Shown here piece by piece: positions 1-45,808 of a DNA stretch of 45,808 nucleotides. Under the pieces are notes generated by a model. The model had not been told where the DNA came from and made no database searches. It saw only the letters and a program-made list of their open reading frames with translations. Source of the DNA: Melioribacteraceae bacterium (GTDB lineage Bacteria > Bacteroidota > Ignavibacteria > Ignavibacteriales > Melioribacteraceae); contig JALSTB010000112.1 in NCBI GenBank assembly GCA_026983955.1, positions 1 to 45,808 of the forward strand. The letters run 5' to 3'. The position numbers and the translations under genes are program-made. Position 1 is the stretch's first letter, and every line of letters starts with the position of its first letter.

Positions 1-1005
1 GTACGCGATGCGCTTATGTATATTCAGCAAAGAGCCAGATATGCACAAGGTTCCGATTATTTCAAAGCGCCCAATCCTCCTTTCGGTGCAACGTTTACAT
101 ACTATTTAAAAGAAGTACCGAAAACATTACGTGAAATAAGACACGAGAAGGAGAAGAAACTATTCAAAGAAAGCAAACCGATTCCTCAACCCAGCGAAGA
201 CGAATTGAGAAGGGAAGAAAATGAAATACCACCGTATCTCGTTTTCACAGTTGAAGATGAGTCCGGTAATCCTGTAAGAAGATTGACTGCTAAACCCAGA
301 AAAGGAATTAACCGTGTTACGTGGGATTTGAGATATGCCAGCACCCGTCCGCTTTCGGAAAAAGATAAATTCGATCCTCTCAAATCTTTGGGAAGCAGTA
401 CGCTGGTTATGCCTGGTAGATACAAAGTATCGCTTTCAATTGTTACACGGGAAGGAAAGAAAGAATTGGATTCACCGCAAGAATTTAATGCCGTTCCGTT
501 GCGGAATACAACTTTGCCTGCACCCGACAGAAAAGAATTGGTCGTATTTCAGAAGAAGGTTAACGAACTTTCCCGTACTATCCGCGGTACTTACAGGTTC
601 TTAAATGAAACGATAAACCGGGTAGACAAAATGATGCAGGCGGTTTTACATACACCGCAAGCTCCTTACGGTTTGTTCAAGGAAGCAGGTGAAATAAAAG
701 AACGGCTTCGTGAAATCAGTTTGAAATTTCACCGCCCGAGTAATAAACCGAGTGAGGAAGAAAATCCGCCGGCTCCCGTTACGTTTAATCACCGCTTGAA
801 CGTTCTTGCCTATACGCATTGGCGTTCAACTTCGGCTATTACCCAAACGGAAAGGGATATGTTTAATATTCTCACCGAAGAATTTCCTCCGGTACTTGAT
901 GAAATTAAATCGATTTACAATAACAAAATCAAAAAGCTCGAGGCGGAATTGGAGAAGTATAAAGTGCCTTGGTCGCCCGGCAGATTACCGGATTTTAAAT
1001 TTTAA
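1..1005 (+). CDS. C-terminal part of a sortilin/VPS10-like BNR-repeat protein (5' truncated)
   Basis: The reading frame is open from base 1, so the gene begins upstream of the window and only about 334 C-terminal residues are visible. The text resembles the tail of large exported sortilin/VPS10-type beta-propeller proteins, often labelled glycosyl hydrolase, of Bacteroidota and Ignavibacteria. It has a motif PNPPFGATFTYYLKEVP, a small beta-domain with VFTVEDESGNPVRRL and GINRVTWDLRYAS, and then a charged helical tail rich in Lys and Glu. The propeller itself would lie upstream. A strong terminator follows the stop. The family call rests on remembered similarity of the tail, so it is moderate. 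No enzymatic activity can be read from this fragment. Confidence 0.6.
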   Translation, partial: VRDALMYIQQRARYAQGSDYFKAPNPPFGATFTYYLKEVPKTLREIRHEKEKKLFKESKPIPQPSEDELRREENEIPPYLVFTVEDESGNPVRRLTAKPRKGINRVTWDLRYASTRPLSEKDKFDPLKSLGSSTLVMPGRYKVSLSIVTREGKKELDSPQEFNAVPLRNTTLPAPDRKELVVFQKKVNELSRTIRGTYRFLNETINRVDKMMQAVLHTPQAPYGLFKEAGEIKERLREISLKFHRPSNKPSEEENPPAPVTFNHRLNVLAYTHWRSTSAITQTERDMFNILTEEFPPVLDEIKSIYNNKIKKLEAELEKYKVPWSPGRLPDFKF

Positions 1006-1011
1006 TATTTT

Positions 1012-1040
1012 AAGGGAGCAAATTTTCGCTCCCTTTTTTT
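1012..1040 (+). terminator. Rho-independent terminator
   Basis: GGGAGC (1014-1019) pairs with GCTCCC (1028-1033), extended by an AA/TT pair, and is followed by a run of T. It lies just after the stop of the sortilin-like gene. Confidence 0.85.
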
Positions 1041-1238
1041 GTAATGAACCCTGTGTATCGGGTAAGGTAAATCAAATATGCGGATTTAATTAAGCCGGAC
1101 CATCTCTTCGAATCTAGTTTTTGTGCATTTTTCCTTCAGGATAATTTTATCAATAGTTTAAAACCTTGTGATATTTTCGTGATACTTTTTTCCCACCTTT
1201 GCACCAGCAATTCACCATCAAAATACAAGGAGGCAGTA

Positions 1239-1979
1239 ATGCACAAAATAAAAATCGTTATAGCAATGCTATTTTTAATCCCGTTATTCTTCGCGTGTAA
1301 TGAAGAAGGACCGGTCTCAAGTGATTCGCAAGTAAGTTCGGATGCGGACTTCAGCGAACAATTTGCCAAAAGAGGCGGCAGCTATGCCGAATTCGAAATT
1401 ACCATCGAAAATTTGACTCCGGCAACCGGACCGGGAGCAAGTCAACCGTTTTCACCGCCCGTTATTGCAACTCACACACCATTATTTAAAATTTTCAAAT
1501 TAGGTCAATATGCATCCGACGAATTACGCCAATTGGCTGAAGATGCGGTAAATGGTCCCATGATAAATTCCTTAACAAACTCCGATTTTGTTTTTGATGT
1601 TGTCGAAGGATCGGGCGGACCTATTTTCCCGGGAACATCACAAACATTTACGATTAAAACACAATTACCGTTTATAAAACTTTCTTTGGTTTCCATGCTT
1701 GTTAACACAAACGATGCATTTGTAGCTGCAAACAGTGTACGTTTACCATTGTTTGGTTCCCGGGATTATTACCTAAGGGTTTACGATGCAGGCACCGAAA
1801 GAAACACTGAATCGGCAATGCACATTCCGGGTCCTTGCTGCGGAAGTCCGCACGTACGGGTTCCCACCTACGAAAGAATCAGATTTCACGAAGGAATTCA
1901 AGGTTATGGAAATTTGGACCCTGCGGTTTACGGATGGGATGAACCGGCAGCCAAGTTAACAATAACAAGAATTAAGTAA
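1239..1979 (+). CDS. Spondin-domain lipoprotein
   Basis: A 246-residue exported lipoprotein. The N-terminus is a signal peptide ending in lipobox LFFAC, with Cys20 as the likely lipid-anchor residue. The mature part carries features of the spondin N-terminal domain: FEITIENLTPATGP, SPPVIATHTPLFKIFKLGQ, SMLVNTNDAFVAANSVRLP, and YDAGTERNTE near the end. Bacterial proteins of this family are cell-surface or periplasmic and of unknown role; the eukaryotic domain mediates adhesion. I chose ATG 1239 because AAGGAGG (1227-1233) sits 5 bases upstream; a longer frame from 1179 has no such site and would bury the signal peptide. A vicinal Cys pair (GPCCGSP) sits near the C-terminus. The gene stands alone between two terminators. 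Confidence 0.8.
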   Translation: MHKIKIVIAMLFLIPLFFACNEEGPVSSDSQVSSDADFSEQFAKRGGSYAEFEITIENLTPATGPGASQPFSPPVIATHTPLFKIFKLGQYASDELRQLAEDAVNGPMINSLTNSDFVFDVVEGSGGPIFPGTSQTFTIKTQLPFIKLSLVSMLVNTNDAFVAANSVRLPLFGSRDYYLRVYDAGTERNTESAMHIPGPCCGSPHVRVPTYERIRFHEGIQGYGNLDPAVYGWDEPAAKLTITRIK

Positions 1980-2011
1980 TTTGCTATTTGAAAATTAATT
2001 TTTATTTTAAT

Positions 2012-2044
2012 GTCGGGTTAATTTAATAGCCCGACTGTTTTAAA
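2012..2044 (+). terminator. Probable Rho-independent terminator
   Basis: GTCGGG (2012-2017) pairs with CCCGAC (2030-2035) around an AT-rich loop and is followed by TGTTTTAAAT. It separates the spondin lipoprotein from the two-component pair. Confidence 0.65.
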
Positions 2045-2058
2045 TAATTTGGAAGAAA

Positions 2059-2787
2059 ATGAAGAATATTTTAGTAATCGAAGATAACGACTCATTAGCC
2101 GATCTTCTTGAAATTCATCTGAAAGACTTGGATTATTCCGTTGTCAAAGCTTTCGACGGTGAAGAAGGCTTGCGGCTTGCGCTTACCGGCGATTTCGATT
2201 TGATCATTCTCGATATTATGCTTCCCAAAATGGACGGTCTGGAAGTTTGTAAAGAAGTCCGCAAACAGGAAGTTTACACCCCGATTTTAATGCTTACTTC
2301 CAAAAGTGAAGAAATCGATAAAGTGATGGGACTTGAAATGGGTGCGGACGATTATCTTACAAAGCCGTTCAGCATAAGGGAATTCATTGCCCGCGTTAAA
2401 GCAATTTTCCGCAGAATTAATACCATCAAAAAAGAAATTAATAACGAGAAAAACATTAAAATAGGCGAATTGAATATCGATGTATCCAAACGTAAAGTTA
2501 CGATTAGAGGAAAAGAAGTTGAACTGACCGCAAAGGAATTCGACCTTTTATACTTACTGGCATCGCACCCCGGAAAAATTTACAGCAGGGAACAGTTATT
2601 GAATTTGCTCTGGGGTTACCAGTACAACGGTTACGAGCATACCGTCAACTCGCACATTAACAGATTGAGAAGCAAAATAGAGGACAACCTTTCGAAACCG
2701 AAATACATTCTTACCTCTTGGGGAGTGGGCTACAAATTTAACGAAAGCGAAAAATTGGAATATTACGAAAATGAAAAACAAAATTAG
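2059..2787 (+). CDS. OmpR/PhoB-family response regulator
   Basis: A 242-residue two-component transcription regulator. Residues 1-115 form a receiver domain with acidic pocket E8/D9, phospho-acceptor D52 (IILDIMLP), switch residue T80 and K102 in TKPF. Residues 125-230 form a winged-helix DNA-binding domain with ELTAKEFDLLYLLASHPGKI and the terminal hairpin SWGVGYKF. Length and layout are normal for the family. The 3' end overlaps the histidine kinase start by 17 bases, so the two are co-translated partners. Neither the signal nor the regulon can be read from the sequence. Confidence 0.93.
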   Translation: MKNILVIEDNDSLADLLEIHLKDLDYSVVKAFDGEEGLRLALTGDFDLIILDIMLPKMDGLEVCKEVRKQEVYTPILMLTSKSEEIDKVMGLEMGADDYLTKPFSIREFIARVKAIFRRINTIKKEINNEKNIKIGELNIDVSKRKVTIRGKEVELTAKEFDLLYLLASHPGKIYSREQLLNLLWGYQYNGYEHTVNSHINRLRSKIEDNLSKPKYILTSWGVGYKFNESEKLEYYENEKQN

Positions 2788-4282
2788 AATATTTAATAAA
2801 TTGAAATGGAAAATAGCCGCAACGTTTCTGTTTATTCTGATTCTTCTTTCCTCGGTTTACTTATACATTTCTGTTTTTACGGCTGAAATGTATTTTCAAG
2901 AAACAATTCAAAAATTAAATTCCGAAGTTGCCAAACATATTGCGGAGGAAACCGAATGTTTTGTGGATGGGAAATTAAATAAACAAGTGCTCGATGAAGT
3001 ATTTCACAACGTTATGATAATAAATCCGAGTATTGAAGTTTATCTTCTCGATACGAAAGGAAACATTTTAACGTATTTTGCACCGGACAAAAAAATCAAG
3101 TTGAAATCGGTGCCTCTCGAACCTGTTCACCAGTTTATCGAAAATAAAGGGCAAACTTTCGTTTTGGGTGCCGACCCGAAAAACAAAGGGGTTGAAAAGG
3201 CATTCTCGGCTTCCAAAGTTTATGAAGGCGACGTTTTCCGCGGATACATTTACGTAATTTTGGAAGGTGAGGAATATGAAAATGCAACACAGTTGGTCTT
3301 CGGTAGTTACATTTTGAGATTGGGCTTGCGCTCAATGATAATTACACTTCTTGCAGCTGCAATTATTACTCTTTTGTCACTTCGTTTTATTACCAGAAAT
3401 TTAAACGAAATGTTGAAAGTGATAAGAGAATTTAAAAACGGAAATCTTGACGCCCGTATTCAAATAAAAAGCAATGACGAACTGGGGGAATTTGCCCAAT
3501 CGTTCAATGAAATGGCCGACACGATAGTTCAAAACATTCAAGATATAAAAACAATGGATAATTTACGGCGGGAGCTTGTTGCGAACGTTTCACACGATTT
3601 GCGGACGCCGCTTGCATCAATCCAAGGTTATGTTGAAACTCTTACGATGAAATCGGATTCGTTGACCAATGAAGAAAAAGAAAAGTTTATGAACATTGTT
3701 TTAAACAGTACCGCCAGCTTAAAGAAACTTGTTGAAGAGCTGTTTGAGCTTTCGAAACTGGAAGCAAGGGAATACGTGCCGAACCCGGAACCGTTTTCGA
3801 TTGCCGAGTTGGCTCAAGATATTCAACAGAAAAACCAAATTCTTGCCGAAGCCAAAAATATCAAATTAAGCCTGAGTTTCGATAGTAATCTCCCACTGGT
3901 TTACGCAGATATTGGTATGATGGAAAAGGTCTTTCAAAACCTACTTGATAATGCAATAAAGTTCACAAACGAAAACGGTGAAATAGTTTTTAATCTTTCC
4001 AAAAAAGAAGAGTGTGTTAAAGTTACTATAAAAGACAGTGGAAGGGGAATTTCATCCGACGAGCTTTCCACTATATTCGACCGGTACAATCAAGGGCAAC
4101 GCGTACAAACCGAAGACAATAAAGGCATTGGCTTGGGATTGGCAATTGTAAAGAAAATTCTGGAAGTGCATAATTTACAAATTGATGTTAAAAGTAAAGT
4201 GGGAAAAGGAACCGAATTTTCTTTTAACGTGCCGGTTTATGTTAACCGCAAAGTGAAAGCAGGTGTGGAATTTTATAATTAA
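2771..4282 (+). CDS. Sensor histidine kinase (HAMP, HisKA, HATPase)
   Basis: A 503-residue inner-membrane kinase, partner of the overlapping response regulator. It has a transmembrane helix at about 13-35 and an extracytoplasmic sensing region of about 145 residues. A second helix lies at about 183-205, followed by a HAMP linker. The HisKA box is NVSHDLRTPLASIQGY with phospho-acceptor H275. The ATPase domain shows an N-box (FQNLLDNAIKFTNE), a G1 box (DSGRGIS) and a G2 box (GIGLGLAIVKK). All catalytic boxes are intact. The extracytoplasmic region has DTKGNILTYF, reminiscent of PAS/CACHE folds, but I cannot assign a ligand. Confidence 0.93.
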   Translation: MKNKIRIFNKLKWKIAATFLFILILLSSVYLYISVFTAEMYFQETIQKLNSEVAKHIAEETECFVDGKLNKQVLDEVFHNVMIINPSIEVYLLDTKGNILTYFAPDKKIKLKSVPLEPVHQFIENKGQTFVLGADPKNKGVEKAFSASKVYEGDVFRGYIYVILEGEEYENATQLVFGSYILRLGLRSMIITLLAAAIITLLSLRFITRNLNEMLKVIREFKNGNLDARIQIKSNDELGEFAQSFNEMADTIVQNIQDIKTMDNLRRELVANVSHDLRTPLASIQGYVETLTMKSDSLTNEEKEKFMNIVLNSTASLKKLVEELFELSKLEAREYVPNPEPFSIAELAQDIQQKNQILAEAKNIKLSLSFDSNLPLVYADIGMMEKVFQNLLDNAIKFTNENGEIVFNLSKKEECVKVTIKDSGRGISSDELSTIFDRYNQGQRVQTEDNKGIGLGLAIVKKILEVHNLQIDVKSKVGKGTEFSFNVPVYVNRKVKAGVEFYN

Positions 4283-4472
4283 AAAAACACCGTCAGTTTG
4301 TGGGATTCCAAAAGTCACCCGGTGGCACGTCGTTTAAGCGTTATACCGGTTAACGGTTAAATTCAGGTTGAATCGCAAAATAATAAACTTACCAATTTTC
4401 CTCTTGCTTTTTAGTTGAATCATTATGCAATAACATAAACATTGCCGAATTATATAACGAATTTATTTTTTG

Positions 4473-4480
4473 TATATTTG
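4473..4480 (+). promoter_or_regulatory. Candidate promoter element TATATTTG
   Basis: TATATTTG matches the Bacteroidota -7 consensus TAnnTTTG and sits about 40 bases before the DUF1684 gene start. It is embedded in TTGTATATTTG, also found before mfd. I see no convincing -33 partner. Confidence 0.45.
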
Positions 4481-4519
4481 TCCGAAAATATACGTGCAAT
4501 TATATCCGGTACATAAAAT

Positions 4520-5422
4520 ATGAAAAAATTAATATTTATATACTTAATTATTTTATCATTCTTAACAGTTGGTTGTTCATCCGAGAAGCCTAAAACTACG
4601 GCAAGCAAAAGATACATTGCCGAAATGGAAGCATGGCGCGCAAAACGGATTAAAAATCTCAAAAGTGAAACCGGCTGGTTAAACCTTGTCGGTTTGTTCT
4701 GGCTTAAAGAAGGTGAAAATACTTTCGGCTCCGGAAAAAGCAACAACATAGTTTTCCCGGAGGATATGCCTGAAAGAATCGGAAAATTTTATTTGAAAAA
4801 TGACACTGTGAAGGTTGTAATTAATGATAAAGTTAATGTTAGTATAAACGGTAAAAATATTCGCAATGCAGTATTACAAAACGACATTAATGGTAAGCCG
4901 GACATTCTTGCCTGGAAAAATTTCCGGTGGTTCATAATCAAACGGGGTGACCGTTATGGAGTAAGGCTAAGAAATCTTAATGCGGAATTGGTAAAAGATT
5001 TCAAGGGAATCGAATCGTATCCTTTGGATGAAAAATGGAAAGTGAAAGCGGAATTCATTCCATACTCGGAGCCGAAAATATTGGAAATCCCTACAATCAT
5101 CGGAACGGTTGAAGAAGATACAGCAAAAGGATATCTGAAATTTGAATTGGAAGGAAAGAAATTCACACTCGATCCGATTGATGCAGGTGAGAAGCTTTTT
5201 ATTATCTTTGCCGATAAAACCAGCGGGAAAGAAACATACGGCGGGGGAAGATTTTTGTATGTACCCAAACCCGGTTCTTCCGGAAATACGGTTATTGATT
5301 TTAACAAAGCGTACAATCCACCATGTGCTTTTACGAAATATGCAACATGTCCTTTGCCCCCAAAGGATAATTATTTAAGTTTGGAAGTAACGGCGGGTGA
5401 GAAAAACTACGGACATCATTAA
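4520..5422 (+). CDS. DUF1684-domain lipoprotein
   Basis: A 300-residue lipoprotein. The signal peptide ends at the lipobox with Cys19 (LTVGC). The mature protein shows the DUF1684 pattern: a basic helix (EMEAWRAKRIKNL), then GWLNLVGLFWLKEGENTFG and SNNIVFPEDMP. Near the C-terminus it has TYGGGRFLYVP and FNKAYNPPCAFTKYATCPLPP with conserved Cys residues. The biochemical role of DUF1684 is not established. It stands alone, with a TATATTTG promoter-like element about 40 bases upstream, and converges on the DUF547 gene. Confidence 0.88.
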   Translation: MKKLIFIYLIILSFLTVGCSSEKPKTTASKRYIAEMEAWRAKRIKNLKSETGWLNLVGLFWLKEGENTFGSGKSNNIVFPEDMPERIGKFYLKNDTVKVVINDKVNVSINGKNIRNAVLQNDINGKPDILAWKNFRWFIIKRGDRYGVRLRNLNAELVKDFKGIESYPLDEKWKVKAEFIPYSEPKILEIPTIIGTVEEDTAKGYLKFELEGKKFTLDPIDAGEKLFIIFADKTSGKETYGGGRFLYVPKPGSSGNTVIDFNKAYNPPCAFTKYATCPLPPKDNYLSLEVTAGEKNYGHH

Positions 5423-5451
5423 AATAATGAACTTGGATAATATAATTTTTA

Positions 5452-6228
5452 TTAATTTAGATCGTTCAAATCCCAATTGTAAGGAAAATAATTTATTTCC
5501 CATTCCGGTGTGTTATCCCGTATATCTTGTGCAAGTTTAGCGGGTAAAAATTTGGAAATATAAAGCAATATTTCTTCATTGGAATTTCCGAAATCATCAT
5601 CGTACCAATCCATTATTTTGGAGAGCCATGCAGTTCTTGTTTTCATGTCGAATTTGTTTTTTGACGAATCGTTAAAGAAAATTTTAGCCTGGTCATTCAA
5701 TTGTTTGGCTAATTTAAATCCTTCATAAGCTTCGTTTCTCAAAGGGGGGCAACTCACTGCAGCGCAAACCAAAGCAAAATGAATTCCAGGTTCACTGAAT
5801 TCCTTCCTTATAATTTCATGCTCAATTGTATTTAACGAAATTTCCTTCCCATTTATTTTAAAAATTTTTTTATGCCAAATTGTAGTACCGAAAACATGAC
5901 TCAAGTATCTTCCGCCCGTGTGTAAATCGTTTATACTTTTTACCGGGTAGTGATCTGTAATTACCTTTAATGTAAAAGCATTGTAAGCGTTAATCCAAAA
6001 TGCCAGTTTTTCATTTCTGCCGGAAATTGTATCGGGATCCGTTTTGTTCAGAAAATCCATATACCCGTTTAATATTGAACCGGATTTCAATCCGGCATAA
6101 TCGACCAATCCGTTCCGGACGTATTTTTGTAATATTCCGGTAAAGAGCTTGTGTTGTTCTTGTCCGCTAACGAAGTTGAACGCTACCAGTATTAACAATA
6201 AATAAAATCCGGATTTATTACTCATCAT
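5452..6228 (-). CDS. DUF547-domain exported protein
   Basis: A 258-residue protein with a short N-terminal signal peptide (FYLLLILVAFNFVSGQ). It carries the DUF547 signature: KLAFWINAYNAFTLKVITDH, then NTIEHEIIR, then VCAAVSCPPLRNEAY. The family has a conserved Cys/His arrangement resembling papain-like folds, but its reaction is not established. The gene overlaps the end of the TIGR04282 gene by 11 bases and is the last of a four-gene minus-strand unit. I chose the ATG at 6228 over the TTG at 6231; a second ATG follows directly. DUF547 proteins are frequent companions of TIGR04282/TIGR04283 in arsenosugar-type loci. Confidence 0.87.
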   Translation of the reverse strand: MMSNKSGFYLLLILVAFNFVSGQEQHKLFTGILQKYVRNGLVDYAGLKSGSILNGYMDFLNKTDPDTISGRNEKLAFWINAYNAFTLKVITDHYPVKSINDLHTGGRYLSHVFGTTIWHKKIFKINGKEISLNTIEHEIIRKEFSEPGIHFALVCAAVSCPPLRNEAYEGFKLAKQLNDQAKIFFNDSSKNKFDMKTRTAWLSKIMDWYDDDFGNSNEEILLYISKFLPAKLAQDIRDNTPEWEINYFPYNWDLNDLN

Positions 6229-6910
6229 CAAATACCGCTTTTCTTAACTTTTCTTTAAATTGTTTGTTTCCTCCCGGGGTATTCAACCAATTTAATAATT
6301 CCATTTCGGTATCTACGTCGTGCAGCCTGGGAAGTTCAAAATAGTTATAGTTTAAATTGTTAATTATTTTAACGGTAGAATTATAAACACTGTCCGTGCT
6401 CCATTCAATATTTACGAAAAGTCCGGGTATGAACTTTTTCATACCGAGCAAATAATATCCGCCGTCGTAAGAGGGACCTATAACTATGTCATGAGAATCC
6501 AATGCCTTAAATGCGTCTCTTAAAAGGTTGGAATCTATATCCGGAATGTCGGTTCCCACTATTATTGCTTTCGATTTACCTTTCTCGAACACTTTTTCAA
6601 ATGCCTTTGTCATTTTGTTGCCCAAATCCCCGCCGGATTGAGGTAAAAAGGTGAATTCTTTCCCAATCCATTTTTTAATCGCTTGCAAATTTTTAGTTGA
6701 CTGATAAAACAGATAAGTTTCAATCGATTTATTTAATCCGTGTGCAATGTTGAAAATGTTTTCCGCACAAACTTTGAAAAACTTAATTGCCTTTTCATGC
6801 CCGATTGTTGCTGCCAATCGTGTTTTCACTTTCCCGGGATGTGGAAATTTTGTAAAAATAATCAATGCATCTGGTTTATTCACCGTAGTACCTTTCGTAA
6901 ATTTCTTCAT
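6218..6910 (-). CDS. TIGR04282-family glycosyltransferase-like protein (DUF2064)
   Basis: A 230-residue cytoplasmic protein with a nucleotide-sugar-transferase-like fold. It starts with ALIIFTKFPHPGKVKTRLAA, the hallmark of the DUF2064/TIGR04282 family. It continues with AIIVGTDIPDID (the DxD-like centre) and IGPSYDGGYYLLGMKKF, and ends with LPRLHDVDTEMELLNWL. The family is named for its place in arsenosugar biosynthesis clusters. Here it overlaps TIGR04283 upstream by 35 bases and DUF547 downstream by 11, so all three are probably translated together. The actual substrate in this organism is unknown because no ArsS or ArsM is in view. Confidence 0.88.
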   Translation of the reverse strand: MKKFTKGTTVNKPDALIIFTKFPHPGKVKTRLAATIGHEKAIKFFKVCAENIFNIAHGLNKSIETYLFYQSTKNLQAIKKWIGKEFTFLPQSGGDLGNKMTKAFEKVFEKGKSKAIIVGTDIPDIDSNLLRDAFKALDSHDIVIGPSYDGGYYLLGMKKFIPGLFVNIEWSTDSVYNSTVKIINNLNYNYFELPRLHDVDTEMELLNWLNTPGGNKQFKEKLRKAVFDDE

Positions 6911-7547
6911 CGGTTTTGCCGGAAAAATAAAGTAAGAAATATTTTAAATTGTTCAATTGGGTTTTTATATATCCCGATTTTTCAAATCTTCTTGAAGATG
7001 TTACGACCTTCGGTTTAAGTTTTAATATTTTGGTATGTTTGCGGGCTTCTTTCAAAAAAGCAACATCTTCAAATATTTTTCTTTTGGGAAACCCTCCCAA
7101 CATATCAAAAAACTCTTTACGCACAACAATTACCTGATCCCCGAAGGTTGTGAAGACCGTTTCGAATCTTGTAAAAAAGGAATAAATTGATAGAAATAAA
7201 TTTGTATTATCAAACATTAAACCGAATGTAGCGACTTTTACATTTTCATCCGAAAAATTTTCTTCAATTACTTCAAAAGCATTTGGTGGCAAAATTGTAT
7301 CTGCATGCAGAAAGATCAAAATTTCACCCTTTGCCGGTTTTGCCGCTTCGTTCATCTGGATTCCCCGTCCTTTTTCACTTTCAATAAGTTTTACGGGAAA
7401 AGTACGTATCAGTTTTTTCGTATTGTCGGTACTTTTACCATCGCTCACAATAATTTCAAAACCGGCATTGTGTGTAAGCAAATTACCGAGCGTTTTTCCG
7501 ATCGTCTTTTCCTCGTTATATGTCGGAATAATAACAGAATACTTCAT
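6876..7547 (-). CDS. TIGR04283-family glycosyltransferase
   Basis: A 223-residue GT2-fold protein. The N-terminus KYSVIIPTYNEEKTIGKTL is the nucleotide-binding strand of the family. IIVSDGKSTDNT and LIFLHADTILP supply the DxD region, and GGFPKRKIFEDVAFLKEAR matches the acceptor side. It is typical of TIGR04283, which pairs with TIGR04282 in arsenosugar-type loci. The start was moved from TTG 7556 to ATG 7547, which begins exactly at the conserved core. It follows the GT2 gene by 58 bases and overlaps TIGR04282 by 35. Confidence 0.87.
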   Translation of the reverse strand: MKYSVIIPTYNEEKTIGKTLGNLLTHNAGFEIIVSDGKSTDNTKKLIRTFPVKLIESEKGRGIQMNEAAKPAKGEILIFLHADTILPPNAFEVIEENFSDENVKVATFGLMFDNTNLFLSIYSFFTRFETVFTTFGDQVIVVRKEFFDMLGGFPKRKIFEDVAFLKEARKHTKILKLKPKVVTSSRRFEKSGYIKTQLNNLKYFLLYFSGKTDEEIYERYYGE

Positions 7548-7605
7548 AATACGCAAAGTAAAGAAAAATTAACAAGTATAATGTCGTTTATCCGATAAAA
7601 AAGGT

Positions 7606-8313
7606 TTACGGTTTAACCGAATCCGTTTTCCTTTTGAGGGCATAAGTGAAAATTGTTTTAAGAATAATTATACTTGCCATAACCGTACCTTTAAATGTTC
7701 CGGTTACTTTGGATTTGCCTATTCTTTTCCGGTAGCTAACCGGAATTTCTTTAATTTTGTAATTTTTACGGGCGGCTTTAATTTGCATTTCCACTGTCCA
7801 TCCGTACCATTTATCCTGCATGTCAAGTTCCAGTAATTTATTGAATTTAATTGCGCGGAAAGGACCCAAGTCGGTATATTTCACACCCCAAAACAAGCGG
7901 ATAAGTAATCCGGCAATAATGCTTCCGATTCTGGATTGAAAGGGGAGTGCACCTTTTTCCCTTTTACCCGTAACTCTGCTGCCCAACACGAAATCGTAAT
8001 TTTCTTTTATGATAGGATCAACCAGCAGGCGGGTTTCTTCCGGATAGTCGCTGTAGTCGCCGTCCATAAAAACTATAATATCAAAATATTTATTCTTGCA
8101 ATATTCAATTCCGGTTAAACATGATGCCCCGTAACCTTGAAAAGTTTCGGTTAAAACCGTGGCGCCGGCTTTACGCGCAGCTTCAACGGTGTTGTCCGTG
8201 GAATTGTTATTTACCACAATTACTTCATTTACCAAATCCCGTGGTATGTCTTCTATAACTTTGCCAATCGATTTTTCTTCATTATAAGCGGGAATAATCA
8301 CCGCAATTTTCAT
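7606..8313 (-). CDS. Family 2 glycosyltransferase (dolichyl/polyprenyl-phosphate type)
   Basis: A 235-residue GT2 enzyme. It begins MKIAVIIPAYNEEKSIGKVI, followed by VVNNNSTDNT and the DxD motif in IVFMDGDYSDYPEE. GSRVTGKREKGALPFQSRIG, YTDLGPFRAIKF and KWYGWTVEMQIKA follow, as in DPM1-like polyprenyl-phosphate sugar transferases. There is no clear transmembrane tail, so it is probably peripheral at the inner membrane. The product is presumably a sugar transferred to a lipid carrier; donor and acceptor cannot be told. It is the first gene of the four-gene minus-strand unit. Confidence 0.85.
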   Translation of the reverse strand: MKIAVIIPAYNEEKSIGKVIEDIPRDLVNEVIVVNNNSTDNTVEAARKAGATVLTETFQGYGASCLTGIEYCKNKYFDIIVFMDGDYSDYPEETRLLVDPIIKENYDFVLGSRVTGKREKGALPFQSRIGSIIAGLLIRLFWGVKYTDLGPFRAIKFNKLLELDMQDKWYGWTVEMQIKAARKNYKIKEIPVSYRKRIGKSKVTGTFKGTVMASIIILKTIFTYALKRKTDSVKP

Positions 8314-8366
8314 AAATTCTCAAAGCCTTTATTTGTTGATTAATAAAATTAATATACTAAATACAA

Positions 8367-8394
8367 TTTAAAAATCCGGTCAGGTTCTCCGGAT
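8367..8394 (-). terminator. Possible terminator after the ammonia-lyase gene
   Basis: On the minus strand ATCCGG pairs with CCGGAT (8374-8379 and 8389-8394), followed by a short T tract (TTTTAAA). It lies about 120 bases beyond the ammonia-lyase stop and before the GT2 gene. The T run is weak. Confidence 0.45.
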
Positions 8395-8513
8395 TCATCC
8401 GTCAGTTTATTCTTGGGTTACAATTTACAATGCGGCTATGAATTTAATTGTGCAATCCCGGATAGCTTATTATTTTTGCCACAACTTTGTGGAGTAAGAA
8501 ATCCGGCTACACT

Positions 8514-10037
8514 TTAATCCAACGGACCGATTTCTTTTTCCACTTCTTCCAGAATTTCACAAGATTTAACAACTTCTTTCATTTTGGTGTGGTCGTTGTA
8601 AAGCGGTCTGTCAACATCCAAGTGCTCGATGTATTTTCTTACGATTTCCTTGGCTTTCCTTACTCCTTTGCCCGGAGTGAATTCCCTGAAATCAAGAGCT
8701 TGGGCTGCGGCGATAAACTCGATTCCCAAAACACCGTATGCATTATCAAGAATTTGAGCGTTTTTAATTGCGGTGTTCATTCCCATCGAAACGAAATCTT
8801 CTTGATCGGCGGCGGCGGGTATGGATTGAATTGAAGCCGGTGTTGACAAAATTCTTTGTTCCACAATTAAAGAATCGGCGGTATATTGGCTTAACATTAA
8901 TCCTGAAAACATTCCAGCACCTTTTGTTAAAAATGCCGGCAAGCCCACATTTAATGCGGGGTTAAGCAATCTGTTTAATCTTCTTTCCGAGAGAACGCTG
9001 ACCATTGTGACTGCTGCTCCAACCATATCCATCGGTAGGGAAACAGGAGTACCTTGGAAATTAGCACCGGTCAGCGTTAATTTTTCGTCCGGGAAAAATA
9101 CGGGGTTATCGCCCACGCCGTTTAGTTCAGTTTCCACTTGGGTCTTAGCCCATGCAACCGCATCGCGTGCCGCACCAATTACTTGAGGGGTCGAACGCAT
9201 CGAATAAGCGTCTTGAACTTTCGTCTTAAATTTGCCGTTCAACAAATCACTTCCGGCGATACATTTCGCGATAGAGCGGGCGCTTTTTATTGCTCCGGTA
9301 AATCCCCGTGCTTCGTGCAATTTGGTATCGTATGGTTTCATGTTTGCCAGCAAGGCTTCCAGACTCATTGCTGCAGCGATTTCGGCTTGTTTCAACCACC
9401 GTTCTATATCGTACAAATGAATTGCACTCATTGCGGTGAGAACATTCGAGCCGTTAATTGTGGCTAGACCGTCCCGTGCTTCAAGTCCGGGAATTTTAAT
9501 TCCTGCCCGTTCGAATGCAACTTTGCCGGGCAGACGTTCGCCATTGTAAAAAGCCTCTCCTTCGCCCATCATTAAAAGGGCGATTTGTGACATGGGTGCA
9601 AGATCGCCACTGGCACCAACCGAACCTTTCTGACAAACGACGGGAGTTACTCCTTTATTCAGCATTTCCACAAGCGTTAATGTTATTTCAGGACGGCAGC
9701 CCGATTGCCCGTGTGCATGAACATTTATTCTGCCTGCCATTGCACCTCTGACATATTCCACCGGTGCAGGTTCGCCAATTCCCGCGGAATGATTATATAT
9801 CAAATATTTTTGAAACCGTTTTACTTGTTCGTCGTCCAGAACGATTTCGGAAAATTCACCAATCCCCGTATTAATGCCGTACATTATTTCACGGGCTTGA
9901 ATTTTTTCTTCGAGCATCAGTCTGCATTTCTTTATTCGCGCAAGTGCATCTTCCGAAAGTTCAACTTTTTCGTTGTATCGTGCAATTCTTACCAGTTTTT
10001 CTATTGTTAGTCCCGATCCGTCTAAAACGATCGCCAT
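8514..10037 (-). CDS. hutH: Aromatic amino acid ammonia-lyase, probably histidine ammonia-lyase
   Basis: A 507-residue enzyme that removes ammonia from an aromatic amino acid; histidine to urocanate is the best guess. The self-made MIO cofactor comes from A142-S143-G144 in GSVGASGDLAPMSQIALL. Other active-site positions are Y53 (MYGINTG), H83 (YNHSAG), Y278/R281 (DAYSMRSTPQ), N311 (GDNPVFF) and E413 (QEDFVSMG). Numbering matches the well-studied Pseudomonas enzyme almost exactly. However, it has NH rather than SH before the SAAG-like turn and QEDF where histidine lyases usually have QEDH, so phenylalanine or tyrosine is possible. A Shine-Dalgarno GGGAG precedes the ATG. No hutU, hutI or ftcD is present in the window. 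Confidence 0.85.
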   Translation of the reverse strand: MAIVLDGSGLTIEKLVRIARYNEKVELSEDALARIKKCRLMLEEKIQAREIMYGINTGIGEFSEIVLDDEQVKRFQKYLIYNHSAGIGEPAPVEYVRGAMAGRINVHAHGQSGCRPEITLTLVEMLNKGVTPVVCQKGSVGASGDLAPMSQIALLMMGEGEAFYNGERLPGKVAFERAGIKIPGLEARDGLATINGSNVLTAMSAIHLYDIERWLKQAEIAAAMSLEALLANMKPYDTKLHEARGFTGAIKSARSIAKCIAGSDLLNGKFKTKVQDAYSMRSTPQVIGAARDAVAWAKTQVETELNGVGDNPVFFPDEKLTLTGANFQGTPVSLPMDMVGAAVTMVSVLSERRLNRLLNPALNVGLPAFLTKGAGMFSGLMLSQYTADSLIVEQRILSTPASIQSIPAAADQEDFVSMGMNTAIKNAQILDNAYGVLGIEFIAAAQALDFREFTPGKGVRKAKEIVRKYIEHLDVDRPLYNDHTKMKEVVKSCEILEEVEKEIGPLD

Positions 10038-10070
10038 AATTTTCTCCCAAGTTTACTCAATTACTGAATT

Positions 10071-10078
10071 CAAAATTA
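10071..10078 (-). promoter_or_regulatory. Candidate -7 element for the ammonia-lyase gene
   Basis: The minus strand reads TAATTTTG, fitting TAnnTTTG, about 35 bases upstream of the lyase ATG within the 89-base gap after hflX. In AT-rich DNA such a match may be chance. Confidence 0.3.
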
Positions 10079-10126
10079 ACAATTCATTTAATCAATTCTA
10101 AAATTATTTTTCTGATTTAAAACAAG

Positions 10127-11389
10127 TTAATTTTTTACCAAACGTTTGATTTTATTATAATTTGCCACATTGGTTCTGAAGTGAATCGTACTTAGTTCAT
10201 CGTCATATTTTACCGAAAGAACATCCGCCATTGTGTGAATTTTTGCAATTAGTTCAGGTTTATTTATTGAAATTTTAATTTTATCCTCAACAAAATTTTT
10301 TTCGTAAAATTCTGCAAGCATTTTTTTCAGTTTGTTTATGTTCATTCCCCTTGCCGCTGAAATTACAATCGAATTTTGATATTTGTTCAATACGTATTCT
10401 ATTTGCCGTTTGTTTTCCAGCAGGTCAACTTTATTAAAAACTTTGATTTGATTTTTTTTATCGCAATTCAATTCTTTCAGAGTATCGTCCACAACTTTGA
10501 TATGATCTTCAAAAGCGGGATTGGAAATGTCTATAACATGCAAAATCAAACCGGCATCACGGACGACATTAAGCGTGCTTTTAAACGAAGCGACAAGATG
10601 ATGCGGAAGTTTGCGGATGAATCCCACAGTATCGCTTATTAATATTTTTTTATTTCTTCCGATATCAAGCGAGCGGGTGGTTGAATCCAAGGTTGCAAAA
10701 AGTTTGTCTTCCGTTAAAACACCGGCACCGGTTAGCAAATTCAACAAAGTCGATTTACCTGCATTGGTGTAACCTACGAGCGAAACTTTAAAAAATCCTT
10801 TCCGCGGATGACTTTTGGTGATTTGCTGCGATTCGATTTTTTTCAACTTTTCCTTCAGTTTGCTGATTCTGTTACGGATAAGCCGTCTGTCCGTTTCTAT
10901 TTGGGTTTCGCCGGGCCCTTTTGTACCAATTCCACCATATTGTTTGGAAAGATGCGTCCATGCCCGGGTTAACCGCGGAAGCATGTATTGTAATTGAGCC
11001 AATTCAACTTGCGTTTTAGCTTGATTGGTTTTCGCATGTGAAGCGAAAATATCCAAAATCAACCCGCTACGGTCTAAAATTTTCCTGTTTATTAATTTTT
11101 CCAAGTTGCGGACTTGCGTTGGGTTCAAATCTTCATCGAATATCACAAGCGAAATATCGTTAAGTTCAACCAGTTCGGCTATTTCTTCGGCTTTACCTTT
11201 GCCGATAAAGTAAGCCGGGTCAATCCGTTCACGCTCTTGAATGATTTTAATCAACGTATCGGCTCCGGCTGTTTTGGCAAGCATTTCCAGTTCGTTCAGA
11301 TGTTCTTCAGCAGTTTTTTTTGGAATCCTACGGTTTCTGATTCCGATTAATATTGCTTTTTCTATGTTTACGCTGTTTATCTCTTCCAT
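10127..11389 (-). CDS. hflX: Ribosome-associated GTPase HflX
   Basis: A 420-residue GTPase that binds the 50S subunit and rescues or splits stalled ribosomes under stress. The N-terminal HflX domain spans residues 1-180, including EERERIDPAYFIGKGKAEEI-like text and LDRSGLILDIFASHAKT. A glycine-rich linker follows (SKQYGGIGTKGPGETQIETD). The G domain has G1 GYTNAGKST, G3 DTVGFIRKLP, G4 NKVD and G5 ISAARG. The length is normal. I prefer ATG 11389, 10 bases after the BatA stop, to the TTG at 11416, which overlaps it. The tight spacing suggests co-transcription with the BatA/VWA gene. Confidence 0.93.
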   Translation of the reverse strand: MEEINSVNIEKAILIGIRNRRIPKKTAEEHLNELEMLAKTAGADTLIKIIQERERIDPAYFIGKGKAEEIAELVELNDISLVIFDEDLNPTQVRNLEKLINRKILDRSGLILDIFASHAKTNQAKTQVELAQLQYMLPRLTRAWTHLSKQYGGIGTKGPGETQIETDRRLIRNRISKLKEKLKKIESQQITKSHPRKGFFKVSLVGYTNAGKSTLLNLLTGAGVLTEDKLFATLDSTTRSLDIGRNKKILISDTVGFIRKLPHHLVASFKSTLNVVRDAGLILHVIDISNPAFEDHIKVVDDTLKELNCDKKNQIKVFNKVDLLENKRQIEYVLNKYQNSIVISAARGMNINKLKKMLAEFYEKNFVEDKIKISINKPELIAKIHTMADVLSVKYDDELSTIHFRTNVANYNKIKRLVKN

Positions 11390-11399
11390 GAACTTTGGG

Positions 11400-13490
11400 T
11401 CAGTTATTGCTTTCAACTGTTTCCATATCTTTTTTTGCGCTTTTGGAAATGAACATTTCCAGCAAAGCCAGTATCAATGCAATAATTAAAAAATATCTCC
11501 ACAGTTCGGTTCCGAACCGGGATTGATAAATTACATTTTTAAAATTGTCAGTCGGTTTTAGTTGAATGATTTTACCGTTAAAACCTGAATTACTCATTAA
11601 CGAATCGAATTCGTTTTCATTTATTTCCGTTAAATTTGATTCTTCGGGATTGAAATTTACCGCGTAAAAATCAATTAATTTGTTACCTGAGTAAAATTTA
11701 TACAACCCGGTTTTTTCCGTTTTATCGTAATTGAAATATCTTTGCGAATTACTTGCATCAAAATCAACAAACTCTTCCCCGCCGGGTTTAACTATCCGTA
11801 GTTGGGGAAGTTTCAATTTCCTTAAATCCAGTTGGATACTTTCCCCGGCTTTTAGGGTATTAATTTTCTGGTTTCCCGCTGCCAAATAATATACCAGTTT
11901 GTTCATTAAGGGAGCAAATATTCCTTTTAGAGGGAAGTCGCTCCATTTTAATACCGGTGCAACACCGAAGAACATCAATTTTCCTTTACCGGAATTAAAT
12001 TCACTCAGAAAAGCGGAATTATCGACAAGTTGAATTATATTTTTCCCTTTACCGCCGGGAAGCATTTTAATGTATTTGTAAATTAGCGGTGATTCCAATT
12101 TAGGCTTGAAATCTTTTCTGAACAAGTTTGTAAACACCGGGTGTTTTAAATTAATTTTATTGAAAATTAAAGGATCTTCTGTTTGATCCGCCAATTTTAC
12201 GGGCACCGGCAAGTCCAATTCCTTACAGAAGCGCTGAATTTCATTTAAGTTCGAATTGGAGCCGGGCATAAAAATCACGTTTCCTCCGCCGGATAAAAAA
12301 TCTTTCAACAGAGCGTAATTGTTGGGCGGAACCCCCGTTAACAAAACCACGTCGTAATTTGTAAAATTTACGGATGCCAAACCGTTAATATTTATTTTTT
12401 TTAATATAACCGAAGGGGCAATTTGCGGAGCCAATGCCAAATCGATGAACTTTGTATCTCCGGTGTTACCGGCTGCCAAGAGAACTTTTATTTTTTCCGG
12501 AACATAAATTCCCAAATACATTTTATTGTCGTTCAAAATATCATCATCATCAAGCTCGGCCGAGATTTCCAAAAGTCCTTGCTCTTTGAGTGTTGTGGTT
12601 AAAATATACGATTTGGTTTCACCCGCATTCAATTTAATTCCCGCATGTGCCCGGCGTTTCCCGTTAATGAACAACGTTACCGTAGCGTTATTAATGATAT
12701 TGGCGGAGTTGTTTTTAACCGTCACCGTAAATTCGACCGGTTTGTTCAATTCGAATATCTGATTATTAACGTTAAAGTTTGTAATAGTAAGATTTGAAAC
12801 ATTGCCCGGGTGAAAGCCGATTTTATATAAACGCACCCCGTCAAGATTTTTATATTCAGGTATTTGTCCGGACTGTTTACCAAAGTAATTAATCTTTTGA
12901 AAATCGGAAAGGAAATAAATTTCTTTATTAAAATTACCTGTTTTATCCAATTGCTTAAATACATCGATTAGAACCGGGATGTGTTGTGTTGTTACACCGG
13001 AGATTCCGGTGTTTTTTATTTGTTTAACAACGGTTGAAAAATCGGTTGTAAATTTTTCATTTCCATTTTGTTTTGAAGAGGTAAACGTTACCGAAATTTC
13101 ATCGCCGTCTTGTAGATTATTAATTAATTTCCGGGTTATTGATTTTGCCTGGTTAAAAAATGCACCTTGTTCATCAATTACGCTCATACTAAAGGAATTG
13201 TCTAGAACAAAAACAGCCGATGTTTTTGCAGCCGAGCTGCCGAACGAAACACTTTTAACGGTGGGGCGTGCAAAAGCCATAACCAGCAATGCGATAATTG
13301 ATACTCTGAGGAAAAGCAGAAGCCATTGTTTCAGTCTTATTTTTCTTACTTTACTCTTTTGAAGTTCTTTAAGAAAAGCTAGCGTGCTGAACTCAACTTT
13401 TTTTAATCTTTTAAGATTTAATAAATGAATTAAAACCGGAATTGCAGCGGCAAGCATTCCGATTAGTACAGCGGGATTTAAAAATACCAT
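11400..13490 (-). CDS. BatA/VWA-domain membrane protein
   Basis: A 696-residue membrane protein. The N-terminus is a BatA domain: NPAVLIGMLAAAIPVLIHLL, then FSTLAFLKEL, then a second membrane helix LLLFLRVSIIALLVMAFARP. A von Willebrand A domain follows, with the metal-binding motif DNSFS in FVLDNSFSMSV. The middle has a CARDB-like beta domain (EFTVTVKNNSANIINNATVT) and a glutamine-amidotransferase-like part. A C-terminal helix (FLIIALILALLEMF) anchors the end, leaving most of the protein in the periplasm. Related Bat proteins are linked to aerotolerance and MoxR ATPases, but no moxR or other bat gene is adjacent. The exact role is unknown. Confidence 0.88.
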   Translation of the reverse strand: MVFLNPAVLIGMLAAAIPVLIHLLNLKRLKKVEFSTLAFLKELQKSKVRKIRLKQWLLLFLRVSIIALLVMAFARPTVKSVSFGSSAAKTSAVFVLDNSFSMSVIDEQGAFFNQAKSITRKLINNLQDGDEISVTFTSSKQNGNEKFTTDFSTVVKQIKNTGISGVTTQHIPVLIDVFKQLDKTGNFNKEIYFLSDFQKINYFGKQSGQIPEYKNLDGVRLYKIGFHPGNVSNLTITNFNVNNQIFELNKPVEFTVTVKNNSANIINNATVTLFINGKRRAHAGIKLNAGETKSYILTTTLKEQGLLEISAELDDDDILNDNKMYLGIYVPEKIKVLLAAGNTGDTKFIDLALAPQIAPSVILKKININGLASVNFTNYDVVLLTGVPPNNYALLKDFLSGGGNVIFMPGSNSNLNEIQRFCKELDLPVPVKLADQTEDPLIFNKINLKHPVFTNLFRKDFKPKLESPLIYKYIKMLPGGKGKNIIQLVDNSAFLSEFNSGKGKLMFFGVAPVLKWSDFPLKGIFAPLMNKLVYYLAAGNQKINTLKAGESIQLDLRKLKLPQLRIVKPGGEEFVDFDASNSQRYFNYDKTEKTGLYKFYSGNKLIDFYAVNFNPEESNLTEINENEFDSLMSNSGFNGKIIQLKPTDNFKNVIYQSRFGTELWRYFLIIALILALLEMFISKSAKKDMETVESNN

Positions 13491-13603
13491 AAAAATTAAA
13501 CCTTGATTAATCTACTCATCTGACTTCCCACAGAAAACAATGGTTCCAGGGCAAAAATACTAAAATTGCCGATTAATTATTGAAGGATAAATTTTTTGAA
13601 AAT

Positions 13604-13641
13604 ATAAAAAAGCCCCTTCCGCATAAAACGGAAGAGGCGGT
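13604..13641 (-). terminator. Rho-independent terminator after the TonB receptor gene
   Basis: The minus strand reads CCTCTTCCG, a 7-base loop, CGGAAGGGG, then CTTTTTTATA. The arms pair with one G-T wobble. The hairpin is about 20 bases past the receptor stop. Confidence 0.85.
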
Positions 13642-13660
13642 AAAAGGAGGTTAAAATGAA

Positions 13661-16600
13661 CTATTCGAAGAAATAACGCAATCCCAATTGCATTTGCCAA
13701 CGGGAGAAAATACTTGGGTCGTCAACGAATGTTTGAGGTGCAGCGTTTCTGAAATTGAATACCGGTGCACCGTCGGGGATATTGTTATTCGGGTCTTCAT
13801 CGAATCTGGTCAATTCAAGAGGTGACGTGGCTGCGGAGTTTGCCACTTTTCGTACACCCCAGTTTGAGTTGAGCAAGTTCGGTACGTTCAAAATATCCAA
13901 ACTCAATTGGAAAGTATGTTTTTTGTTACCCATATTGAACGAGAAATCTTGCAGGATTCTCAAATCGATATTGAAGTACCAAGGATTGACCAAGCCGAAT
14001 CTTTCGGCAATTTGTCCTCTGTGTGTGCTCAAATAGTCATCTTGCTCGATAAAAGCGTTAAAATTGTTCCATTGTTCTTCCGCCGTAACGGTCTTACCGT
14101 TCTCATCGGTGTAAGGATCGAAAAAGATTTCGTTTTTGTTGGCTGGAATGTAAATCAAATCGTTTCCGCCTTGACCGTCGCCGTTAACATCGCCGGAATA
14201 AGTGAATGAATATCTGTTTCCGCCGGCGCCGGCAAAACGGTTACCTTCGCCCGCTTCGAAGAACAGACCGAAACTGGTTGCGAAAGTTTCGTTCCATACA
14301 TGGCGGTAAGTTGCCGATGCAATTATTCTGTGGCGTTGTCCGAATTCGGAGTAGCTTAATTCAGGTTTGTTCGGATCGCCTTTAACGGGGTTACCCGACC
14401 AAAGCACGCTTGCAATCTCCGTCGATTTCATCAAGTTTTTAGCTTCGGTAAAACTGTATGCAATTGTTGCATTCAATCCGAAATCGAAGTTCTTTCTTAA
14501 TTGAGCGGTAAAGTTTATGTGGTAACCTTGGTTGGAGTTATCAATTACATAAACGCCCGCTCCGCCGTCCGGATTAAGTTCATATCCGTTTGCATCGGAG
14601 AAGTAGGGTCTGCCGTCAATCGGCAAGTATCTTACCGGAGCTTTCAAATCGGCATTCCGTACATAAATTGCATTAATATCTTTTCCGTAAATGAATTCGA
14701 GTGTTCCCAACCATCCGTGCGGCAATTTTTGGTCGATTGCCAAGTTGGTCGTCCAAACTTGCGGCCATTTGAAATCTTCCGTCATTGCATTCAAGTCGAA
14801 TGATTGTTGAAGAATGGAATTTTTTCCGGTTTCGATTTTTTCACCTGTGGGATTAAACGGACCCCAAATATTCGGATTGGCGCCGGGGTTTGAAATTACA
14901 TTTCCAACCCAAACGAAAGGAATTCTTCCGGTAAAGATTCCCGTACCACCGCGCAATTGGGTTGAACGGTCGCCGGTTACATCATAGTTGAATCCGATTC
15001 TCGGTGAGAACAACGGTTGAAGTCCAGCCAATTTACTTTGGTCAACCGTTTCGGGTTGATCGTTTTCGTCCAGTAGTGTTAATGACCTGGAGAACGGATT
15101 ATCGACCGGTTTTGTGAAGTACATCGGCATATCAACTCTGAGTCCGAAAGTCAAACTCAATCTTTCGGTGGCAAGATATTCGTCTTGCGCATAAAACGAG
15201 AGTTGGCCTACATCAATATTTTCACCTTTGTACGGACCGCTCCCGATCATTCCTCTAAAATTAATCGGGTTGGCCGGATCTGTTGCCGCAAAGAATTCGG
15301 CTAACGACGGGAACATACTACCGTTCGGAATTCCGTCGCCTTCGAAATCCAAGAAATACGGCAGCATAAACAGTCCGTGGCGGAAAATGTTAAACGAGTT
15401 GAAGAAACTGAAATATTCAAAAGTAGAACCGACGGTAAATACATGTTTTCCGTAATAATAGCTGAAGTTATCCGTCACTTGTACAACATCTTGATCGAGA
15501 ATATTGTGGATGGAAAATGGTTCGTGTCCGAGTGTTGTATAGGTTACGCCGTTTTCCGCGATGTCGATCGTCGGGAAAGGTTCGCTGAACGGATCGCGGT
15601 AATCCCTGAACCTGTTATAACTTGCGAAAAACCGGTTTGCAAACGAAGATGAACGGCTGTTCAATTCAAGTGCGAATGAATTCAATCTGTTGTTGATTCT
15701 GTACCCCGCATTTCTAAACGGCAAGCTGTTTTCGTTCGGTCCTCGACCTGTGTTATTTGGACTCAAAACAAACGGATGCGGAGGAAGTTGACGCCTTGCA
15801 TCCAATCTGTTATAGCGGAAAGTCAGGTTATTATTTTCATTAATATTCCAGTCCAATTTGATCAAAAGTTTTTCATTATCGGTAGAATGAATATAACCTT
15901 CGTAGGGACCGGTATCGTAGTTGTAAACTTCTTTCATCCTTTGGCGGATGGAATCCATTGTTTGCGCCCGCACTCTCGATTCACCGAATACAACGTTTCC
16001 GTCTCTGTCGGCAATGAAGTTGGTGCCCGGGTCATCCCTTCTTTCCAATTCACCGTTAACGAAGAAAAACAATTTGTTCGGAATAATCGGTCCGCTAACG
16101 GAAACACCGGATTGATTAAACGAAAGCGAAGGATTTGCAATTACTTGATTGCCACTAACGGTATTTCCCATTAAGCTTTCGTTTCTCATATAACTGTAAA
16201 TGGAAGCTTTGAAGGTATTGGTACCGCTTTTTGTAACGGTATTGATTCCCGCGCCGGTAAATCCACCTTCACGAACATCAAAGGGGGCAACGGAAACCGT
16301 TACTTGCTCAACTGCATCGTAGGGAACAGGCTCTGCGTTTGCTTGACCTCCGGGAGCCGGATCGTCCAATCCGAACGGATTGTTAAAGTATGAACCGTCC
16401 AACGAAATATTATTGAACAACCAGTTCTTCCCGGCAAAACTGAAATTGCCGTCGCTTCTGGGGTCCATTCGGGTTAAATCCCTTGTACTTCTTTTAATTG
16501 AAGGCATAACTTTAACTTCATCGGGATTAATGTAGGTTGCAGCTCCGGTTCTGTTTCCGTTCAATACTTCATCGGCTTGAGCCGTAACTTGAACTTCACC

Positions 16601-16951
16601 CAGTTCAACCGACGATGATTTCAATTTGAAATCCAAACGTAATTTTTGTCCTAACTTCAAATAAATATTTTTCTGGGATTCTTTAACATATCCTACATAA
16701 GAAACCGTAACGGTGTACGGTCCGCCGATTTTCAAGTTCGGCAGGTTATACAATCCGTTTGTTCTTGTGGATGCTCCGTATTGGGTGCCGCTAGGTTCAT
16801 GCACCGCTACCACATTTGCCCCGGGAAGAGGATTACCGTCGGCATCGGTTACAATTCCGTTAATCGATGCGGTTGTTAATCCTTGTCCAAACGAAATGGA
16901 GAAGTAACCGCTGAGAAGTAGAATAGAAAGGTATAGTTGGATTTTTCTCAT
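13661..16951 (-). CDS. TonB-dependent outer-membrane receptor with carboxypeptidase-regulatory domain
   Basis: A 1096-residue outer-membrane protein. Residues 1-22 are a signal peptide ending SISFGQ. Residues about 28-115 form a carboxypeptidase-regulatory-like beta-sandwich (INGIVTDADGNPLPGANVVA, YNLPNLKIGGPYTVTVSYVG). A plug domain follows (MDPRSDGNFSFAGKNWLFNN, VEQVTVSVAPFDVREGGFTG), then a long beta-barrel ending LGLRYFFE. The layout is like Oar-type receptors. Such proteins import large substrates using TonB energy or act in secretion and adhesion; there is no SusD partner, so the substrate is open. AAGGAG precedes the ATG. It has its own terminator and a 164-base gap upstream, suggesting a single-gene unit. 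Confidence 0.92.
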   Translation of the reverse strand: MRKIQLYLSILLLSGYFSISFGQGLTTASINGIVTDADGNPLPGANVVAVHEPSGTQYGASTRTNGLYNLPNLKIGGPYTVTVSYVGYVKESQKNIYLKLGQKLRLDFKLKSSSVELGEVQVTAQADEVLNGNRTGAATYINPDEVKVMPSIKRSTRDLTRMDPRSDGNFSFAGKNWLFNNISLDGSYFNNPFGLDDPAPGGQANAEPVPYDAVEQVTVSVAPFDVREGGFTGAGINTVTKSGTNTFKASIYSYMRNESLMGNTVSGNQVIANPSLSFNQSGVSVSGPIIPNKLFFFVNGELERRDDPGTNFIADRDGNVVFGESRVRAQTMDSIRQRMKEVYNYDTGPYEGYIHSTDNEKLLIKLDWNINENNNLTFRYNRLDARRQLPPHPFVLSPNNTGRGPNENSLPFRNAGYRINNRLNSFALELNSRSSSFANRFFASYNRFRDYRDPFSEPFPTIDIAENGVTYTTLGHEPFSIHNILDQDVVQVTDNFSYYYGKHVFTVGSTFEYFSFFNSFNIFRHGLFMLPYFLDFEGDGIPNGSMFPSLAEFFAATDPANPINFRGMIGSGPYKGENIDVGQLSFYAQDEYLATERLSLTFGLRVDMPMYFTKPVDNPFSRSLTLLDENDQPETVDQSKLAGLQPLFSPRIGFNYDVTGDRSTQLRGGTGIFTGRIPFVWVGNVISNPGANPNIWGPFNPTGEKIETGKNSILQQSFDLNAMTEDFKWPQVWTTNLAIDQKLPHGWLGTLEFIYGKDINAIYVRNADLKAPVRYLPIDGRPYFSDANGYELNPDGGAGVYVIDNSNQGYHINFTAQLRKNFDFGLNATIAYSFTEAKNLMKSTEIASVLWSGNPVKGDPNKPELSYSEFGQRHRIIASATYRHVWNETFATSFGLFFEAGEGNRFAGAGGNRYSFTYSGDVNGDGQGGNDLIYIPANKNEIFFDPYTDENGKTVTAEEQWNNFNAFIEQDDYLSTHRGQIAERFGLVNPWYFNIDLRILQDFSFNMGNKKHTFQLSLDILNVPNLLNSNWGVRKVANSAATSPLELTRFDEDPNNNIPDGAPVFNFRNAAPQTFVDDPSIFSRWQMQLGLRYFFE

Positions 16952-17115
16952 GTGAACTCCTTATTGTTGATTAGTTAATTATGAATTTATTTTGAAACCT
17001 TTTGAGGAATCCCTTGGGGAGGAATTCTACAAAAATCTTAAAAGAATTTTCAGTCTGATTTTCAATATAATAATTTTAGGGTGAAAAATGCCAACAAGAA
17101 ATTGTAACAAAATTT

Positions 17116-18246
17116 CTATTTTTTCACATTTCGCCGGTTCAAAGATTTTTTGTAGAAGTCAATCAAATTACTTATCAATTTTTTAATTTCGAATTTTTCA
17201 CGCGCCCGTTTTATTGCTGCTTTCCCGAACGTCTTCCTGAGTTCAGGCGAACGGATGAGTTGTTCAAGCTTTCTACTTAAATCCGGAGCATCTTTTGTTT
17301 TAAACAAAAGTGATGTTTCACCGTCGACGGCAATATCCAAAATCCCGTTTGAATCGGAACATACGGAAGGAACGCCCATTGCCATTGCTTCAATCAATGC
17401 AATACCGAAAGCTTCGGAGTGCGAAGGAAAGACAAAAATGTCCATTGCCGCAAGCAAACGGGGAATGTCTTCCCGGTATCCGGTAAAAATTACTTTATCC
17501 GTCAAATTCAATTCATCCGCCAAGTTTTTGATTTTACGTTCGTAATTTTGTTCTCCTCTACTTGCTTCTCCGACAATTATAAATTTAAGATTTGAATATT
17601 TTTGAATTAAATTATTGGCAGCTTCCAAAAACTCTTCGTGACCCTTTCCCCAAGTAAAGCGGGCAATCATTCCGGTTAATATTTCTTGTTCACCAATTCC
17701 GAATTCTTCACGGATTTTTTTACCGCCGGCATTTTCGGGATTCAGTTTTTCCGTATCAATTCCGTTGTATAAAATTTCTATTTTATCTTCCGTCAAGGGT
17801 GTGGTTTCAACTAAATTCCGTTTGACAATCGAACTTATTGCAAAGGCAGTGTTTATGCGGTTGTACAAAAATTTATGGAGTAAATCTTTTTTTCGAATGA
17901 ACGAACCGACATGCTTGGTGAAAAAGAGCGGTGTTTTCAAACCGTAAATTTCCAGAGCCGGTACAATCAACCATAAGTCTTTGGAAGCATGAGTGTGAAT
18001 AACATCGAAATTTTCTTTCTTCAAAAAACCGCCAAGTTTGAGAATTTTAAAAGGATGGAAATAGCCTTCGGCTTTTACCGTTTTAACATTCAAGCCGGCT
18101 TTGGTTGCCTTCCCGTAAATTTTGGAATCCGGATAACAAAGAAGTGTTACATTGTGCCCAAGCTCAGTTAATTCATTTGCAGTTGTAACCGTGTACATTT
18201 CCATTCCACCCCAACTTTTGGAAAGACACGATTGTAAAATTTTCAT
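17116..18246 (-). CDS. Family 4 glycosyltransferase
   Basis: A 376-residue GT-B glycosyltransferase. The N-terminal domain has SKSWGGMEMYTVTTANELTELGH and VIHTHASKDLW. The C-terminal domain begins with ILTGMIARFTWGKGHEEFLE and LKFIIVGEASRGE. The EX7E motif lies in SHSEAFGIALIEAMAMGVPS, which binds the nucleotide-sugar. It probably adds a sugar to a cell-envelope polysaccharide or lipid. Its ATG overlaps the stop of the SpoIID/LytB gene by four bases (ATGA), so the two are translationally coupled, tying this transferase to envelope work. The acceptor is unknown. Confidence 0.9.
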   Translation of the reverse strand: MKILQSCLSKSWGGMEMYTVTTANELTELGHNVTLLCYPDSKIYGKATKAGLNVKTVKAEGYFHPFKILKLGGFLKKENFDVIHTHASKDLWLIVPALEIYGLKTPLFFTKHVGSFIRKKDLLHKFLYNRINTAFAISSIVKRNLVETTPLTEDKIEILYNGIDTEKLNPENAGGKKIREEFGIGEQEILTGMIARFTWGKGHEEFLEAANNLIQKYSNLKFIIVGEASRGEQNYERKIKNLADELNLTDKVIFTGYREDIPRLLAAMDIFVFPSHSEAFGIALIEAMAMGVPSVCSDSNGILDIAVDGETSLLFKTKDAPDLSRKLEQLIRSPELRKTFGKAAIKRAREKFEIKKLISNLIDFYKKSLNRRNVKK

Positions 18247-19598
18247 CGGTAAATTCTTTTTATTGAAGCACCTTTAAAATAATGAAGCAGAATTTCATCG
18301 AAATTGTAACCCATGTGACTCATAACCGCTGCGCCGATTTGGCAAAGTCCCACCCCGTGCCCCCATCCGGCACCGGTAAGTACAAATTTTTGCGGAATTT
18401 CATTTTCGTAACCGTACTTGTCAACGACAAATGCCGAACTGTACAAATGCGTATCCGATAAAATTTTGCGGATATACAATTCCTTTCCGACGGTAAGGGT
18501 TTTTTTCGTGCCGGTTACTTTAAGTTTGATGATTCTTCCCGATTCTCCCCGTTCGACCGGTATCAAATCGATAATATCACCGAAATCGATACCGGATTTT
18601 TCACGGATTAATTTGCTTATTTCCGCTTGGGAATATTCTTTTTTCCAACGGTAAAAATCTTTCGTTTCCTGATCATAATCCAACAGCACTTGCGAAAGAA
18701 TTTTTTCGTCGGTGGTATTGCAAAAAGCCGGTGGTGAATTTCTGATCCATTTCTGTGCGTTTTCTTCTACGGTTAAATCCAATTCATAGCCGTCCGGTTC
18801 GAATTTATAATCAATTACTTTGGTCAAGTAAGGCTTGGGCTCAGGTTCCCAAACATTTTCGAACGGTTCGGTAATTCCGCCGCACGATTTTGAAAAGCGG
18901 GTATCACAAATTTTTCCCTCGTAAGTTAAAACCAATCCTCTTGTTTCTTGCACAGCGTTTTGCGCATTGTGTGCAATCAGTTTCGTAATTCCTTGATAAC
19001 GCTGGCAGTGATCGTCTGCGCAAACATCGTAGAGTTTGTGGTCTTCACGGTCGTACCATTTTATTAATTCCGTCTCCGTTTCCCATCCCGTATCATATTT
19101 TCTTTGTGTTCCCATGAGTTCTTTGCTTTTTTCCATTTGTGCAAGCAACCAGCTTCTTGAAATTATTGCATGGGCTTTGAGTAGTTCTTTCGGGCTGGTT
19201 GCACTCATTTCCGAAGATATGACGCTGGTAAGATAATTTTCGACGGGTAAAATATTTACAGCGGTAATTTTGTTATTCTCAATCAAAAATTTTATCGAAC
19301 CTAAAAATCGCTGATTTTCTTTTTTCTCCCAGTGAAATCTTTTCCCGATAATAACATCACGTAAAACAAATGAATCGGATTCAAATTCCTGAGGGATAAA
19401 AAGCGTGCCGTTTTCAATTTCTACTTCTTTTTCTTCACTTTTCAAGATAATCTTTTCCCCGCGTAAAAATGCTTTGTAGCGACCGTTTAGAATTAAATTT
19501 CCGTCAGTGGATGTGAAATTTCCGTATAAAACCAAATCGATTTCATCATCGGATAAAATTGCAACGCTTACTTCCGGTTCGGGGATTTGCATTTCCAT
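18243..19598 (-). CDS. SpoIID/LytB-domain protein
   Basis: A 451-residue protein of the SpoIID/LytB family, whose Bacillus members are lytic transglycosylases or amidase enhancers acting on peptidoglycan. The core holds NYLTSVISSEMSATSPKELL with the conserved Glu, then AHAIISRSWLLAQ, FSKSCGGITEPFENVW, and near the end GAGWGHGVGLCQIGAAVMSH. A roughly 100-residue beta-rich N-terminal region precedes it. No signal peptide is visible; the protein starts MEMQIPEPEVSVAIL at an ATG with AAGGAT upstream. An unseen export route or a cytoplasmic role is therefore possible. It is coupled to the GT4 gene by an ATGA overlap. Confidence 0.88.
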   Translation of the reverse strand: MEMQIPEPEVSVAILSDDEIDLVLYGNFTSTDGNLILNGRYKAFLRGEKIILKSEEKEVEIENGTLFIPQEFESDSFVLRDVIIGKRFHWEKKENQRFLGSIKFLIENNKITAVNILPVENYLTSVISSEMSATSPKELLKAHAIISRSWLLAQMEKSKELMGTQRKYDTGWETETELIKWYDREDHKLYDVCADDHCQRYQGITKLIAHNAQNAVQETRGLVLTYEGKICDTRFSKSCGGITEPFENVWEPEPKPYLTKVIDYKFEPDGYELDLTVEENAQKWIRNSPPAFCNTTDEKILSQVLLDYDQETKDFYRWKKEYSQAEISKLIREKSGIDFGDIIDLIPVERGESGRIIKLKVTGTKKTLTVGKELYIRKILSDTHLYSSAFVVDKYGYENEIPQKFVLTGAGWGHGVGLCQIGAAVMSHMGYNFDEILLHYFKGASIKRIYR

Positions 19599-19796
19599 TT
19601 ATTAATCCTTGAATAACTGAAGAAAGAAAATATTTATTCCACAATCTATAAAATTTTCCATGTAGAAAATAAATTCTTTTTAAACAAAAAGCGCCTTAAT
19701 TTCGATAAACACAAGGTGTAGCAGTATCAATGGATTTTACGGAGTGCTGCGGATTTTGCCGGTTGGATTTACAAGTACGGTAAATTGCTTTCTATT

Positions 19797-20138
19797 TTAT
19801 TTTTTGAAATATTGTTTTTTCTTTTTGTCGAAATAATATTTTTTAATTGTATAAATTTTATCTTTTGAAGGTTTGAAAACCGGAATTTTTATACTTTTTT
19901 TCATATTTGGAATGTGAAGCGGCATGTTGTCGTGATCAGCTTTCGCAAGTCTTTGTTTATTTAACGCCAAAATTTTATCCAATGGAAATTTCTTGTGCTT
20001 CTCTTTTTCTTCTCCGGCAAACAGTTTGAATTTGGTAACAGGATTTCTGTAATAACCGTTTCCGGAAGTTTGAGCCAAACATATACCGGAAAAATTTAAA
20101 AAGGATAGAAAAACCAAACTTAAAATTAGAAAGTTCAT
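19797..20138 (-). CDS. Small lysine-rich secreted protein of unknown function
   Basis: A 113-residue protein that I do not recognise. The first 23 residues are a signal peptide (FLILSLVFLSFLNFSGICLAQ). The mature chain is short and strongly basic, with many Lys and several Tyr and Phe residues, ending in KKYYFDKKKKQYFKK. AGGAGG lies just before the ATG, so it is very likely expressed. It sits between DUF2905 and SpoIID/LytB on the same strand. A role in binding an acidic surface polymer is only a guess from its charge. Confidence 0.7.
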   Translation of the reverse strand: MNFLILSLVFLSFLNFSGICLAQTSGNGYYRNPVTKFKLFAGEEKEKHKKFPLDKILALNKQRLAKADHDNMPLHIPNMKKSIKIPVFKPSKDKIYTIKKYYFDKKKKQYFKK

Positions 20139-20198
20139 TTTATCCTCCTGAAGATTTAAATATTCAACAGGAAAATCACATACTTTGTTCCGTTGGTT

Positions 20199-20405
20199 TT
20201 AAAGGAACTTGCGGACAAGCCACATAAGAAGAGAAAGCACAACACTGATTAAAATCATTGTTGTAACGGGAATGTAGATTTTAACGTTGGGTTTATCGAT
20301 AATTATGTCGCCCGGCAAATGCCCAAGCGGCAATTTTGAAATTAACGGCCAAAGTAAACCGGCAACAATTAAAATTATTCCGCCGGTAATTAGGATTTTT
20401 TGCAT
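20199..20405 (-). CDS. DUF2905 small membrane protein
   Basis: A 68-residue protein with two hydrophobic helices. They flank the conserved DUF2905 centre, LGHLPGDIIIDKPNVKIYIP. The first helix is ILITGGIILIVAGLLWPLI and the second MILISVVLSLLMWL. The family is widespread, and its function is unknown. It lies 7 bases after the upstream membrane-protein gene and is probably in the same transcript as mfd. Confidence 0.9.
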   Translation of the reverse strand: MQKILITGGIILIVAGLLWPLISKLPLGHLPGDIIIDKPNVKIYIPVTTMILISVVLSLLMWLVRKFL

Positions 20406-20412
20406 ATACGCC

Positions 20413-21159
20413 TCAAATTTCTTTTTGATACCTTTTCATCCTAAAATACAAACTCCACATTGCCGGTAAAATAAGCAGAACGCCGGCAACGAACAAATAC
20501 CAATTGTAAAAAACAGGCACATATTCCGATGATAATTTCAAAAATTTCTCATCGTTCATCAACCCGGTAAAATTCCGGATAAACCCGCCTCTTATAATCA
20601 TGGAAGCATAATCCCAAACATAAGTTGCCAAAATAAGTATGATGCCAGTAACGGTTAAAACAAGTTCGCGAAAGTTGAGCTTCACCTTTATTCCGTTTTC
20701 TTCGAAATAAAGAATAATCAATGCGTAAAATATCATTCCGGTTGAACACAAAACGGGGGAAAGTACCGGACCCAGCCAAGGAACGGGAATCAGAAATAAA
20801 ATATCCCACGTTAATAACGATTGAGGCCAATCGAGAAAAAGTTTTAATGCAACGTAGTAGAAAATATCCCAAACGGCAAAAGCTATTAGAAAGTAGGCGA
20901 ATTTTTGCATACGGGTTTTACCTGCAAGCATTCCGGCCGAAACAAGCATTATTATGGTTGTGAATTCCCTTATAATTTCAACTATATAAATTTTATGCGG
21001 AATTAATTTCATGGGAAAGGAAAAACCTCCGGGGTAATAAAGTTCCCGTAAATAAACCACAACAATAGCTTCCAAAAATCCGAATGCAATTGCGAATGCC
21101 GAAAGCGGTACAATTTTATCCGGCAACTTTGCCTTTGTTTTCCGTTTCGATTCTTTCAT
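20413..21159 (-). CDS. Polytopic membrane protein of unknown function
   Basis: A 248-residue protein with about six hydrophobic helices. Examples are VPLSAFAIAFGFLEAIVVV, IIMLVSAGMLA, the segment around DILFLIPVPWLGPVLSPVL, MIFYALIILYF and LVLTVTGIILILATYVWDY. Trp/Asp-containing stretches (AVWDIFYYVALK, DWPQSLLTWDI) stand out and may be functional. I cannot name the family. The start was set to ATG 21159 rather than TTG 21168; even so it overlaps the end of mfd by 44 bases, so it is coupled to mfd translation. DUF2905 follows 7 bases later. Confidence 0.75.
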   Translation of the reverse strand: MKESKRKTKAKLPDKIVPLSAFAIAFGFLEAIVVVYLRELYYPGGFSFPMKLIPHKIYIVEIIREFTTIIMLVSAGMLAGKTRMQKFAYFLIAFAVWDIFYYVALKLFLDWPQSLLTWDILFLIPVPWLGPVLSPVLCSTGMIFYALIILYFEENGIKVKLNFRELVLTVTGIILILATYVWDYASMIIRGGFIRNFTGLMNDEKFLKLSSEYVPVFYNWYLFVAGVLLILPAMWSLYFRMKRYQKEI

Positions 21160-24100
21160 ATCTTTCAACCGTTTTTTTGCAAAAGCCGGTTAGAAATTGC
21201 AATGTTTCCTCAATTGAGGTGAAATTATTATCCAATTCAAGTTTCATTGTTTTTTCATTTTGCAAGAATCTAATCTTTTTATCGTATTCATTCAACACAA
21301 GTTCCATTAAAACGGGAAATTTACGCTGATAGAAATCTTCCTTTTCGCCGCCGGGTAAAACAATAGCTATTTTCTTTTTTGTAATAACCACCCTTTCGAA
21401 TAAAGCAAGAGAGGCATAAAAACGAAGCACGGCGGTATCGATAAGTCTTTCGATAACCGTGGGCAATTTCCCGAAGCGGTCGATCATTTCTTCTTTGATG
21501 TCGTCAACTTCTTCAATTTTCAGCATTGAAAAAAGGGCGGAATAAAAGCTCAAGCGGTCGGACTGATCCGGCATAAAATCTTTCGGAATATTAATTTCAA
21601 AATAAGTATCAATGGTTGTTTCTGCGCGTTCCAGTTGTTTCGGCAAATCTTCGAACACACCGGCAAATTCGTTTTCTTTTAATTCTTTTACGGCTTCGTC
21701 CAAAAGTTTAACATACATGTCGAACCCGACCGAATCGATTGCTCCGCTTTGTTCGGTACCTAGTAAATTTCCGGCTCCTCTTATTTCCAAATCACGCATG
21801 GAAATATTGAAACCTTCACCCAAGTCGGTATATTCTTCAATTGCTTGAAGTCTTTTCACCGCTTTTTTAGTAATGGTGTTGAACGAAGGAACGATGAGAT
21901 AGGCAAATGCTTGTCTGTCCGATCTTCCGACGCGCCCGCGGAGTTGATGAAGTTCCGCCAATCCGAATCTATCGGCACGGTTGATAATTATCGTGTTCAC
22001 GTTTGGAATATCCAAGCCGGATTCGATTATTTTTGTGCTGACCAGAACATCGAATTTTTTACTTAGAAAACCGTGAATTATTTTTTCGAGTTCTGCGGGT
22101 TTCATCTGTCCGTGTGCCACTGCAACGTTTACTTCGGGAATATGTTTTTGGATGTATGCGGCAATTTTATCAATCGAATTTACACGGTCGTGAACAAAGT
22201 AAACTTGTCCGCCTCTGTTTGTTTCTTTAATTATCCAATCTCTTATTTTTGAAATATCGAATTTTTCAACTTTGGTGTAAATCGGTTGCCGGTTTGGCGG
22301 CGGAGTTGCAATAATCGATAAATCCCTTGCACCGAGAAGCGACATGTTCAACGTGCGCGGAATTGGTGTTGCGGTAAGCGTGAGCGTATCGACGTTCACT
22401 CTTAATTTTCTCAGCTTTTCTTTTGCCATAACTCCGAACCTGTGTTCTTCGTCGATTATAAGCAAACCCAAATCCTTGAATTTCACATCTTTGGAAAGCA
22501 ATCTGTGTGTACCGATGAGCATATCGACTTTTCCGGCAGCCAAATCTTTAATTATTCCGGTTTGTTTGGCTTTGGGAACAAAACGTGAAAGAACTTCCAC
22601 CCTTACGGGAAACTGAGCCAAGCGGTCTTTGAAAGTATTATAATGTTGCTCGGCTAAAATTGTTGTTGGTACAAGCATTGCAACTTGCTTACCGTTGCTT
22701 ATTGCTTTGAATGCCGCACGAACCGCAATTTCGGTTTTCCCGAATCCTACATCGCCGCACACCAGTCTGTCCATCGGGTTTTCCGATTCCATGTCTTTTT
22801 TCACTTCTTCGGTTACGTTAATTTGATCCTGCGTCGGTTCGTAGAAAAACGAAGCCTCAAGTTCTTTTTGCCAGATTGTATCGGGACCGTAAGCAATGCC
22901 TTTTTTTGCTTTCCTTTCTGCGTAAAGTTTAATCAATTCACGGGCGGCGTCTTTAATTTTGCCCTTTACTTTTTTCTTTGTCGCTTTCCATTCGTTGCTG
23001 CCGAGTTTGGAAAGCCGGGGTGGTGTTTTTTCTTGCGAAGAATATTTTTTAACAAGCGAGAGATAATTTAAATTTACATAAACCACTCCGTTATCGGCAT
23101 AGAGTATTTTGATGCTTTCTTGTTCAATTTGTCCGATTTTGATTGTTTCCAGACCGTCGTATTTACCTATACCGAACTTTTCGTGCACAACGTAGTCGCC
23201 ACGTTTCAGCGAAGCCAAATCTTTGGCTGATGTTTTTTTATACTTCCGTTTGGAAGGCAATTTTGTTCTGTAAGGTTTATTGAATATTTGGTAATCCGAT
23301 AAAACCACGGTTTTTTCTTTCTTCGCAATGAAACCGGTTTTGACAGCGAGTACTTTAACTTTCACTTTTCCCGTTTCCAACAAATCGAGTAATTCTTCGT
23401 TATAATCGCTTAGCAAATCGGTCAATCTTTTCGCTTGAAGTTCATTTTCGGTAGTAATGAAAATTTTGAAATTCTTTCCGGCATATTCGGACAAAAATGA
23501 AAACAATAATTTAAAATTGGCATTAAACTCGGGCGGATTGCCCAAACCGGCATTTATCCTGCCCGGATATGTTCCAAGCTCGTCTTCAATAATCCATTTG
23601 GTATTTTCCGGGAATTCAAAATTATTCTCTTCCTTAACCGGCACAGTAAATTCATTGTTCGTTGGTTCGCCGGGTTCACCGTCGAACAGTTCTTCTAATA
23701 ATTCTTCGTCCAAATCGTTAATTTCAATTTTTTGCCCGTTACCATTTTCTTTAGGCAAAGAATCCAACTCGGATTGGACTGCAAACACAACCGGATTTTC
23801 AAAATAATCGAAAATACCGGAATTGAAAATGTTCGTATCGCTATCCATTTTGGATGCAAGGGTTACGTTGGGGATGTTTTCCAAAGAGCGTTGTGTATCC
23901 GGATCGAAATACCGGATTGATTCTATAAAATCGCCGTCGAATTCCAATCGGCACGGTTGCTTTTCACTATACGACCAAAAATCGATAATGGAGCCGCGCA
24001 CCGAGTAAAATCCTGGCTCAACAACAAATTTTTCCCTTTCATAATCGAGAAGATTTAAATATCCAAGCAAATCGTCGTAAGCCAGCTCACCGCCAATTTC

Positions 24101-24487
24101 AATTTTCGTGGTATTGTTTTTAAGTTCTTCCTTCGGGGGCAGTTTTACTTTCAGAATTTGATAGGTTGAAATCACAATCACATTTTCGCGGGATGCGGCA
24201 TCCGTGAGCTTTTCTTGTAATGTTTCAAAATCGAGTTCGGGAATTGAAATTACATTTCCGTTCAAACCCAAAATATTCAGTTCAACGCAAAATTCGTTTA
24301 CTTTTTGTTTTCCGGGAAGCAACAGCAAAACGCTCTTTCCATTTTCGAAAATATGTTTAACGAATAAGGATTTGGCCGATTCTGGTAATACGGTAACCGG
24401 AATAATTTTATCCCCGCTTTTTATTTTTCCGTTAACTTCCCGCACAAATTCAAGCCGTGAGAAGAAATCCGATATTTTCTTAATCAT
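21116..24487 (-). CDS. mfd: Transcription-repair coupling factor Mfd
   Basis: A 1123-residue DNA translocase that removes RNA polymerase stalled at lesions and recruits UvrA. The N-terminal UvrB-homology region comes first. Next is the RNA-polymerase-interacting CarD-like domain (LKRGDYVVHEKFGIGKYDGL). The helicase has Walker A GDVGFGKTEIA, Walker B IDEEHRFGV, motif III TATPIPRTL and the RecG-like TRG region (LHQLRGRVGRSD). The C-terminal TRCF domain follows. The length is normal. The start was moved from TTG 24523 to ATG 24487, which begins MIKKISDFF. An acidic insert (about residues 250-290) rich in Glu/Asp lies in the N-terminal part. Confidence 0.96.
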   Translation of the reverse strand: MIKKISDFFSRLEFVREVNGKIKSGDKIIPVTVLPESAKSLFVKHIFENGKSVLLLLPGKQKVNEFCVELNILGLNGNVISIPELDFETLQEKLTDAASRENVIVISTYQILKVKLPPKEELKNNTTKIEIGGELAYDDLLGYLNLLDYEREKFVVEPGFYSVRGSIIDFWSYSEKQPCRLEFDGDFIESIRYFDPDTQRSLENIPNVTLASKMDSDTNIFNSGIFDYFENPVVFAVQSELDSLPKENGNGQKIEINDLDEELLEELFDGEPGEPTNNEFTVPVKEENNFEFPENTKWIIEDELGTYPGRINAGLGNPPEFNANFKLLFSFLSEYAGKNFKIFITTENELQAKRLTDLLSDYNEELLDLLETGKVKVKVLAVKTGFIAKKEKTVVLSDYQIFNKPYRTKLPSKRKYKKTSAKDLASLKRGDYVVHEKFGIGKYDGLETIKIGQIEQESIKILYADNGVVYVNLNYLSLVKKYSSQEKTPPRLSKLGSNEWKATKKKVKGKIKDAARELIKLYAERKAKKGIAYGPDTIWQKELEASFFYEPTQDQINVTEEVKKDMESENPMDRLVCGDVGFGKTEIAVRAAFKAISNGKQVAMLVPTTILAEQHYNTFKDRLAQFPVRVEVLSRFVPKAKQTGIIKDLAAGKVDMLIGTHRLLSKDVKFKDLGLLIIDEEHRFGVMAKEKLRKLRVNVDTLTLTATPIPRTLNMSLLGARDLSIIATPPPNRQPIYTKVEKFDISKIRDWIIKETNRGGQVYFVHDRVNSIDKIAAYIQKHIPEVNVAVAHGQMKPAELEKIIHGFLSKKFDVLVSTKIIESGLDIPNVNTIIINRADRFGLAELHQLRGRVGRSDRQAFAYLIVPSFNTITKKAVKRLQAIEEYTDLGEGFNISMRDLEIRGAGNLLGTEQSGAIDSVGFDMYVKLLDEAVKELKENEFAGVFEDLPKQLERAETTIDTYFEINIPKDFMPDQSDRLSFYSALFSMLKIEEVDDIKEEMIDRFGKLPTVIERLIDTAVLRFYASLALFERVVITKKKIAIVLPGGEKEDFYQRKFPVLMELVLNEYDKKIRFLQNEKTMKLELDNNFTSIEETLQFLTGFCKKTVERYERIETENKGKVAG

Positions 24488-24885
24488 TAATGTTATATTT
24501 TTTAAGTTTTTAGTATTGTTCAAATATACAATTTACCATTTTCCCGGGAAGGAAAAGGTAATTGGAATGTAAATTTAAGTATCTGGTCAATAAACAACAA
24601 TCGGGAAATTAATTAATACGGGGAGGATACAATATTTTACGTTAAATAAAAACCAGTTATTGCAATCCATTACCGGAACAACTTGTTTTTTCCATTGGAT
24701 AATATGTGAAAAGAAACGGCAAATTACCGTTAATATCCCATTTATACCCGGTAACTTTTGTCGTGCCGGGGAAATCGGAATTCTTCATTAATGTAAAATA
24801 TCTTCTTTTCCGGCTTTTTCTTAAAATTTTTTTTCTTTAAGTTTTGTTTGGTTTTCTCCTGTTCTACAAAACAAGGAAGTACATA
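24488..24885. other. Divergent intergenic region between mfd and the Lon-related gene
   Basis: About 398 bases without a gene. It holds a TATATTTG element for mfd on the minus strand at 24521-24528, and AAGGAA before the Lon-related ATG on the plus strand. Two short inverted repeats (AACGG/CCGTT near 24714-24740 and CCCGG/CCGGG near 24758-24780) have stems of only five bases. I see no RNA gene or conserved riboswitch. Confidence 0.5.
24521..24528 (-). promoter_or_regulatory. Candidate promoter element TATATTTG for mfd
   Basis: The minus strand reads TTGTATATTTG about 34 bases before the chosen mfd ATG, matching the TAnnTTTG consensus of Bacteroidota. The same 11-mer precedes the DUF1684 gene. 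Confidence 0.5.
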
Positions 24886-27366
24886 ATGGATTTAATCAAA
24901 TCACGAAAACACAAGGAATTGCTCCCTAACCAACTTAAAGAAGCATGTAACGTAGAATGTTTCGATTTTGAATCGACGGTAAAGCTGCAACCGATTGAAG
25001 GAATAGTTGGGCAACAAACTGCTCTTAAAGCTCTTAAATTGGGTGTTAACATCAAAGGACAAGGTTATAACATATTTGTAACCGGACTTTCGGGCACGGG
25101 CAAGTTGACCACAATAAAAAAAGTTCTCGAAGAAATTTTGCCACGTAAACCTAAACTTTACGATTACGCTTACGTTTATAATTTCAGGGATCCCGATCAT
25201 CCCGCATTGCTTACTTTTCCGGCCGGCAAGGGCAAAGCATTCAAAAAAGATATGGCGAAAACGATAAAACAGTTGCGGGAAAATATTCCGCAAGTGCTCG
25301 ATAAAGAACCGTTTCTTACCAAAAGAAAAAAACTTTTCGCCGAATACGATTCGAAACAAAGAAAATTAATGGACGATTTTGAAAACAAATTACGAAAAGA
25401 TAATCTTACTCTGGGACAAATAACCGTTGGTGATGTTGTTCGCCCCGATATTCTTGCCGTTGTTGACGGTCAACCGGTAATGGTGCAGCAACTTGAAGAA
25501 CTGGTAAAACAGAAAAAAATATCAAAACGCGAAGCAAACAAATTGATTGATAAATATTCCGATTACCAGGACGAACTCCATATGCTGTTCAAGCAAACAT
25601 TAAAACTTACGCAGGAATTCCAACAAAAACTTACCGAGTTGGAAAGCAAGGTGGTTACGGAATTATTGAAAATATTTATCGATCAGCTGAAATCGAAATA
25701 TAAATACAAAAGAGTTTTAAAATATCTGGAAAACGTTCAGGAAAATATTCTGCAAAATCTTGAAGTGTTTAAGGGACAAAAACCTGCCGAGGAACAAACT
25801 CCCGACGGTTCGGTAATAGATTACTTTAAAGAATATGAGGTCAATGTAATTCTGGATAATTCACATGTAAAACAGTGCCCGGTCATTGTCGAAACTTCAC
25901 CTACATACAGTAACTTATTCGGATTGATTGAAAAATACAGCGACGGTTCGGGTGGGTGGTATGCCGATTTTACTAAAATAAAAGCCGGTTCACTGCTCAA
26001 AGCTAATGGCGGTTATTTGGTAATCAACGCTTCCGATGCAATCTCCGAACCTGGCGTTTGGAAAGCTCTCAAACGTGTTTTGCTTTACGGCAAGTTGGAA
26101 ATACAGGATCTTACCAATATTTATCAATTTACTCCAAGCGTACTTAAGCCCGAACCGATTGAAATAAACACCAAAATTATTTTCATCGGCAACAACTATG
26201 TTTATTATTTGCTTTCCGAGTTTGAAGACGACTTCAATAAAATATTTAAAGTGAAAGCGGAATTCGATTATGAAATGAAACGGACTGAAAAAGCTTTGCT
26301 TGAGTATGCACAGCTCGTAAAAAAACTGGTTGCTCAAGAAGGATTACTCGAGTTCGATAAATCCGCAGTGGGCAGGATAATCGAATACGGTTCGAGATAC
26401 GCCGGTTCGAAGAATAAATTGACAACCCGTTTTGCCTATATAGCCGATCTCGTTAGGGAAAGCAGTTTTTGGGCTTCGGATGTGGGAGCGGAAATTGTAA
26501 CCGATTCACATGTAGTCCAAGCCTATAAAGCGGCGCGGGAAAGACACGGATTGTACGAAACCAAATTGAAGGAGATGATTAAAGAAAAAATCATCCGGAT
26601 TGAAACGGAAGGAAGTAAAGTCGGGCAAGTAAACGGTCTTGCGGTTTATAACGGCGGCGCTTATTCGTTCGGTAAACCCACGCGCATAACGGCTTCGGTT
26701 TCACTCGGCTCCGGAAATATTATAAACGTTGAACGTGAAGCTGGTTTGAGCGGTAAAACTCATAACAAAGGCGTTTTGATTATTACGGGATATTTCCGTC
26801 AGAAATTCGGTAAAAAAATTCCGCTGAACTTTACCGCAAGTCTGGTGTTTGAACAAGGTTACGGTACAATTGACGGCGACAGTGCATCCATAACGGAAAT
26901 TGCCGCTTTAATTTCGAGTATTTCCCAAATTCCCATCAAGCAATCGCTGGCGATTACCGGCTCGGTGGATCAACACGGAAATATCCAACCGATTGGCGGA
27001 GTGAATGAAAAAATAGAAGGCTTTTTCGATGTTTGTAAAGAACGCGGCTTAACAAAAAAACAAGGTGTGATTATTCCTTATCAAAATATTCAAGATTTAA
27101 TGCTTAATGATGAAGTTATTGAGGCAGTGAAAAACAAACAGTTTCACATTTATCCCGTTCAAACAGTTGATGAAGCTATTGAGATTCTAACCGGAATTAA
27201 AGCCGGTAAACTTCTTAAAAGCGGAAGATACCAAGCTTGTACGGTATTCGGTGAAGTGGAGAAAAAACTTAGGGAAATGAGAAGAATTTACAGACCCGAA
27301 GCAAAATCGAACAAAACCGGAAACGGCAAGGAGAACAAACTTAAGGATTCGAAAAAGAAAAAATGA
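24886..27366 (+). CDS. Lon-related ATP-dependent protease (AAA_32/COG1067 type)
   Basis: An 826-residue protease of the non-classical Lon family. The Walker A is VTGLSGTGKLTT with K73. A long coiled-coil-rich insert of roughly 200 residues follows. The AAA core continues with KANGGYLVINASD and IIFIGNNYVYYLL. The Lon proteolytic domain has catalytic S666 in DGDSASITEIAALIS and K709 in VNEKIEGFF, 43 residues apart as in classical Lon. It lacks the classical N-terminal Lon substrate domain. ATG 24886 has AAGGAA upstream and is preferred to the TTG at 24844. The stop overlaps the pyruvate kinase ATG by four bases. A role in protein quality control is likely; substrates are unknown. Confidence 0.92.
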   Translation: MDLIKSRKHKELLPNQLKEACNVECFDFESTVKLQPIEGIVGQQTALKALKLGVNIKGQGYNIFVTGLSGTGKLTTIKKVLEEILPRKPKLYDYAYVYNFRDPDHPALLTFPAGKGKAFKKDMAKTIKQLRENIPQVLDKEPFLTKRKKLFAEYDSKQRKLMDDFENKLRKDNLTLGQITVGDVVRPDILAVVDGQPVMVQQLEELVKQKKISKREANKLIDKYSDYQDELHMLFKQTLKLTQEFQQKLTELESKVVTELLKIFIDQLKSKYKYKRVLKYLENVQENILQNLEVFKGQKPAEEQTPDGSVIDYFKEYEVNVILDNSHVKQCPVIVETSPTYSNLFGLIEKYSDGSGGWYADFTKIKAGSLLKANGGYLVINASDAISEPGVWKALKRVLLYGKLEIQDLTNIYQFTPSVLKPEPIEINTKIIFIGNNYVYYLLSEFEDDFNKIFKVKAEFDYEMKRTEKALLEYAQLVKKLVAQEGLLEFDKSAVGRIIEYGSRYAGSKNKLTTRFAYIADLVRESSFWASDVGAEIVTDSHVVQAYKAARERHGLYETKLKEMIKEKIIRIETEGSKVGQVNGLAVYNGGAYSFGKPTRITASVSLGSGNIINVEREAGLSGKTHNKGVLIITGYFRQKFGKKIPLNFTASLVFEQGYGTIDGDSASITEIAALISSISQIPIKQSLAITGSVDQHGNIQPIGGVNEKIEGFFDVCKERGLTKKQGVIIPYQNIQDLMLNDEVIEAVKNKQFHIYPVQTVDEAIEILTGIKAGKLLKSGRYQACTVFGEVEKKLREMRRIYRPEAKSNKTGNGKENKLKDSKKKK

Positions 27367-28787
27367 CAAGAAAAGTAAAAACAAAAATTTTGGCAACTAT
27401 CGGACCGGCAACCGATTCGGAGAAAAAATTAGTCGATTTAATCAATGCGGGTGCGGACGGTTTCAGACTTAACTTCTCACACGGAGATTACAATTATTTC
27501 GAAAAGGTTTTTCAAACAATTCATAATGTTTGCACCGAAAGCTCATTACCCATTCCCATTTTAATAGATTTGCAGGGTCCGAAAATACGGATTGGAGAGC
27601 TTGAACAAAATTCCATTGAGATTTTTACCGGCAATACTATTGAAATAACAACCGAGGAGATCAAGGGCACAGCGAAAAAAATTTCCACTTCATATAAAAA
27701 TCTTCCGCAAGATGCACGTATTGGCGATGTGGTTCTTATAGACGATGGCTTGATAAAATTGGAAATAATCGATAAGACCGGAAAATCCGTTAAATGTAAA
27801 ATTATTGTGGGTGGAACTCTGAAACCCAAGAAAGGAATGAACCTTCCGGGAATGAAACTCAGTACGCCCGCGCTAACGGAAAAAGATAAAGAGAATCTGG
27901 AATTTGCACTGAAACACCGTGTTGATTTTATTGCTCTTTCGTTCGTCCGCCACGAAGACGATATAACCGGATTAAAAGAATGGCTTCGTGCAAAAGGTTA
28001 TGATAAACCGGTTATTGCGAAAATCGAAAAACCGGAAGCTGTTGAAAGATTCGAGCAAATATTGGAAATATCGGACGGAATAATGGTTGCCCGCGGTGAT
28101 TTGGGGGTGGAACTTGCACCGCAACTTGTGCCTATTGTACAAAAAAATATTATCCGCAGATGCAATGCAACCGGAAAACTTGTAATTACGGCAACTCAAA
28201 TGCTGGAATCGATGATTAACAATTCCGTTCCCACCCGTGCCGAAGCGTCCGATGTGGCAAATGCAGTTTTGGACGGCACCGATGTGGTAATGCTCAGCGC
28301 CGAAACTTCCGTTGGCAAATATCCGGTTGAAACCGTTAAGATTATGGATGACATTTTAAAAACCGCAGAATCCCAAACACAATTTCAAACTCCGGTTAAT
28401 TTCGACAAACCGCATAATATCATTGACAATTTATTCGATGCAACGGCAAAAGGTTTTGCGGAAATATCCAATCAAATTAACGCTTCTGTTATTGTTGTTT
28501 TTACCCATCACGGAAGAAAGGCAAAAGCCTTGGCAAAATTCCGACCCGCTGCATCCATTGTTGCAATTTCCAACGAATTCGACACGCTTAATATTTTGAA
28601 TCTTCACAGGGGAATTATTCCTTACCACCTCGAAAATTTTGAGGACGAAGAAGAATCAATTGCACGTGCAATCGAAATTCTGAAAAAAGAAATGTTCGTT
28701 GAGAAAAACGATGTTATAGTTTTTACATCGGGAGCGCCTATTACCGATAAAGAGCGAAGGAACTGGATTCGATTTCATATAGTTTAA
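27363..28787 (+). CDS. pyk: Pyruvate kinase
   Basis: A 474-residue glycolytic enzyme that makes ATP and pyruvate from phosphoenolpyruvate and ADP. The N-terminus is TKILATIGPATDSEKKLVDL with RLNFSHG, the substrate and potassium site. The B-domain cap follows. The catalytic Lys/Glu/Asp set is in IAKIEKPEAVERFEQI and DGIMVARGDLGVEL. TATQMLESM and the allosteric C-terminal domain complete the protein. The length is normal. Translation is coupled to the Lon-related gene by ATGA, and AmrS follows after 8 bases, making a three-gene unit. Confidence 0.97.
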   Translation: MTRKVKTKILATIGPATDSEKKLVDLINAGADGFRLNFSHGDYNYFEKVFQTIHNVCTESSLPIPILIDLQGPKIRIGELEQNSIEIFTGNTIEITTEEIKGTAKKISTSYKNLPQDARIGDVVLIDDGLIKLEIIDKTGKSVKCKIIVGGTLKPKKGMNLPGMKLSTPALTEKDKENLEFALKHRVDFIALSFVRHEDDITGLKEWLRAKGYDKPVIAKIEKPEAVERFEQILEISDGIMVARGDLGVELAPQLVPIVQKNIIRRCNATGKLVITATQMLESMINNSVPTRAEASDVANAVLDGTDVVMLSAETSVGKYPVETVKIMDDILKTAESQTQFQTPVNFDKPHNIIDNLFDATAKGFAEISNQINASVIVVFTHHGRKAKALAKFRPAASIVAISNEFDTLNILNLHRGIIPYHLENFEDEEESIARAIEILKKEMFVEKNDVIVFTSGAPITDKERRNWIRFHIV

Positions 28788-28795
28788 AGGCTGTT

Positions 28796-29836
28796 ATGGA
28801 AACAAACGGACTGAAAATAGCGGATTGGTGGAAAACCTTACCGAACGGAAAAATTTTGTGTACGTTGTGTCCCCGCTATTGCACTATTGGCGAGGGGCAA
28901 AAAGGATTTTGTTTTATCCGTGAAAACATCGGTGGAACACTATATTCAACCGGTTACGGCAGGCCTACAGGTTTTGCAATCGATCCTGTAGAAAAAAAAC
29001 CGCTTAATCATTTTTTGCCGGGCACTTCAATTTTAAGTTTCGGAACCGCAGGTTGTAATTTGGGTTGTAAATTCTGCCAAAATTGGACAATAAGCAAAGC
29101 AAAACTCGATGAAACCTATTCGATAAAAGCTTCACCCGAAGACGTTGTGCGTTTGGCAAAAAAATACGGCACGCCATCAATCGCTTACACTTATAACGAT
29201 CCGACTATTTTCGGCGAATATGTAATCGATATCTCGAAACTGGCGCGGGAAGAAGGAATCAAATCTGTTATGGTTACCGCCGGTTATATCGACAAGGAAG
29301 CGAGAAAAGATGTTTACAAATATATCGATGCGGCAAATGTGGATTTGAAAGCTTTCACCGAAACGTTTTACAGAAAGCTTACACTTTCGCACCTAAACGA
29401 TGTTTTGGATACCCTCGTTTGGCTAAAAAAGGATACCGGCGTTTGGGTTGAAATAACAACTTTGCTTATCCCCGGCGAGAACGATTCTCCGGATGAACTT
29501 AAAGAAATGGTAAACTGGATATTGAAAAATTTGGGAGATGAAGTTCCGTTGCATTTTACTGCTTTTCACCCCGATTTTAAAATGAGGGACAAACCGCCAA
29601 CACCGCCTTCAACATTAACAATGGCCAGGAACATAGCATTGAAAGAAGGAATAAAATATTGTTACGTCGGTAACGTGCATAATGTTGAAGGTCAAACCAC
29701 ATTTTGCCCCAATTGCGGTGAACCGTTAATTGTACGGGACTGGCACTCTGTCCGTTTGAACAAATTGAAAGACGGAAAATGTTACAAATGCGGCGCCGGA
29801 ATTGCCGGAGTCTTTGATTTTAAAAAGACAGCATAA
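28796..29836 (+). CDS. amrS: AmmeMemoRadiSam-system radical SAM enzyme
   Basis: A 346-residue radical-SAM protein of the AmrS family. The [4Fe-4S] motif is CNLGCKFC with C87, C91 and C94. An N-terminal Cys cluster precedes it (CTLCPRYC at 22-29 and C39). The core has GYGRPTGFAIDPVEKKPLNH, typical of the family, and PSIAYTYNDPTIF. The C-terminus ends in a zinc-ribbon-like part (CPNCG and CYKCG). AmrS is normally found with AmrA (AMMECR1-like) and AmrB (Memo-like); neither is in the window. The reaction is not established. It lies 8 bases after pyk. Confidence 0.92.
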   Translation: METNGLKIADWWKTLPNGKILCTLCPRYCTIGEGQKGFCFIRENIGGTLYSTGYGRPTGFAIDPVEKKPLNHFLPGTSILSFGTAGCNLGCKFCQNWTISKAKLDETYSIKASPEDVVRLAKKYGTPSIAYTYNDPTIFGEYVIDISKLAREEGIKSVMVTAGYIDKEARKDVYKYIDAANVDLKAFTETFYRKLTLSHLNDVLDTLVWLKKDTGVWVEITTLLIPGENDSPDELKEMVNWILKNLGDEVPLHFTAFHPDFKMRDKPPTPPSTLTMARNIALKEGIKYCYVGNVHNVEGQTTFCPNCGEPLIVRDWHSVRLNKLKDGKCYKCGAGIAGVFDFKKTA

Positions 29837-29915
29837 CTGCGACATTTGCAGCAAGGGCACCGGAGATATAATCCGGAAAGTAAAATTCCCCGTCACATTG
29901 TAATTGAGATTCGAA

Positions 29916-31151
29916 TCATTTTATTTTTTGTAACAAATCACCTACGGCATCTTTGTGCACCATAAAATCCATTATTTTAAGTTTAACGTAATCTTCATTC
30001 ATGAAATAATATCCTTTGTTTTTTCCGTCCCGTGAACTTGAGCCGGAATCTTTAATTGCATACCAAAGCTTTCCGCCTTTACGGGTAAAACCGACAAGAT
30101 GAATACCGTGGTCATCGGTTGTTGTACCGTTGCCAAACCGGAATTGCCGTGCATCTTCGTCAATATATTCCGGTGGAATATCGAATGTGGGAACTATAAA
30201 AACATCTTTCTCCGGAATTTTACCGGGTTCGGAAACATCACCGCCAATTGAAAGCGAATAACCGTTTTGAATTGCGTTATTCAAAATTTCCATGAATTTG
30301 CCGAGTGGAACGTTAACGTAATCTTTACTGTGCCACCAGTTATCGGGCACTTTATATTCCACCCTTTTGAAATAGGGCGCTTGTTTGTATGAGAGAATAT
30401 CCACATAATCGTCCAAATTCAGTTTGAGGAATTTTTTCAAATATTCTTTCGGTGAATAAAATTTTTTATTGACTTCAATTGCACTGGGCGGAACACCCAT
30501 GTAATTATCCAGAATGGATTTGATTGTTGATAAAACAGCTTCCTCGTTCCAAGCATTGCTCTCCTTCACACTTTGCAAATACGAATACATTTCGCTGAAC
30601 ATTTTGGAATGGTCGTGAAATTTTTGTCCGGGTTTTAACCCTGTGTATTCTTGTAACGGGACGATTCCGTAATCCTTCCATATTCTCGTTACTGCATTGG
30701 CTTCCGAACCTTGAGCAAAAAGTGATTTGCCCCTTGTCCGCACGAACTCGCGTGCCTTCTCCACATATTCCCAATACACTGTGTACATTTCCGAGAGTTT
30801 AACTTTTTTGCCCGTTAAGCGGTAAACTTCCGATTCGAAAAATGAAGTGGTGGAAAACGACCAGCACGTACCGGTATTTCCTTGTGAAACAGGTTTGTTA
30901 TGCCAAACCGTTTTAAATTCGTTAATTGAGCCGGGCAAATCGTAATTGCTTACATCAACGCGGAAAATTTTTGCCGGTTCCGTTTTCGGAGCATTATATT
31001 CTTCAATGCTTTTCATTATTACGTTTTGATAATATCCCGGCTTTTTCTCAACGAAAATTCCTTTGTCTTTTTTCTTCTCCTGTGCATGTAAACTAGTAAA
31101 GAATAAAAATCCTAAAATTATAACAGTTGTAATTTTAACTATTGTCTTCAT
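29916..31151 (-). CDS. Secreted C1-family (bleomycin hydrolase-like) peptidase
   Basis: A 411-residue exported papain-like protein of the C1B/aminopeptidase C type. The signal peptide is KITTVIILGFLFFTSLHAQ. The active-site motif is QGNTGTCWSFSTTSF with nucleophile C96, and the general base is H351 in DDHGIHLVGF. The third catalytic position, usually Asn in NSWG, reads KDSGSSS with D368, so Asp replaces Asn and the following Trp is missing. This may be a clade feature rather than a loss. The start was moved from TTG 31181 to ATG 31151, which has GGAG upstream. It is monocistronic, convergent with amrS and divergent from gpmA. Confidence 0.86.
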   Translation of the reverse strand: MKTIVKITTVIILGFLFFTSLHAQEKKKDKGIFVEKKPGYYQNVIMKSIEEYNAPKTEPAKIFRVDVSNYDLPGSINEFKTVWHNKPVSQGNTGTCWSFSTTSFFESEVYRLTGKKVKLSEMYTVYWEYVEKAREFVRTRGKSLFAQGSEANAVTRIWKDYGIVPLQEYTGLKPGQKFHDHSKMFSEMYSYLQSVKESNAWNEEAVLSTIKSILDNYMGVPPSAIEVNKKFYSPKEYLKKFLKLNLDDYVDILSYKQAPYFKRVEYKVPDNWWHSKDYVNVPLGKFMEILNNAIQNGYSLSIGGDVSEPGKIPEKDVFIVPTFDIPPEYIDEDARQFRFGNGTTTDDHGIHLVGFTRKGGKLWYAIKDSGSSSRDGKNKGYYFMNEDYVKLKIMDFMVHKDAVGDLLQKIK

Positions 31152-31308
31152 TTCAATTCTCCGCTTATTGTTGTAATTCAATATTCAAAAATAATAAATT
31201 AGGGTGGGAAGTGACTCATACAAATTTCATTCATCGTTAAAATAATTTTTTAACTAAATTACGAATTAAATAATTGACAAATTGGCAATTAACTAAAGGA
31301 GTTTGGAA

Positions 31309-32058
31309 ATGTATAAACTTGTATTATTACGCCACGGTGAAAGCGAATGGAACAAACTGAATTTATTTACCGGCTGGACGGATGTTGATTTGACCGGAAA
31401 AGGAAAGGAAGAAGCCGCAGAGGCGGGAAGGTTACTTAAGGAAGGCGGTTTCACTTTCGATATTGCTTATACTTCTGTGTTGAAAAGGGCAATACGGACA
31501 CTGAACATTGTGCTGGACGTAATGGATTTAATGTGGATTCCCGATGTAAAATCGTGGAGGCTAAACGAACGGCATTACGGAGCTTTGCAAGGATTGAATA
31601 AAGCCGAAACCGCAAAAAAATTCGGTGACGAACAAGTTTTACTTTGGAGAAGAAGTTACGACGTTCCGCCGCCGGCTCTCGATGAAAACGATGAGCGCTA
31701 TCCAGGAAAAGATCCGAGATATGCCGGACTGAAAAAAGAGGAAATTCCTTTGACCGAAAGCTTGAAAGATACCGTTGCAAGGTTTGTGCCTTATTGGGAA
31801 AACACAATTGTGCCCACCGTTAAAAGCGGGAAAAAAGTTATCATTGCCGCACACGGAAACAGCTTGCGTGCTTTGGTAAAATACTTGGACAATATGAGCG
31901 AAGAGGAAATTGTTAAGTTAAATATTCCGACCGGCGTACCGTTGGTTTATGAATTGGACGATGAACTAAAACCCGTTAAACATTATTATTTGGGCGATCA
32001 GGAAGCAATAGCAAAAAGAATAAACGCAGTTGCAAATCAAACCAAAGCAAAAAATTAA
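31309..32058 (+). CDS. gpmA: 2,3-bisphosphoglycerate-dependent phosphoglycerate mutase
   Basis: A 249-residue glycolytic enzyme that interconverts 3- and 2-phosphoglycerate. The phosphohistidine motif is [12 protein letters not shown] with H9. [28 protein letters not shown] with the acid/base Glu, and the second His in [16 protein letters not shown] are all present. The length is normal for the cofactor-dependent class. AAAGGAG (31295-31301) supports ATG 31309, not the TTG at 31303. It is monocistronic or the first of a loose row; no clear terminator follows. Confidence 0.96.
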
Positions 32059-32182
32059 AAAACCGGATTGTATGCCGATTATCTTATATAAACCGATAGC
32101 TGTTTATTTGCCCTTGATTTTATGTATGATTTTCTACATTTTCGGTAACAATTTATAATTAGAAAACAAAATCGATCCGTTT

Positions 32183-33223
32183 ATGATAAAAAGAATATTT
32201 CCCGTATTGTTTTTCTTGCTTGTTTTTCAATTTACAATGCAAGCGCAAATAGTGGTAGGAAAATATGCAGGCGAATTTCTTACACTTGGCGTTGGCGGAA
32301 GAGCTTTGGGAATGGGCGGCGCACATGTTGCCGTGGTTTCCGATGTTACCGCAGGTTATTGGAATCCCGGCGGGCTTGCAAGAATTAACTATCCGCAAAT
32401 TTCGTTAATGCACGAAGAGCATTTCGGAAGTTTGGTAAATTATAACTATGCTGCCGTTGCAATTCCCTACGGAAAAGATATGAGTTTCGGACTTAGCGTC
32501 ATCCGTTTAAGCGTCGATGGTATTCCCGATACACGAAATGCATTGATTGACAGGGTTACCGGAAACGTAATTTACGATATCAACAATCCCAATTCGGTTT
32601 TGGATCCGACCAAGGTAACGGAGTTTAACAATACCGATTGGGCGGTTTACCTGACTTTCGCCAAACGGCAAACGCAAAATTTTTACTGGGGAGCAAATGT
32701 TAAAATCATCAGAAGGGATTTGGCGGAGTTCGGTGCAACCGGAATCGGGTTTGATATCGGTGCGGTTTATTCACCTTACGATAATTTTTACCTTGGCGCA
32801 AATGTAATGGATATTACAACCACCTTTCTTGCGTGGAATACCGGACGTACAGAATTAATTACACCAACGGCTAAAATCGGTGCTGGTTATGTTCAAAAGT
32901 TTATGGGATTGAATTTCATTCCTGCCCTTGATTTCGATATCCGGTTCGAAAACCGGCAATTTGCTTCAAACTTCAATATCGGACCGGTTAGCTTCGACGT
33001 ACGCACGGGAATTGAAATCAACTACAAAAATTTGATATCTGTCCGTGGCGGTTACAATGATGTTAAGCAGTTTACAATAGGTGCGGGAGTCAAATTGCCC
33101 AAATTGAATATCGATTATTCTTTCGCAAGATTTAATAAAAGTGAAGTTGACCGCTTGCCCGATACCCACAGAATATCGTTGATTCTTACTCTCGAACAAC
33201 CTAAATTTATGCGTGGAAGTTAA
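32183..33223 (+). CDS. PorV/PorQ-family outer-membrane protein
   Basis: A 346-residue protein with signal peptide FPVLFFLLVFQFTMQAQ. It is then a beta-barrel with the family's first strand and turn, FLTLGVGGRALGMGGAHVAV and TAGYWNPGGLARI, and repeated beta strands to the end. PorV is the outer-membrane shuttle of the type IX secretion system that hands cargo to the sortase PorU. This is consistent with the sorting-domain peptidase at 34905-36878. Whether this copy is PorV itself or a paralogue cannot be decided from the sequence. A terminator follows the stop. Confidence 0.88.
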   Translation: MIKRIFPVLFFLLVFQFTMQAQIVVGKYAGEFLTLGVGGRALGMGGAHVAVVSDVTAGYWNPGGLARINYPQISLMHEEHFGSLVNYNYAAVAIPYGKDMSFGLSVIRLSVDGIPDTRNALIDRVTGNVIYDINNPNSVLDPTKVTEFNNTDWAVYLTFAKRQTQNFYWGANVKIIRRDLAEFGATGIGFDIGAVYSPYDNFYLGANVMDITTTFLAWNTGRTELITPTAKIGAGYVQKFMGLNFIPALDFDIRFENRQFASNFNIGPVSFDVRTGIEINYKNLISVRGGYNDVKQFTIGAGVKLPKLNIDYSFARFNKSEVDRLPDTHRISLILTLEQPKFMRGS

Positions 33224-33253
33224 ACAGGAAACGGCAAGTAAATTTTTATAATC

Positions 33254-33280
33254 CGGCGCCTTTTGTGGCGCTATTTTTTT
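33254..33280 (+). terminator. Rho-independent terminator after the PorV-like gene
   Basis: GCGCC pairs with GGCGC around the loop TTTTGT, followed by TATTTTTTT. Confidence 0.8.
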
Positions 33281-33292
33281 AAATTGAGTGAT

Positions 33293-33823
33293 ATGAAACC
33301 AAAATCGTTATTATTAAAATTATTGTTCGTCATAATTTTGTCCGGCTGTTCGACTTCAAGATTTTCAAACTCTGCCGGTGAATTGTTAAGCGATGAATTT
33401 GCAACGGGCAATTCCGGTCTTACGGTAAGAATTCCCCGAGGTTGGTTTCAAGCATACGATAATGAAAAAAATGTTTTGGATCTCTGGATTGTAAGCGGGG
33501 ATTATTCCGCATCCATTCAATTTAAAACAATTAATTTTTTTGATGAAGTAAACAATCTTCATGAAGCCGTTAAAATCAGCAAAGCTGTTAACAAAATTTC
33601 GGATGGAAATAAAAGGCAGTTCCTTGATGAAAATAAAAACATTGACGGTTCCGCGGCATACAAAATTATTGATGACGGTTCGGTTGTTGCACGGGTTGTG
33701 GTTTTTCCGTGGAAAGGTAAATTTTACGAATGTACTGCCGGTTTTTTACCAGATTATTCCGGAGCAGGCAAAGAAAAAGTTTTTGAACTGCAAGATGAAG
33801 TATTGAAAAATTTAAAATATTAA
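33293..33823 (+). CDS. Small lipoprotein of unknown function
   Basis: A 176-residue protein with lipobox ILSGC and Cys19 as the likely anchor. The mature part contains LTVRIPRGWFQAYDNEKNVLD and WIVSGDYSASIQF, followed by a helix. It ends in an amphipathic segment (FLPDYSGAGKEKVFELQDEV). The fold resembles PsbP/DUF1795-like single-domain proteins but I cannot assign it with confidence. ATG 33293 was chosen over TTG 33263, which would add 10 residues ahead of the signal peptide and overlap the terminator. The gene lies just downstream of that terminator and upstream of the pseudogene. Confidence 0.75.
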   Translation: MKPKSLLLKLLFVIILSGCSTSRFSNSAGELLSDEFATGNSGLTVRIPRGWFQAYDNEKNVLDLWIVSGDYSASIQFKTINFFDEVNNLHEAVKISKAVNKISDGNKRQFLDENKNIDGSAAYKIIDDGSVVARVVVFPWKGKFYECTAGFLPDYSGAGKEKVFELQDEVLKNLKY

Positions 33824-33846
33824 TAAATTAATTTCTGTAGTACTGT

Positions 33847-34207
33847 ATGGTAATAAATTGTCTTGACGGAAGGACTCAAATTCCGGCTGTCGAATGGATG
33901 AGAAAGACTTATTGGGTTGAGTTTGTTGATACGATAAACGGGGACGGTCGGGATAAAATATTGGCGGAAAATTCCGGCGGAGCGCGGTAATAAACCGGCT
34001 TAAAATAAAAACCGAAATTTCCATTCGGGTACTTGCTTCAAAGGTTATTGCAATTACAGATCATTACGATTGTGTGGGGAACCCGGTTGACGGAGAAACT
34101 CATAAAAAGCAAATTTCCGAAGCGGTGCGAAATATAAAATCGGGGGATTGAGTGTTAAAGTTACAGGTTGGTGGGATGAAAATTGGCAAGTGCACAGGTT
34201 AGTGTAG
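33847..34207 (+). pseudogene. Frameshifted carbonic-anhydrase-like (Pro_CA_2-type) gene remnant
   Basis: Three fragments in different frames together read as one small beta-carbonic-anhydrase-like protein of about 120 residues. Fragment 1 (33847-33990) gives VINCLDGRTQIPAVEW and DKILAENSGG, then a stop. Fragment 2 (33987-34151) gives VIAITDHYDCVGNPVD and QISEAVRNIKS, then a stop. Fragment 3 (about 34140-34207) gives GLSVKVTGWWDENWQVH, ending at TAG. The likely metal ligands remain: Cys in NCLDGR and His plus Cys in DHYDC. Each break needs one base to repair: near 33985-33988, and near the G run at 34142-34146. The gene ends one base before the convergent tetR stop. Sequencing or assembly error is an alternative to true decay. 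Confidence 0.72.
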
Positions 34208-34208
34208 T

Positions 34209-34793
34209 TTACTTTTTCACGCTTTCCCAAAATATTTTAGAATGTTCATCAATTTTTTTTAACACTTCTTTGTTCGAAGGGAAATCGAGATATTTCAAGC
34301 GTAGTAAAAATAAAAATCCGATAAAACTTTCCGCAAAAATTCCGGCATTTCCTTTCTTGAATAGTTTGTGTTTAATCAATTCGGTAAAAATCATTTTCGT
34401 TATATTTAAATACTCTTCCAAGTAGGAATTTAATGAAATTTCAACTTCACCGATTGCGTGGAACTGTTCGCTTAAAATCAGTTTTATTAACGCCCGTTCA
34501 TTTTCAGTTTGCCAAAATTCGAAAATCTTTCTTGCGAAATCCCTTATGAAAATCTCGGGTTCAGTGATTTTATCCAATAAATCGTCTGTTAAAATGACTT
34601 TTGCCACCGGTCCGGAACTCAATTTTTCGATAATGGCTTCGAGAATAGCTTGTTTTGATGAAAAATGATTGTAAATTCCGCTTTCTCTGATGCCCACTTC
34701 TTTAGCAATATCCCGGATCGACGAACCGGAGTAACCTTTGATAACAAATAAATCGAGTGCTTTTTGCAATATTTTTTCTTTTGTGTTTTTCAT
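34209..34793 (-). CDS. TetR/AcrR-family transcriptional regulator
   Basis: A 194-residue repressor-type regulator. The N-terminal helix-turn-helix is KILQKALDLFVIKGYSGSSI followed by RDIAKEVGIRESGIYNHFSSK, an excellent TetR match. The C-terminal all-helical ligand domain is unassigned. It is flanked by the pseudogene and the M1 peptidase, with no transporter or enzyme beside it to suggest a ligand. A sigma70-like promoter (34827-34855) and a palindrome (34816-34823) lie in its upstream region, suggesting autoregulation. Confidence 0.93.
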   Translation of the reverse strand: MKNTKEKILQKALDLFVIKGYSGSSIRDIAKEVGIRESGIYNHFSSKQAILEAIIEKLSSGPVAKVILTDDLLDKITEPEIFIRDFARKIFEFWQTENERALIKLILSEQFHAIGEVEISLNSYLEEYLNITKMIFTELIKHKLFKKGNAGIFAESFIGFLFLLRLKYLDFPSNKEVLKKIDEHSKIFWESVKK

Positions 34794-34815
34794 TTTATTT
34801 TAAAATTAATTCCAT

Positions 34816-34823
34816 GAACGTTC
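34816..34823. promoter_or_regulatory. Candidate TetR operator, palindrome GAACGTTC
   Basis: A perfect 8-base palindrome starting 4 bases downstream of the tetR -10 element, where a repressor would cover the start site. The flanks are not symmetric, so the full operator cannot be drawn. Confidence 0.4.
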
Positions 34824-34826
34824 GTT

Positions 34827-34855
34827 AATATATTGAAGGGGTAATAAAAAATCAA
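34827..34855 (-). promoter_or_regulatory. Sigma70-like promoter of the tetR gene
   Basis: The minus strand has TTGATT (34850-34855), a 17-base spacer and TATATT (34827-34832). Spacing and hexamers fit the vegetative consensus; the gene starts 34 bases after the -10. Confidence 0.55.
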
Positions 34856-34865
34856 GTGAAGAGTT

Positions 34866-34902
34866 AAAAGTCCGGTACCTGGTAAATACCGGACTTTTTT
34901 TA
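34866..34902. terminator. Bidirectional Rho-independent terminator
   Basis: Perfect 12-base arms AAAAGTCCGGTA and TACCGGACTTTT flank a 9-base loop, with T runs on both strands. It directly follows the M1 peptidase stop (minus strand) and lies just upstream of the tetR promoter. Confidence 0.85.
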
Positions 34903-34904
34903 AT

Positions 34905-36878
34905 TTATTTTAGTAACAACATCTTGCGTGTTTGTGAAAAATCGCCTGCTGTCAAACGGTAAAAATACAATCCGCTCGATAGTTTCGAAGCATCAAACGT
35001 AACGGAGTAATTTCCCGGCGATTGTTTTTCATTGACTAACCTTGCCACGGTCTTACCGAGAAGATCATAAACAATAAGGTTTACTTTTACTTCCGTTCCA
35101 TACGGAATCGAGTATTTTATAATTGTTGTTGGATTAAACGGATTCGGGTAGTTTTGCTCCAATGCAAACTTGTCCGGTACATCTCCGCCGGTTTTTACGC
35201 TGGTTGTAATACTTTGAACTGTTTTCAATATCCAATTTTCCGGGTCGAATTTTATGCTTTGAGGTTCTCCCGTAACATCGGCGTAAAAGGTTTGTGATTT
35301 TTGATTATTGAAAAATGTTAATAAAGTGTCGCCTGCCGTTGTGGTTACTTTTACTTGAACAGGCATTGTGAAAAAAACAGGATTTTTGTGATTCGATTGC
35401 TCGATCGTAATTCTAAAACGGTATGAATCATTGTCTATTTTCGAATAACCCCAATCTATATTGTATACGGGAAAATCTTCTCCGTAAATCCATTCTTTGA
35501 AAAAATATTCCAAATCTTTCCCGGAAACTTCTTCCGCCACTCTTTGAAAATCTTCCGTTGTTGCTACTCCGTAAGCAAGTTGCGGATCGTTAATGTAAGA
35601 ATACAAGACATCAAAAAAAGTTGAATCTCCCAATACGCCTCTTAACATGTGGAGGACCACAGCGCCTTTTGCATAACTGCGGGAACCGTCGAAAATTTCG
35701 CTGACGCTGTTAATGTTTTGCACGTAAATGGTACCAAATGCATTTTTGGCATAACTCATTTCCGACGCTATGGATGATTTGTAACTCGAGTAACCGTATT
35801 TCATTTCTTTGTACAACGATTCGCAGTAAGTTGCAAAGCCTTCATTCAACCAGATATGGTGCCAATCTTTGCAAGTGATTTTATCGCCGAACCATTGATG
35901 AGCAAGTTCGTGTGAAACAATGCCGCTGCCGAACGAACCCATAGAAGAGACGGTTTGATGCTCCATTCCGCCGCCCCAGCCGAATTGTGCGTGACCGTAT
36001 TTTTCATCAATGTACGGATACAAACCGAACAAATTCGAAAATATGGAAAGCATTTCCGGTGTTTTATCCAAATTGGTTTTGTTGGTTGCCAAATCTTCCG
36101 GATACATGTAATGTATAACTTCCATTGTGTCGCCGGGCGCGTAAACGAAATAATTTTTATACACTTCATAATTTGTCATTGCTACCGAAATTAAATAATG
36201 TGCAATCGGATGATGGTTTTTCCACTTGAAAGTTCTGGTACCGTCGCCGTTTTCTACGATCGCTTCCAAACTCCCGTTTGATACCGAATAAAAAAGCTCG
36301 TCGGCTGTAATCCAAACATCGGAAGAATCCGCTTTGTCGGCCGGTGTATCTTTGCAAGGCCACCAGTCGCTTGCGCCGTAAGGTTCGCTTAAAGACCAAA
36401 TAGCAGGCGTGCCGTTGTGAGAGCCGAATTCGAAGCTGCCGAATCCGGAACTGCCCGGACGCCCGCGGTAGTAAACATCCACGGCAAATTCTTCTCCGGT
36501 ATTGACCGGTTGGGAAAGGGTAATGTTTATTCTGTCGCCCGGATGTGTAAACGAAAGCATCGCGTTTCCCGATTTTACGGAATCGACTGTGAAAACATTC
36601 CGCAAATCGAGAAAAAATCCGGTAAGTCCGTCGGATAAACTTTTTGCCTTCACCGTAACGACGCCGTTTATTTGTTTTACAACGTGGTTGATTTTTATAT
36701 TCAGTTTGTAATAAGTAACATCAATATTGGAATCTCCGGGATAATTGATTTTGGAAACTTTCAAAAGACGTTCGTAATATTTTTGCTTCCCAGTTGCACA
36801 TTCGTTTTTGTATTGTTGTGCAATTCCATTGAAAGCAAATAAAACAATTAAAACTAAAACAATTAAAATATTCTTCAT
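34905..36878 (-). CDS. Secreted M1-family metallopeptidase with type IX sorting domain
   Basis: A 657-residue exported zinc aminopeptidase. The signal peptide is ILIVLVLIVLFAFNGIAQ. An M1 N-terminal beta domain comes first. The catalytic domain follows, with substrate motif GGGMEHQTVSSMG and zinc site H323-E324-x-x-H327 (SHELAHQW) plus E346 (WLNEGFATY), spaced as the family requires. Residues from about 575 form a C-terminal sorting domain: FALEQNYPNPFNPTTIIKYS, VYDLLGKTVARLV and LSSGLYFYRL. Type IX secretion would place it on the surface or outside the cell. AGGAG precedes the ATG. A bidirectional terminator follows. Confidence 0.95.
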   Translation of the reverse strand: MKNILIVLVLIVLFAFNGIAQQYKNECATGKQKYYERLLKVSKINYPGDSNIDVTYYKLNIKINHVVKQINGVVTVKAKSLSDGLTGFFLDLRNVFTVDSVKSGNAMLSFTHPGDRINITLSQPVNTGEEFAVDVYYRGRPGSSGFGSFEFGSHNGTPAIWSLSEPYGASDWWPCKDTPADKADSSDVWITADELFYSVSNGSLEAIVENGDGTRTFKWKNHHPIAHYLISVAMTNYEVYKNYFVYAPGDTMEVIHYMYPEDLATNKTNLDKTPEMLSIFSNLFGLYPYIDEKYGHAQFGWGGGMEHQTVSSMGSFGSGIVSHELAHQWFGDKITCKDWHHIWLNEGFATYCESLYKEMKYGYSSYKSSIASEMSYAKNAFGTIYVQNINSVSEIFDGSRSYAKGAVVLHMLRGVLGDSTFFDVLYSYINDPQLAYGVATTEDFQRVAEEVSGKDLEYFFKEWIYGEDFPVYNIDWGYSKIDNDSYRFRITIEQSNHKNPVFFTMPVQVKVTTTAGDTLLTFFNNQKSQTFYADVTGEPQSIKFDPENWILKTVQSITTSVKTGGDVPDKFALEQNYPNPFNPTTIIKYSIPYGTEVKVNLIVYDLLGKTVARLVNEKQSPGNYSVTFDASKLSSGLYFYRLTAGDFSQTRKMLLLK

Positions 36879-36987
36879 AATTTCTCCTGAATTAAATTAA
36901 TTTTAGATTACCTTAAAAAAGGAAATATTCAGTAGCATTTGTGAGGCGCTGAAAAATTTTTACAATGAACTAACACGATTCGCAAGT

Positions 36988-37407
36988 TTAATATTCTTCG
37001 TTTTTGTTTTTCGCGCAAAGCTCTATCAACACACCATGTGTGGATTTCGGATGAAGAAATGCAATTTCCAATCCTTCCGCGCCTTTGCGGGGAGTTTTAT
37101 CGATTAAATCGACGCCTTTATCTTCCGCTACTTTAAGAGCCGCTTGAACGTCATCCGTATTGAAAGCAATATGATGCACTCCTTCACCACGCTTTTCAAT
37201 GAATTTGGCAACTGGACTATCGGCGGAAGTGGCTTCAAGCAATTCTATTTTTGTTTTACCAACCATAAAAAAAGCGGTTTTAACTTTTTGATCTTGAACT
37301 TCTTCTATGGTATAACAATTAAACCCTAACACTTCTTCATAAAATTTAATTGCTTCATCCAAATTTTTTACCGCAATACCAATGTGCTCAATATGTGAAA
37401 TATTCAT
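36988..37407 (-). CDS. mce: Methylmalonyl-CoA epimerase
   Basis: A 139-residue VOC-fold enzyme that interconverts (S)- and (R)-methylmalonyl-CoA for the adjacent mutase. It begins ISHIEHIGIAVKNLDEAIKF and continues with KIELLEATSADSPVAKFIEK. GEGVHHIAFNTDDVQAAL supplies a metal-ligand His pair, and HPKSTHGVLIELC ends the domain. A longer frame from 37491 overlaps the mutase gene and adds residues absent from the family. ATG 37407 has AAGGGAA upstream and lies 10 bases after the mutase stop, so the two are one operon. Confidence 0.95.
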   Translation of the reverse strand: MNISHIEHIGIAVKNLDEAIKFYEEVLGFNCYTIEEVQDQKVKTAFFMVGKTKIELLEATSADSPVAKFIEKRGEGVHHIAFNTDDVQAALKVAEDKGVDLIDKTPRKGAEGLEIAFLHPKSTHGVLIELCAKNKNEEY

Positions 37408-37417
37408 TTTATTTCCC

Positions 37418-39094
37418 TTATAATTTAACATTATCGTGATATTCCCCGAAAACATCGCGCATTGCGTTTGAAATTTCACCAATACTTGCATACACTTTTA
37501 CCGCTTCGATAATGTAAGGCATTAAATTTTCCGTGCCTTCAGCGGCTTTCCGTAAAGCATGCAATTTATTTTCGACTTCAGTGTTATCACGTTCGCTTTT
37601 AATTTTTCTTAAAAATTTAATTTGTTCATCTTGAACCTTTTCGTCGATTTTCAACACATCCGAATAATGTTCTTCGGGTTCAATATATTCGTTTACCCCA
37701 ACAACTATTCTTTCCTTGTTTTCCAATTCTTGATTGTATTTATAAGCGGCTTTTTGGATTTCCTGTTGAACGTAACCGTTTTCAATTGCGTTAATCATTC
37801 CACCCATTGATTCGATTTTTTTCAAATAATCATTGGCTTCTTCTTCAATTTGGTTAGTTAAAGATTCCACGTAATACGAACCGGCTAACGGATCGATTGT
37901 ATTTGCCAGACCGCTTTCGTGTGCGACGATTTGCTGTGTGCGCAAAGCAATTTTAACCGATTTCTCGGTCGGCAATGCAAGTGCCTCGTCTTTGGAATTG
38001 GTGTGAAGACTTTGCGTGCCGCCCAATACAGCGGCTATGGTTTGTATTGTAACTCTGATTATGTTATTATCGACTTGCTGAGCCGTAAGCGCCGACCCGG
38101 CAGTTTGTGTATGGAAACGCATCATCATCGAGCGTTCTTTTTTTGCGTTAAACCGCTCCTTCATAATACGCGCCCACATTCTTCTTGCGGCTCTGAATTT
38201 TGCAACTTCTTCCAGCAAATCGTTATGTGCATTAAAGAAAAACGAAAGTCTGCCGGCAAATTGGTCAACGTCCAAACCTGCGTTTAACGCCGCTTTTACA
38301 TATTCGATACCGTCAGCAAGTGTAAAACCGACTTCTTGAGCCGCGGTTGAGCCGGCTTCCCTGATATGGTAACCTGAAATTGAGATGGTATTCCACGTGG
38401 GGACTTCTTTTGCACAATATTCGAATATATTTGTGATCAATCGCATCGATGGTTTCGGTGGATAAATGTATGTTCCGCGCGCAATGTATTCTTTTAAGAT
38501 ATCGTTTTGGATTGTTCCGCGAATTGCATTTTTCGGAACACCTTGTTTTTCTGCAACAACGATATACATCGCAAGCAGAATTGCAGCCGGCGCATTAATA
38601 GTCATCGAAGTTGAAACTTTGTCAAGCGGTATTTTATCGAAAAGTATTTCCATGTCAGCCAGAGTATCGATTGCCACACCTACTTTCCCAACTTCCCCAA
38701 AAGCCATCGGGTCGTCACTGTCGTAACCGATTTGTGTGGGAAGATCAAATGCAACGGAAAGTCCGCTTTGCCCTTGTGACAATAAGTATTTATATCGTTC
38801 GTTCGATTCTTTCGCAGTTCCGAAACCGGCATACTGGCGCATTGTCCATAATCTTCCTCTGTACATCGTCGGCTGAATCCCGCGGGTGTATGGGAACTGT
38901 CCCGGAAAATTCAAATCCCGCAAGTAATCCGTTTTCTCCAAATCTACCGGGGAATATAAAGCTTTGACCGCCTTAAACGATTGGGTTGTGAATTCTTTTC
39001 TTCGTTCGGGATGTTTTTCAATTGCTTTTTTGTATGTGGTGCTTGCCCACTCGTTTTGTGCGGATTGTATTCTTTCTGTTTTATCCATCTTCAT
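37418..39094 (-). CDS. Methylmalonyl-CoA mutase, catalytic (large) subunit
   Basis: A 558-residue enzyme subunit that converts (R)-methylmalonyl-CoA to succinyl-CoA with coenzyme B12. The TIM-barrel substrate motif is [20 protein letters not shown], with the Tyr/Arg pattern of methylmalonyl- rather than isobutyryl-CoA mutases. [19 protein letters not shown] and [17 protein letters not shown] follow. There is no C-terminal B12-binding domain (no DxHxxG motif), so this is the split type and a separate small subunit of about 140 residues must be encoded elsewhere. It is followed by the epimerase gene after 10 bases. Confidence 0.93.
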
Positions 39095-39197
39095 TGGAAT
39101 TTATATTAAACTTAACTTCCAAATTAAAAATAATATTCTTATGAATAAACCCAAAAAACAATAATTATCGTATAACAAATGAAAAATTTTTCTTTAC

Positions 39198-39226
39198 TTG
39201 ACAAATAAAAAACATTAACATATTTT
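39198..39226 (+). promoter_or_regulatory. Sigma70-like promoter of tRNA-Asn
   Basis: TTGACA (39198-39203), a 17-base spacer and TATTTT (39221-39226). The tRNA begins 38 bases after the -10 element. Confidence 0.75.
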
Positions 39227-39264
39227 ACAGTCCTTGAAATTTCTCTTTTAGTTTTTTTACATAT

Positions 39265-39336
<72 letters not shown>

Positions 39337-39344
39337 CAATATTT

Positions 39345-39370
39345 ACCCCAATGCTGAGTTGGGGTTTTTT
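39345..39370 (+). terminator. Rho-independent terminator of tRNA-Asn
   Basis: ACCCCAA (39345-39351) pairs with TTGGGGT (39359-39365), followed by a T run. Confidence 0.9.
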
Positions 39371-39572
39371 GTTTAATAGAAATTATACGTCTGTAATTTT
39401 AATTGAAAAACTCTTTCCCGCCTCAAATTTTGCAGGGTATTATCTGCTCCGGTAAAGTACTGAATTGCTCAATACCAATTGAAAAAGAATTAACGTGCCG
39501 GAACGCTTTGGATACAAAATTTTATTTACAAATCAATGTGATTTAATCCCGCATAATTTTTTACCTTTTTTG

Positions 39573-39578
39573 TATATT
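39573..39578 (+). promoter_or_regulatory. Candidate promoter element before the amylase gene
   Basis: TTGTATATTCT, with core TATATT at 39573-39578, resembles the TTGTATATTTG elements found before mfd and the DUF1684 gene. It is 30 bases before the amylase start. No partner element is evident. Confidence 0.35.
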
Positions 39579-39607
39579 CTAACTGTCAGCAAAAAAGGAT
39601 GGTAGCC

Positions 39608-42184
39608 ATGCTTAGATTAACCTTGATTTTAGTATATATTGTAACCGTATATATAAATCTACATGCGCAGGATTTCTTATTTCAAGGTTGGTACTGGGAT
39701 TATCCCAAAACCTCAGACGGTGAAAATTGGGCTGATACTTTACGCCTTAAAGCTGCGGAATTATCGGATGCGGGATTTACTTTTGTTTGGCTACCTCCTT
39801 TGTCCCGGACAAGTTCCGGCAGCAACAGCAACGGTTACGATCCGGAAGATTTATACGATTTGGGTGAATTCGGTTTGGGTCCAACCGGCTTCGGCTCGCG
39901 TACCGATGTGGATAATCTTGTAGCGGAATTTAATGCACAAGGTATTAAAGCGGTTGCCGATGTTGTTTTTAATCACCGGGACGGTGGTAAAGCCGAAAAT
40001 AATCCGGCAGTGGAAGACTGGATAGAAAATTTTACATATCCCGGTAATTGCCCCTATCCTTCCGATAGAGTGAGATTCATTTTGCCAATCGGAGGAACAA
40101 CCGGAAAAGGAAGCGGAACTTATTATTTTAAGATTAAATCAAAAACCGAACATCCCGATTTTTTCGGCAAATCGTATAAGTTTTATGTTTGGACGACGAA
40201 AGTCGGTTGGCAAGGGCTTCCCGACGAAACCGAATCGGAACCGAACGGCGGGGGCGGTTGTGGCGAACCGAACAATACCGTATCCCTTGGTGTTAATTAC
40301 TGGGCAACTATCGATGCTTCCGGTTGCAAAATAGATGAATTTCAGCTTACTTTATCAGCTTCGGATTTTTATTCCGCCGGCGATACTCTTTTCTGCGTGC
40401 TGCCGAACGATGCGGGTTATTCCGATCATTACATCTACGAACTCTGGTACAACGACGGTGTAAATCCCACTGTTAATATTCAATCCGATGTTATCTACCA
40501 AACTTATACCGATTTTACATCTTTGCCGAGCGGGCGCGGCGGAATGAACTGGCAAAACTTTAAACCCAACGGGGTTACATCAACAACTTTATGCGGCGAC
40601 TGGGATTGGCCTTGGTTTTTCTACGATTATGATCAATATATTCAATCGACGAAAGATACACTTTTTGCTTGGACCGCCTGGCTGTGGAATGATGTAGGAA
40701 TACGGGGATTACGTATGGATGCGGTTAAACATTTCACTCCGGAATTTGTCGGTGATTTGTTCGATTACCTTTACGACCAAGGAATTGCACCGCAGCTCAA
40801 CGTAGGTGAATATTTCGACGGTAACTCCGCCACTCTGAAAAACTGGATTGACCAAGTATATTCGTACATGGATGCGGATACCAAGTCTGCCATTACACCA
40901 CGCGTATTCGATTTCTCTTTGTTTTATGCCCTCAAAGATGCTTCCGATACTTACGGTTATGATGTCCGCAATGTTTTCAATTCCGGTCTTGTTGATGCAC
41001 AAGGCATGAGCGGATTTAATGTTGTTACATTTGTAAATAACCACGACCTGGCAAAGGAAGGTAACAATATTCAAAACGATCCGGTTTTGGCTTATGCTTA
41101 CATTCTCACAAATAATCAAGCCGGTTTGCCAACCGTATTTTACCCAGACTATTATTATGTTAACGGATTTACCAATACGGGAATGAAAGACAAAATCGAC
41201 AAACTAATAGGTCTGCATAAAAAATATATTTACGGGGCTTCCGCACGCGATTATTTAAGCAGAATTGGAACCCCTTACAATCAAAACTTTACTTCAGGTT
41301 ATGATAATACAACATTAATCTATCAATTAATGAATATTCCTACATCACAAGATGTAATCGTTGCAATTAATTATGCTGGCGGTACGGATACCCTGAAAGT
41401 TTCGCAAGAAATAAACACAACAAACGTTACATCAGGCGATGTTTTTGTAAATATGATTGATAACAACTTTTCCACTTATGCGAAAGTTAATTCGGGTAAT
41501 GAAATTTTAATTGAATTACCGCCGCGCTCATATTCCGTTTGGGTGCAAGGAGTATTGGCGGAGATAAAAATTTATTTGGAAGGACCGTACGATTCGAATT
41601 CAAATGAAATGAAAACCGCTCTTGCCTCAAATAACTATTTGCCGTTAACTTCCCCGTACACGGAAGATCCTCGGACAGTTAAAAATATTCCCGCAAATAC
41701 GGTTGATTGGATTCTGATAGAGTTACGGTCGGGTGAAAACGGTCCTGCCGTTGCCTACAGAAGTGCGTTTCTCCGGAAGGACGGGAGAATTGTTGATGAC
41801 GACGGAACCGGAACGGCAGTACCCATTCCCGCTAAAACAGGAAATTATTACATTGTTGTTAAGCACAGGAATCATCTGCCGGTAATGAGTGCCGCCCCGG
41901 TTGCGCTCTCCGGTTCAACCGCTTTATACGATTTTACCACTTCTCAATCTCAAGCGTACGGCGCCAATCCTTTAACCGATCTTACGGGAAGCGGAATTTA
42001 CGGAATGATTGCCGGCGATGCAACAAACAACGGCTCAGTTGATGCGGCAGATAGAAACGAAACTTGGAACAAGCGTAACCAAACAGGATATTTGTCCGCC
42101 GATGTTACTTGCAACGGCGTGGTTGATGCAGCCGACAGGAATATAACGTGGAACAACCGGAATAAAGTAACCCAAGTTCCTTAA
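39608..42184 (+). CDS. Secreted GH13 alpha-amylase with C-terminal dockerin-like repeats
   Basis: An 858-residue exported enzyme that cleaves alpha-1,4-glucans. The signal peptide is RLTLILVYIVTVYINLHAQ. The GH13 barrel has VADVVFNHRDGG, nucleophile D371 in GLRMDAVKHF, acid/base E401 in NVGEYFDG and D480 in FVNNHDLA. A Gly/Cys-rich insert (EPNGGGGCGEPNN) sits near residue 220. After the barrel comes a beta domain (IKIYLEGPYDSNSNEMKTAL; YYIVVKHRNHLPVMS). Two calcium-loop-like repeats end the protein (GDATNNGSVDAADRNETWN and CNGVVDAADRNITWN). It lacks the PNPFNP sorting domain. ATG 39608 has AAGGA upstream with good spacing; the ATG at 39599 lies within that site. Confidence 0.93.
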   Translation: MLRLTLILVYIVTVYINLHAQDFLFQGWYWDYPKTSDGENWADTLRLKAAELSDAGFTFVWLPPLSRTSSGSNSNGYDPEDLYDLGEFGLGPTGFGSRTDVDNLVAEFNAQGIKAVADVVFNHRDGGKAENNPAVEDWIENFTYPGNCPYPSDRVRFILPIGGTTGKGSGTYYFKIKSKTEHPDFFGKSYKFYVWTTKVGWQGLPDETESEPNGGGGCGEPNNTVSLGVNYWATIDASGCKIDEFQLTLSASDFYSAGDTLFCVLPNDAGYSDHYIYELWYNDGVNPTVNIQSDVIYQTYTDFTSLPSGRGGMNWQNFKPNGVTSTTLCGDWDWPWFFYDYDQYIQSTKDTLFAWTAWLWNDVGIRGLRMDAVKHFTPEFVGDLFDYLYDQGIAPQLNVGEYFDGNSATLKNWIDQVYSYMDADTKSAITPRVFDFSLFYALKDASDTYGYDVRNVFNSGLVDAQGMSGFNVVTFVNNHDLAKEGNNIQNDPVLAYAYILTNNQAGLPTVFYPDYYYVNGFTNTGMKDKIDKLIGLHKKYIYGASARDYLSRIGTPYNQNFTSGYDNTTLIYQLMNIPTSQDVIVAINYAGGTDTLKVSQEINTTNVTSGDVFVNMIDNNFSTYAKVNSGNEILIELPPRSYSVWVQGVLAEIKIYLEGPYDSNSNEMKTALASNNYLPLTSPYTEDPRTVKNIPANTVDWILIELRSGENGPAVAYRSAFLRKDGRIVDDDGTGTAVPIPAKTGNYYIVVKHRNHLPVMSAAPVALSGSTALYDFTTSQSQAYGANPLTDLTGSGIYGMIAGDATNNGSVDAADRNETWNKRNQTGYLSADVTCNGVVDAADRNITWNNRNKVTQVP

Positions 42185-42265
42185 CCTGAGGATTGGAATT
42201 TTTAACGTTGTATGATAGTCTTCTTATTTTTTATGATTATATTGATTTAATCATATAGGCGGAAT

Positions 42266-42790
42266 ATGAAAACAAGTGTTTTGGAAAAAGTTGAACGAAT
42301 CGAGAAGGAAAGAAATGACCTTCTGGAAAAGTTATCCGCTTTTGATGATGAGTATTTGAATATGAAACCACGTCCAGGTAAATGGTCGGTTCTTCAAATT
42401 CTTAATCATCTGATAAAATCGGAAAAGCTCTCGGTAATCTACATTAAAAGGAAAATAAGCGGACAATCCGAGATTAAACAATCAAGTATTAAATCGAAAA
42501 TCAATGCGTTTATTTTACGGACGGGATTGCGATTACCAATTAAATTGAAAGCGCCGGATAATGTATCGGATGTACCCGATTATGATACCTTGGAAAATGT
42601 AAAACAAAATTGGGATAAAGTCCGCCGGTTGTTTTTATCGGTCATTATCGATATGCCGGACGGGATGCTGGATAAAGATGTGTTCAAACATCCCGTTACT
42701 GGAAAAATGAATATTAAAGGCGCAGTCGATTTTTTCGATTCCCATTTCAAACACCATTTAAAACAAGTTTATTCGATTATAAATAAATAA
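42266..42790 (+). CDS. DinB-like protein
   Basis: A 174-residue four-helix-bundle protein of the DinB/YfiT superfamily, which includes metal-dependent thiol transferases. It shows a first helix (VERIEKERNDLLEKLSAF), then PRPGKWSVLQILNHLIKSE with the first metal His. The C-terminal DSHFKHHLKQVYSII has two more His, so the likely metal triad is intact. Its substrate is unknown. It stands 81 bases after the amylase and 16 bases before the DUF2147 gene. Confidence 0.85.
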   Translation: MKTSVLEKVERIEKERNDLLEKLSAFDDEYLNMKPRPGKWSVLQILNHLIKSEKLSVIYIKRKISGQSEIKQSSIKSKINAFILRTGLRLPIKLKAPDNVSDVPDYDTLENVKQNWDKVRRLFLSVIIDMPDGMLDKDVFKHPVTGKMNIKGAVDFFDSHFKHHLKQVYSIINK

Positions 42791-42806
42791 TAATTGGAGA
42801 GGACAA

Positions 42807-43268
42807 ATGAAAAAAATCACTTTTCTCTTGGGGATTTTAATATCATTTACTTTTTTTGCATATAATTCATTTGCCCAGCATGAAGAAATAACCGGACTTT
42901 GGAAAACAATAGATGATGAAACCGGCGAGCCAAAATCCGTTGTGGAAATATATCTTAATGAGGGAAAACTTTATGGTAAAATAGTTAAACTTTTTAGAAA
43001 ACCCGGCGAAGACCCTGACCCGGTGTGTGATAAATGCGATGAGGACGATCCGAGAAAAAACCAAAAGATTATTGGGATGACAATAATAACGGATATGGTA
43101 TACGATGAAGACGATGACGAATGGGAAGACGGTGAAATACTCGACCCGAAAAATGGGAAGGTGTACGATTGTAAATTGTGGGTGGAAAACGGAAAATTGC
43201 AAGTGCGCGGTTATGTTCTGTTTTTCCACAGAACACAAGAATGGGTGCGCTACAACGGTGAAATATAA
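42807..43268 (+). CDS. DUF2147-domain secreted protein
   Basis: A 153-residue exported protein. The signal peptide is ITFLLGILISFTFFAYNSFAQ. The mature domain is DUF2147: ITGLWKTIDDETGEPKSVVE, LYGKIVKLFRK, a Cys pair in VCDKCDEDDPRKNQK, and IIGMTIITDMVY. An acidic stretch (DEDDDEWEDGE) and LDPKNGKVYDCKLWVENGK follow. The family is a lipocalin-like beta domain of unknown role. GGAGAGGA precedes the ATG. Confidence 0.9.
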   Translation: MKKITFLLGILISFTFFAYNSFAQHEEITGLWKTIDDETGEPKSVVEIYLNEGKLYGKIVKLFRKPGEDPDPVCDKCDEDDPRKNQKIIGMTIITDMVYDEDDDEWEDGEILDPKNGKVYDCKLWVENGKLQVRGYVLFFHRTQEWVRYNGEI

Positions 43269-43307
43269 TGTTATAATAATATAAATTTAAAACGATAACA
43301 GTTGTCG

Positions 43308-44132
43308 ATGGATAATTATCATTTGAGCGGAATTTATGTTTATCCCGTCAAATCGCTCGGCGGGGTTGAACTTGAAAATGCCCAGGTTGAAGAACGCGGA
43401 TTAAAATTCGACCGCCGGTGGATGGTTGTGGATGAAAACAACATATTTCTTTCTCAAAGAAGATTGCCTGCCATGGCTCTTATCCGGACCGGAATATCGG
43501 GCAACAAAATAAAACTTACACATAAATCCAAAACCGTTCCGCCATTGTATTTAACCGCAGATAAATATTCCGGGCAACAAACCTCAGTGAAAATTTTCGA
43601 AAAAGAAGTGCCCGCCCATTTTGTTTCCTCTGTTGCCGATGAATGGTTTTCCGAAGCGCTCGGTGTTAAATGCCGTTTGGTTTATATGTCCGCTACTGAT
43701 ATCAGACATGTTAATCCCAAGTATGCAAAGAAAAATGAAACGGTGAGCTTTGCCGACGGTTTCCCGTTTTTGATTATCGGCCAACCGTCTATGGATTTGC
43801 TCAATTCCAAACTTCAAGAAAAATTATCAATTATGAGGTTCCGACCGAACTTTGTTTTTGAAGGTGGAAACCCGCATGATGAGGACAAATGGTTGCGAAT
43901 AAAAATAGGGGAAATAACTTTTAATGTTGTAAAGCCCTGTGCCCGCTGTGTAATTACAACGGTAAATCAAGAAACCGCCGAAAAAGGAAAGGAACCTTTG
44001 AGAACCCTTTCCAAATACAGACGTGCAAGCGGTAAAATATTTTTCGGTCAAAATATGATTGCCGGAAATACTGGTCAAGTAAAATTGAATGATGAAATTA
44101 AAGTATTGAAAATTAAAACTAATGAAATTTGA
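43308..44132 (+). CDS. MOSC-domain protein
   Basis: A 274-residue cytoplasmic protein with an N-terminal MOSC beta-barrel (GIYVYPVKSLGGVELENAQV, RGLKFDRRWMVVD) and a C-terminal MOSC domain. The latter has MRFRPNFVFEGGNPHDED and KPCARCVITTVN with C211 and C214; one of them would bind the molybdenum cofactor. It resembles bacterial YcbX/mARC-type proteins that reduce N-hydroxylated compounds, but lacks a visible ferredoxin domain, so an electron donor must be separate. The start was moved from TTG 43302 to ATG 43308. It overlaps the esterase gene by 11 bases. Confidence 0.9.
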   Translation: MDNYHLSGIYVYPVKSLGGVELENAQVEERGLKFDRRWMVVDENNIFLSQRRLPAMALIRTGISGNKIKLTHKSKTVPPLYLTADKYSGQQTSVKIFEKEVPAHFVSSVADEWFSEALGVKCRLVYMSATDIRHVNPKYAKKNETVSFADGFPFLIIGQPSMDLLNSKLQEKLSIMRFRPNFVFEGGNPHDEDKWLRIKIGEITFNVVKPCARCVITTVNQETAEKGKEPLRTLSKYRRASGKIFFGQNMIAGNTGQVKLNDEIKVLKIKTNEI

Positions 44133-44778
44133 AAAACATTATTTGGAAATAAAAAAAACAGCCAGGTTCTTCACACTTGGTGAGTTAACGGATAAAACCC
44201 TTGCGGTTTGGTTTGTGCTCCACGGTTATGGTCAACTTGCGGAATTTTTTATTAAAAAATTTGAATGTATCGCCGGTGAAAATAATTTTATCGTTGCGCC
44301 GGAGGCATTGAACAAATTTTACCTCAAAGGTTTTTCCGGCAGGGTTGGAGCCACGTGGATGACAAAGGAAGAAAGATTAAAAGAAATAAAAGATTATGCG
44401 CTCTATCTGGATAAAGTATATTTTCAAATAATAAATAATCAAAAATATGAAAATATAAAAATTAACTTACTCGGATTTTCACAAGGAGCGCATACGGCTG
44501 TACGATGGGCGATTTACGGAAAACCCAAAATCAATAATTTGATTTTATGGAGCGGTTCGTTTCCTGCCGAACCGGAAATTGAAAATCACTTGCCGCTTTT
44601 CAACGGAATGAATGTTTTCATTTTATCCGGTTCAAACGATGAATTTATTGATGAAAAAAGTGTTCAAATTGAAACTGAAAGACTTAATAAACTCGGATTA
44701 AAATTTCATTCTCTCCGTTTCGATGGTGGACATGAGATAAAAAAGGAAACTCTACAACAACTTAACGGAATGTTATAA
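44122..44778 (+). CDS. Phospholipase/carboxylesterase-like alpha/beta hydrolase
   Basis: A 218-residue serine hydrolase. It has the oxyanion-strand motif VWFVLHGYGQ and nucleophile S120 in LLGFSQGAHTAVRW. The acid is probably the Asp in SGSNDEFI and the base the His in FDGGHEI. It fits the small phospholipase/carboxylesterase family, with no signal peptide, so it is cytoplasmic. The start overlaps the MOSC gene by 11 bases and the GH5 gene follows after 5 bases, suggesting one transcript. The substrate is not known. Confidence 0.87.
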   Translation: MKFEKHYLEIKKTARFFTLGELTDKTLAVWFVLHGYGQLAEFFIKKFECIAGENNFIVAPEALNKFYLKGFSGRVGATWMTKEERLKEIKDYALYLDKVYFQIINNQKYENIKINLLGFSQGAHTAVRWAIYGKPKINNLILWSGSFPAEPEIENHLPLFNGMNVFILSGSNDEFIDEKSVQIETERLNKLGLKFHSLRFDGGHEIKKETLQQLNGML

Positions 44779-44783
44779 CCGGA

Positions 44784-45808
44784 ATGAAATCAATATTAAA
44801 AATAATATTACTCAAAATCTTTATTGTTTCACCGGTGTACGGTCAACCATTCTCGCGCGGAGTAAATCTAACCGGCTGGTTCCAACCCGAAAGCATTAAC
44901 AGATTGCCCTTCTTGAAATATACGAAAGAAGATTTTTACAATCTGAAAGTATTGGGTGTTGACGTGATAAGGCTGCCGGTTAATTTACATGCTATGACGG
45001 ATAATACTCCATCGCAAACATTGGATGACTTGCTCTTTTATTTTCTCGATCAAGCGGTTGACTGGGCCGAGGAATTAAATATCAAACTGATTTTGGATAA
45101 CCATTCCTTCGACCCAGCCGTGGAAACCGGTTTCCGTATCGATACTGTTCTGATCCCCGTGTGGCAACAAATGGCCGGACATTATAAGAACCGTTCGAAT
45201 TTGATCTATTATGAAATTATGAACGAACCCCATGGAATTTCACACAGCCGTTGGAATCAAATTCAGCAAAGCGTAATCGACGCAATACGGGAAATTGATT
45301 CCGTTCACACAATTATTGTAGGCGCTGCCGATTGGAACGGATTTTACGGTCTGGAATACATGGCGGATTTTCCGGATACGAACTTGCTTTATACTTTTCA
45401 TTTTTACGAACCGAATTTATTCACGCATCAAGGTGCCGGCTGGACGATTCCCTCAATGGAATTTGTTGGAGGAATTCCTTTTCCCTATTCCGCAAGCGAA
45501 ATGCCGCCGCTCGATTCCGTTTACACCGGAACATGGATTGAAGATTCGTATGATTATTACCCGGTCGAAGGAACACCGGAAAATGTTAAAAGCCTCATCG
45601 ATATTGCCGTCAATTTTAAAAACACAAGGAACGTCCCGCTTTTTTGCGGTGAGTTCGGCGTTTATATGGACAACAGTCAGGATGACGACAGGGTTTTTTG
45701 GTACGACCTTGTGCGGAATTATTTCGAGCAGAACGGAATCCCGTGGATTATGTGGGATTACAAAGACGGATTCGGTTTGTTTGAGAAAGGTTCTAACGAA
45801 TTATTCGA
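44784..45808 (+). CDS. GH5 glycoside hydrolase (cellulase type), 3' truncated by the window
   Basis: Translation from ATG 44784 is open to the last base, giving 341 residues with no stop. The signal peptide is KIILLKIFIVSPVYG. The domain begins FSRGVNLTGWFQPE and shows LGVDVIRLPVNL and KLILDNHSFDP. The acid/base E148 is in YYEIMNEPHG and the nucleophile E290 in LFCGEFGVYM, followed by IPWIMWDYKDGFGLF. All match GH5 endoglucanase-type enzymes acting on beta-glucans or beta-mannans. It may carry further modules or a sorting domain beyond the window. It is likely co-transcribed with the esterase. Confidence 0.9.
   Translation, partial: MKSILKIILLKIFIVSPVYGQPFSRGVNLTGWFQPESINRLPFLKYTKEDFYNLKVLGVDVIRLPVNLHAMTDNTPSQTLDDLLFYFLDQAVDWAEELNIKLILDNHSFDPAVETGFRIDTVLIPVWQQMAGHYKNRSNLIYYEIMNEPHGISHSRWNQIQQSVIDAIREIDSVHTIIVGAADWNGFYGLEYMADFPDTNLLYTFHFYEPNLFTHQGAGWTIPSMEFVGGIPFPYSASEMPPLDSVYTGTWIEDSYDYYPVEGTPENVKSLIDIAVNFKNTRNVPLFCGEFGVYMDNSQDDDRVFWYDLVRNYFEQNGIPWIMWDYKDGFGLFEKGSNELF

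Follow-up and report, generated by a model that had tools for sequence, protein, structure and literature searches.

The stretch of DNA that we analysed (45,808 bp of contig JALSTB010000112.1 from an uncultured Melioribacteraceae bacterium, hereafter the window) carries, between positions 33847 and 34207 of the plus strand, what is probably an ordinary true pseudogene of a small beta-carbonic-anhydrase-like Pro_CA_2 protein, decayed after a probable horizontal gain. The region consists of three plus-strand fragments, each read one frame back from the preceding one. Fragment 1 (33847 to approximately 33984; MVINCLDGR...AENSGGA) is an ORF of 47 amino acids starting at the ATG at 33847 and bears a C-x-D-x-R motif (C5, D7, R9). 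At the first break (33978 to 33996) the frame changes by -1 beside GCGCGG, and the original frame runs into TAATAA immediately afterwards. Fragment 2 (33984 to 34148; AVINRLKIKTEIS...AITDHYDCVGNPVDGETHKKQISEAVRNIKSGD) bears an H-x-x-C motif (H72, C75) and meets a TGA stop directly past the second break (34138 to 34153), where the frame steps back near 34142-34147 at a run of five G. Fragment 3 (34139 to 34207; GGLSVKVTGWWDENWQVHRLV) spans about 34139-34204 and is closed by a TAG at 34205-34207. Both breaks thus shift reading back by one base (-1, equivalent to +2) at short repeats, no nonsense substitutions occur inside the fragments, and the joined chain comprises 118 residues. Verification of frames and coordinates confirmed the original prediction of a gene with two frameshifts, as well as its claim that this gene fills the 385-base gap before tetR: the joined region occupies the whole 385-bp interval from the end of an intact lipoprotein-like gene (33263 to 33823, plus strand) to the last base, at 34209, of an intact convergent TetR-family regulator gene (34209 to 34793, minus strand; PF00440).

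Two other features of the window were recorded during annotation. The largest gap between predicted genes (39095-39598, 504 bp) holds a tRNA-Asn(GTT) gene at 39265-39337, inside which a spurious 58-aa ORF starts at 39279. A glyoxalase-like ORF on the minus strand (36988-37491) shares 74 bp (37418-37491) with the methylmalonyl-CoA mutase gene, probably because the mechanically called ORF starts too early, a later ATG likely being the true start.

Sequence similarity identifies the region as a degenerate copy descended from the Pro_CA_2 family (PF20393), as had been proposed. The joined chain matches the Pfam profile at 111.9 bits (E 3e-32) over positions 8-123 of 125, and fragments 1 (49.5 bits, E 6e-13) and 2 (46.6 bits, E 5e-12) each pass the curated cut-off of 30 bits singly, as does the joined chain; fragment 3 alone has no Pfam match. 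To control for chance matches, we built a profile from 82 relatives and used it to score every six-frame fragment of 18 or more residues in the window (1481 in total). Fragments 1, 2 and 3 ranked first, second and third (E 2e-16, 4e-16 and 0.11, the last at 9.2 bits) ahead of a next-best fragment at E 3, and aligned in order to adjoining profile positions (9-50, 54-105 and 108-126), a joint ranking that goes far beyond chance. The chain aligns with the family over its whole length, keeping the C-x-D-x-R motif, Q11, P13, D28, the H-x-x-C motif, NP and both tryptophans of the WVDENW block. All five residues of the predicted metal-ligand motifs (C5, D7, R9, H72 and C75) are therefore in place, as first reported. 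The nearest intact members are found in Candidatus Kryptonium thompsonii and other Kryptonia, at about 50% identity.

Classical beta-carbonic anhydrases (PF00484, Pro_CA) have a zinc motif of the same style, C-x-D-x-R ... H-x-x-C. Despite this likeness, a search of the joined chain against PF00484, which had been suggested as a check, gave no match at E values up to 1. A PDB sequence search with the family profile returned no trustworthy match, the best carbonic anhydrase entry (1g5c) having a non-significant E of 0.34, and we found no literature on PF20393. Pfam describes the family as 'Putative carbonic anhydrase', and this activity is only putative. Weak PDB matches to nucleotidyltransferases (E 0.004 and above) were dismissed as the first metal motif is not in common.

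The chain departs from the family at several sites that its members rarely change. Instead of the single open frame of about 120 to 130 codons of Pro_CA_2 genes, which is uninterrupted in relatives, the window gene is broken twice. The N-terminal FATA strand, the TEPGP motif and a conserved His that precedes the second metal motif, all 85-99% conserved among the 82 relatives, are replaced or missing, and in fragment 3 the GLWVDENW block is one residue short. Specifically, the near-universal N-terminal Phe (99%) is missing, the likewise near-universal N-terminal Thr is lost (T10M, at a 95% column), four residues of TEPGP (T, E, P and P, conserved at 99, 90, 85 and 93%, respectively) are replaced, and the His present in 81 of the 82 relatives (99%) is Leu. 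We looked by eye for a compensating indel pair behind the altered TEPGP block, and no frame restores the motif. Overall, of the 34 columns with at least 85% conservation, the chain departs from consensus at 10 (median 2 and maximum 6 in the relatives), and 13 of its residues occur nowhere else in the alignment at the same position (median 3 in the relatives). It is also the lowest scorer against the 82-relative profile, at 132 bits compared with at least 171 bits for the five next-lowest rows, noting that the relatives themselves trained this profile, and no other end branch in the tree is as long as its own (0.95; median 0.34, next highest 0.69). Because the relatives were collected with motif patterns, conservation at the corresponding columns is slightly overestimated; the values for TEPGP, the lost His and the N-terminal Phe are unaffected. 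The reading of a decaying gene is thus borne out by the conserved-column departures and the end branch, with the qualification that part of the divergence may predate decay since no close relative was found.

The locus was compared with that of related genomes. A sister genome (G001) keeps the order phosphoglycerate mutase, PorV-like protein, lipoprotein and tetR, with syntenic lipoprotein and a TetR orthologue 61% identical to that of the window, and has only 79 bp between lipoprotein and tetR (L032, 3053-3131) with no trace of a Pro_CA_2 gene. In two further genomes (G002, L033 1807-2757; G003, L034 4202-5149) a threonine-dehydratase-like gene adjoins tetR, so that the position beside tetR varies among congeners. 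None of the three congeners has a match to the joined chain, related genomes have matches in 2 of 57 cases at 35-36% identity, and 8 of 245 genomes of the class, including the window's own, have a match to the family. Scanning genome contigs with the single protein recovered no relatives; an alignment-based scan recovered 571, none of them close, and the tree gives the window chain no well-supported place. Plasmids, phages and viral contigs yielded no relative and hence no vehicle of transfer. By base composition the region is no outlier: its GC of 0.42 corresponds to the 75th percentile within the window, and its pooled GC3 of 0.40, a rough estimate, falls inside the range of the window's genes. 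A distant Pro_CA_2-matching protein (40 bits) occurs in the same taxonomic family (L013 1501-1890; G019:C5:210052-210441); its motif set differs (TCMDFR ... DHRDCGAY) and it possibly belongs to a separate Pro_CA_2 subfamily.

The simplest reading of these observations is horizontal gain followed by decay. A single gene would probably have been inserted by horizontal transfer between the lipoprotein-like gene and the convergent tetR gene, a step suggested by the patchy distribution of the family and by the gene's absence from the syntenic position in the sister genome. Constraint would subsequently have been lost, with erosion of the start region, changes at conserved residues and deletion of a single GLWVDENW residue, and two small indels would have broken the frame. 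The family match, the two breaks, the losses at conserved sites and the empty syntenic site are observed directly; we infer both this direction of change and that the ancestor was active as a carbonic anhydrase, the latter through a family whose own function is putative. Vertical inheritance with many losses is a conceivable substitute for horizontal gain. The original prediction offered recent loss, sequencing error or recoding, and loss is the best supported of the three. "Recent" needs softening, as the chain has also lost conserved residues and its N-terminus, which goes beyond two fresh indels and shows that constraint has been relaxed for some time. Conversely, the intact metal-ligand motifs and the absence of nonsense substitutions speak against old decay, as a very old pseudogene would show more damage. 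As a counter-argument to a pseudogene the intact motifs are weak, since random placement of 10 losses over the 34 columns spares all five motif residues with a probability of 0.15 and the four presumed ligands with a probability of 0.23; retention of the ligands is for the same reason weak evidence of function.

The most serious competitor to a pseudogene is an intact but diverged gene in which sequencing or assembly introduced one of the breaks or both, which we regard as unlikely. The G run and CG repeat at the breaks are typical error spots, the assembly is a 190-contig draft, the ligands are intact, and the fragments follow one another closely along the profile, with few positions missing between them. 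Such errors can explain the frameshifts, but not the losses at conserved sites, namely the absent start region, the deleted GLWVDENW residue and the substitutions at 10 of 34 columns, so that mere sequencing error is disfavoured by a joined chain unlike an ordinary family member. In addition, the contig's other predicted genes that were checked with Pfam gave no sign of a second split gene, so the error rate is not high in general. A base-calling error at one or both breaks on top of decay is possible. That a protein is made nonetheless, either as full-length Pro_CA_2 through two -1 recodings or as a functional diverged protein with artefactual breaks and an active site without TEPGP, appears improbable. 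It is still harder to credit that fragment 1 or 2 alone remains in use as a small protein or regulatory sequence; fragment 1 does retain its ATG-started ORF, but neither fragment holds the whole metal site and no relatives of fragment length were seen. Programmed recoding, in which two -1 shifts yield one full-length protein, is the least credible option: both breaks require the same -1 direction and the second lies at GGGGG, but inspection by eye showed no X XXY YYZ slippery heptamer in frame at either site, RNA structure downstream does not exceed that of shuffled controls (z -0.98 and +1.54), and 0 of 80 recovered relatives are interrupted within the match, whereas a programmed -1 frameshift would combine heptamer and downstream structure conserved in relatives. 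A protein of 118 residues that depended on two inefficient shifts would, moreover, hardly be produced at all.

A functional enzyme is therefore not expected from this degenerate Pro_CA_2 copy. We found no PF00484 (beta) or PF00194 (alpha) gene elsewhere in this genome or in the three congeners, and the host lineage evidently lives without a beta- or alpha-class carbonic anhydrase. The pseudogene explains an otherwise empty intergenic gap and means little beyond annotation, being another probable case of a Pro_CA_2 gene that was sporadically transferred and failed to persist.
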